Below, one piece after another: positions 1-62,727 of a stretch of 62,727 nt of DNA. Both the position numbers and the translations under genes were made by a program. Location of the stretch: the IMG/VR virus record IMGVR_UViG_3300009703_000018, positions 1-62,727 of that record; one strand, given 5' to 3'. The DNA is from a virus. Numbering within the stretch: the first letter of the stretch is position 1; the number at the start of each line of letters is the position of its first letter. The notes under the pieces were generated by a model, which did no database searches, had not been told where the DNA came from, and was given only the letters and a program-made list of their open reading frames with translations.

Positions 1-203
1 CAGTCAACGTCAACCACGCCGACCCTGTCCATCGTCTCCTGCGTGAAGTTGCCCCTGTATTCAGGTTTCCAAGGGACATGGACGACGACCCTGTTCATCG
101 CCTCATCGAGGTCTAGCACCTCAATGGAGTCACGCTCAGGGTTAAACCCCTTGGCGTAAGCGGTAGCGTTGGCGGCGGTGTCAAAGAATATTTCAAAATG
201 CAT
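1..203 (-). CDS. hypothetical protein, truncated by the left edge
   Basis: A leftward reading frame begins at an ATG (complement of 201-203) and runs off the left edge without a stop; 67 codons are visible, starting MHFEIFFDTAANATAYAKG. An excellent Shine-Dalgarno (GGAGAGAACAAG) directly precedes the ATG and matches the leaders of the genes at 472-693 and 751-954. A sigma70-like promoter lies about 40 bases upstream. The visible part is acidic and soluble, with no recognised domain. Its codons are clearly richer in G+C than those of neighbouring genes, which may point to a different origin. Function unknown. Confidence 0.7.
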   Translation of the reverse strand, partial: MHFEIFFDTAANATAYAKGFNPERDSIEVLDLDEAMNRVVVHVPWKPEYRGNFTQETMDRVGVVDVD

Positions 204-239
204 CTTGTTCTCTCCAGATCAATTAAGTGTTATGCCTTA

Positions 240-268
240 AGTATATTATATAGATCGGCAAATGTCAA
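240..268 (-). promoter_or_regulatory. sigma70-like promoter for the leftmost gene
   Basis: On the minus strand the sequence reads TTGACA, 17 bases, TATACT, which is near consensus with ideal spacing. It is followed by a short leader and the GGAGAG ribosome site of the gene at 1-203. The -35 box is preceded by CTA T, as in the other two leftward promoters (993-1021 and 1164-1191), so this is one member of a family probably read by the host housekeeping polymerase early in infection. Confidence 0.75.
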
Positions 269-324
269 TAGTTATATCAAAGAAATGTATATATTTTATA
301 GAAAAATATTTGTGTAATTATTAG

Positions 325-385
325 CAAGTTCCACTTGACACGCGCGCTGAGCAGCATAGGTATCATAATACATGCTGCTGGCGTG
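325..385. other. paired stem-loops in the 204-471 intergenic gap
   Basis: The gap holds a small perfect hairpin (CAAGT, 3 bases, ACTTG at 325-337) next to a larger imperfect one (CACGC...AGCAGCAT paired with ATGCTGCT...GCGTG, 339-385). No U-run follows on either strand, so a simple intrinsic terminator is unlikely. On the minus strand it lies between the stop of the 472-693 gene and the promoter of the leftmost gene, where an RNA-stabilising 3' structure or terminator would fit. No other gene is seen in this gap. Confidence 0.35.
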
Positions 386-450
386 CATTACCTCATCTAT
401 AATGCTGCCTTGCTGCGCTTGTCTTCACTCGTTTATACCTACTATCCTGT

Positions 451-472
451 AGCGTGCTGGATAGAGTGATAC
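451..472. repeat. 22-bp dispersed repeat, copy 1
   Basis: The core CGTGCTGGATAGAGTGATAC matches the copy at 727-748 at 18 of 22 positions. Both copies sit immediately downstream (minus sense) of the stop codon of a small leftward gene, which suggests a duplicated gene cassette or a shared 3' signal. Confidence 0.5.
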
Positions 473-693
473 TAGGCAGGCGGTAATACTTTCGTTTTGT
501 GTGGGTCTAGTCTATCGGATAGCCTAAGTTTTAACATGGCTATCTTATTCCAATTACGTTGCATCTCTTCATGGGCAACGTTACTACCTAAGTCTAGTAG
601 TGTTCGATTAGTATCATACAATCGCTGTATCTCTGATTTAATATTAGCAATGATTGTCATCTGATTCTTAGCTGTAGTAATAGTTCTATTCAT
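472..693 (-). CDS. small hypothetical protein
   Basis: A 73-residue protein (starts MNRTITTAKNQMTIIANIKS) with a strongly helical, amphipathic middle part; no recognised domain or membrane segment. Its ATG is preceded by GAGAGAAAACAAG, the same leader as at 751-954 and a close match to the leftmost gene, which supports both the start and common regulation. It follows the 751-954 gene with a gap of 57 bases and is probably co-transcribed with it from the promoter at 993-1021. Function unknown. Confidence 0.65.
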   Translation of the reverse strand: MNRTITTAKNQMTIIANIKSEIQRLYDTNRTLLDLGSNVAHEEMQRNWNKIAMLKLRLSDRLDPHKTKVLPPA

Positions 694-726
694 CTTGTTT
701 TCTCTCGTTAAAGGGTGCAGTGTTAT

Positions 727-748
727 ATCGTGCTGGATGGGGTGTTAC
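727..748. repeat. 22-bp dispersed repeat, copy 2
   Basis: Second copy (core CGTGCTGGATGGGGTGTTAC) of the element at 451-472. It lies between the stop codon of the 751-954 gene and the leader of the 472-693 gene. Confidence 0.5.
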
Positions 749-750
749 CA

Positions 751-954
751 TTACATCCCATGCAATCCATACATGTCATGTCGAGCATCCCATGCATCGC
801 ATGAGCGATTCCATTCTTCGACTGTACAGCCGAATATTTCATGAATCGGACGGGAAGCCTCTGCCTCCTGTACTTGATGGGACGCTTCCATTAGCTCTCC
901 CATCTTATAGGCTTCGGTTTCTTCAACGCTGATATTTTCATTAAACTTAGTCAT
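751..954 (-). CDS. small hypothetical acidic protein
   Basis: A 67-residue acidic protein (starts MTKFNENISVEETEAYKMGE) ending in an Asp/His-rich tail; no recognised family. The ATG has a strong ribosome site (GGAGAAAACAAG) identical in style to its neighbours, and a near-consensus promoter lies just upstream, so this looks like the first gene of a small leftward early transcript with 472-693. An overlapping rightward frame at 720-932 lacks such signals and is rejected. Function unknown. Confidence 0.65.
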   Translation of the reverse strand: MTKFNENISVEETEAYKMGELMEASHQVQEAEASRPIHEIFGCTVEEWNRSCDAWDARHDMYGLHGM

Positions 955-992
955 CTTGTTTTCTCCAAAAGAAACTTAATTGTTATACTAAT

Positions 993-1021
993 AGTATATA
1001 CTAAACAATACTATTTGTCAA
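993..1021 (-). promoter_or_regulatory. sigma70-like promoter for 751-954
   Basis: Minus strand reads TTGACA, 17 bases, TATACT, the same boxes and spacing as the promoter at 240-268. It lies 39 bases before the start codon. Confidence 0.75.
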
Positions 1022-1028
1022 TAGGTAT

Positions 1029-1121
1029 TTACTCATTTATTACAAAGAAGTAAATATTTAATCCTACTAACGCCAACGCTTGAACAACGCTAATCGAAAC
1101 AACTAAAGTAGTAAGCATCAT
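1029..1121 (-). CDS. 30-residue membrane peptide
   Basis: A short leftward frame encodes 30 residues (MMLTTLVVSISVVQALALVG, then a second hydrophobic stretch ending FFVINE): almost the whole peptide is one membrane-spanning segment. The chosen ATG lies 6 bases after AAAGG; the next ATG in frame, 3 bases later, is also possible, and one 6 bases upstream is too close to the ribosome site. Its own promoter (1164-1191) and correct spacing argue that it is real despite its size. Phage membrane peptides of this kind often act in early host takeover or exclusion, but nothing here shows which. Confidence 0.5.
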   Translation of the reverse strand: MMLTTLVVSISVVQALALVGLNIYFFVINE

Positions 1122-1163
1122 CAACATCCTTTATCAAATAGTAATTAAACTCTCAATATCCTT

Positions 1164-1191
1164 ACTATAACATATATCGACATAATGTCAA
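1164..1191 (-). promoter_or_regulatory. sigma70-like promoter for the membrane peptide
   Basis: Minus strand reads TTGACA, 16 bases, TATAGT, preceded by CTAT as in the other two promoters of this block. It lies about 40 bases before the peptide start. Confidence 0.65.
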
Positions 1192-1302
1192 TAGTTATTT
1201 AGTTATTATATTAAAATATATCTATTTATTATGATGTACTATAATCCTTTATTAGATTAGTAGTTCGATGTTAAGAAACATGACGGACGGATTAGTTCTA
1301 CT

Positions 1303-1355
1303 GATACATAGTATCAATAGGGTAGTGGGGGTTTTCTGTTCGTCTTATTGATACT
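1303..1355. repeat. inverted repeats in the 1192-1421 gap
   Basis: AGTATCAATA (1310-1319) and TATTGATACT (1346-1355) are perfect 10-base inverted repeats separated by 26 bases. The left arm overlaps a smaller palindrome, GATAC-ATA-GTATC (1303-1315). The element lies just beyond the 3' end of the leftward operon 1422-2619 and ahead of the next promoter. It could be a transcript-end structure or a protein-binding operator. The rest of the gap is A+T-rich and holds no gene I can support. Confidence 0.45.
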
Positions 1356-1421
1356 TAATCTCAACCAAAAATCGCGGGGTGGTCTAGACAAAATTAGCGG
1401 GACATTCACCCGTTGTACTAC

Positions 1422-1613
1422 CTAAACTACCTTCTTGGCTAAGATCTTTGCGACAACTTCGATTAGGTACGGCGCAAGGTACATGAGTGCGACCATAAAC
1501 ATCACAAAAGCGAAGTCGCACCAATCGGTTGTTGGTGGACGATAGCGTTCGCCCCAACTGTCTGAGTCTTCTTGGTGCGATTCTTCTTTAGGTGGTTCGT
1601 ATGGATTTCTCAT
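1422..1613 (-). CDS. small single-span membrane protein
   Basis: A 63-residue protein with a charged, Pro/Glu/Ser-rich N-terminal half (about residues 1-30) and one hydrophobic segment (about 33-58, with FVMFMVALMYLAPYLI), then a short Lys-containing tail. This suggests a bitopic inner-membrane protein. It starts within the last codons of the upstream gene (4-base ATGA-type overlap), indicating translational coupling, and its ribosome site is GGTGGAAAG. Last gene of the 2619-to-1422 operon. Function unknown. Confidence 0.65.
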   Translation of the reverse strand: MRNPYEPPKEESHQEDSDSWGERYRPPTTDWCDFAFVMFMVALMYLAPYLIEVVAKILAKKVV

Positions 1614-1978
1614 CTTTCCACCATCACTGTGTTTGAAGCTCCGACTACAGTGATTCTATTTTGCTTCATGGTCGCGCACAGAACGGTCGCTAGATTCATT
1701 ATGAAGCTATTAAGCTGCTTAGGGGTTCTGTTGATTCTGGGATAGTTTATAGTTGAAATCCTCCATCCCTTCTCACGGTACTCAGAACCGCATACAAACT
1801 CTATACTTGTTATGCAGACAGGGACTATATAAAGCTGATCGTCTTGAAATAGTTGTACTTCTCGTACTAGATCCTCATACGAGATTGGATCTTTCGTTTC
1901 TTCGTTAATAGAACCTAGATAAAGCTCTATATTATGCGTTTCCCTGACTTTCACTCGTGATCTCCCGCTTGTTGCCAT
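1610..1978 (-). CDS. hypothetical protein
   Basis: A 122-residue protein (starts MATSGRSRVKVRETHNIELY) with a mixed alpha/beta pattern and two cysteines; no recognised domain. Its first 47 bases overlap the end of the HNH gene upstream, and its end is coupled to the membrane protein downstream. A later start (MKQ or an internal Met) would remove most of the protein, so the long form is kept, although the true start could be slightly internal. Function unknown. Confidence 0.55.
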   Translation of the reverse strand: MATSGRSRVKVRETHNIELYLGSINEETKDPISYEDLVREVQLFQDDQLYIVPVCITSIEFVCGSEYREKGWRISTINYPRINRTPKQLNSFIMNLATVLCATMKQNRITVVGASNTVMVER

Positions 1979-2408
1979 TCTTCTTCATAGCAGTTTCGGG
2001 GTCAATGCCCTTATTAAGCCTGTTATAAAAAGCGGCGTAGGATACTTCACATCGAGAGTCTTCTACCCACTGCCCAATATTCTTTTCCTCTCCGAACGCG
2101 CTGATCTTCACATTCGACTTCATATTGTTGGCGTTTTCTTTTGGAGTAAGCTCACGTAGGTTATTGCGGGTGTTATTAAGCCGGTCTTTATCAATATGGT
2201 CAACAAAGACATAGGGGTTAGAGGTTCCCAATACCATCCTGTGCATTGCTTTATGTCGGCCTTTAATCTTGGTTACGGCATAACCGGCTTTATTTAGGTG
2301 CCAGCTATACTGACTAATGAGAGGATAGTCCTCAAGGCTAACCTTTGCGAACTTACCAGCCCCCAAAACTCCACCAAGATATACTTCTGTATATTTTTCA
2401 TTCGACAT
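1932..2408 (-). CDS. HNH homing endonuclease
   Basis: A 158-residue HNH-family nuclease of the type common as free-standing homing endonucleases in phages. The metal-binding core is visible: H56 in KAMHRMVLG, then VDHIDKDRLNNTRNNLRE (D70, H71, N78, N82) and ENANN after it. The C-terminal part (about 105-145, with IGQWVEDSRCEVSYAAFYNR) looks like the helix-turn-helix DNA-recognition module often attached to these nucleases. It overlaps both neighbours (by 11 and 47 bases), as expected of an intruding mobile gene. Such enzymes cut intron-less or gene-less alleles to spread themselves; the target here is unknown. Confidence 0.85.
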   Translation of the reverse strand: MSNEKYTEVYLGGVLGAGKFAKVSLEDYPLISQYSWHLNKAGYAVTKIKGRHKAMHRMVLGTSNPYVFVDHIDKDRLNNTRNNLRELTPKENANNMKSNVKISAFGEEKNIGQWVEDSRCEVSYAAFYNRLNKGIDPETAMKKNGNKREITSESQGNA

Positions 2409-2619
2409 CTTTTCTATTCCTATCTATATGGCACTTACCACGGCCTTGTACTTTGTGAATTCCCATCCTATATCTAGCTTTACGGACTTGGTCTATAGTT
2501 ACGATCTCTTTATTACCAAGATCATATCTGATTCGAGTCAATTCATGGGCTACATCAGCATCTTTCATGATGTTTGCCATTCCTTTAATAAACTCTTTTT
2601 CGTTGTTGTTTAGCTTCAT
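2398..2619 (-). CDS. small helix-turn-helix (Myb/SANT-like) protein
   Basis: A 73-residue basic protein. Its pattern (EKEFIKGMANIMKDADVAHE, then a linker and VRKARYRMGI) resembles the phage DNA-binding module in which residues 'E..FI......D..IA..L......V...R...GI' form three helices. A similar segment begins the probable small terminase subunit at 3397. First gene of the leftward operon ending at 1422, with a strong GAGGAAAAC ribosome site. A role as a small transcription regulator is plausible but unproven. Confidence 0.55.
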   Translation of the reverse strand: MKLNNNEKEFIKGMANIMKDADVAHELTRIRYDLGNKEIVTIDQVRKARYRMGIHKVQGRGKCHIDRNRKDVE

Positions 2620-2686
2620 ATTCGTTTTCCTCGTATAATCATAATACCGGCGACTTTTATTTTAAGCTCATAGAAAGGGGTAATAC
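2620..2686. promoter_or_regulatory. divergent intergenic region
   Basis: The leftward operon (starting at 2619) and the rightward operon (starting at 2687) diverge here, so promoters for both are expected within 67 bases. On the plus strand CGTATAATCA (2632-2641) resembles the late-type GTGTATAAT element seen upstream of portal, capsid-distal and tail genes. No good -35 box is seen on either strand. Both start codons have clear ribosome sites (GAGGAAAAC and GAAAGGGG). Confidence 0.4.
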
Positions 2687-2923
2687 GTGACCAATATTTA
2701 CGATGTACTCAGTCAACTGCACACAAAGGCTACAGCAGCCACAGAAGAAGCTGTAGCAGAGGAACTGAAAAGGGAAGACCCACCAGCAGAAGAAGCTGCT
2801 GCTGTACTCCAAGGGGGAATACCTCTTGATGTTAAAGTGAAATACGAAGCAAACCTATCAGAAGAAGTCGATGAAAGTACCCAAGGGGATGACTCAAAGC
2901 GAAGTTCTCGACGTAATAAATAA
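2687..2923 (+). CDS. small acidic protein, first of the rightward operon
   Basis: A 78-residue, Glu/Ala-rich protein beginning at a GTG codon (MTNIYDVLSQLHTKATAATE) with GAAAGGGG 8 bases upstream; it ends in a Ser/Arg/Lys tail. Low-complexity and probably largely disordered or helical; no family recognised. It overlaps the sigma-like gene by 53 bases. Its place directly before the sigma factor and small terminase hints at a regulatory or packaging accessory role, but the sequence does not show one. Confidence 0.55.
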   Translation: MTNIYDVLSQLHTKATAATEEAVAEELKREDPPAEEAAAVLQGGIPLDVKVKYEANLSEEVDESTQGDDSKRSSRRNK

Positions 2924-3416
2924 AATATGTGACAGATACGCTTACAAATTCAAATTTGGTTACTTTGAACCGGACGACATTCGCCAAGAAGCTTTCATAA
3001 TTGCTATTGATGCACTTGAAAGATATGACGAAAGCCGTCCTTTAGAAAATTTTCTCGCTGTTCATGTTAAAAATCGCTTAAACAACTTTAAGCGCGACAA
3101 ATATTATCGTCAGAACAAGAAAAATAACGATGATAAACAACAGCAATTGAACAATAGCAAAAAATTCTTGATGGAACCCCTCGATATTACTAATATTCGG
3201 GACGAACAAGAAAAGAACATGCGAGTCTCAGACGACTTTATTGAGAGTATCGCTAACCAAGAGCTGTTGGACATCATAGATGAACACCTAGATGTAAGCC
3301 TTCGGTCAGATTACCTACGTGTTAGGGATGGAACATACGTCCCTAAGCCAAGAAGAGAGCAAATCATAGAAGAAATCGTAGAAATACTAAGAGAGCATGG
3401 CTATGAAGAAGGGTAG
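2871..3416 (+). CDS. phage RNA polymerase sigma-like factor
   Basis: A 181-residue protein resembling sigma70 region 2. The stretch DDIRQEAFIIAIDALERYD (35-53) fits region 2.1-2.2, which binds the polymerase clamp. The following LENFLAVHVKNRLNNFKRDK (58-77) fits regions 2.3-2.4, which melt and read the -10 box. The C-terminal part (about 95-181) is acidic and lacks an evident region 4, as in T4 gp55-type late sigma factors that read only a -10 element. It starts inside the preceding gene and ends inside the small terminase gene, so expression is coupled. The GGTGTATAAT sites before late genes in this window are its likely targets (inference). Confidence 0.7.
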   Translation: MKVPKGMTQSEVLDVINKICDRYAYKFKFGYFEPDDIRQEAFIIAIDALERYDESRPLENFLAVHVKNRLNNFKRDKYYRQNKKNNDDKQQQLNNSKKFLMEPLDITNIRDEQEKNMRVSDDFIESIANQELLDIIDEHLDVSLRSDYLRVRDGTYVPKPRREQIIEEIVEILREHGYEEG

Positions 3417-4197
3417 ATTTTCTAAGACAGAACAAGAGTTCATCAAAGAAAACCACAAAAAGATGTCAAATCTGGAAATTGGCACTCATCTAGACCGAGA
3501 TCCTGTTTCCATAGAGTCTTACGTGAAGGAGAAAATCGGGACAGCCATACTGGACGACCGTGAAATCGAAGCTTTGCACGATTTACAAAACCGTCCTTTC
3601 TGGAAAGACCTTAGAAAACAGTTTTCAGAAGAAGAATTACAGTCTTTGCTCTACCACTGGGGCCGAATCATCACTCAATTTCGTGATGACGTACTTCCAA
3701 CGGAAGAATTACAGATAATTGATGCCATCAAACTCGAAATTTTAATGAACCGTGCCTTAATCGGCCAACAAACCAACATGAAAAGCATAGATCAGTACGA
3801 ACAACACGTCACTGATGAAAAAGGTAAGCCCCTAGAGATACAAGACAAAGACTATATCTTTAATCTAGAACGACAAATCGCCGTCTGTAGAGCCGCCCAA
3901 GACTCCTTGACTAGAGAATACAAGGACTTGCAAACTAAAAAAGCCGCCATGCTAAAAGATCTGAAGGCTACTCGTGAACAACGCATCAAAAGACTGGAAG
4001 ATTCCAAACAAACCTTCATTGGCTGGGTAAGAAACCTCATGACCAACCCTGATGCTCGCCGGGAGATGGGAACAAACATGGAAAAAATGCGTCTAGCAAC
4101 CAACAAAGAGGCTGAAAGGCTATCCGAGTACCATAAATATGAAGATGGATTATTAGACCAACCATTTTTAACGCCAGACAGCGTTAAGGATGACTAA
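3397..4197 (+). CDS. probable terminase small subunit
   Basis: A 266-residue protein: an N-terminal DNA-binding helix-turn-helix (about 8-50, FSKTEQEFIKENHKKMSNLE...), a helical middle, a long coiled coil (about 150-215, rich in Leu/Lys/Glu) and an acidic tail. This layout (HTH plus oligomerising helices) is typical of small terminase subunits, which recognise the packaging site and stimulate the large subunit. The initiator may be the first ATG or the one 6 bases later. It overlaps the sigma gene by 20 bases and shares the A of TAATG with the next gene. The large subunit lies 5 kb downstream, separated by accessory genes, so the call rests on architecture. Confidence 0.55.
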   Translation: MAMKKGRFSKTEQEFIKENHKKMSNLEIGTHLDRDPVSIESYVKEKIGTAILDDREIEALHDLQNRPFWKDLRKQFSEEELQSLLYHWGRIITQFRDDVLPTEELQIIDAIKLEILMNRALIGQQTNMKSIDQYEQHVTDEKGKPLEIQDKDYIFNLERQIAVCRAAQDSLTREYKDLQTKKAAMLKDLKATREQRIKRLEDSKQTFIGWVRNLMTNPDARREMGTNMEKMRLATNKEAERLSEYHKYEDGLLDQPFLTPDSVKDD

Positions 4198-5003
4198 TGA
4201 ATGATGAACTAAAAAATTTAATCAACGCTATAAACAGCTCTAGTTATAACGACAAGCCATACGAACACTTCTACATGACAAATGTATTTTCAGATGCATT
4301 TTACAATAAGGTTATTCAGTCATTACCAGATGATAGTGAGTACACACCTTTGCCTCATATACAAGCAATGATGTATAACCCTAAAAATAAGGATTCTTTG
4401 TTTTCTGGTAGAAGCAGATTAAAAAACAAACCTGTCGTTAGCACACGAGGAGACTGTTTAGTAGACAGTAAATTTGTTGATAATCACAAGGGGCCGTGGA
4501 AGAAGCTTGCAAATATACTATACTCATCACAACTTAAGGAAGTCTTGTTTCAAAAATTTGAGAAAACTTTACAACAAAGAATGAGAGATGTTTCTTATTT
4601 CATTCCAAAAATGCTAGAAGCAAAACCTACCGTACTTTTAACACGAGACAAAAAAGGATATAGAATACATCCTCATCCAGATTCTATAAAAAGAGTAATA
4701 ACTTTTCAAATATATCTACCAGAAGATAATTCTCATTCGCATCTTGGAACTGTATTAAACAAACCAAAAGGAAAGCTAAAACCATCAATCAAAAAGCCTG
4801 ACTACTTAATCGAAGGCTATGAACATAAGAAGCAGTTTAAAGAATATAAACAATTAGACTATAATAGGAATTCTGGTTATGCTTTTCCGGTCTCTTCCAA
4901 TAGCTGGCATAGTGTAAATGAGATACAGGAAAATTATAATAGAAACTCAATTATGGTTATGTATATTGCACCAACACAAAAGATTAGCCGGGACGACCAA
5001 TGA
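4197..5003 (+). CDS. 2OG-Fe(II) oxygenase
   Basis: A 268-residue protein with the double-stranded beta-helix signature of 2-oxoglutarate/Fe(II) dioxygenases. HxD is formed by H160-P-D162 in RIHPHPDSIKRV, the distal metal ligand is H238 in SNSWHSVNEI, and R249 (10-11 residues on) is placed to bind 2-oxoglutarate. These enzymes hydroxylate peptide, sugar or lipid substrates. Its start overlaps the previous stop by one base, and its end overlaps the sulfotransferase start, so it belongs to a tightly coupled modification cassette. The substrate is unknown; hydroxylation of a virion or surface-glycan component would fit. Confidence 0.75.
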   Translation: MNDELKNLINAINSSSYNDKPYEHFYMTNVFSDAFYNKVIQSLPDDSEYTPLPHIQAMMYNPKNKDSLFSGRSRLKNKPVVSTRGDCLVDSKFVDNHKGPWKKLANILYSSQLKEVLFQKFEKTLQQRMRDVSYFIPKMLEAKPTVLLTRDKKGYRIHPHPDSIKRVITFQIYLPEDNSHSHLGTVLNKPKGKLKPSIKKPDYLIEGYEHKKQFKEYKQLDYNRNSGYAFPVSSNSWHSVNEIQENYNRNSIMVMYIAPTQKISRDDQ

Positions 5004-5740
5004 AAGCCGATTTTATTATCAGTATGCACCGCACTGGTCATCATGCGGTTGCGATTTGGCTATTACACCAAAAACAAGGCATAACAGATTTCTCTATCAC
5101 AACCGTATCTAGCTGGCTGTTTGCTGTTGGTGATAACAGAGAGTTGTTCATGTACGCCAACAATCCTTTTAAGACTGGCCCCAATGAACATCCTGACAAA
5201 CCAAAACTCCCACGAATTATCGACGATGTAAAACCAGAAAGTTTAATCGTATCTCACGAACAAGACACTATCAAAGGCTCTATCGAAAAAGCCGGTCAAT
5301 CTCCTTACTTATTTAATAAACCCATAGTAGTGATTCGTGACTTTAGAAACTGGGTAGCAAGCTGTCTCAAGATGGCTTTACGCGATAACAAAATTATAGA
5401 AGACATTATCAACAACGATAAAGTGGCAGAATATAAAAACCACCTGATTAACTATTCTAAGTTTGACTGTTATTACATTTTGTTTAATGACTGGGCTACT
5501 AACAAAGCTTATGGAGAGGCTATTTGTAATGATCTAGATTACGTATTCACTGATGCCGCCAAAAACCAACTATCTATATTTGGAGGTGGAAGTTCTTTTG
5601 ATGGAATGCAACATCTCAAGACCGCATCACAGATGGACGTAAACAATCGCTATAAAGAGTTAGAGACACACCCATACTTTGAAATGATGATGAGTAAACA
5701 CGATGAAGTTCTCAAACTAAGCGATACTATATTCAAATGA
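5000..5740 (+). CDS. sulfotransferase-like P-loop protein
   Basis: A 246-residue protein with two marks of PAPS-dependent sulfotransferases: an N-terminal phosphosulfate-binding loop (SMHRTGHHAV, residues 8-17, in the place of the usual SxPRSGTT) and a central strand-helix element VVIRDFRNWVAS (about 108-119) matching the 3'-phosphate-binding R-D-x-R-x-x-x-x-S motif. It would move sulfate from PAPS onto a hydroxyl, probably of a glycan. It overlaps both neighbours by 4 bases (oxygenase and gmd). The loop is divergent, so the acceptor and even activity are uncertain. A second sulfotransferase is at 20784. Confidence 0.65.
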   Translation: MKADFIISMHRTGHHAVAIWLLHQKQGITDFSITTVSSWLFAVGDNRELFMYANNPFKTGPNEHPDKPKLPRIIDDVKPESLIVSHEQDTIKGSIEKAGQSPYLFNKPIVVIRDFRNWVASCLKMALRDNKIIEDIINNDKVAEYKNHLINYSKFDCYYILFNDWATNKAYGEAICNDLDYVFTDAAKNQLSIFGGGSSFDGMQHLKTASQMDVNNRYKELETHPYFEMMMSKHDEVLKLSDTIFK

Positions 5741-6762
5741 AAAAAGCAATCATATACGGTGTAACAGGACAAGACGGCTCATACCTATCTGAATTACTAT
5801 TATCTAAACAATACACAGTGTATGGAGTAGCCCGTCGATCTTCCCTCCCAAACACCACCAGAGTAAACCATTTACTAACACAAAAACAGTTTCATGTGGT
5901 TCAGGGTGATGTTACAGATCCTTCTAGTATCTACCGACTCCTGAATGAAGTTCAACCAGACGAAGTATATAATCTTGCGGCACAATCTCATGTTGGTACA
6001 TCCTTTGGACAACCACAATTAACATGGTCAGTCACAGGTCAAGGATGCCTCAATATACTCGAAGTGATACGGCAGATGGCGAACCGTCCACGGTTCTATC
6101 AGGCGAGTAGCAGCGAGATGTTTGGGGATCAGTATAATCTCGATAATAATCGTGAGAAATATCAGGATGAGAAGACTCTGTTTAAACCTCAGTCTCCGTA
6201 TGCAATAGCAAAGCTGGCCGCTCATCACTCTGTAAGGCTCTACAGGGACTCCTACGACATCTTCGCCTGCGGAGGTATTCTGTTCAACCATGAGAGCGAA
6301 AGGCGTGGAGAACGCTTCGTGACGCGAAAGATAAGCCGCTATGTTGCAGACCTCTACTGGGCGACCCAGACGGGTCGTAGTATTCCCAAACTTAAACTTG
6401 GGAATCTAGCCGCTAAGCGTGATTGGGGACATGCAAAAGATTATGTAAAAGCTATGTGGCTAATGCTACAGTACGAAGAACCTATGGACTTTGTAATAGC
6501 CACTGGTAAGACATATTCTGTAGAAGATTGTGTAAAACAAGCTTTTCAGTGTATAAATATTAATGAGTACACTAATTATGTAGAAATAGATCCAGCTCTC
6601 AAAAGACCATCCGAGGTTCCATATTTGAGAGGTTTAGCGAATAAAGCTAAAAGAAGACTTGACTGGGAGCCAGAAATAGACTTTGAAGGCTTAGTCAACA
6701 GAATGGTGCAGCATGATATACAAGGTAGTAATAGATGCAAAGAAGGCTTTAAATGCACTTAA
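5737..6762 (+). CDS. gmd: GDP-mannose 4,6-dehydratase
   Basis: A 341-residue extended SDR enzyme converting GDP-D-mannose to GDP-4-keto-6-deoxymannose, the branch point to fucose, rhamnose and perosamine sugars. Visible features: the NAD(P)-binding GVTGQDGSY loop (8-16), SSSEMFG (catalytic Ser/Thr and Glu, about 122-128), catalytic Y155 and K159 in SPYAIAKLAAH, and the family-specific FNHES-RRGERFVTRK block, with E where P is usual. Length is normal for the family. The central third (about 6060-6420) is richer in G+C than the flanks, suggesting mosaic origin. No downstream reductase or transaminase is in this window; the host or another part of the genome must finish the sugar. Confidence 0.93.
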   Translation: MKKAIIYGVTGQDGSYLSELLLSKQYTVYGVARRSSLPNTTRVNHLLTQKQFHVVQGDVTDPSSIYRLLNEVQPDEVYNLAAQSHVGTSFGQPQLTWSVTGQGCLNILEVIRQMANRPRFYQASSSEMFGDQYNLDNNREKYQDEKTLFKPQSPYAIAKLAAHHSVRLYRDSYDIFACGGILFNHESERRGERFVTRKISRYVADLYWATQTGRSIPKLKLGNLAAKRDWGHAKDYVKAMWLMLQYEEPMDFVIATGKTYSVEDCVKQAFQCININEYTNYVEIDPALKRPSEVPYLRGLANKAKRRLDWEPEIDFEGLVNRMVQHDIQGSNRCKEGFKCT

Positions 6763-6970
6763 TAAATTAGGTATAACAGCCGCTAAGAAAGAATACTTCT
6801 TTTGGCAAGACGCAGACAATCCAGATGCGGCATGTTATGAAGCTGTTGAACAGTTGAAGGATCTTATAATTAGAATCAATCTTACCGAAGAGGTGGTAGA
6901 TTATTTAGAGGAAGAATTGATACACGAAATTAAAATAGTAAAATTGGTTAAGATAAGACCCTATGCGTAG
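6713..6970 (+). CDS. small hypothetical protein
   Basis: An 85-residue protein (starts MIYKVVIDAKKALNALNKLG) with alternating helix-strand character and an acidic second half; no recognised domain. It begins inside the last 50 bases of gmd and has only a weak ribosome site, so it would depend on translational coupling. Its amino-acid composition looks like that of a real protein. Function unknown. Confidence 0.55.
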   Translation: MIYKVVIDAKKALNALNKLGITAAKKEYFFWQDADNPDAACYEAVEQLKDLIIRINLTEEVVDYLEEELIHEIKIVKLVKIRPYA

Positions 6971-7018
6971 ACATTAGGTTTGGGGAGGACTATTAGAACT
7001 CCAAAGAAAGTTTTTATT

Positions 7019-7387
7019 ATGTTTAAAAAAAATATTTTTATTAAGTTCCTCTTGTTATTAAATTTAGCCGCTTCAATAACGCTTGGTGTTATGTTTCACC
7101 AAGACAAAGAAGAAACAAAAGTTTTAATGTTAAAAATGGCTTCTTCACAAAAGCCTAATGATTTGTTGTATGAAAACATCGAGATACTAAAAAGAGGAAA
7201 CGAGCAAGCTTTTCGTATGTTGATGGATAATCAACAATTCTTAAACCTAGCCTTGCTAAAGATTCATCATTTTGTGGAACCGCATGGCGATAAATTTTAT
7301 CGCAACTGCCCAGACTGTCAGGAAGAAAAAGGAGAAATAGAGGGAGATAGAGAATCCATAACCCTTGTTATAGCGGGAGAAGAATAA
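7019..7387 (+). CDS. small membrane-anchored protein
   Basis: A 122-residue protein with a Lys-flanked hydrophobic N-terminal segment (about 9-25, IKFLLLLNLAASITLGVMF), then a soluble helical part and a CPDC motif near residue 100. This is the shape of a signal-anchored periplasmic-facing protein; no lipobox cysteine is present. The ATG is preferred over an upstream in-frame TTG because the membrane segment then sits at the N terminus. It overlaps the next gene, a two-span membrane protein, by one base. The pair resembles holin/spanin arrangements, but no endolysin is near, so a lysis role is only a suggestion. Confidence 0.55.
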   Translation: MFKKNIFIKFLLLLNLAASITLGVMFHQDKEETKVLMLKMASSQKPNDLLYENIEILKRGNEQAFRMLMDNQQFLNLALLKIHHFVEPHGDKFYRNCPDCQEEKGEIEGDRESITLVIAGEE

Positions 7388-7590
7388 TGGATCTTGCTGC
7401 TGTAACAAAAGGTTTGATAATACTCGTCTTCTGCTCTATTCTCATATGGGATTTAGCAGTGATGTCAATTTATAATAATGTAGAAGCTACAATAAGTGTT
7501 GTTTTATATGACTTGGCTAAGCAACATCCCATGATACCGTTTATAATAGGTGTTTTATGTGGGCATGTGTTTTGGCCGCTAAAAGGTTAA
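7387..7590 (+). CDS. small two-span membrane protein (holin-like)
   Basis: A 67-residue protein with two hydrophobic segments (about 8-28, GLIILVFCSILIWDLAVMSIY; and about 49-64, MIPFIIGVLCGHVFWPL) joined by a short polar loop, the size and topology of class II holins. Its start overlaps the stop of the preceding membrane-anchored protein. Without a recognised endolysin nearby, the holin assignment stays tentative; a superinfection or membrane-remodelling role is equally possible. Confidence 0.55.
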   Translation: MDLAAVTKGLIILVFCSILIWDLAVMSIYNNVEATISVVLYDLAKQHPMIPFIIGVLCGHVFWPLKG

Positions 7591-7593
7591 TTA

Positions 7594-7881
7594 ATGGCAC
7601 GAGACTATAATGACCCCGTTTATGCAGAATGGCGTAAAAGGGTTTATAAAAGAGATGGGTATAAATGTCAGATGCCCGGATGCGGATACAAAAAAGCGTT
7701 AAACGCTCATCATATAAAAAGATGGGCAGACGCATCATATCTGAGATATGATACTAACAATGGAATTACATTATGCTGGAAGTGTCACAAAGAAATAACA
7801 GGACATGAGGCTCAATACGAGCCTCTTTTTATGGACATAGTAAGAGAAAATAATGGAAAAAATACCAGCACTGATATTTAG
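7594..7881 (+). CDS. HNH endonuclease
   Basis: A 95-residue compact HNH nuclease. A zinc ribbon is formed by CQMPGC (about 27-32) and LCWKCHKEI (about 64-72), and the catalytic core is NAHHIKRWAD with N near residue 59 and H70. Such small HNH proteins are often encoded beside terminases and can assist packaging-associated cleavage; this one lies about 1.3 kb upstream of the large terminase. Its last 29 bases overlap the glycosyltransferase gene. A homing role cannot be excluded. Confidence 0.8.
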   Translation: MARDYNDPVYAEWRKRVYKRDGYKCQMPGCGYKKALNAHHIKRWADASYLRYDTNNGITLCWKCHKEITGHEAQYEPLFMDIVRENNGKNTSTDI

Positions 7882-8719
7882 CAAAAACAGGGCTTCGCAA
7901 TTAAGGCTCTTGGTAGAGAGTCTTCATTTTAATGCGACTGGAATATTTCAGCCGTATGTGGTTTGGCAAGCCAACACTCCAGAATTTGAGCAGGGTTATC
8001 ACAAGCTGTTTTCTGAACAGATGGACATCTTTCATGTTAGAGAGTCTTATATGTTGGATAACCTTTATGCCTTTTTAAATAATTTTAAAGACGGTCATTT
8101 TGCTTTGTTTATGGATGATTGCATTTTTTACAAGCCTCTCAGAGTTTCTCCTGAAGATTTAATATCTAAAATAGATGACGATACTTGGTGCTTGAGTTTG
8201 AGACTGGGATATAACACCACGGAGAATACAGAAAAGCCAATAGTTTCAGTTTCTGAAGACGGAGACTTTATAAAGTATAAATTCAAAGAGCATGGCCCAC
8301 ATGATAACTACGGTTTTTGTTTTAGTTGGGATGGTGTCATATACAAAACCCAAGATGTCTTAGATCTATTTAATGGAAACACTTTTACGCAAACTCATAA
8401 CCAGTGGGCTATATTACCACAGAAGATAGAGAATTTTACATCACATAATAGAGATGAGATTAAAAAAGATTTGATTTGTTGCTCAAAAGAAAGCCATGTT
8501 GTTTGCATGAACTATAACTCTACTCACCCTATGGCTCATTTTAATATAGTTTCACTTGAGTCATTAAATAGCAGCTACCTAGCTGGAGAAATTATTGATT
8601 TTAACAGCATTAATTTTGATGGAATAAAAGGCACTCACGAAACAAGACCGTTTAGCTTAAGATATACAGGAAAACCTCCAGTGTTCGAGGGGGAAGCAAG
8701 TATGAATATTAAATCATGA
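7853..8719 (+). CDS. glycosyltransferase (GT-A fold, family 2-like)
   Basis: A 288-residue protein starting with a typical GT-A nucleotide-sugar strand (PALIFSKNRASQLRLLVESL) and holding an acidic metal-binding motif FMDDCIF near residues 84-90, the equivalent of DxD. The segment around GFCFSWDGVIY suits the acceptor half of the fold. It would transfer a sugar from a nucleotide donor to a protein, lipid or DNA acceptor. It overlaps the HNH gene and has a 4-base overlap with the ERCC4 nuclease. With gmd, the oxygenase and the sulfotransferase upstream it forms a modification cassette; its donor could be a GDP-deoxysugar, but that is inference. Confidence 0.65.
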   Translation: MEKIPALIFSKNRASQLRLLVESLHFNATGIFQPYVVWQANTPEFEQGYHKLFSEQMDIFHVRESYMLDNLYAFLNNFKDGHFALFMDDCIFYKPLRVSPEDLISKIDDDTWCLSLRLGYNTTENTEKPIVSVSEDGDFIKYKFKEHGPHDNYGFCFSWDGVIYKTQDVLDLFNGNTFTQTHNQWAILPQKIENFTSHNRDEIKKDLICCSKESHVVCMNYNSTHPMAHFNIVSLESLNSSYLAGEIIDFNSINFDGIKGTHETRPFSLRYTGKPPVFEGEASMNIKS

Positions 8720-9204
8720 GTCAAAAATATGTAATACTAAAAGACACAAGGGAAAAAAACGGCTGGAATTTTGAGTCTTCAGATAGATGCTTGGCTGTTG
8801 CCAATTGGGGATTAAAAACTGGAGACTATACAGCTAAAGGTTTAGAAAAAGAACTTGTCATAGAGAGAAAAGCTTCTACTGGTGAGTTAGCTATGAATCT
8901 TGGCAAAAAGCGAAAAGCTTTTGAAGCTGAGATAGTAAGAATGTCTAAGTTTCGCTGGAAGTATGTCATTATGGAATTTAGCATAGATGACCTTATGAAC
9001 TTTCCAGAAAACTCAGGAATCCCGAAAAAACAAAGACAGTACGTTAGGATGAACGGAAAGTTTATGTGGAAGAAACTGCGCGAATATGAAGAGCAATATG
9101 GCGTTGAACTTATCTTTGCTCAAGACAAGAATAATGCAGAGCAAAGAGCCATGATTATATTTGACGAAGTTACGGAGATATTACTGCGTGAACAAGCAGA
9201 GTGA
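8716..9204 (+). CDS. ERCC4/XPF-type nuclease
   Basis: A 162-residue single-domain nuclease. The XPF signature is visible: D10-T-R12-E13 at the N terminus, G36-D37-Y, then E50-R51-K52-A, matching the GDx(n)ERKx(3)D metal-binding centre. XPF-type domains cut branched or flapped DNA. A stand-alone copy directly before the large terminase suggests resolution of replication or packaging junctions, a job often done in phages by endonuclease VII or RusA. Coupled to the glycosyltransferase by a 4-base overlap and overlapping the terminase start by 17 bases. Confidence 0.8.
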   Translation: MSQKYVILKDTREKNGWNFESSDRCLAVANWGLKTGDYTAKGLEKELVIERKASTGELAMNLGKKRKAFEAEIVRMSKFRWKYVIMEFSIDDLMNFPENSGIPKKQRQYVRMNGKFMWKKLREYEEQYGVELIFAQDKNNAEQRAMIIFDEVTEILLREQAE

Positions 9205-11161
9205 GAACATAAAAGCAATCAATGATGCTTGGTTAAACATAGATCCTAATACTGACATCATTAATCCCTTCAGCGTGCAAACTGAAGAAGAGTTCACAAC
9301 AAAGTTAACATGGTTAATGACCAACCCTGAATACTTTTCTTTTATCTGTAAAGAGATATTGAATATAGATATCCTGCCTACCCAAGCTCTTATGCTCAAA
9401 GAGATGTGGAGCAGGAAGTTTCCAATGCTTATAGCGAGTCGTGGTTTTGGTAAGTCTTTCATACTTTCTGTATACGCTATACTTCGCGCTCTTCTAATGC
9501 CGGGAAGAAAGATTGTTATTGTTGGTGCAGCCTTTCGCCAGTCTAAGGTTCTCTTTGAGTATATGGATACCATTTGGCGCAACTCTCCACTGCTTAGAGA
9601 CATTGTTGGAGGAGATGGTGGCCCAAGAAGAGACGTTGACATGTGCAGATTAAAAATAGGCGAAAGTACTGTAACTTGCCTACCTCTTGGTGACGGTAGT
9701 AAGATTCGTGGTCAACGTGCCAATGATATTATTGCAGACGAATTTGCATCTATACCTAGAGAGATATTTGAAAATGTCGTTGCTGGTTTTGCTGCTGTTA
9801 GTGCATCTCCTATTGAAAACGTAAGAAGAGTAGCCGCTGAAAAGAAAGCTATTGAACTTGGGGAAATGTCAGAAGACGAACAAGACTTTCACGAAGAAGG
9901 CGCAAACCAAATTATCCTTTCTGGTACTGCGTATTATGATTTTAACCACTTCGCTGAATACTGGAAGAAGTGGAAAGCTTTTATCAATAGCAAAGGCGAT
10001 CCAAAAAAACTTGGAGAAATGTTTGGCGAGGACGGTGTTCCTGCTGGTTTTGACTGGAGGCAGTATTCTATTATTCGTGTTCCGTTTGAACTTTTGCCTG
10101 AAGGCTTTATGGACGCAGCACAGGTTGCTCGATCAAAGGCCACAGTTCATTCAGGAATCTATCAAATGGAATTTGGGGCATGTTTCTCTACCGATAGCAA
10201 CGGGTTCTTTAAACGCTCTCTTATCGAGTCTTGTGTGGTTTCTCCTCAAAAGCCAGTCAACCTCCCTAGCGGAGAAGTAAATTTTCAAGCGGTTCTTAGA
10301 GGGAATCCTAATTGCAGATACGTTTACGGTATTGACCCAGCTTCCGAAGTAGACAATTTCTCGATTGTCGTTATGGAAGTGCATGAAGACCATAGCCGAA
10401 TTGTTCATTGCTGGACAACAAACAGAGGTAGACATAAAGAGCAATTGAAGGCTGGTGTAGCTGATGAAACTGATTTTTATTCTTACTGTGCTAGAAAAAT
10501 TAGAGATCTAATGAGGGTCTTTCCTTGTCAAGAAATAGCTTTAGATGCTCAGGGTGGTGGTATTGCTATTATCGAAGCTCTTCACGATAAAGACAAAATT
10601 AGAGAAGGCGAGCTTCCTATATGGCCTACTATAGATGACAAAAAAGAAAAAGACACCGATGGTGAACCCGGACTACATATAGTAGAAATGGTTCAGTTTG
10701 CTAAGGCTGATTGGGTTGCAGAAGCTAATCATGGTTTAAGAAAAGACTTTGAAGATAAGACTGTTCTGTTTCCCTACTTTGATTCTGCAACTTTGGGTCT
10801 TGCTGTATCTGACGATAAATTAAAGAATAGGATTTATGATACATTAGAGGATTGTGTAATGGAGATAGAAGAGCTTAAAGATGAGCTTTCTATGATTATC
10901 ATGACACAAACGACTTCTGGTAGGGATAAATGGGATACTCCAGAAGTTAAACTTCCCGGTGGAAGAAAAGACCGCCTAAGAAAAGATAGATACTCTTCTT
11001 TAATCATGGCTAACATGTCTGCAAGAAAGATACTAAGAACACCAGCGCCTCATGTGTATGACACTATTGGTGGTTTTGCAGGAGGTATAAGAGGCAAAAT
11101 AGAAGGCCCAGAATACGTAGGGCCATCTTGGTTTACCGAAGGAATGAAGGATGTTTACTAG
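9188..11161 (+). CDS. terL: terminase large subunit
   Basis: A 657-residue packaging motor. ATPase part: Walker A IASRGFGKSF (about 80-90) and Walker B IIADEFA (about 181-187, catalytic E). Nuclease part: RNase H-like GIDPASEVDNFSIVV (first Asp about 382), ALDAQGGG (about 451) and a third Asp near 599. It translocates DNA into the prohead and cuts the concatemer. A GTG start is chosen because GGAGA lies 10 bases before it; an upstream in-frame ATG (9161) would put nine extra codons inside the preceding gene and has no such site. The end-processing strategy cannot be read from this window. Confidence 0.95.
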   Translation: MNKQSENIKAINDAWLNIDPNTDIINPFSVQTEEEFTTKLTWLMTNPEYFSFICKEILNIDILPTQALMLKEMWSRKFPMLIASRGFGKSFILSVYAILRALLMPGRKIVIVGAAFRQSKVLFEYMDTIWRNSPLLRDIVGGDGGPRRDVDMCRLKIGESTVTCLPLGDGSKIRGQRANDIIADEFASIPREIFENVVAGFAAVSASPIENVRRVAAEKKAIELGEMSEDEQDFHEEGANQIILSGTAYYDFNHFAEYWKKWKAFINSKGDPKKLGEMFGEDGVPAGFDWRQYSIIRVPFELLPEGFMDAAQVARSKATVHSGIYQMEFGACFSTDSNGFFKRSLIESCVVSPQKPVNLPSGEVNFQAVLRGNPNCRYVYGIDPASEVDNFSIVVMEVHEDHSRIVHCWTTNRGRHKEQLKAGVADETDFYSYCARKIRDLMRVFPCQEIALDAQGGGIAIIEALHDKDKIREGELPIWPTIDDKKEKDTDGEPGLHIVEMVQFAKADWVAEANHGLRKDFEDKTVLFPYFDSATLGLAVSDDKLKNRIYDTLEDCVMEIEELKDELSMIIMTQTTSGRDKWDTPEVKLPGGRKDRLRKDRYSSLIMANMSARKILRTPAPHVYDTIGGFAGGIRGKIEGPEYVGPSWFTEGMKDVY

Positions 11162-11174
11162 TTTGGTGTATAAT
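11162..11174 (+). promoter_or_regulatory. late-type promoter before portal
   Basis: TTTGGTGTATAAT lies in the 64-base gap after the terminase gene and 51 bases before the portal ATG. The decamer GGTGTATAAT is repeated exactly upstream of two other late genes; no -35 box is apparent. Confidence 0.65.
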
Positions 11175-11225
11175 CAATTAGATTAATTATCCAATCATTC
11201 CAATTACAATTCAATAGGTAAAAAA

Positions 11226-13472
11226 ATGGCTAAAGATCCAATTCAAGATCAGCAAAAAGTTCAAGCGTTTGTCACTTGGTCTGATGATTCTGGAAAGAGA
11301 CAAGCTCTTGCCGATACGTCAGATAATATTGACTCTTATGATGGAATTCAAAAAGCCGTAGCCTATAATCGTAGGTCTTTTTTAGATCTTGAGCCTAATC
11401 GCTCAGTAAGAACTGGATTTAATAGAGAAGACTATAATCGCTTTCGTGGAACTGAAGCTGTTCCGAAGATTCAAAAAGAAGCGATAAAGATGTGTATGTC
11501 TGCCTATGACAAGGTTGGCATAATCAGAAACGTCATTGACCTTATGGCAGATTTTGCTGGTCAAGGGATTACTATCGTTCATCCCAATAAGAGAATTGAG
11601 AAGTTCTTCCGTGCGTGGTTTCAAAAAATCAACGGAAGAGAAAGAACTGAAAGGTTTTTAAATACCCTCTATAGATGTGGAAATGTAGTTGTAAAAAGAA
11701 GAACAGCTAAAATAAACAAAAAAACAGAAAAGCAACTTCGGTCTATGGGAGAGACTGATACTGAGATAATTGATCTTAAAGTCCCGAAAAGAGAGATACC
11801 TTGGAAGTTTGATTTCTTAAACCCACTATCTATTGAAGTTGTTGGAAATGAGTTAGCTACATTTGTTGGACAACCACAATACGCCCTAAAGGTGTCTAAA
11901 CTTGTTAGGGGTTTAGCCAATAGAGGTCTTTCTGGCAATACTCCCCACCATAGAAATTTAACCGCCATGCTTCCTCCAGATATTCTGGAGGCCATAAGAA
12001 ACGGACAGACCACCGTTCCACTAGATCCTGAAAAGGTATCAGTATACTACTACAAGAAAGACGATTGGCTTGTTTGGGCTAATCCTATGATTTACGCTAT
12101 ACTTGACGATATTGTTATGTTAGAGAAGATGAAACTAGCAGATATATCAGCTCTTGATGGTGCTATTTCTAATATAAGATTATGGAGCCTTGGAGATCTG
12201 GATAATAAGATACTTCCAACTAAAGCCGCTATTAATAAGCTAAGAAATATATTAGCTAGTAATGTTGGTGGTGGTACAATGGATTTAGTATGGGGGCCAG
12301 AACTAAAGTTTACAGAATCTAGCACACAAGTATTTAGATTTTTAGGTAAAGAAAAATACGAACCAGTACTTACTAATATTTATGCTGGACTTGGTATTCC
12401 TCCTACGCTTACTGGTATGGCTAGTACTGGTGGTGGTTTTACTAATAACTTTATTAGCCTAAAAACCCTAGTGGAAAGACTGGAGTATGGTCGTCAGATA
12501 TTGGTTAATTGGTGGAACCAAGAACTAGAGATAGTTCAAAAAGCGATGGGCTTTAGATTGCCCGCTAAAATTCACTTTGACCAGATGGTGCTTTCAGACG
12601 AGGCTTCTGAAAAGAACCTTCTTATTCAGCTTGCTGATAGGAATATTATTAGCTCCGAAACTGTTGTCGAAAGATTTGGCGAAATACCTGAAATAGAAAA
12701 AATTAGAATTAGGCGCGAAGAAAAAGATAGAAGGGGCGAATCTATGCCTCAAAAAGCTGGCCCTTATCACAATCCTCAACATCGTAATGATCTTGAGAAG
12801 ATTGCTCTTACTAAGGATTCTATGCAACCAGAAGACTTCGGTTTAGTTCCCTCTCCTGATACTGGTAACCATCCTCTTACAGACCCGCAAGACAGAAGAG
12901 ACAAAATTAGTATTGATAATCAAAAAGAGGAAAAAGAAGACAAGAAGTTTGATAAAGAGCAAAAGAGAATGGATCTAAAGAAAGAAAACGAACCAGCTCC
13001 TCCGCAAGAAAAGTTTAACCCAACTGGTAGACCGGAAGATGGTAGGCCGAAAAATGCCAAAGACAAGGAGAAGAGAAAACAGAAGGAAGTTAAACCCAGA
13101 CAGTCTGTAAGCTCTGAATTCGTGAATATTTCTTTATGGGCAACAAAAGCTCAGGGTCAAATATCAGAAGTCATCAATCCTGCTATATTATCCCACTTTG
13201 GAAAGGGTAGTCTGAGATCCTTAACTAAGAGTGAAACAGAGCAATTGGAACACCTGAAGCTTTGTATACTTTGCAATATGGAGCCTTTTATTGAGATAAC
13301 CCCTGATGTTATAAGCGATTTGCTGAAGAGGCCAATTTCTGTTGCTTCAGGTACGGTTTCATTACTTGCAAAATTAAAAGAGGACTTCTTGGGTAGAAAT
13401 GGAAGAGAGCCTAACATTGACGAGGTCAGACAAATCAACGTTTCCAGTTATGCTTTAAGTAAAACAGGGTAA
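11226..13472 (+). CDS. portal protein
   Basis: A 748-residue portal, the dodecameric ring at the capsid vertex through which DNA enters and the tail attaches. Placement after the large terminase and the segment around AYDKVGIIRNVIDLMADFAG (about 91-110), together with the GIPPTLTGMASTGGGFTNNF stem/crown region (about 390-410), support the call. The C-terminal 240 residues hold an unusually long Lys/Glu-rich disordered stretch (about 505-620) followed by a small folded tail. Portals commonly end near 500-600 residues, so this extension is notable. It has its own late-type promoter. Confidence 0.85.
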   Translation: MAKDPIQDQQKVQAFVTWSDDSGKRQALADTSDNIDSYDGIQKAVAYNRRSFLDLEPNRSVRTGFNREDYNRFRGTEAVPKIQKEAIKMCMSAYDKVGIIRNVIDLMADFAGQGITIVHPNKRIEKFFRAWFQKINGRERTERFLNTLYRCGNVVVKRRTAKINKKTEKQLRSMGETDTEIIDLKVPKREIPWKFDFLNPLSIEVVGNELATFVGQPQYALKVSKLVRGLANRGLSGNTPHHRNLTAMLPPDILEAIRNGQTTVPLDPEKVSVYYYKKDDWLVWANPMIYAILDDIVMLEKMKLADISALDGAISNIRLWSLGDLDNKILPTKAAINKLRNILASNVGGGTMDLVWGPELKFTESSTQVFRFLGKEKYEPVLTNIYAGLGIPPTLTGMASTGGGFTNNFISLKTLVERLEYGRQILVNWWNQELEIVQKAMGFRLPAKIHFDQMVLSDEASEKNLLIQLADRNIISSETVVERFGEIPEIEKIRIRREEKDRRGESMPQKAGPYHNPQHRNDLEKIALTKDSMQPEDFGLVPSPDTGNHPLTDPQDRRDKISIDNQKEEKEDKKFDKEQKRMDLKKENEPAPPQEKFNPTGRPEDGRPKNAKDKEKRKQKEVKPRQSVSSEFVNISLWATKAQGQISEVINPAILSHFGKGSLRSLTKSETEQLEHLKLCILCNMEPFIEITPDVISDLLKRPISVASGTVSLLAKLKEDFLGRNGREPNIDEVRQINVSSYALSKTG

Positions 13473-13494
13473 CGTTTTTTACAATTATTTTTGT

Positions 13495-13509
13495 TTATGG
13501 TGTATATTC
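13495..13509 (+). promoter_or_regulatory. late-type promoter before protease/scaffold
   Basis: TTATGGTGTATATTC, a one-base variant of the GGTGTATAAT element, lies in a 51-base gap and 15 bases before the next ATG. The short distance means the transcript would have a very short leader containing the GAGGTG ribosome site. Confidence 0.6.
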
Positions 13510-13523
13510 TTTTGAGGTGATAC

Positions 13524-15047
13524 ATGAAAATATATCAAAGTGAAATAGATTCTGGTCTTGAAGAGAAGATTAAAGCGAGCGCAAGCATTGCTTATTCTTC
13601 TCCTGTAAATACTTACATTCCAAGCAAAAGGCAAAAAGAGAGCATTCAACAGTTGGTTGTTGCTCAAGAAAAGTCTGTAGCCGAAGATCAAGATCAGTTT
13701 GATCTTTACTATTTGAATTCTATCTTGGTTTCAACAGGATGGAACAAGAATGATGATGTTTTCGCAACAGAGGAAGTGTGGGCTGCAAAAGATACTCCGG
13801 TAGATAAGCAGTTCAATTTTATGCACGACGAATCCGATATTATTGGTCATATAACAGGAAGTGTTGTTATAGATCAAGAAGGCAATGAGATAAATAGTAT
13901 TGCCGGAAGTGACAAGTTTGACATTGCAACAAGCGCTGTTCTTTACAATAGCTGGACTACTCCAGAACTAAGTAGTAGAATGGAAAAAATTATCTCTCAA
14001 ATTGAAGAGGGAAAATGGTTTGTTTCAATGGAATGCTTGTTTAATGATTTTGATTATGCTGTAGTTACACCTGATGGTGAGAAAAAAGTTATAGCAAGAG
14101 ATGAATCTTCGGCATTTTTGACGAAATACCTTAGAGCATATGGAGGAGAAGGTAAGTATGATGGATATACGATAGGACGACTTTTAAGAAATATTGCGTT
14201 TTCTGGTAAAGGTCTTGTTAGCAATCCCGCTAATCCGCGAAGCGTTATTCTTAATGATGTTGATCCTTTCCAATCTTCGCAAGCAGAAGAAATAAATAAC
14301 TATAGTTTTACTAATATGGAGAATGAAGATATGTCTGATGTTCTCAGAGAACAGGTCGAAGAGCTTAAGGCTGAACTGGCCACCGCTAAGAAAGCCTCTG
14401 ATGCTCTTAAGGCTGAAATTACCAAACAGAAAGACGAAGAATTTCAATCTAAGATTGAAGCTTTTGAAGCTACTGTTTCTGAAAAAGACGAAGCTGTTAC
14501 TGAAGCACAAGCTGCTATTGAAGCCGCTCAAGCTAAAGTTGCTGAGTTAGAAGAAGCAATTGCTAAGAAGGACGAAGAATTGGCTACGGCCAATGAAAAA
14601 ATCGAAGCTCACGAAGCTGAAAAGAAATTGCTGGCTCGCAAGACCGCACTTCTCGAAGTTGGCGTAGAGGGCGAGGAAGCTGAAGCAACTATTGAGAAGT
14701 TTGCCGAAGCAAATGACGAAATGTTCGAGGAAATTGTCGCTTTGATGAAAAAGAAGGGCGAATTTCCCCCGAAGAAAAAGGACGAAGACGAAGAAGAAGA
14801 AAAGAAGCCAGAAGCTGGAAAGCCCAAAGCTGAAGAAGTAGAAGCTACCGAAGCTGATGAAGCTACGGAAGAAGAAACTGACGAAGCAGAAGCTGAAGCA
14901 GAGGCTGAAGTTCTTGAAGATGTAGAAGAAGAAGTTGAAGCTGCATTGGCCGACGCTGGTGATGACTCTAGTGATGAGTTACGAGCAAGTGCTAGCGAAT
15001 GGCTTGAATCCAACGTTCTTCGTTCAACGGCAACTCTTAATAAGTAA
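13524..15047 (+). CDS. prohead maturation protease fused to scaffold
   Basis: A 507-residue protein in two parts. Residues 1-250 resemble a herpesvirus-assemblin-like prohead protease: FMHDESDIIGHI with candidate catalytic H101, W-F-V-S168-MECLF as the likely nucleophile region, and the family-typical GLVSNPANPRSVIL near 228-241. Residues 270-507 are a long coiled coil followed by an extreme Glu/Ala/Lys-rich acidic segment, as in capsid scaffolds. The scaffold directs shell assembly and the protease then degrades it. An internal start at codon 270 has a good ribosome site, so a separate scaffold is probably also made, as in lambda C/Nu3. Located between portal and capsid genes. Confidence 0.8.
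   Translation: MKIYQSEIDSGLEEKIKASASIAYSSPVNTYIPSKRQKESIQQLVVAQEKSVAEDQDQFDLYYLNSILVSTGWNKNDDVFATEEVWAAKDTPVDKQFNFMHDESDIIGHITGSVVIDQEGNEINSIAGSDKFDIATSAVLYNSWTTPELSSRMEKIISQIEEGKWFVSMECLFNDFDYAVVTPDGEKKVIARDESSAFLTKYLRAYGGEGKYDGYTIGRLLRNIAFSGKGLVSNPANPRSVILNDVDPFQSSQAEEINNYSFTNMENEDMSDVLREQVEELKAELATAKKASDALKAEITKQKDEEFQSKIEAFEATVSEKDEAVTEAQAAIEAAQAKVAELEEAIAKKDEELATANEKIEAHEAEKKLLARKTALLEVGVEGEEAEATIEKFAEANDEMFEEIVALMKKKGEFPPKKKDEDEEEEKKPEAGKPKAEEVEATEADEATEEETDEAEAEAEAEVLEDVEEEVEAALADAGDDSSDELRASASEWLESNVLRSTATLNK
14331..15047 (+). CDS. nested scaffold protein (internal start)
   Basis: In the same frame as the protease-scaffold gene, an ATG at codon 270 is preceded by GGAGA with an 8-base spacer (14318-14322). 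It would give a 238-residue protein (starts MSDVLREQVEELKAELATAK) containing only the coiled-coil and acidic scaffold regions. Lambda (Nu3) and related phages produce scaffold in excess this way. The site falls exactly at the border between the protease domain and the coiled coil, which favours real use, but expression is inferred. Confidence 0.5.
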   Translation: MSDVLREQVEELKAELATAKKASDALKAEITKQKDEEFQSKIEAFEATVSEKDEAVTEAQAAIEAAQAKVAELEEAIAKKDEELATANEKIEAHEAEKKLLARKTALLEVGVEGEEAEATIEKFAEANDEMFEEIVALMKKKGEFPPKKKDEDEEEEKKPEAGKPKAEEVEATEADEATEEETDEAEAEAEAEVLEDVEEEVEAALADAGDDSSDELRASASEWLESNVLRSTATLNK

Positions 15048-15069
15048 TATGTTTTAAGGAGACATTAAA

Positions 15070-15576
15070 ATGGCTTTGAAAGCTGATAGAAATGAACTCG
15101 ATGTAGACATTAGCTATTTCTACAATGCTGGTACAGCAGAGCGCGGAGGGGTTGTTGCCCTTTCAAGCGCTGGGTCTGGTGCAGCTATGGATCAAGCTGG
15201 TGCAAAAGTAGCATATACAGCCGCAGCGGATAATGTTATTCCTGTGGGCGTTCTGCTCAATGATGTAGTTAACCTTGACCTCACTCGCCAGCACATTAAC
15301 TGGCATAAAGATGAAGTCCAAAAGGGTGGTAAAGTAGCTGTCCTGAAGAAGGGTTATGTTGTAACTAATATGATTACTGGTACGCCTACTGCTGGCGCGC
15401 TGGCTTATCTTGATGACGCTACTGCTGGTAACCTAACCATCAAATCCCAAGTTGACACAACTGAATATATTCATGTTGGTCGTTGGATGTCCACCAAGGA
15501 CGAAGATGGTTACGCCAAAGTAGAAATTAATCTACCTGCTGGTGTCATGAACACCGATGCTGGTGCATTAGAATAA
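15070..15576 (+). CDS. head decoration protein
   Basis: A 168-residue beta-rich protein (starts MALKADRNELDVDISYFYNA). The pattern of a short N-terminal arm, a small-residue-rich core and a GGKVAVLKKGYVV strand resembles phage head-decoration/stabilisation proteins (lambda gpD-like). It sits between protease/scaffold and the major capsid gene, where these proteins are usual, and has a strong AAGGAGA ribosome site. It would bind the expanded shell from outside and stabilise it. Codons are enriched in C/G-ending forms, like the capsid gene, consistent with high expression. Confidence 0.7.
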   Translation: MALKADRNELDVDISYFYNAGTAERGGVVALSSAGSGAAMDQAGAKVAYTAAADNVIPVGVLLNDVVNLDLTRQHINWHKDEVQKGGKVAVLKKGYVVTNMITGTPTAGALAYLDDATAGNLTIKSQVDTTEYIHVGRWMSTKDEDGYAKVEINLPAGVMNTDAGALE

Positions 15577-15603
15577 TCTTAACCCTTAAAGGAGACTTTA
15601 ATA

Positions 15604-16611
15604 ATGAGTAGAATGACTAAACCTGATGATCATTTTATTGAACTCATTCAGCGCTCCGGTAGCGCCGAAAAGAATGAGGCTCTCGCTGCACAGCGAGAAC
15701 TGGCGGTTGCTCTCGAAACTCCCCTCCGTAAGGGTGTTTTGGTAGGCGACGTTCTTGATGGTATCTTTGAAAAGATCCAGATGGCTCCCGGCTCTGCCGC
15801 TGAATTCCCACTTGACCTTCTTTCCCCCGGAACAGAAGGCGATCATGTGGCTTACACCAATCCCGGTCACGGTCGTATTCCCGAACGTGCTGTTGAAGGC
15901 GATTACGTCATGGTTCCGACTTACTCAGTCGCATCCTCGATTGATTACCTTCTTCGCTACGCTCGTGAAGCCCGTTGGGATGTTGTGGGTCGCGCAATGC
16001 AAGTTCTTGAAGCTGGCTTTGTAAAGAAGATGAATGATGACGGTTGGCACACATTGTTGGCTGCTGGCGTTGACCGAAACGTTTTGGTCTATGACGCTGA
16101 CGCTGCTGATGGTCAGTTTACCAAACGTATCATTTCTTTGATGAAAACCGTTATGCGTCGAAACGCTGGTGGCAACTCCGGTTCTTTGAACCGTGGTAAG
16201 TTGACAGACGTTTACCTTTCGCCTGAAGCTCTTGAAGATATCCGCAACTGGGGTATTGATCAAGTTGACGAGATCACTCGTCGTGAAATCTATCAGGCCG
16301 GAGATGATGGCGCTGCAATCACCCGTGTCTTTGGTGTGAATCTTCACGACATGGACGAACTGGGTGAATCTCAGGAATATCAACTGTTCTTCAGCGACCA
16401 GCTTTCTGGTAGCTTGAACGGTACTGATCCTGAGCTTGTGGTTGGCCTTGACTTGTCTGCTAATGACAGCTTCATTATGCCTGTCAAGCAAGATGTTCAG
16501 ATCTTTGAAGACGATGCACTGCACCGTCAGCAACGAGCTGGCTTCTACGGTTGGGCTGAAATTGGGTTTGCTGTTCTGGATAACAGACGCATCCTTCTCG
16601 GTTCTTTCTAA
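15604..16611 (+). CDS. major capsid protein
   Basis: A 335-residue protein, the right length for an HK97-fold shell subunit, placed after protease/scaffold and decoration genes. The N-terminal helix-rich 60 residues may be a delta-like domain. The central part carries the PGTEGDHVAYTNPGHGRIPE loop (E-loop-like) and the C-terminal half the ELGESQEYQLFFSDQLSG and strand-rich P/A-domain segments. A strong AAGGAGA site, GC-enriched codons and an immediate strong terminator indicate a highly expressed, insulated gene. Identified by context and composition rather than by a diagnostic motif. Confidence 0.85.
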   Translation: MSRMTKPDDHFIELIQRSGSAEKNEALAAQRELAVALETPLRKGVLVGDVLDGIFEKIQMAPGSAAEFPLDLLSPGTEGDHVAYTNPGHGRIPERAVEGDYVMVPTYSVASSIDYLLRYAREARWDVVGRAMQVLEAGFVKKMNDDGWHTLLAAGVDRNVLVYDADAADGQFTKRIISLMKTVMRRNAGGNSGSLNRGKLTDVYLSPEALEDIRNWGIDQVDEITRREIYQAGDDGAAITRVFGVNLHDMDELGESQEYQLFFSDQLSGSLNGTDPELVVGLDLSANDSFIMPVKQDVQIFEDDALHRQQRAGFYGWAEIGFAVLDNRRILLGSF

Positions 16612-16637
16612 GAATTGACTTAGATAGCCACACATTA

Positions 16638-16669
16638 ACCGTCCCTAGATTTCTAGGGGCGGTTTTTTT
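16638..16669 (+). terminator. strong intrinsic terminator after the capsid gene
   Basis: ACCGTCCCTAGA and TCTAGGGGCGGT form a 12-bp stem with a single G-T pair and a minimal loop, followed at once by seven T. It lies 27 bases after the capsid stop codon and directly before a new late-type promoter. Confidence 0.93.
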
Positions 16670-16672
16670 GTA

Positions 16673-16690
16673 TATATGGTGTATAATATA
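16673..16690 (+). promoter_or_regulatory. late-type promoter after the capsid terminator
   Basis: TATATGGTGTATAATATA contains the exact GGTGTATAAT decamer. It starts 4 bases after the T-run of the terminator and lies 33 bases before the next ATG, so it restarts transcription for the fibre region. Confidence 0.72.
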
Positions 16691-16723
16691 TTGGAATTAC
16701 AGTCGTAATTGGGAATTTTATAG

Positions 16724-17005
16724 ATGACCAAAAGAACCAAAACAGAACTAACTAGCCAAGTTAGCACGTTATTACCAGATAATAACTCAGCACAAATTAC
16801 TCCAGAAAATATAAGGAGTGTATTTACTGATGTTGGTGATTCGTTGGTGTTTTGGGATGATACAATACCATCCAGTGCAACTGAGTCTTGCACAAAAGGT
16901 GAAGTAAAGATTGGTAGTACAACTATTGATACAACCACACTACATCACCTATACGTTTGTGTAGATACAGATACTTGGAAGCGAATGGAGCTAATAACTT
17001 TCTAG
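16724..17005 (+). CDS. small virion-associated protein
   Basis: A 93-residue protein. Residues 8-42 (LTSQVSTLLPDNNSAQITPE and the following helix) match the short 'L.DN..G.IT...LR......D' helical module found at the N terminus of many phage fibre and baseplate proteins; the same module opens the S74 fibre at 29020. The remainder is a small beta element (KIGSTTIDTTTLHHLYVCVD). First gene after the capsid terminator and its own promoter. Likely a small structural or fibre-attachment protein. Confidence 0.55.
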   Translation: MTKRTKTELTSQVSTLLPDNNSAQITPENIRSVFTDVGDSLVFWDDTIPSSATESCTKGEVKIGSTTIDTTTLHHLYVCVDTDTWKRMELITF

Positions 17006-17023
17006 AAAAAGGAGACATGTAAT

Positions 17024-17428
17024 ATGTCAGCTATGTCAACATATCTCGAAAACGCGCTGGCCAGCCACGTTTTGAGAAACACTGCATTTACTACACCGGG
17101 AACTAGTATATATGTAGGTCTTATTAAATTTTATGAAACCACTAAGCTTGAAGCCGGAACTCTTACTCAAGAAGCTAGTGGTGGTGCTTATGCCAGAGTT
17201 CAAGTAACCACATGGGATGCTCCTAGTGATGGTGCAACTCAAAATACTGGTGCTATTACTTTTCCAACAGCTACTGCTGATTGGGGTAATATTTCTGGCG
17301 TAATTGTTGCAGACGCAGCAAGTGCTGGAAATGTTCTACTTCATGGTTCTTTGACATCCACTAGAGATGTTCAAAACGGCGACGTATTCAAATTCAACGC
17401 TGGTGATTTAGATATTACATTTGCCTAA
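17024..17428 (+). CDS. tail-fibre-associated protein
   Basis: A 134-residue beta-sandwich-like protein of a type recurring in phage structural operons: N-terminal helix ending in 'LENALASHVLRNTAF', a 'P.....YVGLI' strand, 'GGAYARVQVTTW', then 'ITFPTATADWGNISGVIVAD' and a C-terminal 'G.LT....V..GD......GDL.IT'. These proteins are annotated as fibre-like or receptor-contact structural proteins. A strong AAAGGAGA ribosome site precedes it, and a large fibre gene follows after 27 bases. Confidence 0.65.
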   Translation: MSAMSTYLENALASHVLRNTAFTTPGTSIYVGLIKFYETTKLEAGTLTQEASGGAYARVQVTTWDAPSDGATQNTGAITFPTATADWGNISGVIVADAASAGNVLLHGSLTSTRDVQNGDVFKFNAGDLDITFA

Positions 17429-17455
17429 TCACCTTTATTAATTAAGGGGTGACTC

Positions 17456-20400
17456 ATGGCTCTAGTAATTAAAGATAGAGTAAAAGAAACAACTACCACT
17501 ACCGGCACTGGCAATCTTAATCTTGCTGGTGCTGTTAGTGGTTTTCAGTCGTTTGTTTCTGGTATTGGTGATACCAATGACGTATATTATGCCTTGATAG
17601 ATGATAATGGTACTGCGTGGGAAATTGGTCTTGGGACTGTTTCTGATGGTGATCCAGACACTCTATCCAGACCTGATAACGCTAGTGTCATTGCTAGTAC
17701 CAATAGCAATAATAGAATTAACCTCTCTTCAGGCACGCATACAGTTTTTGCGACTTACCCTGCTGGCAAAGCTGTATATCTAGATTCTAGTGGCGTTTTA
17801 TCTCATAGTATTGTCAATGCCGATATAAGCGGTAGTGCTTCCATAGCAAACTCTAAGCTGGCCAATAGTTCTGTTAGCTTTGGTGGGGTCAGTGTTGCTT
17901 TAGGTGCTTCTGACGCTACTCCAGCTTTTGACCTTTCAGACGCTACTAGCTACCCAACGTCAAGTCTTAGCGGTACAATCACAAACGCTCAGTTGGCCGG
18001 AAGTATAGCTAATGCTAAGCTTGCTAACGACGGTATTACGATTGCTGGAACTGATACGAGTCTTGGTGGTAGTATTACCGCTGATACAATAGCGGGTCAA
18101 ATAAGCGCTAATACTATAGCTTTCACTCAAATAGCAGACCTAGCACAAGGTAGTATTTTATACGGTAATGGTTCCGCAGCAACCGCTGAGCTTACAAAAG
18201 GAAGTGCTAATACCGTACTACAGTCTGATGGAACAGATATTTCTTGGGCTACGGTTACTAATGCTATGCTGGCAGGTTCTATAGCCAATGCAAAACTTGC
18301 AAACGATTCGGTTAGTTACGGAGGAGTTAGCCTTGATTTAGGAGGCAGTGATGCTACTCCAGCCTTCGATCTTTCGGATGCGACTAATTATCCAACATCT
18401 AGTCTTAGTGGTACTATAACAAACGCACAACTTGCTGGTTCTATTGCTAATGCTAAACTTGCAAATGCCTCTGTTAGTTTCGGAGGAGTTAGCGTAGCTC
18501 TTGGAGCCTCTGATGCAACTCCGGCTTTCGATCTTGCAGATGCTACAAATTACCCGACTTCAAGCCTTAGTGGTACAATTACAAATGCCCAACTTGCTGG
18601 GAGTATAGCTAATGCAAAACTAGCAAACTCTGCCATTACTGTAGCAGTAGGTTCAGACAGCACCGCTATATCGCTTGGTGGAACCATGACGTTTGCAGGG
18701 ACTGCTAATGAAGTAGAGGTCGCTGAATCTTCGGGAACGGTTACTATTGGATTGCCTAGCAGTATCACTGCAAATCTCACTGGAAATGTAACAGGTAACA
18801 CTAGTGGCAGTTCCGGCAGTTGTACTGGAAACGCCGCTACCGCAACAAAATTAGCAGCTACTGTAAATATTAACAGCGTAGCCTTTGATGGTTCGGGAGA
18901 TATAACTATAACTGCGGCAGGCAGCACCCTGTCTGATACGGTTACCGTTGCTAAAGGTGGTACTGGAGCAACCTCTCTTACTGATGGTGGTATTCTTTTA
19001 GGTAGTGGAACTGGTGCTGTTACAGCCATGTCAGTTTTAGGCGATGGCGTTATTGTAGTTGGTGATAACTCCACAGACCCCACAACAATCACCGCATTTA
19101 CTGCTTCAGATGGAGTTCTTAAACACGAAGTTGGCGGGCTGGAACTCGACATATCCGGCATTGCTATTGGCGATGTAATAGCAGGAACAGGCACTGGATC
19201 GGTTGGTATTATCACCTCTACTGGACATAGCGATGGTGACGTTCTTACCATACAAGCCGATGGAACCGTTGACTGGGAAGCCGTTTCTGCTGGTGGTAGT
19301 GGTGACATTACAGCGGTGGTGGCTGGTGATGGCTTGAGCGGAGGTGCTACTTCTGGAAGTGCAACCGTAACCCTTGATTTAAATGAGCTTACCGCAGCAT
19401 CCGTAGCAGACGGTGACTCTATCGCAATTATAGACGCTAACGATGGTAATGCCAGTAGAAAAGAGGCTGTTCACGACTTAGCAACGTTGTTTGCGGGTAC
19501 TGGTCTAACAGCAACGAATTCTGTTATAGCAGTAGACGCTTCTCAAACTCAAATTACATCAGTAGGAACTATTGGCACAGGAACTTGGCAAGGAACCGCT
19601 ATTGCTACCGCATACATTGCCGACGATGCAATAACCTATGCTAAAATGCAAAATGTTTCTGCTGATGAAAGAATATTAGGCAGAGTGTCTGGTGCTGATG
19701 GAGTCATTGAAGAATTAACTAAAGCACAAGTATTGACATTTGCTAATGTAGAAGATGGTGCAGATGTAACTGATGCTACTAATGTAGCCGCAGCAGGTGC
19801 ATTAATGGATTCAGAAGTAACAAATCTCGCATTTGTAAAAGCCTTAGCTAAAGGCATTTCAGATGGAAATGTTTTAACAGCTAATGACGCAGTAGCAGAT
19901 AACGATTTTCTCAGAATTGATGGTACAGAAGTAGAAGGTCGCACCGCTTCGGAAGTTCTCTCAGATATCGCAGCAGCACCAGCGGCGGGTAGCTCCAGTA
20001 TTGTTACCGTAGGAACTGTTGGCACAGGCACATGGCAGGGAACAGCGATTGCTACTGCGTACATTGCCGATGATGCAGTTACGGGTGCTAAAATCGCACT
20101 ATTTGATGATAGCTTGGCGGCAACCACAACCCACTTCTTGATTGCAGATGGAACGGATTATAGTTCTTTTGCTTTGAGTGGCGATGTAACCTGTACCAAT
20201 GCTGGGGTGGTATCAATAGCTGACGATGTAATAAGCTCTGCTGAATTAGCTGACGCATGTAGTGCTGTTACTTCCTTTACCGCTCCTCTTATCGAAGGCA
20301 GCACATCTGTACAAACTCCTTTGATTGAATACACAGATGGCGATGACGCTATCACTATTCATGATGGCGGTTCTATAAGTGTGGCTCAAGCTGTTTATCA

Positions 20401-20782
20401 TCCTATAGCAAACGCTGAAGCAGAACCTGAAGACGCCACAGTAAACATAGATTTAAGAAAAGCTAATTACTTTGACGTAGAACTAAATGCTAATGTAACA
20501 GACATAGACTTTACGCATGGAAAAGTTGGTCAAAGATTCATGATAAGGTTTGAACAGGACGCTAGTTCAGGCCCATACACTATTGCTTGGAATGCAGTAA
20601 CTATGGACTTTGATCCCAGTAGTGGAAGTCCAGCAGCTGTTACGATCAGTTGGCCCGGAGGAACCGCCCCAACCATGACTGCTACAGATGATAAAGCCGA
20701 CACTTATGGATTTATTGTTAGAGCTGAAGGTCACATGGACGGTTTTGTGATCGGTCAAAACATGCCTGTAAACGATAACTAA
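17456..20782 (+). CDS. large repetitive tail fibre protein
   Basis: An 1108-residue fibre. Residues 1-110 form a conserved attachment domain (starts MALVIKDRVKETTTTTGTGN; ends near FATYPAGKAVYLD). Residues about 130-390 hold three copies of a 48-55-residue beta repeat (FGGVSVALGASDATPAFDL..., SSLSGTITNAQLAGSIANAK). The middle contains gly/thr-rich repeats, including two copies of GTGTWQGTAIATAYIADDA (about 702 and 857), and the last 120 residues form a distinct tip domain. Short phased beta repeats of this kind build trimeric fibre shafts. The tip probably contacts the receptor or a further fibre. Glycan-modifying genes follow immediately. Confidence 0.85.
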   Translation: MALVIKDRVKETTTTTGTGNLNLAGAVSGFQSFVSGIGDTNDVYYALIDDNGTAWEIGLGTVSDGDPDTLSRPDNASVIASTNSNNRINLSSGTHTVFATYPAGKAVYLDSSGVLSHSIVNADISGSASIANSKLANSSVSFGGVSVALGASDATPAFDLSDATSYPTSSLSGTITNAQLAGSIANAKLANDGITIAGTDTSLGGSITADTIAGQISANTIAFTQIADLAQGSILYGNGSAATAELTKGSANTVLQSDGTDISWATVTNAMLAGSIANAKLANDSVSYGGVSLDLGGSDATPAFDLSDATNYPTSSLSGTITNAQLAGSIANAKLANASVSFGGVSVALGASDATPAFDLADATNYPTSSLSGTITNAQLAGSIANAKLANSAITVAVGSDSTAISLGGTMTFAGTANEVEVAESSGTVTIGLPSSITANLTGNVTGNTSGSSGSCTGNAATATKLAATVNINSVAFDGSGDITITAAGSTLSDTVTVAKGGTGATSLTDGGILLGSGTGAVTAMSVLGDGVIVVGDNSTDPTTITAFTASDGVLKHEVGGLELDISGIAIGDVIAGTGTGSVGIITSTGHSDGDVLTIQADGTVDWEAVSAGGSGDITAVVAGDGLSGGATSGSATVTLDLNELTAASVADGDSIAIIDANDGNASRKEAVHDLATLFAGTGLTATNSVIAVDASQTQITSVGTIGTGTWQGTAIATAYIADDAITYAKMQNVSADERILGRVSGADGVIEELTKAQVLTFANVEDGADVTDATNVAAAGALMDSEVTNLAFVKALAKGISDGNVLTANDAVADNDFLRIDGTEVEGRTASEVLSDIAAAPAAGSSSIVTVGTVGTGTWQGTAIATAYIADDAVTGAKIALFDDSLAATTTHFLIADGTDYSSFALSGDVTCTNAGVVSIADDVISSAELADACSAVTSFTAPLIEGSTSVQTPLIEYTDGDDAITIHDGGSISVAQAVYHPIANAEAEPEDATVNIDLRKANYFDVELNANVTDIDFTHGKVGQRFMIRFEQDASSGPYTIAWNAVTMDFDPSSGSPAAVTISWPGGTAPTMTATDDKADTYGFIVRAEGHMDGFVIGQNMPVNDN
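17849..18626 (+). repeat. three in-frame fibre repeats with diverged codons
   Basis: Three units (about 17849-18026, 18287-18463 and 18464-18626) encode almost the same peptide but differ at many third codon positions; for the shared peptide TITNAQLAGSIANAKL nearly every codon has been swapped at least once. The protein is conserved and the DNA is not. Confidence 0.8.
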
Positions 20783-20783
20783 T

Positions 20784-21437
20784 ATGAAACCTAAAAAGTG
20801 TGCGATAGTAAGCACGCCTAGATCTGGTACGCATTATTTAAGACTTACATTAGACAACCATCCAAAAATGAGATGGATTGGAGAATTTTTTCGATCAAAA
20901 AAAGCAAACAGAAAGTATCCAACTAAAAAACACGAGGAAAGGATAAGAAGTTATATATACAACAACTTGTCCAGCACAGCAATAAATCATTTTGATTGTG
21001 TTGGCTTTGTTTGGCATTTGACTCTTGATAGCGACCTACCTACCTCTAACGTTGATAAATTTATTTTATTGAAGAGAAGAGATATTTTATATCAACTGAT
21101 ATCGTTACTTATAGCAACCAAAACTGGAAACTGGAGAGATACAAAGTCAACTGAACAAATAGAACTAAACATAGCGCAGTTGAGATATTTTATAGATCGT
21201 CAAGAAAAGCTTTATAATGACTTTGAAAACTGGGGAGTAGATTATAAGACAGTTTTTTATGAAGATCTGTGTGACAATTTTGAAGAAACACACAAGTCGA
21301 TACAGGAATACTTAGAGTTAAAACATTTCAAATTAAAACCCTCCTCCTTAATAAAGCAGGAAACACGACCAATACAAAAAATTATATCTAACTACGAGGA
21401 AGTCAAATGGACTTTGGAAGATATGAATTTACTCTAA
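20784..21437 (+). CDS. sulfotransferase
   Basis: A 217-residue PAPS-dependent sulfotransferase. The 5'-phosphosulfate loop is canonical (STPRSGTHYL, residues 10-19), and the 3'-phosphate site is seen in ILLKRRDILYQLIS (about 94-107). It would sulfate a hydroxyl, probably on a glycan or polysaccharide. It begins 1 base after the fibre stop codon and opens an island of modification genes; its end overlaps the methyltransferase start by 31 bases. More orthodox in its P-loop than the homologue at 5000. Fibre glycan or host surface polysaccharide are candidate acceptors (inference). Confidence 0.82.
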   Translation: MKPKKCAIVSTPRSGTHYLRLTLDNHPKMRWIGEFFRSKKANRKYPTKKHEERIRSYIYNNLSSTAINHFDCVGFVWHLTLDSDLPTSNVDKFILLKRRDILYQLISLLIATKTGNWRDTKSTEQIELNIAQLRYFIDRQEKLYNDFENWGVDYKTVFYEDLCDNFEETHKSIQEYLELKHFKLKPSSLIKQETRPIQKIISNYEEVKWTLEDMNLL

Positions 21438-22027
21438 ACTGCGACCGCCCCAACTGGCTAACAGATATAAGACATATAAAAATTATATACGAATTTTTGA
21501 TGGCAAGCGATTTTAAAAAAGTTGCTGAAATAGGTTCGTACTCTGGGGCTTCAACCGCAGCTTTTATTGAAGCTATTAATCAAGGTAAAGATTTTAAGTT
21601 TCATATCTCTGAGCCTAACCCAACAAAGCAATTAAAAGCTTTGCTTTCTATGTGCAAAAAACCTGACAATGTTGTGCTACACAGGCAACTAGGAGAAGAG
21701 ATGTTAGGTTATTGGAAAGGCTTTGACTTTGTTTTTATAGATGGTAATCACGATATAGGCGGTGCTGGTGCAGAATTATTAATGGTTCTTAGACATGATA
21801 TTCCAAATGTTATGGCTCATGACACAAACCTTTCTGTTGTTGAAGGTGAACATACCGGAAAGGGTACTGAACTGCTAGCCAGAGTATTGAAATCGCATAG
21901 AGACTATTATTGGCTAGAAGACAAAGAAGAAAGACCCAAGGAGAGAACAGATAGAGGGTTGTTTTTTGCCACTAAAGAAAAAGAAAAACACAAGATAGCA
22001 GAGGAAGTGTTTAGAGAGTTATGCTGA
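21407..22027 (+). CDS. class I SAM-dependent methyltransferase
   Basis: A 206-residue Rossmann methyltransferase of the type attached to glycan clusters (Methyltransf_24-like): SAM-binding motif I EIGSYSGAST (41-50), an acidic residue ending strand 2 (HISEPNP), and the FVFIDGNHD motif (about 110-118) that often carries the metal ligand of O-methyltransferases. It would O-methylate a sugar. Starts inside the sulfotransferase gene and overlaps the next gene by 7 bases. A second enzyme of the same family is at 22701. Confidence 0.75.
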   Translation: MDFGRYEFTLNCDRPNWLTDIRHIKIIYEFLMASDFKKVAEIGSYSGASTAAFIEAINQGKDFKFHISEPNPTKQLKALLSMCKKPDNVVLHRQLGEEMLGYWKGFDFVFIDGNHDIGGAGAELLMVLRHDIPNVMAHDTNLSVVEGEHTGKGTELLARVLKSHRDYYWLEDKEERPKERTDRGLFFATKEKEKHKIAEEVFRELC

Positions 22028-22701
22028 TATACCTAACGAATATTGGTCAGATGCCTCGCTGGACTAAAATTTATGGAAACCTAGAAGGTGTGTTTGATTA
22101 TGGATCTAAACAAGAATACAACGACATACAAGACCTAAAACTTTTTGGTCTCTACAAAGATGAAAAACGGAATGTAAGACATAATGTTTATCATCCAATT
22201 GACTACGTTTCTCATGATGTGAGAATAGTCATAGGAGAGTTCGACTCTTTAGAGCATTTAGAAAAGTTTAAACCAGATAATTCAAAGGTAGTTAAAGAAC
22301 TAGACAGAGAAAAAAATACATCCATACTAAAAGTAAAATTTCCAATAATGCAGCAGAAGCACAAAGATCATTGTGATGATGCATACACAAACAAACTGTT
22401 CAACAAATTAAGCCAAGACGATAGGGTGCTTTTTTGTTATGTAACAACCAGCGGAAAGGGTATAAGATTTGGCTTTGAGCTAAACGAAAGAGTTAATAAT
22501 GATTTGGAGTACATTTCAAATTACTACTTTTATGGCAAAGAGTTTTTAAAGCACGATGAGGAAAATAAGTTTGGGATTGAATATAACTCTAGTACTACAG
22601 GTGCTTTTTATGAGCTTGGTAGTATTAGTAGCGTATATTGGTTCTTGCCTATTACAGATAAGTGGCATGTTAAGGACTCTATAAAGCTTAAGAAAATATA
22701 A
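22021..22701 (+). CDS. hypothetical protein with an SGKG motif
   Basis: A 226-residue protein of unknown function. The segment VLFCYVTTSGKGIRFGFELN (about 138-157) followed by a helix and a second strand vaguely recalls the 'SGKG.R..F.L' core of VirE-N/BT4734-like primase-family domains, but the usual metal-binding acidic motif is not evident. It sits between two methyltransferases, overlapping them by 7 bases and 1 base, so it is part of the modification island transcript. It might be a divergent AEP-like domain or an unrelated substrate-handling protein. Confidence 0.5.
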   Translation: MLIYLTNIGQMPRWTKIYGNLEGVFDYGSKQEYNDIQDLKLFGLYKDEKRNVRHNVYHPIDYVSHDVRIVIGEFDSLEHLEKFKPDNSKVVKELDREKNTSILKVKFPIMQQKHKDHCDDAYTNKLFNKLSQDDRVLFCYVTTSGKGIRFGFELNERVNNDLEYISNYYFYGKEFLKHDEENKFGIEYNSSTTGAFYELGSISSVYWFLPITDKWHVKDSIKLKKI

Positions 22702-23291
22702 TGGATTATGAATTTACAGAAGATTGGTTTTCTGAAAACAACCCAGAAAAAGTTGTTCTTCAGTTTGATGAGTTCTTGTCTGAGTTCAAAGGTAAACCAT
22801 GTATGTTTCTTGAAATTGGTTCGTTTGAAGGAATGTCAACAATATGGATGCTGGAAAACATACTAACGGAAGAAAGATCGCAAATTTTTTGTATTGACGC
22901 ATGGGCTGAATGGACAGGAGATGCTTTTGTAAGATTTGTTTCAAACATAAGCAAGACAGGACTTAAGGACAAAGTTCATATTGTTAAAGGAGATTCTTCA
23001 GAAGAGTTAAGGATATTTCCAAATGAGTATTTTGATTTTATTTACGTAGATGGAAATCATGATGAGAAGGCTGTTATTAAAGATGCAATAAGCTCTTTTA
23101 GAATTCTTAAAAAAGGAGGAATAATGGCCTTAGATGATTATCTATTAGGGATAAGATACCCAAACACTCCGGGTTCAAAAGCCATGAATGGTTCGGCAAA
23201 AAGAGCGATTGATTATTTTATTAATGTTTTTGAAGATGAATTAGAAGTCATACATAAAGATTATCAATTATGGATTAAAAAAAATGCATGA
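22701..23291 (+). CDS. class I SAM-dependent methyltransferase
   Basis: A 196-residue methyltransferase with motif I LEIGSFEGMS (37-46), an acidic residue after strand 2 (CIDAWAEW) and FIYVDGNHDEKAV (about 113-125). The last is the Asp-containing signature of sugar O-methyltransferases in surface-glycan loci. A tail of about 40 residues completes the fold. It starts on the last base of the preceding stop and overlaps the SGNH hydrolase by 8 bases. It is distinct from, but related in family to, the enzyme at 21407; the two may methylate different positions. Confidence 0.75.
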   Translation: MDYEFTEDWFSENNPEKVVLQFDEFLSEFKGKPCMFLEIGSFEGMSTIWMLENILTEERSQIFCIDAWAEWTGDAFVRFVSNISKTGLKDKVHIVKGDSSEELRIFPNEYFDFIYVDGNHDEKAVIKDAISSFRILKKGGIMALDDYLLGIRYPNTPGSKAMNGSAKRAIDYFINVFEDELEVIHKDYQLWIKKNA

Positions 23292-23967
23292 CTTTTTACT
23301 TTCAAATGGATGCTCGTTTTTAACCAAAAGAGCAGGGGTAAATAAGCACACAGGAATATTACTTGCGGAAAAACTGGGATTAAATCATATAGGTCTTGCT
23401 CAATCAGGAAAAGGAAACGACAGATTAATACTTAGTACTAAATTATTTTTTTATGAAAACCCAGAAAGAATAGAAGACACGTTTGTTTTAATTGGTTGGA
23501 CTAATCCAGCTAGAATTGATTACATAAACAACTATCGTGAAGATTGGATTTGTGCAAAAAAGTGGGGAGAGTCTTGGTTTTCTTTAAACAGAGAACCAAC
23601 TAAACCTCCTACTTGGGATACTTACAAACAAGTTAAGAACTATGGAAATCTAGTTGCAAAGATGCTTAGGCAAACACTTGAACTTCAAGACTTTTTTGAG
23701 AACTTGGGAATAAAGTATTGCATGTATCATTCATTAAGTGTTTTACCGTATAACATAAAAGTCAAACTTGAAAAGTTACAATTGCTTAAAGAAAGAATTA
23801 ATCACAAAAGGTTTTATGAGTTCAATAAGGAAAGCCAGCAAATTTTTGTTAATTCTGACAGATCAAAATTTGTTGTAAGCAAAACAGACTTACACCCTAA
23901 CGCCGAGGGGCATTACGGTTGGTACAAGAAGATAGAAAATTTTATAGAAGAAAATAAACTAGTATGA
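23284..23967 (+). CDS. SGNH-type hydrolase
   Basis: A 227-residue esterase-like protein. Block I: SNGCSF with nucleophile S11. Block II: SGKGNDRLIL near 41-50. A block III-like strand IGWTNPAR lies near 76. Block V: D202-L-H204 in DLHPNAEGHYGW. The catalytic Ser-Asp-His set of SGNH/GDSL enzymes is therefore present. Such enzymes add or remove acetyl and other acyl groups on glycans. Within a sulfotransferase/methyltransferase/glycosyltransferase island, glycan acyl editing is a reasonable inference. Its end overlaps a 34-residue membrane peptide gene (ATGA). Confidence 0.72.
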   Translation: MHDFLLSNGCSFLTKRAGVNKHTGILLAEKLGLNHIGLAQSGKGNDRLILSTKLFFYENPERIEDTFVLIGWTNPARIDYINNYREDWICAKKWGESWFSLNREPTKPPTWDTYKQVKNYGNLVAKMLRQTLELQDFFENLGIKYCMYHSLSVLPYNIKVKLEKLQLLKERINHKRFYEFNKESQQIFVNSDRSKFVVSKTDLHPNAEGHYGWYKKIENFIEENKLV

Positions 23968-24068
23968 AGTACCTGTTAGTCTTGTTATTTTATGTGGCAT
24001 TTTACTTATATAGATATTATAAGAATAAGAAAGATAACGATAACGATCCGTTTATTTACCCTACATAA
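23964..24068 (+). CDS. 34-residue membrane peptide
   Basis: A small frame linked by ATGA to the SGNH hydrolase stop and by TAATG to the glycosyltransferase start, filling the gap exactly. The peptide (starts MKYLLVLLFYVAFYLYRYYK) has one N-terminal membrane segment followed by a Lys/Asp-rich tail. The precise coupling on both sides argues that it is translated. It could anchor the modification enzymes to the membrane, but nothing in the sequence proves this. Confidence 0.6.
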   Translation: MKYLLVLLFYVAFYLYRYYKNKKDNDNDPFIYPT

Positions 24069-24832
24069 TGAAAATAGCAATAGCACAACTACACACAGAA
24101 AATTTTGATGACTGGGCCTATATAGCCATAAAAAATAAAGAAGCCTATTGTAGGCTATATGGATATGATTTAGTTGACAGGAGAGGTCTCTATAACACTA
24201 AGTTTGAAACTAGACACCCTAGTTGGCATAGCGTTAAGTTAATACTAGAGATTTTAGAAACCACAAATGTAGACTGGGTTTTTTGGTCAGATGTAGATGC
24301 CTTAATAATGGACTACACAATAAAACTAGAAGACTTTATTAAACCTAACTACGACATGATTATACCCAATCAAGGACAGGGAGAGTACTGCGGAATAAAA
24401 ACTAGTAACTGTCTTTGTTGCGGTCACTACTTCGTCAAAAATACAGAATGGTCAAAACAATTTTTAAAAACCCTTTGGCAATGGCCAGAGGGAGAATTTG
24501 AAAAATACAAAGAAGACAATTATTGGGAGCAATGTGGCATGAACTATCTCTATAATAAAAATGAGATGGATTTTGACAAGCATGTTTATATAGAGCCAAG
24601 AAACAGAGCGTTTAACTCATTTTATTACCAGACAAAAGACGGAGACCCAATGGAGTTTTGTCAATGGGGTGAGGGATGGTTTAGAACAAAGAAATCACAA
24701 AAAGTTTTAGACGATGGCTTAGGGTCTTCTTATGTTAAAGGTGATTTCATAGTTCATTTTGCAGGAGCGCACTGCGCTCTTCAAAGAAAAGAACTCATGG
24801 AAAAATATTCAGAGAGAGTAAAATGGAACTAA
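24068..24832 (+). CDS. glycosyltransferase (GT34-like)
   Basis: A 254-residue galactosyl/xylosyl-transferase-like enzyme. The metal-binding DxD motif is W73-S-D75-V-D77-A, preceded by the family-typical HPSWHSVKLI helix, and followed by a Cys-rich NCLCCGHYFVKN segment and a C-terminal FIVHFAGAHC, matching the 'HF.G' signature. It would transfer a sugar from UDP- or GDP-sugar. Last enzyme of the island begun by the sulfotransferase, overlapping the next gene by 10 bases. The acceptor may be the adjacent fibre proteins or a host surface glycan. Confidence 0.75.
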   Translation: MKIAIAQLHTENFDDWAYIAIKNKEAYCRLYGYDLVDRRGLYNTKFETRHPSWHSVKLILEILETTNVDWVFWSDVDALIMDYTIKLEDFIKPNYDMIIPNQGQGEYCGIKTSNCLCCGHYFVKNTEWSKQFLKTLWQWPEGEFEKYKEDNYWEQCGMNYLYNKNEMDFDKHVYIEPRNRAFNSFYYQTKDGDPMEFCQWGEGWFRTKKSQKVLDDGLGSSYVKGDFIVHFAGAHCALQRKELMEKYSERVKWN

Positions 24833-25650
24833 TAGTAAAAATAAAATCTAATGGGGCTAATCCTCGCTATCAAGACGGCGATGTAGTAGATGCTATGTCT
24901 CTTAATCGTATTTATTTAGCTCATGCAGAAATGATATGCCACCCTAACAATTTTGGTTTTAACACTAATGGAACTAGAGACTTAAACACTTTGTTGGAAA
25001 AGTTTCAAGAAGCCACCCATACTTATAAGTTTGAAAGGCTTAATAGTAATGATGTTAAAAGAACCAATTTATTAACTGGTGAAGAAGACATTCTTAACAC
25101 TGTCCCAAATGCAGACGGTGAAGCTATTAATGTGTATCAATATATAGCCAGAAGGTTAACAAGTCCTAGACATAAAATATTTGGGCCTACTGGCGGTGAA
25201 GTATGGTATGGCAAAATGAGAAATGATGCTGAAGTTTTCATTCCAGTAGCTTGGAATCACATAGAGACCGAAAGTGACAATTTGCAAAGTAATCACAATA
25301 ATTGGCCTTTTAGCGATTTAGAAAAAAGGCATTTTATTTGCATTAATACTTCGGGAAGAAATTACGATGGGGATTCGTTTACTAGAGTTGAGCTATCTGG
25401 AGGTACTGTGACAGGAAAGGTTTTACCTGCTGTAGAAGATGTCCCCGAAGATCCTCCAGAAGATTATAGCCCAGTTATATTAGCCAAAAGAAAATGGTTT
25501 GTTCCATATTGGGACTTGGCGACTGAGCTTGGAAGTTCTGTAGATGATTTAAGAAATCCAGATCACATGTGCGATTGCAGAAAAGCAATGAATGAGAGAG
25601 AGCATATTGATATTTTGACTTACGACAAAGTCTCAGAAGGGGTGTTGTAA
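24823..25650 (+). CDS. hypothetical virion protein
   Basis: A 275-residue protein without a recognised family. Features: a beta-rich N-terminal part (MELIVKIKSNGANPRYQDGD), a Gly-rich WYGKMRNDAEVFIPVAW segment, a Pro/Glu-rich hinge near 210 and a C-terminal domain containing MCDCRK. It overlaps the GT34-like gene by 10 bases and shares one base with the beta-helix gene downstream. Its place between fibre genes suggests a structural or attachment protein, but this is guilt by association. Confidence 0.5.
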   Translation: MELIVKIKSNGANPRYQDGDVVDAMSLNRIYLAHAEMICHPNNFGFNTNGTRDLNTLLEKFQEATHTYKFERLNSNDVKRTNLLTGEEDILNTVPNADGEAINVYQYIARRLTSPRHKIFGPTGGEVWYGKMRNDAEVFIPVAWNHIETESDNLQSNHNNWPFSDLEKRHFICINTSGRNYDGDSFTRVELSGGTVTGKVLPAVEDVPEDPPEDYSPVILAKRKWFVPYWDLATELGSSVDDLRNPDHMCDCRKAMNEREHIDILTYDKVSEGVL

Positions 25651-26756
25651 TGACTACTGTAACAAAAACTATAGGAACAAGCTCTAGAAACTATTCTACT
25701 ATCAATGCGTGGGAAGCAGATTTAAACGATGCCTCCATATACAATCATGGAGATACTGCTATTGGTGAAATGTATGCAGACTCTACATTTACAGGTGCTA
25801 CTAGCACTATAGAAAATGGAAGCGCTTTAGGCGGTAGTGCCGCACAGGATATTGCACTAATTAAACTTACTGTTCATGCAGATAGTAGACATGATGGAAC
25901 TGCTGAAAGTGGAGTGTTATTAAAACCAACAGCGGATTCTGGGCATGATCAAGGTATTATTAGAATAAATGTAGACAACGTAATAGTTGAGTGGTTAGAT
26001 ATAAGTTTAGACAGTCTAGACTCTAAAAATACAAACAAAGCAATAGTTCTTACTGGGACTAACGATGACTGTATTCTTAGAAATATGCTTATACATGATA
26101 AAGGGGGAAATCCGGGGGATGAAGGCCCATGTATGGTTGATGTAGTGGGAGCTGGAGCTTCTAGTGACACGTTAACTATACAAAATAATATTATATATAA
26201 TGTAGTTGAAACTGATGATGATACAGCAAATGGCATAAAGGTAGATCAATGGGCTGGAACAGTAAATATATACAACAACACTATTTACAATATTAATTCT
26301 CATGGGTCGAACACAGCAACCGCCTATATGTACAATGGAAATTCAAATCAAACCGCTAATGTAAAAAATAATATCGCAGCTAAACTTGTTGCAGATAATA
26401 CTACAAACCAAAGAGCTTTTGTGGACACTGGAACAGGAACAGCAAATGAAGATTATAATTTGTCAGATGATACAATAGGCGCTTCGGCTAATAAAGCTAC
26501 TGGTTCAAATTCTTTAGTAGATAAAACATTAGCCCAAATAGATTTTGTTTCTACTGTTACTGGTTCTGAAGATTTACATATATCACAGAGTTCTGTTTGC
26601 ATAGGAGAAGGGGTAGATTTGGGAACAACTAATGGCGTAGAGATAGATATAAACGGAAGAGATAGAGATGCTAAGGGGGATACTTGGGACATAGGAGCGC
26701 ATGAATTTACTGCGGTTGCGCGCTATGCAAGTGCTTTTGTTATGTTTGTAGACTGA
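25650..26756 (+). CDS. parallel beta-helix tail spike-like protein
   Basis: A 368-residue protein. Short strand-turn repeats with stacked Asn/Ile (for example LTIQNNIIYNVV, VNIYNNTIYNIN, ANVKNNIAAKLV at about 172-240) are the mark of right-handed parallel beta-helices, used by tail spikes and polysaccharide lyases. The end carries the often-seen INGRDRDAKGDTWDIGAHEF block. No obvious catalytic pair could be identified, so polysaccharide depolymerase activity is possible but not shown. It lies between the modification island and another fibre gene. Confidence 0.7.
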   Translation: MTTVTKTIGTSSRNYSTINAWEADLNDASIYNHGDTAIGEMYADSTFTGATSTIENGSALGGSAAQDIALIKLTVHADSRHDGTAESGVLLKPTADSGHDQGIIRINVDNVIVEWLDISLDSLDSKNTNKAIVLTGTNDDCILRNMLIHDKGGNPGDEGPCMVDVVGAGASSDTLTIQNNIIYNVVETDDDTANGIKVDQWAGTVNIYNNTIYNINSHGSNTATAYMYNGNSNQTANVKNNIAAKLVADNTTNQRAFVDTGTGTANEDYNLSDDTIGASANKATGSNSLVDKTLAQIDFVSTVTGSEDLHISQSSVCIGEGVDLGTTNGVEIDINGRDRDAKGDTWDIGAHEFTAVARYASAFVMFVD

Positions 26757-26766
26757 TAACTAAAAA

Positions 26767-26780
26767 TTAGTGTATATATA
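26767..26780 (+). promoter_or_regulatory. probable late-type promoter (weaker match)
   Basis: TTAGTGTATATATA in the 76-base gap before the 26833 fibre gene keeps the GTGTATA core, but differs in the first G and the final AT of the decamer. Position relative to the gene (about 53 bases) matches the better copies. Confidence 0.5.
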
Positions 26781-26832
26781 TTATATGGGAGGATTGTCGG
26801 ATTAGTTAAACTTATGTAAATAAGGTTGTATT

Positions 26833-28188
26833 ATGCTTGGTTTTGGAGCAATAGGCGAACTTCCTCTCTCTACCCTACCTACTACAACGGGTACTGAAGC
26901 TACAGGGAGTGCTAATCTATCAGCATCCGCATCTGTGTCTAGTGCAGGCGTGCTACACATGGTTGGTGCTGGAAATCTATCTGCATCTGGAACCACTCTT
27001 AATGCTGGAATGGTTAATATAGCCGCTGCCAGCTTGTTGGCTGATTCTGGAACCCTTACGGCTTCTGGTGTCACTACTATGGTAGGGGCTTCTGCTAAAT
27101 CAGCGTCTGCAACATTATCTGCTTCTCCTGAGTTAACAATCTTAGTAAGTAGCTCTGCTTCATCCTCTGGTACAGTTACGCCAAGTCCAAAGTTAACAAT
27201 TAAAGCAGTATCTTCGCTAAGTAGCGCAGGAACTGTTTCTGCTGATGGTTATGCGATAAAACTAGGCGTTAGCTCGCTTTCCACCTCTGCTACTCAGTCC
27301 TCTGCTCAAACCTTGAATATTGGGGCTGTTTCTTCGTTATCTTCTTCTGTCACAATGTTGTCAGACGAGGATATGATTTTCATTCCTGCTATCGCAATAT
27401 CTGCTTCCGCTACGCTTTCTGCCGCTGGCGTAGTTACTAGACATGGATCTGCCAGCCTTTCTGCTTCTGGAACAACCTTAAATGTTGGCGTGGTTCATAT
27501 GGTTTCTGCCAGTTTGTTGGCTGATACCGTAACGCTGTCTGGTGGTATAGTAGGTACATTTACACCTAGTAAAGAGTTGTCTGCTAGCGCTAGTATTTCT
27601 AGCACTCCAATTCTAAACATTAATGAAGCAAAGGGAATAGTTGGATCTGTTTCAGTTTCTTCTAATGGAATAGTTGAAAAAGTTGGACAAGCTCATTTAT
27701 CTACCGTAGGGCCATTTGATACAGGTTTTACACAAGGTTTTAATAGAGGGTCTGTATTAAGTGGTAAGGGAACAGTAACTCAAGAGATTTTAAGTGCTAG
27801 GGCCTCTATGCACGGCTTTGGTACTGTCGAAAGATTAGCCTCTGCCAATCTAGCGACAAGCGCTACCTTCACCGCTGGCGTTGTTGCCTTCCGAAGTACA
27901 GCATCTTTGACTGGAAATAGTGTATTATTACTTGGAGGGGCTGCTAATCTTAACGCATTAGCCGCGATAACACCCGTACTCTCCACCGACTATGATAACC
28001 CAGACGTAGTAAAAATAACGCTTTATATAGACAAATCTAGAAGTGTTGATTTGTACATAGATAAGGTAAAACCATTTACAAACTACATAGACAAAGAATT
28101 TAGCTTAACTGCAAGTATTGACAGGTCAAAAAGCAAGATTGGATACATAGATAAAATTGTTAGCAAAACACTTGTAAGAGAGAGATAA
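26833..28188 (+). CDS. repetitive Ser/Ala-rich fibre protein with YIDK decapeptide tail
   Basis: A 451-residue low-complexity beta protein. Residues about 20-370 consist of repeating 'LSASGT...AGVV' strands of roughly 18-20 residues, including two nearly identical blocks with SLSASGTTLN and SLLAD. The C-terminal 60 residues hold five exact 10-residue units around YIDK, then a basic end (VRER). This pattern suits an extended fibre or a beta-solenoid. It has its own probable late promoter and an adjacent small beta-sandwich gene downstream. Receptor binding or a fibre shaft role is inferred. Confidence 0.65.
   Translation: MLGFGAIGELPLSTLPTTTGTEATGSANLSASASVSSAGVLHMVGAGNLSASGTTLNAGMVNIAAASLLADSGTLTASGVTTMVGASAKSASATLSASPELTILVSSSASSSGTVTPSPKLTIKAVSSLSSAGTVSADGYAIKLGVSSLSTSATQSSAQTLNIGAVSSLSSSVTMLSDEDMIFIPAIAISASATLSAAGVVTRHGSASLSASGTTLNVGVVHMVSASLLADTVTLSGGIVGTFTPSKELSASASISSTPILNINEAKGIVGSVSVSSNGIVEKVGQAHLSTVGPFDTGFTQGFNRGSVLSGKGTVTQEILSARASMHGFGTVERLASANLATSATFTAGVVAFRSTASLTGNSVLLLGGAANLNALAAITPVLSTDYDNPDVVKITLYIDKSRSVDLYIDKVKPFTNYIDKEFSLTASIDRSKSKIGYIDKIVSKTLVRER
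28015..28164 (+). repeat. five tandem 30-bp (decapeptide) repeats
   Basis: Five 10-residue units: ITLYIDKSRS, VDLYIDKVKP, FTNYIDKEFS, LTASIDRSKS, KIGYIDKIVS. The period is exact and alternates hydrophobic and charged positions, as expected for a stacked beta structure. Confidence 0.85.
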
Positions 28189-28189
28189 A

Positions 28190-28501
28190 ATGCCAGCAAA
28201 TGAAATACATATGAATGACGTTGGTACAAAGTTTTTAGTAACTGTAACTGACGGCTCTAGCGCTGTTGATATTTCCAGCGCTACTTCCACAAAACAGATC
28301 ATCATTAAAAAACCATCTGGAACTAAAATGGAAAAAGCTGCTGTTTTTAATAGCGATGGAACAGATGGAAAAATGTATTACAACATAGCATCTGACGACT
28401 TAGATGAAGCTGGTACTTACAAGCTTCAGGGGAAAGTTGTTATTTCCGATGGTACATTCTTTACAGATATAAGCACATTCAAAGTTCATAGAAATTTATA
28501 G
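28190..28501 (+). CDS. small beta-sandwich baseplate/fibre protein
   Basis: A 103-residue protein resembling the N-terminal domain of baseplate upper proteins (BppU-like): D-x-G-T-x-F opening, VDISSATSTKQIIIKKPSGT, F-x-x-DGTDGKMYYNI, DLDEAGTYKLQGKVV and a closing strand. These Ig-like domains join fibres to the tail. It starts one base after the previous stop, so it is coupled to the repetitive fibre gene; a strong AGGAGA site introduces the next gene. Confidence 0.62.
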   Translation: MPANEIHMNDVGTKFLVTVTDGSSAVDISSATSTKQIIIKKPSGTKMEKAAVFNSDGTDGKMYYNIASDDLDEAGTYKLQGKVVISDGTFFTDISTFKVHRNL

Positions 28502-28510
28502 GAGACGATT

Positions 28511-29020
28511 ATGCCTTGGCAAAATGAAATGACTCTAATAGTTCGTCACCTAGTGAACGATTTAGATTCTAGCAATTACACTTTTACCGACGATAGACTT
28601 GAAGAGTCTGTTTTGGTTTCTGCTCAGTTAGCATCTTTAGAAATTGATTTTGAGTCTACATACACAATAGACGTAGATTCTTTGACTTTAAGCCCAGATC
28701 CAACTACATCATCTGACAAAGATGATTCTTTTATTAATTTGGTTTCGCTGAAGACAGCCCAGATGTTATTGGGTAGTGAGCTTAAAACACATTCGCTTAA
28801 TGCTATCTCTCTTAGAGATGGGCCATCAGCTTTGGATCTTAGGGGTATTGTTACTGGATTAAAGATTTTATTTGATGATATCAATAGAAGATTTGAAGAA
28901 GCTAAAACTCAATACAAACTCAACGGTGTTGTTGGACAGGCTATACTTGGGCCTTACTCACCGGGAAGTGATGCCGTAGCAAGAACACACTTAACAAATA
29001 GGTCAGGATGGTTTGAATAA
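28511..29020 (+). CDS. putative head-tail connector/adaptor protein
   Basis: A 169-residue helical protein. The pattern 'DDRLEESVLVSAQLASLEID ... SPDPT ... D.FINLVSLKTAQML' followed by 'LRGIVTGLKILFDDINRRFEEAKTQY' and a GPYSPGSD end resembles a conserved class of aquatic-phage structural proteins with the helix-bundle layout of head-completion adaptors (HK97 gp6-like). That it restarts the usual head-to-tail order after the fibre island supports the role. Its stop overlaps the next start (TAATG). Confidence 0.55.
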   Translation: MPWQNEMTLIVRHLVNDLDSSNYTFTDDRLEESVLVSAQLASLEIDFESTYTIDVDSLTLSPDPTTSSDKDDSFINLVSLKTAQMLLGSELKTHSLNAISLRDGPSALDLRGIVTGLKILFDDINRRFEEAKTQYKLNGVVGQAILGPYSPGSDAVARTHLTNRSGWFE

Positions 29021-31227
29021 TGGCTGAGTATAAAAAGGCAGATTTAAAAACTAAGCTAGAAGCTGACTTAGCTGATAATGATAAAGGTAATATTACAGCT
29101 AAAGTGCTTAGAAATAGCATGCTTCATATTGTTGATTCTATTACCCCAATTGTTGGTAGTGGAACACAAAACTTTTTTAAGTTTGATTTAGCTATACGCG
29201 ACAGCGGTATTACCACGGCTAACACTACGATAAACAGAATTAGTTCTAAATGGGGTACAAATAGTGTAGCTTCAATAGACTTCCAATCTGGAATTGATGC
29301 CGCTAACAAGGGAGATGGCGGCATAGATATTTATACTTCTTCTTCTGGGGTCGCTTTAGGTGGCTCAGGAAGAATGAAAAGAATATCAATAGAACCCGAA
29401 GGTCAATTTCATATATATGGAAGTGGTGTAAACCCACCTTTGAGAATTGATAGATCTCATCCAGACTCTGGCGTTGCAATGCTTGTCAGAACTAGCCCAA
29501 ATTTACTTGCTGCTAGTAGTGGAAATAGAATGTATTTTGGTCACCTTGACGAAAGAACTAGAGTCTTTGACAAGAGAATGACCATTGATCATGATGGTAA
29601 GTTTGGCTTAAACATTGAAAAACCAACAGACCCTGTGCATGTTAGGGCTTCTGGAAACGCAATAAGATATGACGTACAAAGCGCCCCAACGAATACCGCA
29701 GACATTGTCATATCAAAATACAAAGGCAATGAAGCCTTTGAGCAAGACAGCTTACTAGCAACCTTTGGAATGGGCGTTGATACAAGCGCTAGTGGAGCAG
29801 CTAGATTCTTTATTGGTTACGACGACGATAGAAAACATAGAGTAAACTTTGACGAAGCTATGTTCGTTATGACCAGCGGTGGCAAAGCGTCATTTGGATC
29901 TCTCTATCCAAAAGAACAGCTTGTTGTTGGAACTGACTTAGGAAAACACACCGTAGCGAGTGGTGACAGAGCTTTAGTGGTTGGCGCTCAATATGGTAAT
30001 GCAGAACTGTTTATAGGTTCTGGTAATGCTAATACTAATATATCTAACTTCACGCGATTTAGATGGAACAGCTCAACTAAACAACAATTTATAGAAACAA
30101 GATCAAATGGAATTACAAGACATAATCAAGTTGTCCTAGATTCCACAAACAACAATATTGGTTTTGCAAGTTCTGGAGTTAGACGAACAGATTGGCGACC
30201 TTTATTTAACACACATGTCTACTCTAGTGGAACTGTGAATGTTGCTTTAGAAAACCCAATGGGTAGCCAGTCTGCAATTTTGGTTGGTTCTAATACTTCT
30301 GGCAGCGGTGATGTTACGATTGGTAACTGGTCTTCTATTGGTTACAAATCTGCAACTGATGTATTAAAGATAAATAACTCTGGGTCTTTTATTCCTAATC
30401 ATTTAACCATTGACCGATTGGGTCATGTTGGTGTTAACACAGATTCACCTTACGATAACTTTGCTGCCGGTACAAATTACCTACACGTTAAAGGAAACAA
30501 TGCTTCGATTATGGTGGGAGACAATGCCACCTACTCAGCGATCCGTCTGTTTGGTTCTAGAAGTACAACAGACACAGCCTATATCCAAGCAGGAACTAGT
30601 GCCGCTGATACTGGAGCAAAGCTTGCTATTAGTCGATTTGATAGTGATACAAATAATATTTCTGAATTCTCTATCAGATCCGACAAAACAACTATGTACG
30701 GAAACATTGCCCTCAATGATAAGTGGGTAAGTAACGATGGCGGTGACGAAGGTATCAGAGTTGCCGATGATGGTAAGGTCGGAATCAATGTTGCATCCCC
30801 AACACACGAACTTCAGTTAAGTAGCAACTCGGCTGGTAAACCAGTTAGTTCTGTTTGGACTGTTGTTTCTGACTCTCGTGTTAAGGAAGACATAAGTGAT
30901 ATTACTGGAGCTTTAGACAAGATTGATGCGCTGAGACCAGTTAAGTTTAAGTATACACATGATTATTGCAATTGTGATCACTCTGGAAACATAGATGACG
31001 ACACTTATTACTACAACTTTATAGCGCAAGAAGTTGAGACGCATCTTCCTGAAGCTGTTACGACAACTAATATTGACGTACACAATCATGATACCGACGA
31101 AGTGTTGGTTGAAAACATAAAAACTCTAGATGCACATATTATTAACGTTTACTTAGTTTCCGCAATCAAAGAGCTTAAGACAGAACTTGATGCGGCTAAA
31201 GCAAGAATCACTGAATTAGAATCCTAA
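29020..31227 (+). CDS. tail fibre with C-terminal S74 chaperone
   Basis: A 735-residue fibre. The N-terminal helix module (about 7-40, LADNDKGNITAKVLRNSMLH) matches the one in the 16724 gene. A long beta-rich shaft follows, with repeated 'VGVNTDSPYD' and 'KVGINVASPTHELQL' elements typical of knob-type fibres. The last 120 residues are a peptidase S74 intramolecular chaperone: S617-D-S-R-V-K622 gives the Ser-Lys self-cleavage pair, then LDKIDALRPVKFKY, a Cys-rich insertion, FIAQEVETHLPEAV and a C-terminal coiled coil. The chaperone drives trimerisation and is then cut off. Confidence 0.9.
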   Translation: MAEYKKADLKTKLEADLADNDKGNITAKVLRNSMLHIVDSITPIVGSGTQNFFKFDLAIRDSGITTANTTINRISSKWGTNSVASIDFQSGIDAANKGDGGIDIYTSSSGVALGGSGRMKRISIEPEGQFHIYGSGVNPPLRIDRSHPDSGVAMLVRTSPNLLAASSGNRMYFGHLDERTRVFDKRMTIDHDGKFGLNIEKPTDPVHVRASGNAIRYDVQSAPTNTADIVISKYKGNEAFEQDSLLATFGMGVDTSASGAARFFIGYDDDRKHRVNFDEAMFVMTSGGKASFGSLYPKEQLVVGTDLGKHTVASGDRALVVGAQYGNAELFIGSGNANTNISNFTRFRWNSSTKQQFIETRSNGITRHNQVVLDSTNNNIGFASSGVRRTDWRPLFNTHVYSSGTVNVALENPMGSQSAILVGSNTSGSGDVTIGNWSSIGYKSATDVLKINNSGSFIPNHLTIDRLGHVGVNTDSPYDNFAAGTNYLHVKGNNASIMVGDNATYSAIRLFGSRSTTDTAYIQAGTSAADTGAKLAISRFDSDTNNISEFSIRSDKTTMYGNIALNDKWVSNDGGDEGIRVADDGKVGINVASPTHELQLSSNSAGKPVSSVWTVVSDSRVKEDISDITGALDKIDALRPVKFKYTHDYCNCDHSGNIDDDTYYYNFIAQEVETHLPEAVTTTNIDVHNHDTDEVLVENIKTLDAHIINVYLVSAIKELKTELDAAKARITELES

Positions 31228-31241
31228 CAAGGAGATAAAAA

Positions 31242-31811
31242 ATGGCTGATGTAGCTACAAATGTAAGACCAACCGCAGATGCCGCCTCAAGAAATGGCAG
31301 TGTTGTAGTTGGCGCACCAAGAGGTGCTAATACCAATGCGATTGGAACTCAGTATAGAATACGAGCTGGTGGAGAACATGCTACCGCAACGATTACTTTT
31401 ACTGGTGCTGCAAGCGTTGACGAAACAATTGTAATCATTGATGCTGATGGTGTTTCTAAAACCTATACAGCAAAATCAGGAACAACGGCGGGAAGTCTTC
31501 AGTTTATTAATACTGACAAGAATGCTGCTGCCACAGCTTTAAAATCTTGTATCGAGAATGCTGCCGGTCACAATGGATCAATCGCTGTTGCTGATGACGA
31601 AGCTGGTGTTTTAACTTTGACGCAAATGCAACCCGGAGCTAAAGGCAACACAACCATTACTGAAGGTCTTAGCAATTGCACAAAGACAGATTTCAGTGGT
31701 GGAACATCAGAGTCTGGTGTAAACGATGCAAGAATTGTTTCTGGCTTAGAAACTAAGTACACAAACAGATTTGATGATCCTCGTTACTATTCCGGTGATG
31801 CAGTTGGTTAA
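31242..31811 (+). CDS. small virion structural protein
   Basis: A 189-residue protein with a beta-rich domain (about 45-140) following the pattern 'ATITFTGAASVDETIVIIDADG...T....G.....F.......AATALKSCIENAAGHN...A......VLTLTQ..PGAKGNT.I', found in phage structural and adhesin-like proteins. A 45-residue flexible start and a Tyr/Asp-rich end flank it. A clean AAGGAGA ribosome site and the place between fibre and neck genes suggest a virion component; exact location unknown. Confidence 0.6.
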   Translation: MADVATNVRPTADAASRNGSVVVGAPRGANTNAIGTQYRIRAGGEHATATITFTGAASVDETIVIIDADGVSKTYTAKSGTTAGSLQFINTDKNAAATALKSCIENAAGHNGSIAVADDEAGVLTLTQMQPGAKGNTTITEGLSNCTKTDFSGGTSESGVNDARIVSGLETKYTNRFDDPRYYSGDAVG

Positions 31812-31821
31812 GGTTTAAAAA

Positions 31822-32313
31822 ATGGCTCTTAATTTACCCCCAAGTGCGTTTACAAAATTAAACGAAGCAATTCTTCTGTTTAATCGTACATGCACTTTAG
31901 TTTATCCAGAAAGACGACAAACGTGTGAAAACTGTGTTACTAACACGTTTGGAGGAAGGTCTACTAATACATATAAGTCTGGTGGCCCTGCTCCTTTTAA
32001 TAGAGGTGTTAACTGTCCGTTATGTGGTGGTGAAGGATATAAGGATGTAGAAACTACAGAATCGGTAGAATTAAGAATATATTACAACAGAAGAGATTTT
32101 ATTGATGTTGGCTTTAACGCTGATATACCAAATAACGTTATACAAACTGTTGGGTATATGGACGACTACGCTAAGCTAACAAAAGCTAAAGAGCTTTTAG
32201 TTGATGTTGGATCGCATAACCAAGGTAGGTACAAAAGGGCATCTGAACCTTACAACCAAGGCTTTAAACAAAACCCTACTCAATATATTGTTATATTTTG
32301 GGAGAGGGTTTAA
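31822..32313 (+). CDS. zinc-ribbon neck/tail-completion protein
   Basis: A 163-residue protein. Two pairs of cysteines (C-E-N-C near 36-39 and C-P-L-C-G-G near 67-72) form a zinc ribbon around a GGRSTNTYKSGGPAPF loop. The second half is a small beta barrel (VELRIYYNRRDFIDVGF, ELLVDVG) resembling tail-completion/stopper folds. The order adaptor, zinc protein, tail-completion protein, tube matches a neck module. Its stop overlaps the next start (TAATG). Confidence 0.55.
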   Translation: MALNLPPSAFTKLNEAILLFNRTCTLVYPERRQTCENCVTNTFGGRSTNTYKSGGPAPFNRGVNCPLCGGEGYKDVETTESVELRIYYNRRDFIDVGFNADIPNNVIQTVGYMDDYAKLTKAKELLVDVGSHNQGRYKRASEPYNQGFKQNPTQYIVIFWERV

Positions 32314-32999
32314 TGGTTAAGGGAAATTTATCAATAGATCTTCTTGGCACTGCCTCTGATTTTGAAAAATATATCATGAGAGCCATAGAAAAACAGATGG
32401 ACAAAGCTGTTAATAAATCAATAAAGATTATTCAATCAAAAGCTAGACCTATTATTGAGTCAGCCATAAGCCAGTGTGACGAAATGCAGGCTTTACTAAG
32501 TGGCCCACTAAGGGGTGAACTTGGGTTGTCTTCATCTGCTGCAAAAAATGCCGTTGATAATATCTCAGAGGCTATTGGTCAAGCCATTTCATTTACCAAC
32601 ACAAGCTCTAAAACCAAAAAGGGAACTGGTGGTCTTGAGGTTCATTTTCAACCAATGTCTTTTTTAAATGTTTTATCTTTGTCAGATGGTTCATATTCCT
32701 ACAGAAAAAGGGCAACGCTTTGGGGGCAGATTGTTTCCGCTAATGTACAAATTGATTGGCTTAATTGGTTATTACTTAAAGGTGATTCGGTTATAGTTTC
32801 AAATTTTACCTTTAAGCCGCAAGTTGGAAAAGGTAGAAGTGGTGAGGGTAAAATGCAAAAAGGTGGGTCTTGGAGAATAAGTCCATCGTATGCAGGAACA
32901 GCACAAGATAATTTTATCACCAGAGCTTTACAGTCACAGACGACTGTTAAAGAAATATCCAAAGTTATTCAAGACGCAATAAAAAAGAACTGGGATTAA
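32313..32999 (+). CDS. putative tail-completion (HK97 gp10-like) protein
   Basis: A 228-residue protein: an amphipathic N-terminal helix of about 50 residues (FEKYIMRAIEKQMDKAVNKS), a beta sheet, and a conserved loop with 'GSWRISPSYAGTAQDNFITR' near the end. This layout resembles HK97 gp10/neck proteins. The ATG overlapping the previous TAA is chosen because GGAGAGGG lies directly before it; an upstream in-frame start would have no ribosome site. The next gene starts one base after the stop. Confidence 0.5.
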   Translation: MVKGNLSIDLLGTASDFEKYIMRAIEKQMDKAVNKSIKIIQSKARPIIESAISQCDEMQALLSGPLRGELGLSSSAAKNAVDNISEAIGQAISFTNTSSKTKKGTGGLEVHFQPMSFLNVLSLSDGSYSYRKRATLWGQIVSANVQIDWLNWLLLKGDSVIVSNFTFKPQVGKGRSGEGKMQKGGSWRISPSYAGTAQDNFITRALQSQTTVKEISKVIQDAIKKNWD

Positions 33000-33000
33000 A

Positions 33001-34020
33001 ATGTCAAAGTATCTAAATAAAGTAGAAAATATTGCTGACAGTACAACGTCAGGATTAATACAAGATAATTTAATTGAATGGCTCGACTGGGGTTTCATGG
33101 ACTCTGGAGGGTTTTTTAATGTTGATATTCCTACCTCTGGTTTGTTTGGTGGAGATAAACATAAACTAAGATTGGTAGATGATCCTAGATTTACTTCGGG
33201 TCAAATCTGGGAAGGCTTTAGATCTAATTGGGTATGGCAAAGCGGTCTAGGTACAGAAAACCAACCTAATACACTCAAAACACACGTTCCAAGTGCAACA
33301 TATCCAAATCAAAAAAATAAACCCGGAGTTTCTGGGGTATTTGTTAATGGAACATTTCAGCCTACTTCTGGTGTAGGCACTTACAAACACTATATTGATT
33401 ACCCTAATGGAAGGGTTGTTTTTGATAGCGCGATCAGTACTTCAAGTACGGTTACGGTTGAGCATAGTTATAAATGGGTAAAAGTAACAAAGGCTAATGA
33501 TGATTTCTTTAGAGAAGTACAATATAGATCACAACGCGCGGATGGTGATTTTACACTTGTCGGATCTGGAGACTGGTCACAATTAGCAGAAACTAGGTTG
33601 CAGTTACCTACTGTAGCTATTGAGGTTGTAAAAAATCGAAGAATGGAACCCTACGCTCTAGGTGCGTTAAATCACTACATTAATACAGATGTTTTATTTC
33701 ATGTATTAGCTGAAGATGATTATACGCGGGATAAATTGATGGATGTAATTACGTATCAAGAGGAAAAAAATGTATCAATATTTGATAGCGATATGATAGG
33801 AAGGAATAATGCTTTTCCTCTAGATTACAGAGGTATGACTAATGAAGGAGCTTACCAATACCCGAAATTTATAGATGCAAGCGGGGATGGAGGATTTAGG
33901 TACGACAAAGTGTATGGTGGAGCAATGACATTAAATAATGCTAGAATTTCACTATCGGAGGCAATTTCGCCTAATTTACACCACGGAGTCGTAAGAATGA
34001 ACACCGAGGTAATTAAGTAA
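33001..34020 (+). CDS. virion structural protein, neck/tail region
   Basis: A 339-residue soluble mixed alpha/beta protein (starts MSKYLNKVENIADSTTSGLI) with many aromatic residues and no membrane segment. Segments such as GVFVNGTFQPTSGVGTYKHY followed by IDYPNGRVVFDSAI form a small Ig-like insert, and NHYINTDVLFHVLAEDDYTR is helical. No family recognised. Its place between the tail-completion candidate and the tail tube suggests tail terminator or connector function. Ends just before the late promoter of the tube gene. Confidence 0.5.
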   Translation: MSKYLNKVENIADSTTSGLIQDNLIEWLDWGFMDSGGFFNVDIPTSGLFGGDKHKLRLVDDPRFTSGQIWEGFRSNWVWQSGLGTENQPNTLKTHVPSATYPNQKNKPGVSGVFVNGTFQPTSGVGTYKHYIDYPNGRVVFDSAISTSSTVTVEHSYKWVKVTKANDDFFREVQYRSQRADGDFTLVGSGDWSQLAETRLQLPTVAIEVVKNRRMEPYALGALNHYINTDVLFHVLAEDDYTRDKLMDVITYQEEKNVSIFDSDMIGRNNAFPLDYRGMTNEGAYQYPKFIDASGDGGFRYDKVYGGAMTLNNARISLSEAISPNLHHGVVRMNTEVIK

Positions 34021-34033
34021 GTAATTACTGTAA

Positions 34034-34045
34034 TTGGTGTATAAT
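34034..34045 (+). promoter_or_regulatory. late-type promoter before the tail tube gene
   Basis: TTGGTGTATAAT contains the exact GGTGTATAAT decamer in a 68-base gap, 43 bases before the ATG. A CGAGGAGAG ribosome site follows. Confidence 0.72.
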
Positions 34046-34088
34046 ATGTTAGAAAGACAACCTTTTTCCATCGAGGAGAGATATAAAA

Positions 34089-35183
34089 ATGGCCAATAAA
34101 AGAATTTTTTGGGCTTGCACGGCGATTGGTATTACAGCAGATAACGCTACCTTGCCGACATCCCCAATTAGCAAAAGTCCCACGTTTGTACCGGGCGTAC
34201 AAAGCGTAGGCATTAGTACGACTTTCAATCTTGAACAAGTTTTTGAACTTGGTCAGTTGGAAATCTACCAAGACGTTGAAGAAGTTCCTGATGTTGAAAT
34301 CACCATTGAGCGTGTTCTTGATGAACATCAAGCTTTATACCAGCGTGTTATGGGGCAGACAACTGACGGTTCACCTGCCAGAACTGCACACGGTAGTGTG
34401 ATTAAAATTTCTGAAAATCAGAACAATAGATGCGATGTTATTTTTGAAGTCCATGATGATAATAAAGATAACGTTGGTGACTCATTAAACTCTTCGGCAG
34501 CTGGAGACGGAGAAAGTCCACGACAATGTTGGATCTGGTGTTCTGGAATGTACGCTTCTAGTGCATCCTTTAGTATGGCTACCGATGGTAACTTTACCGA
34601 ATCTATTACCTTAGTTGGTAATCATAAGAAATGGTATAGTATCGGTCTAGATGCAAATGCAATGACAGGATCGCCAACACAAGACGATCTTCACACAGGC
34701 TCTATTTCTAGAAGACAAAATGTTTACTTGTCATCGGTTCCTTCTTCGATTAATCCGGAGGCTGGTGCTGAACTAGCTGTTAATAGTATATCTATCAGTA
34801 CAGACTTTGGTCGTGAAAAGATTAACGTACTTGGTAAGAGATTGCCTTATCATAGATATGTTACCTTCCCAGTCGAAGTTACATGTGATATCGAAGTTAC
34901 TATCACAGATGCTATTAGTCAAGATATTGATGCTGATCCAAACAAAGATAACCTTTCCGAAGAAAGCATTGTAGCTGTTGTTACATCAACTCCGGTAGAG
35001 GACATTGACTCTGCGGGTGGCGCATCTGCGCTTCATACGTTTGATCTTGGATCTAAGAACAAGGTAACCTCGGTTACATACGGTGGTGGTGATACTGGTG
35101 GTGCTAATGCTACTATGAGTTACTCATATCGTAACTTTAATAGATTGAACTACACCTATGGTGGTAGCACTCTGCATGACTAA
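34089..35183 (+). CDS. major tail tube protein (probable)
   Basis: A 364-residue beta-rich protein with its own late promoter and a strong terminator, just before tail-assembly chaperones and the tape measure: the expected place and expression pattern of the tube subunit. The motif FELGQLEIYQDVEEVPDVEI, followed by TIERVLDEHQALY, resembles the beta-sheet/loop of tail tube proteins that stack into hexameric rings. The C-terminal 90 residues may be an extra Ig-like decoration (HTFDLGSKNKVTSVTYGGGD). No sheath gene accompanies it, supporting a non-contractile tail. Confidence 0.68.
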   Translation: MANKRIFWACTAIGITADNATLPTSPISKSPTFVPGVQSVGISTTFNLEQVFELGQLEIYQDVEEVPDVEITIERVLDEHQALYQRVMGQTTDGSPARTAHGSVIKISENQNNRCDVIFEVHDDNKDNVGDSLNSSAAGDGESPRQCWIWCSGMYASSASFSMATDGNFTESITLVGNHKKWYSIGLDANAMTGSPTQDDLHTGSISRRQNVYLSSVPSSINPEAGAELAVNSISISTDFGREKINVLGKRLPYHRYVTFPVEVTCDIEVTITDAISQDIDADPNKDNLSEESIVAVVTSTPVEDIDSAGGASALHTFDLGSKNKVTSVTYGGGDTGGANATMSYSYRNFNRLNYTYGGSTLHD

Positions 35184-35205
35184 GAGATGATTAGCTGACT
35201 TTTAA

Positions 35206-35229
35206 GGGGCTGGAAAACCAGCCCCTTTT
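35206..35229 (+). terminator. strong intrinsic terminator after the tail tube gene
   Basis: GGGGCTGG-AAAA-CCAGCCCC is a perfect 8-bp GC-rich hairpin followed by four T, 22 bases after the stop codon. Confidence 0.92.
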
Positions 35230-35299
35230 GTCAGTTCAATGCGATAGCCAAATATTTAGGATAGGCAAGTGTGAACTGACTTTATACATAGGACTATGC

Positions 35300-36337
35300 A
35301 TGGAACTTTATGAGAGAGAACTTTTATTATCAAAGGTGCTTCTTGGAAGCTCGGTAATAGAAATTGGTGATGGTAAATACATTTATGTAAATCCATTAAC
35401 TGTAAAGCAAAACTTTTTTGCCCAAAGACTTTATAAAAGGGTTTATGAAGAAGCTCTTCTTTCTGGTGTACTAACTAGAAAAGAGAGGTTAGACCTGATG
35501 ATACAAGAAGGAATTTGGAGCGAAGAATATCAGCAGCTATTAGATAAGAACACAAAGTTAATTGAAAATACAAAAATAGAACTTTTTGAAAACTTTTTGA
35601 GACCAAGCGCAAGAGAAAAAATTAGGAAAAAAATAAGAACGCTAGAAAAAGAACAATTTGATTTACACAAAATTAAACACGAATCTGATCACCTAGACTG
35701 TGAAGGAATTGCAACTTACGCTAGGTGGAATTGGACAATAGAAAATACAACAACCCATGAAGATGGAACTGTTTATGATTTTGAATCTTTAAGCGTAGGT
35801 TCAGTTTTATCTAAGCATCATGATCAACAAAATTTTGAAGCAGACGATTTAAGGGAATTGGCAAGGAGTAGCCCTTGGAGAAACATTTGGAGCATGTGTA
35901 AAGATGTTGGAAAAATATTTGAACGCAGTGTTTCAGAACTTACCGAAGGGCAAGAAAATTTAGTGGGATGGTCTAAACTTTATGACACTGTCAATGAAGC
36001 TAGTGAACCCCCAAAAAGCGAAGTAATAGAAGACGACGATGCTTTAGACGGCTGGTTAGCCAAACAAAGAAGAGAAAGAGAAAAAGAACAGGGTCAACGA
36101 GCAATAAGCGAAAAGCACGGAAACGCTGATGAAGTTATGCTAATGGCTCAATCTAGAGAAGAAATTGATGAAATATCTTCTTTGAATGACCCGCACAGCA
36201 AAGGCGTTAAAAAAGCAAGAATGGCTAAATTAAATAGCAAAGCAGCACATAGTGGTAGAGGATTAGAGTATCACAAATTTACGGATAGAAAGCAACAGGC
36301 AATGATAGAAGCAAACAATGCAGGGATGTCAAAATAG
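35300..36337 (+). CDS. tail-assembly chaperone-like protein
   Basis: A 345-residue protein between the tail tube and tape measure, the normal position of tail-assembly chaperones. Starting at the ATG 6 bases after AGGA avoids a TTG start that would overlap the terminator. The region AQRLYKRVYEEALLSGVLTR through MIQEGIWSEEYQQLL is matched by AQLAYNRAFRDALQSGAILR...MEEQGIWDQEKEQQY in the 36720 gene, so the two are paralogues. The rest is helical, Glu/Lys-rich with a disordered C-terminal third. It probably coats the tape measure before tube polymerisation. Confidence 0.6.
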   Translation: MELYERELLLSKVLLGSSVIEIGDGKYIYVNPLTVKQNFFAQRLYKRVYEEALLSGVLTRKERLDLMIQEGIWSEEYQQLLDKNTKLIENTKIELFENFLRPSAREKIRKKIRTLEKEQFDLHKIKHESDHLDCEGIATYARWNWTIENTTTHEDGTVYDFESLSVGSVLSKHHDQQNFEADDLRELARSSPWRNIWSMCKDVGKIFERSVSELTEGQENLVGWSKLYDTVNEASEPPKSEVIEDDDALDGWLAKQRREREKEQGQRAISEKHGNADEVMLMAQSREEIDEISSLNDPHSKGVKKARMAKLNSKAAHSGRGLEYHKFTDRKQQAMIEANNAGMSK

Positions 36338-36343
36338 GAGTTT

Positions 36344-36742
36344 ATGATGGAAGAATCATATGCAGAATTAGTTAGAAAATCGGAAAATTACAAATCCGAA
36401 AAAAATACAAAATTTAAAGAGATATCAAAAGACAGGTTGCTTAAGATATCCAAAAAGAAAGTACAAACTACCATGATTGGTGCTTTAAGCACTATAGAAA
36501 AACATCTTGGTTTTTTGTGGGGTTATGAAAGTTCTGAACCTTTAACACCAGAACAAGAACACCTCAAACAATTATATGAAGAAGTTAGGTCGGAAATACT
36601 TGACAGGGGCAATAACCAATCTAGAAATCTAGAAGCGGAATTTGCTAATTATGATATCAATTGGCTAAGGTATCAAATTACATTACCTGTTAAGAGCATT
36701 AACAAACAAGGAGAAGAAGATGGCAGTTCCAAAGAGAATTGA
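36344..36742 (+). CDS. tail-assembly operon protein
   Basis: A 132-residue helical, Lys/Glu-rich protein (starts MMEESYAELVRKSENYKSEK) with no recognised domain. It lies between the two chaperone paralogues, 6 bases after the first and overlapping the second by 23 bases, with AGGAG upstream. It probably acts with them in tail assembly. No slippery sequence could be identified to suggest that it is a frameshift product. Confidence 0.55.
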   Translation: MMEESYAELVRKSENYKSEKNTKFKEISKDRLLKISKKKVQTTMIGALSTIEKHLGFLWGYESSEPLTPEQEHLKQLYEEVRSEILDRGNNQSRNLEAEFANYDINWLRYQITLPVKSINKQGEEDGSSKEN

Positions 36743-37661
36743 AATAAAAGGAAAAGATTTAGACGGTAATGATAAGGTTGTTTATTTACAACTACCTAAT
36801 TCAGAAACAAACAAAGAAGCTCAATTAGCCTACAATAGGGCTTTTAGAGACGCCTTACAGTCTGGAGCTATACTGCGACAGAAACTTAATAAGGTAATGG
36901 AAGAGCAAGGTATTTGGGATCAAGAAAAAGAGCAACAATACAACGCGATTCTAGAAAAAATAAACGAAGGGGAAAAGAAACTAAGCAAAGGTGGTATCTC
37001 CCTTTCGGAAGCTAGAAGTTTAGCAATTGAAATGAGAATAAACAGGTCTGAATTCAGAAGCCTAATTGCCGAAAGAAATTCTATGGATGGCAACACAGCA
37101 GAAGGTCAGGCAGATAATGAAAGGTTTTCTCATTTACTTTACCTTTGTTTAAAAAACAATGAAGGAAAAAAGTTATTCAAGACAAAAGAAGATTATGACA
37201 ACAGTGCTGCTCTTCCTTATGTTATTGAAGCTGCTGGAGAACTAGCAGAAAAGCTTTACGGCCTTGACCCAGACTACGAAAAGAACTTACCAGAAAATAA
37301 GTTTTTACAAGCATACAAATTTACAGATCAGGCTTTACGACTTATTAACGATGACGGCCATTTAATTGATATTGATGATAATGGTGTTCAAAGACTGATT
37401 GATGAAAATGGAAGATTTATTAATTATGACAAAGAAGGTGAAAAATTCTTTGTTGATAAAGATGGAAATCGTGTAACAGAAAAAGGGGATTACGAAGAAG
37501 AGTTCTCTCCATTCTTAGACGACAAAGGAAAACCAGTAGCAATTCCGGGCGAAGAAGAGGAACAACCGGAAGAAGAGGTGGTGGCTGAAGAAGCTAAGCC
37601 AAAAAGAACGCCTCGAAAAAGGACAACTAAAAAAGCTCAATCAAAAGCAACAACCGAATAG
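36720..37661 (+). CDS. tail-assembly chaperone-like protein (paralogue)
   Basis: A 313-residue protein whose N-terminal 180 residues match the 35300 gene (ALQSGAILRQKLNKVMEEQG, then IWDQE). It then carries two short 'DG.LID.D..G.' repeats (about 215-250) resembling Asp-rich calcium-binding or beta-hairpin repeats and ends in an acidic/basic low-complexity tail (Glu-rich, then Lys/Arg/Thr). Directly upstream of the tape measure and closed by a terminator. A chaperone or a virion adaptor carrying the tape measure is likely. Confidence 0.6.
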   Translation: MAVPKRIEIKGKDLDGNDKVVYLQLPNSETNKEAQLAYNRAFRDALQSGAILRQKLNKVMEEQGIWDQEKEQQYNAILEKINEGEKKLSKGGISLSEARSLAIEMRINRSEFRSLIAERNSMDGNTAEGQADNERFSHLLYLCLKNNEGKKLFKTKEDYDNSAALPYVIEAAGELAEKLYGLDPDYEKNLPENKFLQAYKFTDQALRLINDDGHLIDIDDNGVQRLIDENGRFINYDKEGEKFFVDKDGNRVTEKGDYEEEFSPFLDDKGKPVAIPGEEEEQPEEEVVAEEAKPKRTPRKRTTKKAQSKATTE

Positions 37662-37669
37662 AACATGGA

Positions 37670-37716
37670 AAGTGGGTGTATCGTTAGATCTGTCTATCGG
37701 TATGCCCATTTTTTTT
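37670..37716 (+). terminator. long-hairpin terminator before the tape measure gene
   Basis: AAGTGGGTGTATCG pairs along 14 positions (with G-T pairs) with CGGTATGCCCATTT; a small inner stem TAGA/TCTA closes the loop, and a run of eight T follows. The tape measure ribosome site (AGGTG) comes right after, so some read-through must feed that gene. Confidence 0.85.
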
Positions 37717-37727
37717 AGGTGTCCCTA

Positions 37728-40700
37728 ATGGCAGAAAAATTTTCCTTAACAGCTCAGCTAAATTTACAAGCTCCTAAAAACGTAAAGCAAGTATTTAGTC
37801 AAATACAAAAGCAGTTGTCTGGAGCTACTGTAAATGTCAATGTAGCTAAGTCTGCACAAGCAGTAAAAGACTTAAATAAAGTTGCGGTTGCTACAAAAAA
37901 AATAGAAACGGAATCTAAGAAAGCGGCTAAAGGCGCTGACGTAATGGGTAAAGCTTTTGGCTCTGCTTTAAAGAACGTTCTTAGATATGACTTAGCTAGA
38001 AGAGTATTCTCTGCTTTTACAAACACTGTTGAGCAGGGCATCAAGGATGCTATTGATTTTGAAAGAGCTATGATCAGAATTGCTCAAGTTTCTGGTCGAA
38101 CGATGCAACAACTTAAAGGTCTTGAAGCCACCATAACAAGGTTGTCTACCACTCTTGGTGTCTCCTCCTCAAGTCTTGTCAAAGTTGGTTTAATTCTTAA
38201 ACAAACGGGTTTGTCTGTTAGAGACACAGAGCTTGCTATGGCTGCTCTTGCCAAGACAGAACTCGCCCCTACCTTTGACAATATCACAGATACTGCTGAA
38301 ACCGCTGTCGCTGCCATGAGACAGTTTGGTTTAGAAGCTAGTAGACTTGAAGGCTTATTGGGTAAGATCAATACGGTTGCTGCTAACTTTGCTGTTGAAT
38401 CTTCTGATATTGGTGTTGCTATTAAACGTGCCGGTGGTGCATTCAAATCTGCCGGTGGTCAAGTAGAAGAACTTATTGCGCTGTTTACTTCTGTGCGTGC
38501 TACTACTCGTGAAACCGCAGAAACTATTGCTACGGGTTTTAGAACAATCTTTACTAGATTGCAAAGACCCACAACGATCAAATTCTTACGTCAATTTGGA
38601 ATTGAATTAACAGACTTAAATGGAAAGTTTGTTGGGCCTTATGAGGCGGTTAATAGATTAAACAACGCTTTGCAAAATCTAGATCCTAGAGATCTTAGAT
38701 ATTCTCAAATAGTTGAACAGCTTGGTGGTTTTAGGCAAGTGTCTAAAGTTATTCCATTAATTCAACAATTCAATACTGCTCAAGCTGCCTATAAAGCTCA
38801 AATGGAAGGGTCGGATAGTTTAGCTCAAGATGCTGCTACCGCTCAACAATCTCTCGCCGTCCAGCTTCAGAAGCTGACTGAAAATGTAAAAGAACTATTT
38901 AGAGAAATAACGCAATCAAGCGCTTTCCAAGCTTTAGCTAAGATGGCTATTGGTCTTGCAAATGCCATTACTAAAATAGGCAAAGCCCTTGCTCCTGTTC
39001 TTCCTATTCTTGGAGCCTTTGTTGCCGCTAGAGCCGCTGCTTGGGCTGGTGGAAAATTGTTCGGTGGTGGAGTAGGTGGGTTAAATAATGCCCTTGGTAG
39101 TGCAATGGGTGATACCAGCGATGTCTACAAAGGTAATCGTGGTGGTAGAGTTCCCAAAAGATTTAGTCGTGGTGGCTGGGTTCCCGGTACAGGTAATGGG
39201 GATACTGTTCCGGCTTTGCTAGAACCGGGAGAATTTGTAATACGCAAATCAGCAGCACAGGCTTTTGGCCCAAAACTAAGTGGTATTAATAAATATGGTA
39301 GAGGTGGCGCTACAATGCACTCGGTGGGTTATGCAGGAACCCACGATGGCGATAGTTACCATGCTAGTATTACACCCACAGGACAGCCCTACACAACAAC
39401 CACAAGATTAATGGGTGCAGATGCTGTTGAAAAACCCGGAACTGGCGCTAAAGGTAAAGCAGCAAGAGATGCTTGGGCAAAAAAATACGGAGACATGCCT
39501 CATCCCGGTGATTTGGCTACAAGCATAGCTAAGAGCCATATGCGAGGAAGAGGTGGAGCAGCCTTTAATAATATGTTCTTTGATCCAAGCAAAGTAGATG
39601 ATCAGGGAAATAAAAAACAATATGGATACGATAGCACGGGTCGCAGACCACTTTTCAATGCTCCCGGCCTTGTAGAGAAACTACTAAATACCTACAGCGC
39701 AGATGGAAAACCCCTTGCTAAAAAAATGGCCAAAGGCGGCTTAGTTCCCTCCCTCCTTACTCCCGGTGAATTTGTTGTTAATAAAAAATCAGCACAAAGC
39801 ATGGGTTATGGCAAACTCCGAAGCATGAACCGTTATGCAAACGGTGGTGTTGTTAGTGGTGGTGGTGGAAATTCAAACGTTCCAATTAGTCAGGTGACTG
39901 GAGCTGGTATAGCTCTTGATCAATTAAGAGAAAGCGCTGTTAGCGGAGCGGGAGGCTTATACCAAATGGGCGAAGCCGCTACTATCGGCTACGCAAAAAC
40001 TGCTGGTATGGTAACTGGTATAGGCGCTGTTGCTGAACAGCTTGGTATGGGTGGAAAAGCTTTAGATTTCTGGACTGAAACCCTCGCAACATCAGGCGGG
40101 ATTTTATCTGGTTTTAACTCCATGATGGATCAAGCTCAATCAAGTGGATTTATGGATCAGCTTAGTGGCTTTGCCGACATGCTTGGAGACAAGAATAGTA
40201 AAGTTGGTGGCATCCTTGATAGCTTTGGAGGTAAGCTTTCCCAAAAAGGTGGAATCCTTGGAAAAGTTGGTAAAGGCATTCAAGGTGGTGGCGGCTTGAT
40301 GCAGAAGGGTTTAAAAAATGTGCAGGACTTCCGAGAAAAAGGGTTCATGTACAAATCTGTTAATAAGCAAGAAGCTAAGTTGGCACAGGTTGATCGCATA
40401 AAAGCTCAACCCGCAAAATTTAAAGCAAAAGCATTAGAACAAGCAAAAAGAGCAGAAGCTTTCAAGGGGACTGCAAGCAACCTAGGCCAAAGAGCTGGAC
40501 AAGAATTTGGCAAAGCTAAATCACTCAGAGCGCAGCAGCAAGCGTTAGTCACAAAACGTACAACCCCAATGGGTAAGGCAGGAAGGGCAGAATATCACAA
40601 GCTTGGTAAGATGGCAGACGAAGCTGAAAAAGCAGGAAAAGCTTTAAAGGCGCAAGGCCAAGCAGCAAGTGATGCTGCCAAAAAATTCGCAAAAAGCTCT

Positions 40701-43700
40701 GCTACAAACATGTCGAATTCTGCCAAGGCTACTAAAACAGTTAAAGCAATGGCTCCACAATTAACCAAGGCAGCAAAGGGTGCTAAGTTTGCTGCTATGG
40801 GATTAAAAGCGTTAAACCCCGTTGCTATTATAGCAGAAGTGGCTATAGGTAAACTAGGAAATGCAATTGAACAAGACGCCCTTAAGACAATTCAAAGTGG
40901 AGAATTTGAAGCAGAGGACGAAACTGGCCTCAAAGCAAAGGCTGCTGGTGGTAGTGCATTGAAAGGAGCCGCTACTGGTGCGGCTATTGGTATGATACTT
41001 GGCCCCTTTGGTGCTGCGGCTGGTGCTGCGGTTGGTGCTTTATGGGGTGCTGTTAAGGGTTGGATGAACGCTGCTAAAGAAATTGAAAAGGCTAAGTTTG
41101 GAAAAGCGCTTAAGAGTTTAGAAGGCTCAATGAAAGGGCTGGAAGAAGGCACATCATCTACGATGGAAGTCTTCACTGAAATGAAAAACATGAAGTCTGC
41201 CATAAAAGATTTTGGCGACTCAGTAGGTAGCGTAAAGACGGACGAAGCTAATAACAAAATAAGAGAAGCTGGAAACGCTATTCTTGATCATGCTAAAAAT
41301 AACGCTACTAGTGTAGAAGATTTTAGGGCAAGAATTAAAGACACTGTTGATTTAATGAATGAAGATGGATCTACTAGGAAAGACCAAATAGCAGCTCTAG
41401 AAAGAGAACTTGCTGCTCGACTTAAATCAGAAGCTGCCATAAAAGCAGCAGCCGAGGCACAAAGAAAGTTAACAAGAACGCTTGCTGACCTAAGAAATCT
41501 TTCAGGCATATTTAATGAAGTTAGCTATAGAGTTAAACATTTTGGTGAAATTATACAGGGAATTTCAGATCCACTGTCTGGTGGTGCTATAGCATCAATC
41601 ACTGACAGAATGAGACCAGAACAAGGGGATAAAAGGTCTATAGAAAGATTTGAAAGCACAATAGATGGTTTAAGTAATATAGCTGGAGAAGCCGGTGGTA
41701 AAACTCAGGGTCTGGGAAGGGTTGCTGGCAGAGCAAAAGAAGCAGGTTTCTTAAATAGAAATTTAGTACAAGCCATTACTTTAGCCTCAGAGTCAGGTGG
41801 TATTGAGGAAGAAGGTGGTGCTGCTAAAGCAATAATTGATCAGCTAACAAACGCCGCAACAGGAGAAGGGGGTAAATTTGATACTACTACTGGTTTAGGA
41901 AAACGTATTCAAGATCAACTCATGAAAGAAATGGATGAAGCTGATCTTAAAGAGGCGATGAAAGATCCAGCTGCTTTGGCTGAAAAACTTTCAGGAGCCG
42001 CAGATGAATACATAGAAGTATTTAAATCAGCAGGAGAGATGACAGATAAACATCTCCAGCAATTGCAGGCTGCTTATGCTCAAAAAGTAGCTATGGAACA
42101 AAGCTATATAAGCAAGATGAATTCTATTGCAGATCAAGAGTTTGCAATGGAAGAAAGATCAAGAGCAAGGCTTGGTAAAGACCCAGCAACTAATGCAGAA
42201 GTGCAAGCTCAATTCGGTTCAAAGGTCGGTAGAATGACCGCCGGTGTTGGTGGAATTGGTGGATTGAAGACGGGTGTTGCAAAAACGACTCTCTCAGCAG
42301 GGGGTGGCGTAGGTGATGTAGGAGCCGTAGGCGCAGCTTTTAGTGAAACTAGTGCAGCATTGGCTGAAAGCAACGCAGAGATGGCATCATTAGGCTTATC
42401 ATTTAGCGATTTAGCAGATAAGGGAAAAAGCCTATCAGACTCCCAAAAAGAACTTATACAAAAAAACTCAGATCTTAAGAGCGACTACGGAACTCTTCAG
42501 GGCGTACTGAATGAATACGCTAACTCACAACAAAGACTGACCGCTCTTAATAAAGAAGCCGCAGATGCCAGCAAGAGAACAGGAACGCTCAAAGACCTTG
42601 CCATACAGTCTCAGTACGGAACAGCAGAAGAAAAAGATTCAGCTAATAGACTTATCAATGCTGTTGCCATAGCTCAAACAGAAGGCTTGGATGCCGTTGC
42701 TCCCGAATTACAAAAACAAGTAATTGGAATACTTGAAAATATGGGAGAAGGGGACATAGTCAATAAAGACCTTGAAGCTAAAGGTTTTGGTGGTGCAGGA
42801 ATTACTACAGCAAGTGCTGAACAAGAAAGAATTGACAGTGAAATTAAAGATGTCGAAAAACAAGGAATAGATGCTCAAAAAGCATTAGCTGCTGAAGAAA
42901 AAAGTCGAATTGAAGAAATGTCAAAGACCATTGAAGATCTTCATAAAACTTTTATCAAAGAGCTTAAGTCTTTGTTTATTGCAGCAGACAGTAGGCGCGT
43001 AAAAGCAGAGTTAGCAGCAGCAGATGTGGCAGTTGATAAACAAACAGGCCAAATGGAAAAGCTTGTCAAGATTGCTGAAGCACAGACTGGTAAAAAGGGT
43101 CAAGAAGCTTACGATCAGTTCTTTGGTAGTAAGAGTGGTGGAAAAGGTCAAGCACGATTAGATGTAATTACCAGTGGAAAATTGAGAGAGGACAGAGCGA
43201 AGGTAGTTCAGGCTTCTAAAATGAAAACGCTTTTGGGAGGAGATGTCAAAAGAACCAAAGGCATGAGTAGTGGTGATGCCTTAGATACTGGCGATGCTAA
43301 TATCAAACAAAGCTTGATTGCGAAGAAACTTCTTGGTGATGAGCTTAGCACTTTCCAAAACCTAAGAAATGTCAGCACGCTTGATTTTGAAGCAACGCTT
43401 GATCAAAGTGGTGGAGAAGCCGGTGGGGTTGACGACTATAGACAGTCGATGGCTGACATCGAAGCGAACATGAAGAAGAACTACGAAGCATTAGGTCTTG
43501 GCGGTAAATATGACGAAAAAACTGGCAAAATGACCGCTGATGGTGAAGGATTTGAAAAGATAAAAGCAGCTGCCAAAAAAGAACTAATGGATGAAAAGGA
43601 AATCAAAGCAGATGAATTTGATTCAACTGTCACAGCCACAGAGCTTTATGGAAGAATTTTGTCTAAGATAGAGTCAGAAGCCATAACTGCTCAAGAAATG

Positions 43701-44636
43701 GGTACTAGAAAAGCCAAATCTGCTGGAGGTTTAGGATTCAAGGTCATGTCGGGTGGGGGAGCGACAAGCACCACCGTAGCCAAGTCCTTACAGGGTGTAA
43801 AAGTTGGTGGTGGGGAAAATGATATAGCAAATACTCTTGCGGCTTCCCAAGCAGATCAAGCAGCCGCTAAAGCTTCGTTAGATACATTAGCAACAGAAGC
43901 AACAAATGGTAATAGTCTTGATACGCATGATCATACAGCAGAAAGTTTATTAAAGGCTATATTAGACACACTTCAGGGTAAAAAAGTTAAGGGAGCCGCC
44001 GAAAAGACAGGCGAGACAATGAAGAAATCTCTCTCAGACATAGCCAAACAGGTTCATGGCCAAAAAGTTGAAACTGCTCCCATCACTAAAATGGATGAAA
44101 AGATAAAGGCGGCTATCGACAAAATGGGTGTATATGTTGGGGGTACTACAGCTCTGAACGAAGACATGGCGCAGACTATAAGTGGTGGTGGCCCGTTCAT
44201 GGGCGGTTTTTCTGGAGGTGGTGATGCGGCGCAGATGATAGCGGCTGCTGCTGCTGCTATCAACCCACAAGAACTCCGTCCTGATTCTTCGGGCGAGGGT
44301 ACTGTGGATTGGTCGGCAGATACTGAAGGTCTAAATGATAGTATTTCAAGATTCTCAAAAGCAACAGAAGAGCTTGGTGGAGTTATGGGTAATGCGCTTT
44401 CTGTCGAAGTTGGTGGTACTATAGATGTAAACGTTAATATGAATGGTGCAGAATTCCTAAAGGGTGCGCAAGATTCTCTAGGAAAGTATGCTTCGCAGCA
44501 AGTAAGTAAGGGTATTAATAACTTTATTACCCAAGGATTAAAAAACAATAACGTAAAAACAAGGCCAGACTGGGTTAATGAAGGTGGAACAAACGGCATT
44601 CCCGGTAGTAGTAATAATGAATCTGGGAGCATGTAA
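37728..44636 (+). CDS. tape measure protein with inserted SNase-like domain
   Basis: A 2302-residue tail-length ruler. ATG chosen because AGGTG lies 6 bases upstream; an in-frame GTG overlaps that site. Marks: long helical stretches, FERAMIRIAQVSG near 105-117, hydrophobic segments near 420-445 and 1080-1105 (GAAIGMILGPFGAAAGAAVG), and two copies of the tape-measure motif PGEFVIRKSAAQ (about 500) and PGEFVVNKKSAQ (about 679). Between these copies lies a staphylococcal-nuclease-like domain (about 533-665): D540-G-D542, R560-L-M-G-A-D565-A-V-E568 and G-R639-R match SNase D19/D21, R35, D40, E43 and R87. Length suggests a tail of about 0.3 micrometres. No lysozyme-type domain was recognised. Confidence 0.93.
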   Translation: MAEKFSLTAQLNLQAPKNVKQVFSQIQKQLSGATVNVNVAKSAQAVKDLNKVAVATKKIETESKKAAKGADVMGKAFGSALKNVLRYDLARRVFSAFTNTVEQGIKDAIDFERAMIRIAQVSGRTMQQLKGLEATITRLSTTLGVSSSSLVKVGLILKQTGLSVRDTELAMAALAKTELAPTFDNITDTAETAVAAMRQFGLEASRLEGLLGKINTVAANFAVESSDIGVAIKRAGGAFKSAGGQVEELIALFTSVRATTRETAETIATGFRTIFTRLQRPTTIKFLRQFGIELTDLNGKFVGPYEAVNRLNNALQNLDPRDLRYSQIVEQLGGFRQVSKVIPLIQQFNTAQAAYKAQMEGSDSLAQDAATAQQSLAVQLQKLTENVKELFREITQSSAFQALAKMAIGLANAITKIGKALAPVLPILGAFVAARAAAWAGGKLFGGGVGGLNNALGSAMGDTSDVYKGNRGGRVPKRFSRGGWVPGTGNGDTVPALLEPGEFVIRKSAAQAFGPKLSGINKYGRGGATMHSVGYAGTHDGDSYHASITPTGQPYTTTTRLMGADAVEKPGTGAKGKAARDAWAKKYGDMPHPGDLATSIAKSHMRGRGGAAFNNMFFDPSKVDDQGNKKQYGYDSTGRRPLFNAPGLVEKLLNTYSADGKPLAKKMAKGGLVPSLLTPGEFVVNKKSAQSMGYGKLRSMNRYANGGVVSGGGGNSNVPISQVTGAGIALDQLRESAVSGAGGLYQMGEAATIGYAKTAGMVTGIGAVAEQLGMGGKALDFWTETLATSGGILSGFNSMMDQAQSSGFMDQLSGFADMLGDKNSKVGGILDSFGGKLSQKGGILGKVGKGIQGGGGLMQKGLKNVQDFREKGFMYKSVNKQEAKLAQVDRIKAQPAKFKAKALEQAKRAEAFKGTASNLGQRAGQEFGKAKSLRAQQQALVTKRTTPMGKAGRAEYHKLGKMADEAEKAGKALKAQGQAASDAAKKFAKSSATNMSNSAKATKTVKAMAPQLTKAAKGAKFAAMGLKALNPVAIIAEVAIGKLGNAIEQDALKTIQSGEFEAEDETGLKAKAAGGSALKGAATGAAIGMILGPFGAAAGAAVGALWGAVKGWMNAAKEIEKAKFGKALKSLEGSMKGLEEGTSSTMEVFTEMKNMKSAIKDFGDSVGSVKTDEANNKIREAGNAILDHAKNNATSVEDFRARIKDTVDLMNEDGSTRKDQIAALERELAARLKSEAAIKAAAEAQRKLTRTLADLRNLSGIFNEVSYRVKHFGEIIQGISDPLSGGAIASITDRMRPEQGDKRSIERFESTIDGLSNIAGEAGGKTQGLGRVAGRAKEAGFLNRNLVQAITLASESGGIEEEGGAAKAIIDQLTNAATGEGGKFDTTTGLGKRIQDQLMKEMDEADLKEAMKDPAALAEKLSGAADEYIEVFKSAGEMTDKHLQQLQAAYAQKVAMEQSYISKMNSIADQEFAMEERSRARLGKDPATNAEVQAQFGSKVGRMTAGVGGIGGLKTGVAKTTLSAGGGVGDVGAVGAAFSETSAALAESNAEMASLGLSFSDLADKGKSLSDSQKELIQKNSDLKSDYGTLQGVLNEYANSQQRLTALNKEAADASKRTGTLKDLAIQSQYGTAEEKDSANRLINAVAIAQTEGLDAVAPELQKQVIGILENMGEGDIVNKDLEAKGFGGAGITTASAEQERIDSEIKDVEKQGIDAQKALAAEEKSRIEEMSKTIEDLHKTFIKELKSLFIAADSRRVKAELAAADVAVDKQTGQMEKLVKIAEAQTGKKGQEAYDQFFGSKSGGKGQARLDVITSGKLREDRAKVVQASKMKTLLGGDVKRTKGMSSGDALDTGDANIKQSLIAKKLLGDELSTFQNLRNVSTLDFEATLDQSGGEAGGVDDYRQSMADIEANMKKNYEALGLGGKYDEKTGKMTADGEGFEKIKAAAKKELMDEKEIKADEFDSTVTATELYGRILSKIESEAITAQEMGTRKAKSAGGLGFKVMSGGGATSTTVAKSLQGVKVGGGENDIANTLAASQADQAAAKASLDTLATEATNGNSLDTHDHTAESLLKAILDTLQGKKVKGAAEKTGETMKKSLSDIAKQVHGQKVETAPITKMDEKIKAAIDKMGVYVGGTTALNEDMAQTISGGGPFMGGFSGGGDAAQMIAAAAAAINPQELRPDSSGEGTVDWSADTEGLNDSISRFSKATEELGGVMGNALSVEVGGTIDVNVNMNGAEFLKGAQDSLGKYASQQVSKGINNFITQGLKNNNVKTRPDWVNEGGTNGIPGSSNNESGSM

Positions 44637-44648
44637 TAAGGTTAGGAC

Positions 44649-47291
44649 ATGGCAACTTATGAAGCAAAAGCTACATTAGCAACAAAAGCTTACTTTGGTA
44701 GAAACGGTGTTGCTACCCTTGCATCTGTAGCTCACATTAAAGGCTCTTTACATAAATCGGGAGAAACTAACTCCATCGGTCTTGTAATGCTGGGTGCTGT
44801 AGAACTTAACGCATCCAGAGATGTAATACCTAGCGGAACCAATAGGGAATATGGCTATTGGCGTGGCGGGTATAATAAGACCTTTCTTAATAAATTCGAT
44901 CAAGCATTTTTCCCTTTAGAGGGAAGTGGTCTATATGCTGGCGTTCCACAAGTTACCGTAACCCAAAAATCAACAGGAGGAGGAGACGAATCCGAAGGTG
45001 GCACTTGTGCCGATGGCGTAGGTGAGGGTGGCTGTGTCTGGATGTGGGACGGAGCTGAGTGGGATCTGTATGCTGATATGTGTGCAGACGGTGGTAAACC
45101 GGGGTGTGGTTGTGAAGGTACAAACCCAACCTACGCTGGAACCATGATGATGGAGATGGTGTCCATTGATTGTGTAGGAGGAAGCACTTCCTCAAGCGCG
45201 GGTGGTGTTGGTAATAATGTGGGTTACGCAGAGTGGGCTAAGGCCGGTACTCTAACTGAAAGTCTAGGCCAACAGGCTCCACAACAAAGAGCGTTATTCT
45301 TATCTAAGAGATCTTTCGTCAGTGCTGGTAGCGGAGTCGATTTAACTCAAAGTACAGGCTATTCAGTTTACGCTAAAGTTGTTCCTAGTGGTGATATTAC
45401 AGGAACAGTAATAATAGCTCAACATAGAGAAGACCCAGCTCAGTTCATTCTTGGTTGTGATTATGATGGTAAATATTACATTAGGTCTGACCACGTAGTG
45501 TCTGGCGTAAATAACGCTGTTTACGCTAAATCTAACAAAGGTTTTGAAGATTACGACCATCCAGCGCACGTAATTGGAGTTTATGCATCTGGAGATTCAA
45601 AGTTAAAAATATATGTTAACGGCCAAAAAGAAGGTGAGTCTCATGCGTTTATTAGAGATAAAAAGAGAGGCTCAAATAGCAATGTTGTATTAGGAAAAAG
45701 AGAGTTTGGTCTAGCCGAAAGAGGTTTCACGGGCTGGGTTGACGAAGCAGGGGTTAGCTCCCAAAGTTTTAAATCAGAAGATATTAAAAAGTTTCGTAAT
45801 AACACATTTAACATCACCGATCTTATATTTAATGCGAAGGTCACCCCAACAGGCGATAGTGGCTTTTCTGGATCGGACTTTGGCGATCTTGGTATAGACG
45901 CTCTTAATGATACCTTTATTGAATTTGTTGTTGATTCTGGTGTAGTAGGTGATCTTAATCCAACCGGAGCAAGAGGCGGTGCTTACGAAAAGGAGTTGTG
46001 GGGGCAAGAAAACTTCGCAATATCATCAGTTTTAACCTTTGACTTAACAGAAATTCCAACCAGATTTTATTCACTGCAAGACTTGTCTGTTGATGTTTGG
46101 GTTGAACACCTTACTAACCATCCAAGTGGCGCTGATTTGTCTGCAAGGTTAATACACAAAGATAAACACGCAGACGATAGAAACCTAATGTGGCATGCTT
46201 CAGGCGTGTCAGTTCCTTCCGGCTCAAAAAGATTCATACAATTTACACACCCATTAAAACACTCGCAGCACTATAGAGGTGGTTCTAGAGACTTTAGACA
46301 GGATTTTGATGATCATCAAATAGAGCTTATTGTTAAATACCCTAAGACTACTTTACCTTATGATGCTCACTTCAAGGTATTTTCTAGTAAGTTAAGCTTC
46401 ACTAGTTATGACACTCTAGCTTCGTTTAACACAATTCAAGGTTTGACGGAAAAGGGCGTTGTTAAGGGTCACGGTGCTTTAGACATCGACGGAAATCTTA
46501 TCTCTCTTACAACGGGCGATAGAAGCCTAACCTTGTATTCGCTTGGTGCTTCACCAATACCTTCAAGCACCACGATGAATATGTTCGTCGATGTCGGCAC
46601 CGCTGATCAAGCCCTAAACTTGGTTCTGAACCATGATTTAGAAACAGACATGGGTAACAGTGCTGTAGCTATAATGTCTGGAAGAGGTTCTGTATCTAGC
46701 AACTATGATATGAACCTGTTCACCAAAGGTGGTTTATTTGACAGAAGAATAACCCTTTTCCTTAAAACAAATGATCCAGCTTCAGCCTTTTCTCCAACAC
46801 TCCCTCTGGAAATAGCTGGTACGGAATTAGCGTACCCAAGAGACCAAAAGCTGATGGATTTGTACTTGTTTGCTAGTACGGGTCGCGGATCTCCTTCTGG
46901 TGAAATGAATTTGGTTATGCCAAAAACTATGTCTGGGCCATTCTTTGATAAAAGACTTTTGTTTGTTGAGGGTAGACAGCCTGCATCAGACATACCTTTA
47001 TATGTTCAGGTTAATGAGTCTGGAATAAAAACTATACCACTTTATACCGTAGGCCCAGACCTTTATAATGGAAGTGGTATAATGAATTTATTTGTAAAGC
47101 AAAAAACTTATTTTGGAACCTCAAGTATAAATGCAATACCTACAATAGTTGGCACTGGCCATATACCACTATATATTCAAGGTCATGGATTCTTGGGTTC
47201 AACAAGCACAACATCAACAAATTTTGTAATTCCAAACACTTTAGGTTCTGGAACGAACACAACAACACTTACTACAAGAGGGTATTTATAA
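44649..47291 (+). CDS. tail tip/baseplate protein with LamG domain
   Basis: An 880-residue protein. After a 100-residue beta start and a Gly/Cys-rich hinge (about 105-180), residues about 215-390 form a concanavalin/LamG jellyroll (VYAKVVPSGDITGTVIIAQH, LKIYVNGQKEGESHAF, NVVLGKREFG, GWVDEAGV), a sugar-binding fold. The C-terminal 300 residues contain about five degenerate repeats of the form 'LYxxGxxxxxxxxMNLFV', as found in phage fibre-like proteins. Follows the tape measure by 12 bases, the place of distal-tail proteins. Binding of host surface glycans is inferred. Confidence 0.65.
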   Translation: MATYEAKATLATKAYFGRNGVATLASVAHIKGSLHKSGETNSIGLVMLGAVELNASRDVIPSGTNREYGYWRGGYNKTFLNKFDQAFFPLEGSGLYAGVPQVTVTQKSTGGGDESEGGTCADGVGEGGCVWMWDGAEWDLYADMCADGGKPGCGCEGTNPTYAGTMMMEMVSIDCVGGSTSSSAGGVGNNVGYAEWAKAGTLTESLGQQAPQQRALFLSKRSFVSAGSGVDLTQSTGYSVYAKVVPSGDITGTVIIAQHREDPAQFILGCDYDGKYYIRSDHVVSGVNNAVYAKSNKGFEDYDHPAHVIGVYASGDSKLKIYVNGQKEGESHAFIRDKKRGSNSNVVLGKREFGLAERGFTGWVDEAGVSSQSFKSEDIKKFRNNTFNITDLIFNAKVTPTGDSGFSGSDFGDLGIDALNDTFIEFVVDSGVVGDLNPTGARGGAYEKELWGQENFAISSVLTFDLTEIPTRFYSLQDLSVDVWVEHLTNHPSGADLSARLIHKDKHADDRNLMWHASGVSVPSGSKRFIQFTHPLKHSQHYRGGSRDFRQDFDDHQIELIVKYPKTTLPYDAHFKVFSSKLSFTSYDTLASFNTIQGLTEKGVVKGHGALDIDGNLISLTTGDRSLTLYSLGASPIPSSTTMNMFVDVGTADQALNLVLNHDLETDMGNSAVAIMSGRGSVSSNYDMNLFTKGGLFDRRITLFLKTNDPASAFSPTLPLEIAGTELAYPRDQKLMDLYLFASTGRGSPSGEMNLVMPKTMSGPFFDKRLLFVEGRQPASDIPLYVQVNESGIKTIPLYTVGPDLYNGSGIMNLFVKQKTYFGTSSINAIPTIVGTGHIPLYIQGHGFLGSTSTTSTNFVIPNTLGSGTNTTTLTTRGYL

Positions 47292-49744
47292 TGCCTATTA
47301 GATTTATAGACAGAGATGAAAAATATAGATATCTAGAACCAGCACCATTTGTTAACTTAAGTAAAAGTTATCAAAAACAAGGTGATGGTGAAATTGTAGG
47401 TTCTAGCTACTCAATAACATTAACCGGCAAACTTCTTGCTACAAGAGGTTCTCCATTTCATGAAGGTACGGATCACGCAAAAGTCCAAACAGATAGTGGT
47501 TGGTGGAGTGGGGCAACAAATCCTGTTAGAAATGGAACCACTGAGAAGTATCCCCTTCATGGAACGTATGATGCCACCCTAGATGAAGACGGGAATCCTA
47601 AAGGAACTACCGTAATAGGTGAAAATAAGTGGTACAAAGCATTACAATTTAAACAAAAATTACTATCAAACTTATTCTCTAAAGAAAATGAAGGATTAAG
47701 ACTTGAGGTTATTCCACCATCTGAAGATGGAGAAGGTGGTTTTATTGCATTTGTTAAATTTGAGAGTCTTGACTTACCCGGACATGCACCCGGAAATCCA
47801 AATATCATTGACTATACTATTAACCTAACCGCTGACTATTTACTTGGCCCAGATGGTCAGCTGCTTGATCGTGATGATTGGGAAGCCGGAAGTCAAGATG
47901 ATAATCAAGGATATAGAGGGTGGTTGATTTCATCCGCTAGTGAGTCTTATGATATAGCAGAGGGTGATGCATCTTCAATGGTGTATGATCGCAAATTAAT
48001 GTATGGAAGAGGTACGGGTAGCACTGCTGGTGAGTTAATGGCTCAAAGAAAAACCTTTACTCTCACTAGAACAATAAGCGCTACAGGTAAAAGTAAATGG
48101 AATAGAGAAACCACTAAAGCAGATGGTCTAAAGGGTTTTGGTGATGCTACTGGAAATAGATTCGATCAAAAGTATGCTCATAATGGACGAGCTTGGCAAC
48201 AAGCAAGAGGGTTTATTTATAACAAAATTACTTATGGTTGTAACTATCTTTTTGGTACAGATAACTCAAGCGCTTTGCGTAAGGGTGGAACTGAATACGA
48301 AACTGACGAAGATTCTTCTGGTAAGAACCAACCACCAACTGGTGATAGTAGAGTCAGCGAACAACCCAAAGATCCAGATGATATCCATTTGTTTGGTCTT
48401 AATCTACCAGTACCTACTAATACTAATGACGAAGAGATAGATCAATATAAAGCATATAATTATACAAGAACTCAACAGGCTGATGTTAGAGGTGGTAACT
48501 TTAGCGTAACAGAAACTTGGGTTCTTGCTCCCAAAAACATTAGAGCTTTAGAGTCTGTTGATTTTAGTATATCAGAAGACACAAACACTGGATTAGCAAG
48601 CGTTACTATTAATGGAACTATTGTTGGTCTTCTTGATAATGCCGATATGTGGAGTGCGAGTGGCACAACTGGTGTTGGAAAATCAACCAATCCAGACAGA
48701 GACCCTCTTAGGCCAGCAGATGTCGATGAAAATTTTGGTGGCGTAGATGGTGATGGCACTGGATCAATAGGAACTGGTGGCCCTGATCATGCAATAAAAA
48801 ATCAGCCAGTAAGTAAATATCATAATGCGCTACGTCATTATCATTTGATATTGCCGTTCATGGCTACAACGGCTCAGAAGCTGATGGATGATGTTCCAGA
48901 ATATTCAGGGTTAACTATCAATCCTGTTCCAAGAGCCAAAACAGTAGCACAACAAATTGGTACTGGGACTATTACTTATTCATTAAGCTATGAACTTAAA
49001 AATAGAAATATAGTTCCCTATGTTCGTAACGAAACGCTTACGGTGAATGAAACCTATCCGGGCCATGTTGCTGCTCAACATGTAGTTCTTGGCAGGAGGC
49101 TAGGGCCAGTACTTCAAACCATAGGAACTCAAACCCAGTGGCAAAGAGATATTAGTATTACATTAAATGTAGATGTTCACAGGGAAAAGATATGCGTAGA
49201 TTCTCATAATCAAATACAGCCAAATATTGGGGATGAGGATACATGTACAGGAACGGCTGGAACCAAACCAGCAACAGACGAAACCATACCTGATTCTAAA
49301 GACATGTATAATGACAATTATAGATGGGTTGAAAATCCAAATTATGTGTCGGCTCAGGGAGGTAGTACAGCCTTTACTTCTACAAGGGATATATCATTAT
49401 CAAAACCCTCTGCTGGTATGATATATGTTAATGGCGCTGCGGGTGTTGGTGGAGCAGGCACTAAAAGTTTTGCTCTTAAACAACAATCATCTGCCATAAA
49501 AGCTCTAATTGATTCTTTTAACCCATCCAGTTTTTACGAAAAGGGTGGAGCGGTTCCCAACATTACAAGAAAGTCATATTCAAATGCTCCAAGCGAAAGC
49601 TGGAATCCAAAGACTGGAGAATATAGTTATAATATTAGTTGGGTTTATGAAATAAATGATCCTTGGCAATTCCCAACTACAGATTACTTGGCTGGGCTTA
49701 ACAATGATTACCTAATTCAAGACCAGCCCGGAACGGAGATATAA
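47291..49744 (+). CDS. large distal tail protein
   Basis: An 817-residue beta-rich protein (starts MPIRFIDRDEKYRYLEPAPF). The opening 'FVNLSKSYQKQGDGEIVGSSYSI..LTGKLL' is typical of the first tail-tip protein after the tape measure in aquatic siphophages. There seem to be related halves, each with a 'TRT/TETW' strand region followed by an alternation of strands and loops. Shares its first base with the preceding stop and is 1 base from the next gene, so the tail-tip genes form a tight operon. Possibly the distal-tail ring. Confidence 0.55.
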   Translation: MPIRFIDRDEKYRYLEPAPFVNLSKSYQKQGDGEIVGSSYSITLTGKLLATRGSPFHEGTDHAKVQTDSGWWSGATNPVRNGTTEKYPLHGTYDATLDEDGNPKGTTVIGENKWYKALQFKQKLLSNLFSKENEGLRLEVIPPSEDGEGGFIAFVKFESLDLPGHAPGNPNIIDYTINLTADYLLGPDGQLLDRDDWEAGSQDDNQGYRGWLISSASESYDIAEGDASSMVYDRKLMYGRGTGSTAGELMAQRKTFTLTRTISATGKSKWNRETTKADGLKGFGDATGNRFDQKYAHNGRAWQQARGFIYNKITYGCNYLFGTDNSSALRKGGTEYETDEDSSGKNQPPTGDSRVSEQPKDPDDIHLFGLNLPVPTNTNDEEIDQYKAYNYTRTQQADVRGGNFSVTETWVLAPKNIRALESVDFSISEDTNTGLASVTINGTIVGLLDNADMWSASGTTGVGKSTNPDRDPLRPADVDENFGGVDGDGTGSIGTGGPDHAIKNQPVSKYHNALRHYHLILPFMATTAQKLMDDVPEYSGLTINPVPRAKTVAQQIGTGTITYSLSYELKNRNIVPYVRNETLTVNETYPGHVAAQHVVLGRRLGPVLQTIGTQTQWQRDISITLNVDVHREKICVDSHNQIQPNIGDEDTCTGTAGTKPATDETIPDSKDMYNDNYRWVENPNYVSAQGGSTAFTSTRDISLSKPSAGMIYVNGAAGVGGAGTKSFALKQQSSAIKALIDSFNPSSFYEKGGAVPNITRKSYSNAPSESWNPKTGEYSYNISWVYEINDPWQFPTTDYLAGLNNDYLIQDQPGTEI

Positions 49745-49745
49745 A

Positions 49746-52700
49746 ATGTCTTGCGGATTTGATCCAAATACATACCCGCCAAAAAATCCTGTTGTTCAGC
49801 AAACCTTTATGGGTTTGTCGATTATGGATTTTAGTATCAATCTTGGTTTTAATTCTAATAGCTCTTCGCTATCTGTTAACCTAGTTAAAGATGATGCTAA
49901 CTACCATACATGGTTGGATTTAAATGGTTGTAGAGATGCTGTAACTGAAGGGTATCACCCTTGGGACAAAAAAGCCTATCCTAAAGACCTCATTGCTCTT
50001 TATGGTGGAACTCCTCCTTACCCATTACACAAACAAGATATAAGTGGAGACCTTCCGTATTTTCCACTACCGGGATCTCCAGTGTATTTTAATTACTATG
50101 ACGGTAATGCCTTAACGTCATCTTGTACTGGAGCTGTCTATAGAAACTGCGAGCCTGCTTTTAGTTTTCCCGGCATCTTGACTAAATATGATAGAGCTTG
50201 GAGTTCCTCTGGAGAAACTTATAGCGTATCAATAACTGATCCAAGACAAATACTAGAAAACACAAAGATCATATTAGATGGTTATGCTGGTAGATCTGCT
50301 CCTGCTGATGGATGGTTCAATGTTGATTCTACTAGAACGTTTGATGAAGGTTGGAATGGGTATTACAACATAATCAATGTTTTTGGATACTACGAAAACC
50401 ACAGGTTTCAGGTTTCAGGAAAAACAAGCGGTGGTATGGAGTGGTTTGCTCCCGGTTCAGGCCCGCTTACAAATGAATATGGAGCAAGCACTTTTAGAGG
50501 TATTTTACCAGCCGTAGACTTTTTGATTAGTGGTACAAATAAAAACTATATAGAAGCAATGGAGCCTTTTGGTGGCCCTATTTATTACAACGAAGATGTT
50601 AGGCAGCTAGGGTTCGGAGGTTCAACAAACCCACCATTTGGATTGCAAAAAAACCTTAGTACAGGCTTACCATACAATGTTCATAGATACGCTGTGGATC
50701 TAAGTGATCTATATAATCTTAGCGCTTATTGGAATCCAAACCCACCAGCGCCGGGAATTTTGCCAGATGATTTTAGAATATCTGGTGAAAGCATGTCTTT
50801 ACTTCAACTTGTTCAGCAAGTGTGTGATCAAGCCGGATGTGATTTCTTTGTCTGGCTTTATGTGCCGAGACATCCCGGTATGAATTTATGGAATACCCAT
50901 AGAAACTATTCTGGCATTATCAAAGTAACGCCAATTCGCAAAGATCTAAATATTAGAACAGGCATTCTTAGGGATGCATTTGATCAATCTATAATGGTTC
51001 CTCCTAAAGGCCCGTGGGTAGACGGAGAACAAAATTCAACTCTTGTAAGTGCCAATCTTGGGTATGAATTTACAGATCCAATGTCAGGACAAATGTTATT
51101 GGGCGCACCAAGAACAAGAGTCGTTGGTGTTACCCCGTTGGGTAATTATAAACATAGACCAGAGCTTTGGTTTAAAAAAGCCACAAACGCATACCTAGAT
51201 GGAGTTCCAGATAAAGACGTTGATGATGTTTTAAAAGAGTTTCTGCCATCTTCAGAAAACGATGGTGTTCACTTACATCTTAATCAGTTCCCAAAGGATG
51301 AATTTTCTGACAAAGAAGAACGTGGTTGGAATCCCTACAGCGATACATCTGCTAAAGGTATAGATGGTAGGCCAGACTTCAAGCAAAACCTGCCAATGAT
51401 AAGCAATGATGATTATTTGCCGTGGGGTGGTCTTTGGGATGATTATGGCGGGGGAAATGGTGCTGACCCATTCCAACTTAATAGAATTAACTCTAAAGAG
51501 TGGGAAGAGGATGAGGAAGAAACAACTTCTGGAATGATAGACCTATATCCATGTTGGGGATTTACATCAGAAGAAAGTTCCATGCTTAGTGTGAGTCTTA
51601 ATGATATTATTGATCGTAAAACAACAGGAAGACCAATTAAGGGTCTTTGGTGGGATGACGATCCTTATAGAGACTTCCATCCAACAGATGGTATTTTTGG
51701 AACGTTAGAATTTTATAATCCCGGTCTTGGTAAGTGTGTAGCTATAAAAAATCCAGATGCTGATAAAGATGGCCAAGGAGAGAATTCAACTCAAGACGGA
51801 AACGCTACAACAATAAACTACACGGTAGGGCAGGTAATTCCCGGTTTAGCAAACAAACCCAAGCTCTGTGAATGTAACTATCGCGCCGCTTTAGAAACCA
51901 ACAATCCTGATGATCCATGTCTAAAACACGGAAACCCAATACCGGGGAAATTTATATCTCATTGCAAAACACATTCAACATGCACAACCCACGAGGGTGA
52001 AGAGGTTCAATCGTTTGGCAATGCTGCTGGTACGGGAAACAAATATCACCTATCAGAATTTGGTTGTACGAAAGGTTGTTTTGTAAAAGACAACAACGGT
52101 AAAGCAACTGGCGCACCAATTGTGGCTTATTACACAAGGGATTATGGTGAAGGAGCTAACAAGAAAACAAAAGGCTCACCCGCCTCGGCTAGCGATGAAG
52201 CTTGGTCAAAAACACCTCCCGGTTTGCCGGGATCTGCAATTAAATTTATTCTAAGTGATGAAGCATGTGCAGATTCTGCGACTTTATCTGGTACAGACAG
52301 AATAGTTGCTGGTGTAGACAAAACTGGAACAGCACCAGAAACAGACGTTTTTAAAATGAATATGTTTAAAAAATCTGGTGGCTTATACAGTAGCCAATGT
52401 ATAGGAGTTGGTAGTAGAAAATTGTGTCTCAGTCATTGTCATGATGCTCAAGGGAAAATGACAACTGAATTAAATCCAACAAAATGCAAAGAACAAGGCA
52501 ATACATGGTTTGATGCTTTAACAGAAAACTGCAATGGTTTTACTGACAATATAACTGGAAAGTCAATAACGAAAGATCAAAACCCCTCGCCCGGATACTC
52601 TAATGTAAGAACAAGAGCCGTAAAAAATTCTAAAGACGAACTAATACCTATTCAACCTAGAACGGCAACAATACCAATTGATCTGAGTAAAATAGGATTT

Positions 52701-54764
52701 GAAGGCGGGCCGAATGGCAATCGGAATTACGGTGCAGGTGGGGCAAGGTACTGGTACTATGCAACGGTTTCAGAACTTAGACACGCCGCTGTGAGTAAAG
52801 ATTCTTGGATTTCCTATCTTTCTCAACTAGGTCAGTTCCTTCCTTGTCAGATGTTTTCTCAAAATCCAGACCCTACAAGTAAATGGAAAGAGCTATGCAA
52901 GCAACATCATAATCTTGCAATCAAGGGCGGCGCTAGTGAAACCGATATGGCAGCACAAGGAAATCTCCAAAACTATGGTCAGGGGGCTAATGGTAGCATA
53001 ATCACAACAGCCACTAGATCACATTCTGGAAATCAAACAACGGCAGCGGGTCATGCCGCTGGTGGATTCCCCTGTGGGGAAGAAATGAAGTGGCAGCAAC
53101 TGAGTCCCTATGAAAAAACTACAATGGAGCTGGATATTGCATATAAAAAAATCCAAGAGGTTGCTACGCAATACTACGGCAGAAAATACTTAATGCCACT
53201 CCCTTTTAATCCACCTACAAATCACACATGTTCTAAACCTAACTTAGGTGAAGATGATTGTGAAGAGCAGGGGTTTGATTGGGGGCCACATGGAATGCTT
53301 AGCGATTGGTTTGCTAAGTTCGGAGTTGGTTTTTGCGATGGTGGTAATGGTTTTGAAGCAGATCGTGCAACTTGTTCGGCTAATGGTGGTTTTTGGAACG
53401 ATCCAACAGAAGAGATAAACAAGTGGGAAATTGTTGGTGCTGGATGGCCCGGAGAAGATAATCCTTTAGACTCTAGAAAATATGATTCCAGTTATCCTAA
53501 AAATATGAACTTTTGGTCAGCAGATGGAAATTTAGAATCATATGTTGTTTACCCCGAATATCCACGGCAGCACTTTTCCGGTCTCAGCCATGATCTTGAT
53601 TTTAGAGGTGTAGATCCAGAATCAACGTCAGTTGAAGGCAATTTCACGGCACTGAATGATAAAGTAATGGAAATCCCCTACTCGCGTCGATTTGTTAAAT
53701 CGCAAGTAGATCCTAAAACCCATTGGTTGCCAACAAGAGCAGATTGGGAACTTCAAAACGAAAAACAGTATTATATGTTTAGAACTGGAGATCCAAATAG
53801 CAAAGAAAGAACAGTAGAAATTGGTGATGACCAAAACGGTAATACAGTTACGCTTAAAATAAATACACCAGAAGATTACGCTAAAATAGGCCCAGAAGAC
53901 AACATAAAAGAACTTAAGGGTATGGGAGAGGAAGAAAGACCTGTATTTATTAAGGGTGAGGATGCTTCAGACGAATATAAAACTTTTCAGGCCATGAAGC
54001 CATATGCTCTTATAACTATACCGGCTGCTGTTTATTATGGAAGTGTAGACCGGAGAATATTGAGTACACATTTAGGAGGTGGTAAAAACGAAATATGTAT
54101 ACCTTTAGCAAAGTGCAAGAATGCAAACTGCTTAACTAGTGGGTGGTTGCAAGGACAAGACCCAAATGGAATTGCCATGCAACAATTACAAAGAATGGCT
54201 AAGAACGTAAAATCAATGCCTTTATTAGCCCCGGATTTAAGTAGAGGATCTTTAGCACCGGCTGCTTATAAACCTTGGCATGCAGCGGTTCCACAACAAA
54301 GTAAACACTATAAATGGGGGCCGTGGGCTTTGGGAGTACATTTTGGAAAGCCAGAATTCCAAATAGATGAAAGTGTTCATCCAGCAGCCTATGGTGGGGA
54401 AGCGAGAATGTCTCACTTTGCGATGAACAAAGTAAAGATGGCATTAAGCACAAGCCAAAGATATATAGAAACTGGAAGTGTTACTTTGGCTGGTTTACCA
54501 GCATATGCTTTTGGGAGTCAAATGCTTTTAAACATTAATGGTACAATAGAAGCTGGGCCATATGTTACAGACATGTCGATATCAATGGGAAGCAGTGGAT
54601 TAAACACAACCTATAACTTCTCAACAGAACGAAAATTTGGTGATCTTAGTAAGATGTATGAAGACAAAGTCAAGGATACTCAAAGAAAAATAATTACCAT
54701 GTACAAACGAATTGAAGACGAAACACAAAGAACTAGAAGAGGTAGAGATCAATACCGAAGATAG
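49746..54764 (+). CDS. giant tail-tip/hub protein
   Basis: A 1672-residue protein. N-terminal 330 residues (FMGLSIMDFSINLGFNSNSS; GILTKYDRAWSSSGETYSVS ... DPRQILENTKIILDGYAG) and a C-terminal block (VTDMSISMGSSGLNTTYNFS...KFGDLSKMYEDKVKD) match the layout of large central tail-hub proteins of aquatic siphophages. The middle (about 690-960 and 1160-1215) is Cys-rich with C-x(3)-GG-x-W units (CSANGGFW near 1204, CKEQGNTW near 910). Probably forms the tail hub and reaches the tip. The Cys-rich inserts recur in the downstream giant frame. No catalytic domain recognised. Confidence 0.65.
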   Translation: MSCGFDPNTYPPKNPVVQQTFMGLSIMDFSINLGFNSNSSSLSVNLVKDDANYHTWLDLNGCRDAVTEGYHPWDKKAYPKDLIALYGGTPPYPLHKQDISGDLPYFPLPGSPVYFNYYDGNALTSSCTGAVYRNCEPAFSFPGILTKYDRAWSSSGETYSVSITDPRQILENTKIILDGYAGRSAPADGWFNVDSTRTFDEGWNGYYNIINVFGYYENHRFQVSGKTSGGMEWFAPGSGPLTNEYGASTFRGILPAVDFLISGTNKNYIEAMEPFGGPIYYNEDVRQLGFGGSTNPPFGLQKNLSTGLPYNVHRYAVDLSDLYNLSAYWNPNPPAPGILPDDFRISGESMSLLQLVQQVCDQAGCDFFVWLYVPRHPGMNLWNTHRNYSGIIKVTPIRKDLNIRTGILRDAFDQSIMVPPKGPWVDGEQNSTLVSANLGYEFTDPMSGQMLLGAPRTRVVGVTPLGNYKHRPELWFKKATNAYLDGVPDKDVDDVLKEFLPSSENDGVHLHLNQFPKDEFSDKEERGWNPYSDTSAKGIDGRPDFKQNLPMISNDDYLPWGGLWDDYGGGNGADPFQLNRINSKEWEEDEEETTSGMIDLYPCWGFTSEESSMLSVSLNDIIDRKTTGRPIKGLWWDDDPYRDFHPTDGIFGTLEFYNPGLGKCVAIKNPDADKDGQGENSTQDGNATTINYTVGQVIPGLANKPKLCECNYRAALETNNPDDPCLKHGNPIPGKFISHCKTHSTCTTHEGEEVQSFGNAAGTGNKYHLSEFGCTKGCFVKDNNGKATGAPIVAYYTRDYGEGANKKTKGSPASASDEAWSKTPPGLPGSAIKFILSDEACADSATLSGTDRIVAGVDKTGTAPETDVFKMNMFKKSGGLYSSQCIGVGSRKLCLSHCHDAQGKMTTELNPTKCKEQGNTWFDALTENCNGFTDNITGKSITKDQNPSPGYSNVRTRAVKNSKDELIPIQPRTATIPIDLSKIGFEGGPNGNRNYGAGGARYWYYATVSELRHAAVSKDSWISYLSQLGQFLPCQMFSQNPDPTSKWKELCKQHHNLAIKGGASETDMAAQGNLQNYGQGANGSIITTATRSHSGNQTTAAGHAAGGFPCGEEMKWQQLSPYEKTTMELDIAYKKIQEVATQYYGRKYLMPLPFNPPTNHTCSKPNLGEDDCEEQGFDWGPHGMLSDWFAKFGVGFCDGGNGFEADRATCSANGGFWNDPTEEINKWEIVGAGWPGEDNPLDSRKYDSSYPKNMNFWSADGNLESYVVYPEYPRQHFSGLSHDLDFRGVDPESTSVEGNFTALNDKVMEIPYSRRFVKSQVDPKTHWLPTRADWELQNEKQYYMFRTGDPNSKERTVEIGDDQNGNTVTLKINTPEDYAKIGPEDNIKELKGMGEEERPVFIKGEDASDEYKTFQAMKPYALITIPAAVYYGSVDRRILSTHLGGGKNEICIPLAKCKNANCLTSGWLQGQDPNGIAMQQLQRMAKNVKSMPLLAPDLSRGSLAPAAYKPWHAAVPQQSKHYKWGPWALGVHFGKPEFQIDESVHPAAYGGEARMSHFAMNKVKMALSTSQRYIETGSVTLAGLPAYAFGSQMLLNINGTIEAGPYVTDMSISMGSSGLNTTYNFSTERKFGDLSKMYEDKVKDTQRKIITMYKRIEDETQRTRRGRDQYRR

Positions 54765-54773
54765 AGAAACAAA

Positions 54774-56570
54774 ATGCCAAACGAATCGCAACAAGTAAAC
54801 GATCAAAGATCGCAAGATGAAAAGAACGACTTTAGTCATTTGATGATATCAAGTGCTAATTATGTTAATCCCAACGTTGAAATGAGGGATTCAACTAATC
54901 AAACTATGAATTGGAATCAACATCCAGATCATGGCAGTAGCACTATGACAACTCGTGACGCTAATGCTGTAACTGCGACTGGGCCACTTAATACTCATAT
55001 GCAACAGTTTCCTAGTAATGAAGCTTGGCATAGAACTGGTGGTATGTCTATTGATGGTTTGTTTGTTCCGTATTCAACAAACTTTGTAGTTAATAGTGAT
55101 AAGGGTAGAGCGGATAGTCTTAATGTACCATCCGCTGCATCTGCAATGGCTGCTTTTGAAAGACCATACAGTAAGAAAAAAGAAGACGGCGTAGAAGACA
55201 TTATTCCTTGGGCAACAGTTGGCCATGAAAGAGACTTAGGCAAAAACGCACCAAGTCCCACAATTATCACATCTGCTTCTCTTAATCCATTTGCCTCTGG
55301 TCATAATGTTAATTGGATTAATAGAAATAGAGATCTAACTAATCCAAGTATTGAAGAAGCTGGGTATGCTACTGATGCAGCTCCAATTAATAGGGCTGCT
55401 GAAGAGTCATTGGACACCGCTAGACCCGTTGGCCTAAGAGGGCCAATAGTTATGTCTGGATGGGGTTATGATTCTATTACTATGCAGCCGGTTCCAAACT
55501 TAAGGCATGATGCTGAAAATAGATATGATGAATGGGGAAGTTCTAATTATGGTAGACAGCGATATATACCAAATCAGTTAAAGGCAAAAACTGAAGGTGG
55601 TATGCAGCATGATTTCAAACACTTCTCTCCACAGCACATGCGAAGGCCAGATACATGGAAAGTTGGGCCAGTTGATTTAAGATGGGATCATCAGAGAAAA
55701 GTGTGGGTTGGTGGTAAGCATAATGGAATATTTTTATCAAAGGCTGCTAAATGTATACTTCCAAAAGCTGGTCTAGATGGCAATAACTCATTCAATTTTG
55801 GTGTAGGTGGTAATATTAATGCTCCCGGTAGATTATATAGAAACCCATGCGCATCGAATGATTGTACCTATACTTCATATTTTCCAACTAGCGTGTACTA
55901 TCCAGATATAGAAATATATGATCCAGAAGATCATAACTGGTGCGGTGCTTGTATGACAAGAGGTGACCTTACGGCGTGTAATGATTTCAAAGATGGCTGC
56001 GCTCCTTTTTACGATGCTATTATAATAAGACCAGTTGATGAAATGGTAGGAAAGGCTAATACCCTCACCGAATGTACTGATAAGTTTAGAAAAGTTCAAG
56101 GCGGTGCGCCCGGAATGAGAAGGGCTGGCAATCCTTGTCATGGTTGGGGTTCTAGCTATTTTGGTCAAAAAGAATCAATCAATGAAAAAATAGGTAAAGA
56201 TGAGACATGGACACATCAAGCTAAGTCAATAATGTATGAAAAAGTGTTTATTGAAAACCCATTAGGCCAAGGCTTGATGGTAGGAGATGCTTTTTTTAGT
56301 TATGATACTGGTAAGAGAATAATATACGAATATCAAAGATCTACAACTCCTAGTTGTGGAGCAGAAGCTGGAACTAAAATAACCGTAAAAGAAGCTATAC
56401 CAGTTCACATCATACTTCAAGCAGAATTTTACGGCATGGAAATTGTTACACACGCAGGTTGTGATAGGGGCGAAATGGCTGCTTGTTCAAAGAAATTTTT
56501 TGCTCAGGGGTTTGCTACAGCCGAAGACTGTGGCCCAGATGATGATTATCCACAAACAGCAGGATTCTGA
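54774..56570 (+). CDS. tail-tip structural protein
   Basis: A 598-residue protein. A disordered first 120 residues (Asn/Gln/Asp-rich) is followed by a conserved structural core: LRGPIVMSGWGYDSITMQPV (about 224-243) and WKVGPVDLRWDHQRKVWVGG (about 297-316), a pattern seen in aquatic-phage virion proteins. The last 200 residues are Cys-rich (CASNDCTY, WCGACMTRGD, CNDFKDGCAPF), suggesting disulphide or metal-stabilised folds. The stop codon TGA shares its A with the next ATG. Location at the tail tip is inferred from order. Confidence 0.6.
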   Translation: MPNESQQVNDQRSQDEKNDFSHLMISSANYVNPNVEMRDSTNQTMNWNQHPDHGSSTMTTRDANAVTATGPLNTHMQQFPSNEAWHRTGGMSIDGLFVPYSTNFVVNSDKGRADSLNVPSAASAMAAFERPYSKKKEDGVEDIIPWATVGHERDLGKNAPSPTIITSASLNPFASGHNVNWINRNRDLTNPSIEEAGYATDAAPINRAAEESLDTARPVGLRGPIVMSGWGYDSITMQPVPNLRHDAENRYDEWGSSNYGRQRYIPNQLKAKTEGGMQHDFKHFSPQHMRRPDTWKVGPVDLRWDHQRKVWVGGKHNGIFLSKAAKCILPKAGLDGNNSFNFGVGGNINAPGRLYRNPCASNDCTYTSYFPTSVYYPDIEIYDPEDHNWCGACMTRGDLTACNDFKDGCAPFYDAIIIRPVDEMVGKANTLTECTDKFRKVQGGAPGMRRAGNPCHGWGSSYFGQKESINEKIGKDETWTHQAKSIMYEKVFIENPLGQGLMVGDAFFSYDTGKRIIYEYQRSTTPSCGAEAGTKITVKEAIPVHIILQAEFYGMEIVTHAGCDRGEMAACSKKFFAQGFATAEDCGPDDDYPQTAGF

Positions 56571-59500
56571 TGGCAATAGGCGATCCGTGGGATTCATCAT
56601 ATAATCCCGACATAAAAAATTTAAAGAACCAAATTACTGGTGAGCCAGTATGGAAACCAGACGCTTCTGATGAAGTGTCTCAAGATAGTCCTATGACTAT
56701 TAAGAACCGTAAAAGGGGTAGGTTTTGTACTGAAGGTTGTGGCTGTATAGATACTGGTTGTAGTAATCTAGGTGATGGAGAATGTAAACTACCTCCAGAA
56801 ATAGCAGTTACCATACTAAGAGATACTAATGGAAGATATTCAGCTAGGGCTGGTATAGCTGGCGGTGAAGGCGAAACAATACATCTAAAATATTCCAACG
56901 GTGCTTGGAGGGGTAGTAGGTGTTGTTCTCATGATACAGATGGCCCACTGGAATATGCTTGTGATCCTTGTAAAGTTACTACCCTACCAAACGGTAAGCC
57001 CTCAGAGTGCCATTATGGTAATAACAAATACAAGCACCTAAACGCCAAAGGTCAAGACAATGACACTTTTGAAAAAAGAGGTAGCTTTGATTATAACCAA
57101 GCTTTAGAAGGTGAAATGTGGCCTAGAAGAGGTGTAGACGCTTGGCTCAAACCAAGTAGTTACGATCAAAATCTAGAAAGTATATCGTCAGATATGCTGA
57201 TTCAAGAAGACGGTAAAGAAAAAACAAAAGGTGTAGTAACGTGGTCTGATGAATACGCTCGCATAAATATGAAGTCTGTTGAAAAAACAATTCAACTTGA
57301 TGACGATGGTTATGTAGTTGGCTTTTCTATTACCAACGGTCACGAACCAACTGAAGATAGCGATTCAACTATTGAATACGATGCAACTGGATCAACTAAA
57401 ACTGGATGTATTGAAGATGGCGCTGTACCAACAAAGAAAAGACCTTACTGTAGAGATTCAATTACTGGATATAGAATTCAACAGGTATGTTCGGACACAC
57501 AATACAAAAACAAAAAAGATTGTGAAGAAGCAGTTGATAGTGACGGCAACAGAGCTGCAACTTGGCTTTACGGCGACGAAAATACATGTCTAGATGCAGG
57601 AAAATGTGAATCCCCAAATGTTGCAGGAAAAGGCGAAGATAAAAGCAGAGACGATAGAACCACTAAACATAACAGCCAAGAAACTTGCGAGGCTGCATTT
57701 GAAAGTGGAGATCCGACTTGTTTTGGTTCAGATGGAAAACCTGTAACTGGAAACGATCAAACGACATGCGAAACCAATGGTGGTATTTGGTACACAAACA
57801 AATTTTACCCCAACACATGGGTTACTTGGGAATATGAAAAAAGATCATGTTGCGGTGGAAGAATATTAGACCAATTCCATCCATACCACACACCCCAAAC
57901 TTCTGGTGGTGGAAACAACACAAGAAAAAGCAGTATATGCTTTACCCCCTACCAAGAGGTTATACTGTCTGCTTCTTATACTAGTGGCTTTGTTGGCCCT
58001 ACTAGTATGGCTGATGGAGGCTGTACTGGAATTACCAATCAATCTGATAGATCGTGGTTTTGGCAAGATGTAGAAAGCTATTGGACTCTTCTTATTAGAC
58101 CTTGTAATTTCTGGGGTTCGTGCCAAGAAGAAGGTAAGCCAAGACCAGACCCAGCAGATGTTATAGATGGCCCAGATAATTACTGGGAAACGACATGCGG
58201 AGAAGAAGTAGTACTCTATCTTCCTGTAGACCAATTTGTAAACTGCTCTAACTTTAATTTAACACTTAGTCAAGAGTCTGGACTAAGGTCTGGATGGCCC
58301 GAATCTTACGATGGTTGGGATAGCAGAATGGGTAGTCATGGACATGGCAATCCTGTAGGCGATCAAACATTGAATGAAGGCTGGACTAATGTTGGTCAAG
58401 TTTCCACTATATGGGGAATACCCGGAGATGCTATAGAAAAAGATCAGTATAGCTGGTGGTGTGGGTATCCTGATGCTAACTTTGATGGTATCCCTGATGG
58501 TGGTGGCGGCACAGAGAATTGTAGTCAATACGTTTATCACGGTTCAGGCGCTCCTAAGCCTTGGCTACAAAATGCAAAAGGCTTTGATAATTTCTATGGC
58601 TTTAATATGCAACCACAGCCCTTTAAGGCTACGGAAGAAAAGCAAAATAGAGCAAAGCCAATGAGACAAGCCAGTGATGATCATAAATTCTGGCAAATGT
58701 GTGGTATATCAGCATTAACTGGTCATGGCGGTGGTGGTCATTGGTTTTGGAATCTCGGCCCAGACTTCTTCTTTTACTATGACTTTGCAGCATATGATGA
58801 AGTTGGCCTTCTTGGAAAAGCCGGATCATCTCTACAGGCTTATATTAAACCCGGAGGTGTTTGTGAAGCAGCCTCTACTAAATTAGAGAACTATATTAAA
58901 TCTCATGTTGGTATGCTCTCAAGGGGAGACTGCGCTCGTAAAGGTGGAAGCGCACCATTGCTCGTAGGTTGGCAAAATACAGAACCGGGACTGTGTCCTG
59001 ATTATAGTGCTTCTTCCAAAAGTGAATGTGGTAAAAAGGGTACTTGCGTAAATAAAGATGATACTTATGGTCAAGAAACACCAGAAGACTGCGCAAATTC
59101 AGGAGGTGAGTTTACAGCATGTGCAGAATGGGAAGATGGATGCACAATTGATGGAACACGAGACGGTATACCAGCTCAAATAATCACCAATCCAAATGAC
59201 GCACAAGGGGAACACAAAACCAGAGATCCAGAAAATAAAGAGGAGTGTGAAGCAGAATCAAGTGAAGGCGGCGCTGGTGGCATATGGTATGAAGGGTGTT
59301 TTTCTGTTGCAGACCCAAATGCAAAAGAATGTCCAGAAGTCGGAGATGTTCCAGAGGCAATAATGTCTATTCTCTTAGGAGAAAGAGAAGGTACTTGCAC
59401 ATTTAAAGAAGATGGTGAAGATGCCTTTCCGATAAGTGGAACAGAAAGTGACTGTGAAGCAAAAAAACAAGAAGAAGGAGTAACTGATGTAGAATTTACT

Positions 59501-62500
59501 CCAGATCAAATTGGTAGCTCAGATTCTTCATACGACAAAAGGGCTGGCAACGGTTTAGTCAAACTGCGTCCTTCTGGCCCAATGTCTACAGAGTTCGCAA
59601 ATGTTGCCGGTATATTAAATGGAAAAAGAGATGGTAGTGATTATTCTCCTTATGAGCTTACCAAATTTGGACTAAAGAGAAACCGAAGATTGCTTAATGG
59701 TTCACAGGTTGGTCATTCTTTAAGCTATTGGCATGAAACAGGACTTTATCCAAGAGGTGAAGTTGCTAGTTTTGTTAATGATTCTTGCATGGGTGTCTCT
59801 AGCGGAAAAAGAATAGAAGATGCAGCCAATACTAATCCAATAATGATAACCTCAAGAAATCATGGGTTAAAGGATGGAGACCTTGTTAACACATGGGGTG
59901 TTATGGGTAACTTTGGCGCAAACGTCATGAACCAAGGTGAGTGGAGTGAAACTCAGTGGGAAGATAAGCTATACAAAAAGTGTACAGGGCCTAATTGCGA
60001 TGAACCGTCTTGGCCTAATGCTAAATGTCCACATGACTCAAAATGTGTAAATAAAGAGACTGGGGAGGAGATAGAAGATAAGGCTAACGATAAGTTTGGT
60101 TGTCTACAAGGAAGTTGTAGCAAAGCAAGAGCGGATGGTTCAGAATGTTCATCAGAGGATTTTTGCACTGGGTCTAAAGATAAATGCGCACAAGAAGGAA
60201 ACGATGGAGAATGTCCAGATGGTTTCACTACTGATCCAAATATTCCTCCCGGTGGAGAATGTAGATGTGTAAACAAATTATGGGCAGGAGACGACGATGA
60301 GCCATTAGGGTGTGAGGGCGAATGGAAAGGTGGGGAAAATATGGAATTCCAAACCTTCTGTGATCACGATAAGTATTACGCCTGTTCTGGATCAATTATT
60401 AGAGGTAAAGAACCTCCACCAGCAGACTTCTTTATAGTACAAAATACAACAATTGATACATTTGATTTATATACATGCGACAAACATCCAGTGGATGGAA
60501 GAATTGCAAATAGAATCAATCTTGACACTACAGAATGCCCAGATGAATCCCCAAAGGTTTGCGTTCAAAATCCAGATATAGGCACATATGAAACAGTTAT
60601 AGAAAGCATTACAACAGCTGTTACGGTCAATCCACTTGAGTCTGGATTTGGAGTTCCAACGGTTACGGCGTTTATCGAAAAATGTGTTACTTCAGCCGGT
60701 GAAGATGTTACACAAGGCGTAGGGAAAAAGTCTAAAGATATATTCACTGGGCATGAAGTTGAAAATGCAGCACTAAGTGCAAGGTATACCTGTGGTGGAA
60801 CATCTGTAACCTGTGCAGAAGAAGACTGCACCGCTCTTGACTCAACCCATAGGTGGGTAGACTCGCAAAACCTTAAAGACGATCCGTTGACTGTAATTGA
60901 AGAGGGTGAAGCTCAATGTGGTAATTATGGTGCTTGTTCCATAATGGGAGGAGAATTGATCTCCACCGCTTCAGCAATCACTAGGGATGAATGTATACTC
61001 TTAGCTAAAACATACAAATCATATAATCCAGAGAAGAAGCCAGATCATAAAGAACAAAAATATGTCAACATGTGTCTTGATTTAGATGGCAATGCTGATT
61101 CTAGCGGAGATATGGTTGCCGCATCAGATGATCCTGATGAATTAGAAAAAAGATGTAAGGAAAAACACTCTGCCTGCTTTGATATGAGCGGTCAAACAAA
61201 GTTGGATTACCTTAGTGATGAGGGATTATGTATTAATAATGGCGCTATATGGAAAGAGCCGCAAGTTATTAAAGGTAATTATCATGAATGTGTAGACAAA
61301 GGCTTAGCTCAAGAAAACAAATGGGAAGAAGCTGTATCGGACTGTTGGTATCAAAACCAATGGAGAGGCTCTGCCTCTGTGATGTCATTAAATGATGATG
61401 GAGCGAGTAACAGTTTTGGAAAACCTAGTGTTGGGGTTTGGAGAGCCTGTCCATTTACTGGCCAATGGGTACTTTATAACAACCAAGATGATATTGGTAT
61501 AGAAGCTGGATATATTGGTCATCTGGGACAAGATGTAATTGATAATAGATATAGGCTTGGTCTTGGTGGGCCGGGATATAAATGGGAAGAAAGAGCAAAT
61601 GATTATTGGGTTCAAATTGAACAAAAAGGTATTTGTCCTGTTTGCTGCGATCATTTTATGCCGAAAAACCTTACGGCAACACTTAATGAACAAAGCAGTC
61701 AAGTCCTTGATATAATTAATTGCGGTCTTGAAAAATGTACGCACAACCCAAGCATGGGTATGAAAGCTAAACATGATGGCTACTGCTGTTCCGATGAAGG
61801 TCATAAGTGCGATATTACCGATGTTGCAAAATGTCAAAATGGCGAAAAATGGAGAAAGTTTGGATTTTGCAAAGGTGAAGATGGTCAAGATATAAATTGT
61901 ATTGGATGTGATATAGATGAAAAACACACTGGTGGAAAACATGAGGGTAAAAACGAATGTGAAATACGTGGAGGAACATTTCAAGCAAGTTTGAATGGCC
62001 CAGAAGATTGCGATGCACATGTTAGACAAAGATTAACTCAATGGGGAACAACAAATTGCAGAAGATGTTCTGATGTTTATTCTTCTCAGCACAAAGTTCC
62101 AATGATTGGTAGTAACCATCCAAATTCTCAAAATACACATGAAGGCGCGTCTTGTTGTCCAAATTGTGAGTGCCTATACAACCATCAAGATCAAAGTAAA
62201 CAGGGCTGTTCGGCAAAATATATGGATTGTCAAACAGCTATAACATGTTTACCTGAATGTAATGCAGATACTGAAGGTCTACGCGAGACACTCGGAGAAC
62301 TAGAGGCTGTATGTGTAGAATATGATTTTGGCGGTAGTGCAATAGTATACAAATGGGATTTTGACCCATGTTCTTGTTTTCCCAATTTTGTTCCTATGTC
62401 TTGTGAAGGCGAAGGTTTGGTTGATGGGGGGGCAGAAAGTTCTTGTGATCGTAATGGAACTCAGAAAAATGGTCAATCTGGACATGACAATACAGGTGGT

Positions 62501-62727
62501 TGTTATGGTGAAGATGGTAAATTAAACGAAGACAAGAAAAGATCAGGTGGTGCTAGTGAATCAGATTGTTCTAGCGATGAAGAGTGGAGGGCAGGAGCTA
62601 GTGGTTGTACAAATAGAGAAATTTCAACAACCGCAGACGCTAGTTGTTATGACATAAACAATTCTGCTAAACCTGTAGGTACAACTTGTCCCGGTTTGGG
62701 ATCTGTGGATGTCCCAATGGAATTTGA
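56570..62727 (+). CDS. giant cysteine-rich tail protein, truncated by the right edge
   Basis: One uninterrupted frame starts at the ATG overlapping the previous stop (TGATGG) and runs off the right edge: at least 2,052 codons. The start reads MAIGDPWDSSYNPDIKNLKN. The protein is rich in Cys, Gly, Asp and Glu, with many C-x(2-4)-C pairs (CTEGCGC, CPVCCDH, CCPNCEC) and repeated C-x(2-6)-GG-x-[WF] units (CETNGGIW near 398, CANSGGEF near 840, CEIRGGTF near 1794). Two W/F/Y-rich regions (about 480-560 and 600-760) look folded. No enzymatic domain recognised. Its place after the hub suggests a receptor-binding or tip protein built from disulphide or zinc modules. Confidence 0.8.
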   Translation, partial: MAIGDPWDSSYNPDIKNLKNQITGEPVWKPDASDEVSQDSPMTIKNRKRGRFCTEGCGCIDTGCSNLGDGECKLPPEIAVTILRDTNGRYSARAGIAGGEGETIHLKYSNGAWRGSRCCSHDTDGPLEYACDPCKVTTLPNGKPSECHYGNNKYKHLNAKGQDNDTFEKRGSFDYNQALEGEMWPRRGVDAWLKPSSYDQNLESISSDMLIQEDGKEKTKGVVTWSDEYARINMKSVEKTIQLDDDGYVVGFSITNGHEPTEDSDSTIEYDATGSTKTGCIEDGAVPTKKRPYCRDSITGYRIQQVCSDTQYKNKKDCEEAVDSDGNRAATWLYGDENTCLDAGKCESPNVAGKGEDKSRDDRTTKHNSQETCEAAFESGDPTCFGSDGKPVTGNDQTTCETNGGIWYTNKFYPNTWVTWEYEKRSCCGGRILDQFHPYHTPQTSGGGNNTRKSSICFTPYQEVILSASYTSGFVGPTSMADGGCTGITNQSDRSWFWQDVESYWTLLIRPCNFWGSCQEEGKPRPDPADVIDGPDNYWETTCGEEVVLYLPVDQFVNCSNFNLTLSQESGLRSGWPESYDGWDSRMGSHGHGNPVGDQTLNEGWTNVGQVSTIWGIPGDAIEKDQYSWWCGYPDANFDGIPDGGGGTENCSQYVYHGSGAPKPWLQNAKGFDNFYGFNMQPQPFKATEEKQNRAKPMRQASDDHKFWQMCGISALTGHGGGGHWFWNLGPDFFFYYDFAAYDEVGLLGKAGSSLQAYIKPGGVCEAASTKLENYIKSHVGMLSRGDCARKGGSAPLLVGWQNTEPGLCPDYSASSKSECGKKGTCVNKDDTYGQETPEDCANSGGEFTACAEWEDGCTIDGTRDGIPAQIITNPNDAQGEHKTRDPENKEECEAESSEGGAGGIWYEGCFSVADPNAKECPEVGDVPEAIMSILLGEREGTCTFKEDGEDAFPISGTESDCEAKKQEEGVTDVEFTPDQIGSSDSSYDKRAGNGLVKLRPSGPMSTEFANVAGILNGKRDGSDYSPYELTKFGLKRNRRLLNGSQVGHSLSYWHETGLYPRGEVASFVNDSCMGVSSGKRIEDAANTNPIMITSRNHGLKDGDLVNTWGVMGNFGANVMNQGEWSETQWEDKLYKKCTGPNCDEPSWPNAKCPHDSKCVNKETGEEIEDKANDKFGCLQGSCSKARADGSECSSEDFCTGSKDKCAQEGNDGECPDGFTTDPNIPPGGECRCVNKLWAGDDDEPLGCEGEWKGGENMEFQTFCDHDKYYACSGSIIRGKEPPPADFFIVQNTTIDTFDLYTCDKHPVDGRIANRINLDTTECPDESPKVCVQNPDIGTYETVIESITTAVTVNPLESGFGVPTVTAFIEKCVTSAGEDVTQGVGKKSKDIFTGHEVENAALSARYTCGGTSVTCAEEDCTALDSTHRWVDSQNLKDDPLTVIEEGEAQCGNYGACSIMGGELISTASAITRDECILLAKTYKSYNPEKKPDHKEQKYVNMCLDLDGNADSSGDMVAASDDPDELEKRCKEKHSACFDMSGQTKLDYLSDEGLCINNGAIWKEPQVIKGNYHECVDKGLAQENKWEEAVSDCWYQNQWRGSASVMSLNDDGASNSFGKPSVGVWRACPFTGQWVLYNNQDDIGIEAGYIGHLGQDVIDNRYRLGLGGPGYKWEERANDYWVQIEQKGICPVCCDHFMPKNLTATLNEQSSQVLDIINCGLEKCTHNPSMGMKAKHDGYCCSDEGHKCDITDVAKCQNGEKWRKFGFCKGEDGQDINCIGCDIDEKHTGGKHEGKNECEIRGGTFQASLNGPEDCDAHVRQRLTQWGTTNCRRCSDVYSSQHKVPMIGSNHPNSQNTHEGASCCPNCECLYNHQDQSKQGCSAKYMDCQTAITCLPECNADTEGLRETLGELEAVCVEYDFGGSAIVYKWDFDPCSCFPNFVPMSCEGEGLVDGGAESSCDRNGTQKNGQSGHDNTGGCYGEDGKLNEDKKRSGGASESDCSSDEEWRAGASGCTNREISTTADASCYDINNSAKPVGTTCPGLGSVDVPMEF

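What the first reader, a model, noticed from the sequence alone, without database searches (positions are those of the whole stretch)
39324..39660. Staphylococcal-nuclease-like domain inside the tape measure protein
Between two copies of the tape-measure motif (PGEFV-[IV]-[RN]-K) lies a segment whose spacing and residues match SNase: D540-G-D542-S, then R560-L-M-G-A-D565-A-V-E568, then G-R639. These correspond to D19/D21/T22, R35, D40, E43 and R87, that is, the calcium ligands and both catalytic arginines plus the general-base glutamate. A nuclease carried in the tail lumen could act on DNA during or after ejection, or attack host or competing DNA. The flanking motif duplication suggests it arrived as an insertion. 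I do not know of this as a standard tape-measure feature.
Basis: partly seen in the sequence, partly recalled or inferred. Interest (0 to 1): 0.78.

Follow-up and report, generated by a model that had tools for sequence, protein, structure and literature searches.

The report
Nuclease cassette inside phage tape-measure protein
The protein that sets this phage's tail length carries, in an exchangeable slot, a small DNA/RNA-cutting domain of the staphylococcal-nuclease type with all its catalytic residues, and related uncultured phages fill the same slot with other, apparently also nuclease-like, domains, which suggests the tail delivers an enzyme into the host ahead of the phage DNA.

Summary
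The 2305-aa ORF at 37719-44636 is a tape measure protein (PF10145, E 1.5e-28). Between two PGEFV motifs it carries a divergent staphylococcal nuclease (SNase) domain, about 39309-39731. Pfam's PF00565 model misses it. Four other lines identify it: profile-profile match to annotated phage SNases (E 4.7e-8, probability 94.9%; shuffled controls below 0.3%), profile search of the PDB (top 10 hits all SNase, best E 0.0064), Foldseek (top 50 hits all SNase, but TM only about 0.4), and six homologues from other uncultured phages. All six keep the SNase catalytic positions; one has DAD for DGD. Relatives with 72-78% identical tape-measure cores carry an unrelated domain there. DNA homology stops at 39307 and resumes at 39743. 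In 35 of 75 distinct slots the occupant is a different domain whose invariant E...D...(D/E)xK residues fit a PD-(D/E)XK nuclease (motif level only; its structure prediction failed). Most likely the tape measure delivers a nuclease into the host at ejection. Activity and delivery are inferred. Precedents: wall hydrolases in tail proteins and one unexplained SNase in a phage baseplate hub (PMC2147016).

The parts
37719..44636 (+). Tape measure protein gene (2305 aa, no cysteine, about 241 kDa)
   Evidence: PF10145 PhageMin_Tail E 1.5e-28; no Cys, pI 9.1
38127..38726 (+). PhageMin_Tail core domain (aa 137-336); the core before the slot is 39-78% identical in the nearer relatives
38946..39062 (+). 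Hydrophobic segment aa 410-448 before the slot (possible membrane segment)
   Evidence: hydropathy only
39219..39242 (+). First slot-border motif LEPGEFVI (aa 501-508)
   Evidence: same motif borders the slots of relatives
39308..39742 (+). Exchangeable cassette (about 145 codons): DNA homology to relatives stops at 39307 and resumes at 39743
   Evidence: blastn of the gene against L084, L092, L093; GC 46.8% against 42.7% for the gene and 39.8% for the window
39309..39731 (+). SNase-like nuclease domain (aa 531-671)
   Evidence: A2 alignment, hhalign E 4.7e-8, PDB hmmsearch, Foldseek
39345..39356 (+). D543-G-D545-S, counterpart of the SNase calcium-ligand motif DGDT
   Evidence: both D invariant in 7/7
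39405..39431 (+). R563-L-M-G-A-D568-A-V-E571, counterpart of R35, D40, E43
   Evidence: R, D, E invariant in 7/7; spacing R-5-D-3-E as in free SNases
39639..39650 (+). G641-R642-R643-P644, counterpart of R87
   Evidence: R-P invariant in 7/7; aligned with GR of free SNases
39756..39779 (+). Second slot-border motif LTPGEFVV (aa 680-687)
40944..41060 (+). Glycine-zipper-like hydrophobic segment (aa 1076-1114)
   Evidence: PF13441 E 0.0047, below its cut-off; hydropathy

Best explanation
The tape measure protein carries an SNase-type nuclease as exchangeable cargo. Two PGEFV motifs frame a slot behind the conserved tape-measure core; in this phage the slot holds a divergent SNase domain with an intact catalytic set, in related phages other domains, many with a PD-(D/E)XK-like signature. 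The tape measure fills the tail tube and leaves it ahead of the DNA, so the domain would be placed in the host envelope or cytoplasm at the moment of genome entry and cut nucleic acid there (host chromosome or RNA, or a competitor's DNA). Shown here: tape measure identity, SNase homology, conservation of catalytic residues, slot exchange. Inferred: nuclease activity, delivery, target, and that the domain is held inactive or unfolded inside the producing cell and the tail.
For: Tape measure: PF10145. SNase: the PDB profile search gives only SNases in the first 10 places, best E 0.0064; hhalign against six free phage SNases gives 94.9%, E 4.7e-8, with shuffled and reversed controls at or below 0.28%; Foldseek top 50 PDB hits are all SNase and most of the named top viral hits are SNase/TNase-like nucleases. 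Catalytic positions D, D, R, D, E, R are invariant in seven sequences, the six relatives being 28-47% identical to the window domain. L092 was fetched by the core alone and still has an SNase in the slot with all residues. Exchange: core 72-78% identical but slot unrelated in L084 and L093, DNA breakpoints 39307/39743. 35 of 75 distinct slots carry the E...FDF...DAK domain with G, E, D, K invariant in 23 sequences. No cysteines, which suits a domain that must pass a narrow tube and refold (inference).
Against: Pfam PF00565 does not reach the domain in the window or in the relatives, even at E 10 for the isolated domains. TM-score to SNase structures is only about 0.4 with rmsd 8-11, and the five AF2 models differ in confidence (pLDDT 81 to 49). 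One homologue, L029, has DAD instead of DGD. No assay, and no proof that the tape measure enters the cytoplasm in this phage. Several copies of a folded 15-kDa domain may not fit side by side in a tail lumen (inference).
Confidence: 0.6

Rival explanations
1. The domain is a nuclease that acts in the envelope or outside (periplasm, surface DNA) rather than in the cytoplasm, for instance on DNA of a second phage arriving at the same cell or on extracellular DNA; the need of SNases for calcium would keep it silent in the cytoplasm where the tape measure is made.
For: SNases are calcium-dependent and cytosolic free calcium is low (established knowledge); the calcium-ligand motif is kept. Tape measures act at the inner membrane during injection (PMC13190303).
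Against: Neighbouring phages use PD-(D/E)XK-like domains in the same slot, whose usual metal is Mg2+, so a calcium switch cannot be the general rule if that reading is right.
Confidence: 0.2
2. The nuclease works on the phage's own DNA, for instance trimming or holding the DNA end that sits at the top of the tail, or processing packaged DNA.
For: The slot is in the first third of the protein; in well-studied siphophages that part is thought to lie near the head (established knowledge, not tested here).
Against: Unrelated domains replace each other in the slot between phages with 72-78% identical cores, which fits conflict better than a fixed own-genome task.
Confidence: 0.08
3. An SNase-derived OB fold used for structure or nucleic-acid binding only, without catalysis.
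For: OB folds bind nucleic acid; the part after R87 seems shortened and L029 has DAD.
Against: All six catalytic positions are among the 12 invariant columns of seven divergent sequences (about 2e-7 by a hypergeometric count, but this is biased because several of the sequences were recognised by this motif).
Confidence: 0.1
4. The resemblance to SNase is chance in a tape-measure linker.
For: No Pfam hit; global structural superposition is poor.
Against: Profile-profile E 4.7e-8 against shuffled controls, only SNases among the first 10 PDB profile hits, independent recovery in L092.
Confidence: 0.02

Closest known systems
Staphylococcal nuclease / thermonuclease family (PF00565), including free phage nuclease genes of cyanophages and Sulfurimonas phage SNW-1
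   Same: Order and identity of DGD, R, D..E, GR; profile match E 4.7e-8
   Different: Embedded in a tape measure; longer segment between E43 and R87; shortened part after R87; below detection of the Pfam model
Baseplate hub of Bacillus prophage-like BtI1 with an N-terminal SNase domain (PMC2147016)
   Same: SNase fused to a tail protein that reaches the host at infection; exchangeable flanking domains; its authors call its purpose not obvious
   Different: Hub (gp27-like) and not tape measure; single case; no slot with other nucleases described
Wall-degrading domains in tape measures and other tail proteins (e.g. SPbeta YomI, annotated as transglycosylase; glucosaminidase in cyanophage S-BM3 WDS61131 after a PGEFV-like motif)
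   Same: Enzyme domain carried inside a long tail protein, in S-BM3 next to a similar motif
   Different: Substrate is peptidoglycan, here most likely nucleic acid
Polymorphic toxins / T6SS effectors with nuclease domains (e.g. Tde1 DNase, PMC10240207)
   Same: Delivery part joined to a nuclease module; glycine-zipper segments in both Tde1 and some tape measures
   Different: Module sits internally, in a phage structural protein; immunity genes were not looked for systematically
SNIPE defence (PMC13190303)
   Same: Nuclease meeting the tape measure at the membrane during injection
   Different: SNIPE is the host's nuclease that recognises tape measures; here the phage's tape measure itself carries one

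Membership tests
Tape measure protein (PhageMin_Tail) | PF10145 domain in a very long tail-module ORF | tested here: met
   E 1.5e-28, 100.5 bits against cut-off 33.2
Staphylococcal nuclease (PF00565) | Pfam model match above cut-off | tested here: not met
   No hit for the domain or relatives up to E 10; none in the whole contig
Staphylococcal nuclease (PF00565) | Catalytic signature DGD ... R ... D..E ... GR in order | tested here: met
   7 of 7 sequences; one with DAD, one with DRP instead of GRP; spacing
Staphylococcal nuclease (PF00565) | Significant profile-level homology to known SNases | tested here: met
   hhalign 94.9%, E 4.7e-8 against six annotated phage nucleases, with controls; PDB profile search E 0.0064
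Staphylococcal nuclease (PF00565) | OB fold | tested here: inconclusive
   Foldseek probability 1.00 and top 50 all SNase, but TM about 0.4 and rmsd about 8; best model pLDDT 80.8, others lower
Staphylococcal nuclease (PF00565) | Calcium-dependent nuclease activity | not testable with these tools
   needs a protein assay
Polymorphic toxin / effector system | Conserved delivery part with interchangeable modules | tested here: met
   (enzymatic nature of the modules shown by homology only for the SNase)
Polymorphic toxin / effector system | Adjacent immunity gene | not tested
   neighbours of the tape measure gene were not compared systematically between phages
PD-(D/E)XK nuclease (for the commonest domain of related slots) | Invariant E ... 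D ... (D/E)xK | tested here: met
   G53, E57, D78, K100 invariant, D98 nearly so with E in L088, in 23 sequences, which were however collected with a motif of this shape; further slots matched the profile
PD-(D/E)XK nuclease (for the commonest domain of related slots) | Restriction-endonuclease fold | tested here: inconclusive
   AF2 pLDDT 63, pTM 0.28; no PDB or Pfam support

The most novel reading that the evidence does not exclude
A whole uncultured phage lineage uses the tape measure as a delivery vehicle with a standard cargo slot, framed by PGEFV motifs, into which nucleases and other enzymes are swapped as in polymorphic toxins, so that an enzyme enters the host ahead of the genome.
Probability: 0.45. 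Interest if true: 0.88.

Novelty: new variant of a known kind. Interest (0 to 1): 0.74.

Why it matters
Tape measures are thought of as rulers and conduits. If this lineage loads them with interchangeable nucleases, phages attack host nucleic acid, or rival DNA, from the first moment of infection, before any gene is expressed. It would also give a meaning to the unexplained SNase in the BtI1 hub (PMC2147016) and a clean case of genuine domain exchange inside tape measures, which a large survey could suspect but not confirm (PMC10684548).

Tried and rejected
Pfam scan of domain and relatives: no SNase hit. tblastn of the slot in named phages found mainly the PGEFV motif in other tape measures, at E values near or above 0.1. 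PD-(D/E)XK reading of the commonest neighbour cargo: structure prediction failed and no PDB or Pfam support, so left at motif level. EndoU hit at aa 2112-2189 (E 0.15) rejected as noise. Host search: only one distant genome contig (Azoarcus MAG, 25% identity) matched the core; host unknown. Paper searches for tape measure with thermonuclease, nuclease domain, toxin domain, polymorphic toxin and related terms gave no earlier report of nuclease cargo in tape measures among titles and passages read; subscription papers are not covered.

Full report
What was reported and what is there. The ORF at 37719-44636 (+) encodes 2305 aa and is a tape measure protein by PF10145 (E 1.5e-28). The window is a 62.7-kb virus contig of a lineage without close cultured relatives: the core matches SPbeta-type tape measures at about 26%, the terminase matches Bacillus phages such as Stahl and Slash and Microcystis phage MaeS at about 25%.

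Is it an SNase? Pfam says no, so the question was taken to profile level. Six relatives from other virus contigs were found in the same part of their tape measures: L001, L002, L003, L029, L040 and L092 (L003 behind a single PGEFV motif, the others between two). Alignment A2 has 12 invariant columns, among them both D of DGD, R, D and E of RLxGxDAxE, and R of GRP. L092 was fetched by its tape-measure core only and reads RLMDWDAPE. A profile of A2 finds only staphylococcal nucleases among its first ten hits in 177,635 PDB sequences, best E 0.0064. Compared with six free phage genes annotated as SNase or nuclease (alignment A4), hhalign gives 94.9%, E 4.7e-8, catalytic residues in register; eight column-shuffled versions and the reversed one give at most 0.28%. 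The AF2 model (pLDDT 80.8) gives staphylococcal nuclease in all first 50 PDB places, probability up to 1.00, and SNase/TNase names among viral hits; global TM is only about 0.4, so the fold is supported but not settled. The motif does not occur by chance: 0.05 hits per shuffled data set against six real hits, all in tape measures at this site.

The slot. Extracting the sequence between the first two PGEFV motifs of the related tape measures shows widely different contents, about 130 to 1900 aa. L084 and L093 have cores 78% and 72% identical to the window but unrelated slots; L092, L001 and L002 (75, 72, 65%) have SNases. blastn of the gene against L084, L092 and L093 runs to 39307 and resumes at 39743, within about a dozen bases: the exchanged unit is about 435 bp. 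Its GC is 46.8% against 42.7% for the gene and 39.8% for the window. So the PGEFV motifs are borders of a standing slot. Of 75 distinct slots, 6 match the SNase profile and 35 another domain with invariant G, E, D and K in the order E...D...(D/E)AK. This is the signature of PD-(D/E)XK nucleases, but its model failed (pLDDT 63) and no library supports it, so it stays a motif-level reading. Other slots show P-loop, HAD-like and HIGH nucleotidyltransferase motifs, again by motif only.

How it may work. Tape measures fill the tail tube, leave it before the DNA (established knowledge), and meet inner-membrane proteins during injection (PMC13190303). A nuclease domain in them would be placed at or across the inner membrane just ahead of the genome. 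The tape measure has no cysteine, and hydrophobic segments lie on both sides of the slot (aa 410-448, 1022-1046, 1080-1113); glycine zippers are shared by some tape measures and a T6SS DNase effector that needs its zipper for translocation (PMC10240207). Conservation of catalytic residues together with replacement by other domains fits an enzyme used against the host or rivals. Target, metal and compartment are not known. The domain must be harmless while tape measures are made; low cytosolic calcium or being held unfolded are possible reasons (inference).

What is known. Enzymes in tape measures and hubs are known for peptidoglycan; cyanophage S-BM3 WDS61131 even has a glucosaminidase (E 1.9e-22) after a PGEFV-like motif. 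One SNase in a tail protein has been noted: the baseplate hub of BtI1, called not obvious in purpose (PMC2147016). Smug et al. found mosaic signals in tape measures but could not confirm recent cases (PMC10684548). I found no paper on nuclease domains in tape measures in the library searched. Hence: a new variant of a known kind, with the exchangeable nuclease slot as the new element.

Verdict. Observation confirmed; SNase homology with complete catalytic set about 0.9 likely; active nuclease about 0.75; delivered to act on nucleic acid in the infected cell about 0.6.

Noticed in passing
L029 (ORF from 1998, 4734 aa) and L040 (ORF from 639, 5150 aa): Giant tape measures whose slot holds an SNase followed by a P-loop motif (GAAGSGKS), a HIGH-type nucleotidyltransferase motif (GFAPPTRGH) and an E..DFP..VKRT segment; looks like several enzymes in a row.
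   Followed up: partly
L031, L032, L036 slots: HAD-phosphatase-like motif (FDFDDTL / FDFDKTL) in the same tape-measure slot, in L031 and L032 before the E..D..DAK domain.
   Followed up: partly
L003 ORF from 6171, aa 679 onward: SNase-bearing tape measure of a 238-kb contig: the SNase is followed by a P-loop segment (YGVAGSGKTTLARGQG).
   Followed up: no
L102 6688-10701 (Synechococcus phage S-BM3, WDS61131): Cyanomyovirus protein annotated as hypothetical, with a weak glycine zipper, a degenerate PGEFV motif and a glucosaminidase domain (PF01832).
   Followed up: partly
L050-L075 group: More distant tape measures (core about 25-29% identical) also have two PGEFV motifs with a filling of some 260-500 aa of unknown nature, so the slot may be wider than this lineage.
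   Followed up: no
window 2871-6762 and 21407-24832: Sigma-70 region 2 protein, 2OG-Fe(II) oxygenase-like protein, GDP-mannose 4,6-dehydratase, methyltransferase (PF13578) and glycosyltransferase family 34 in a phage contig.
   Followed up: no
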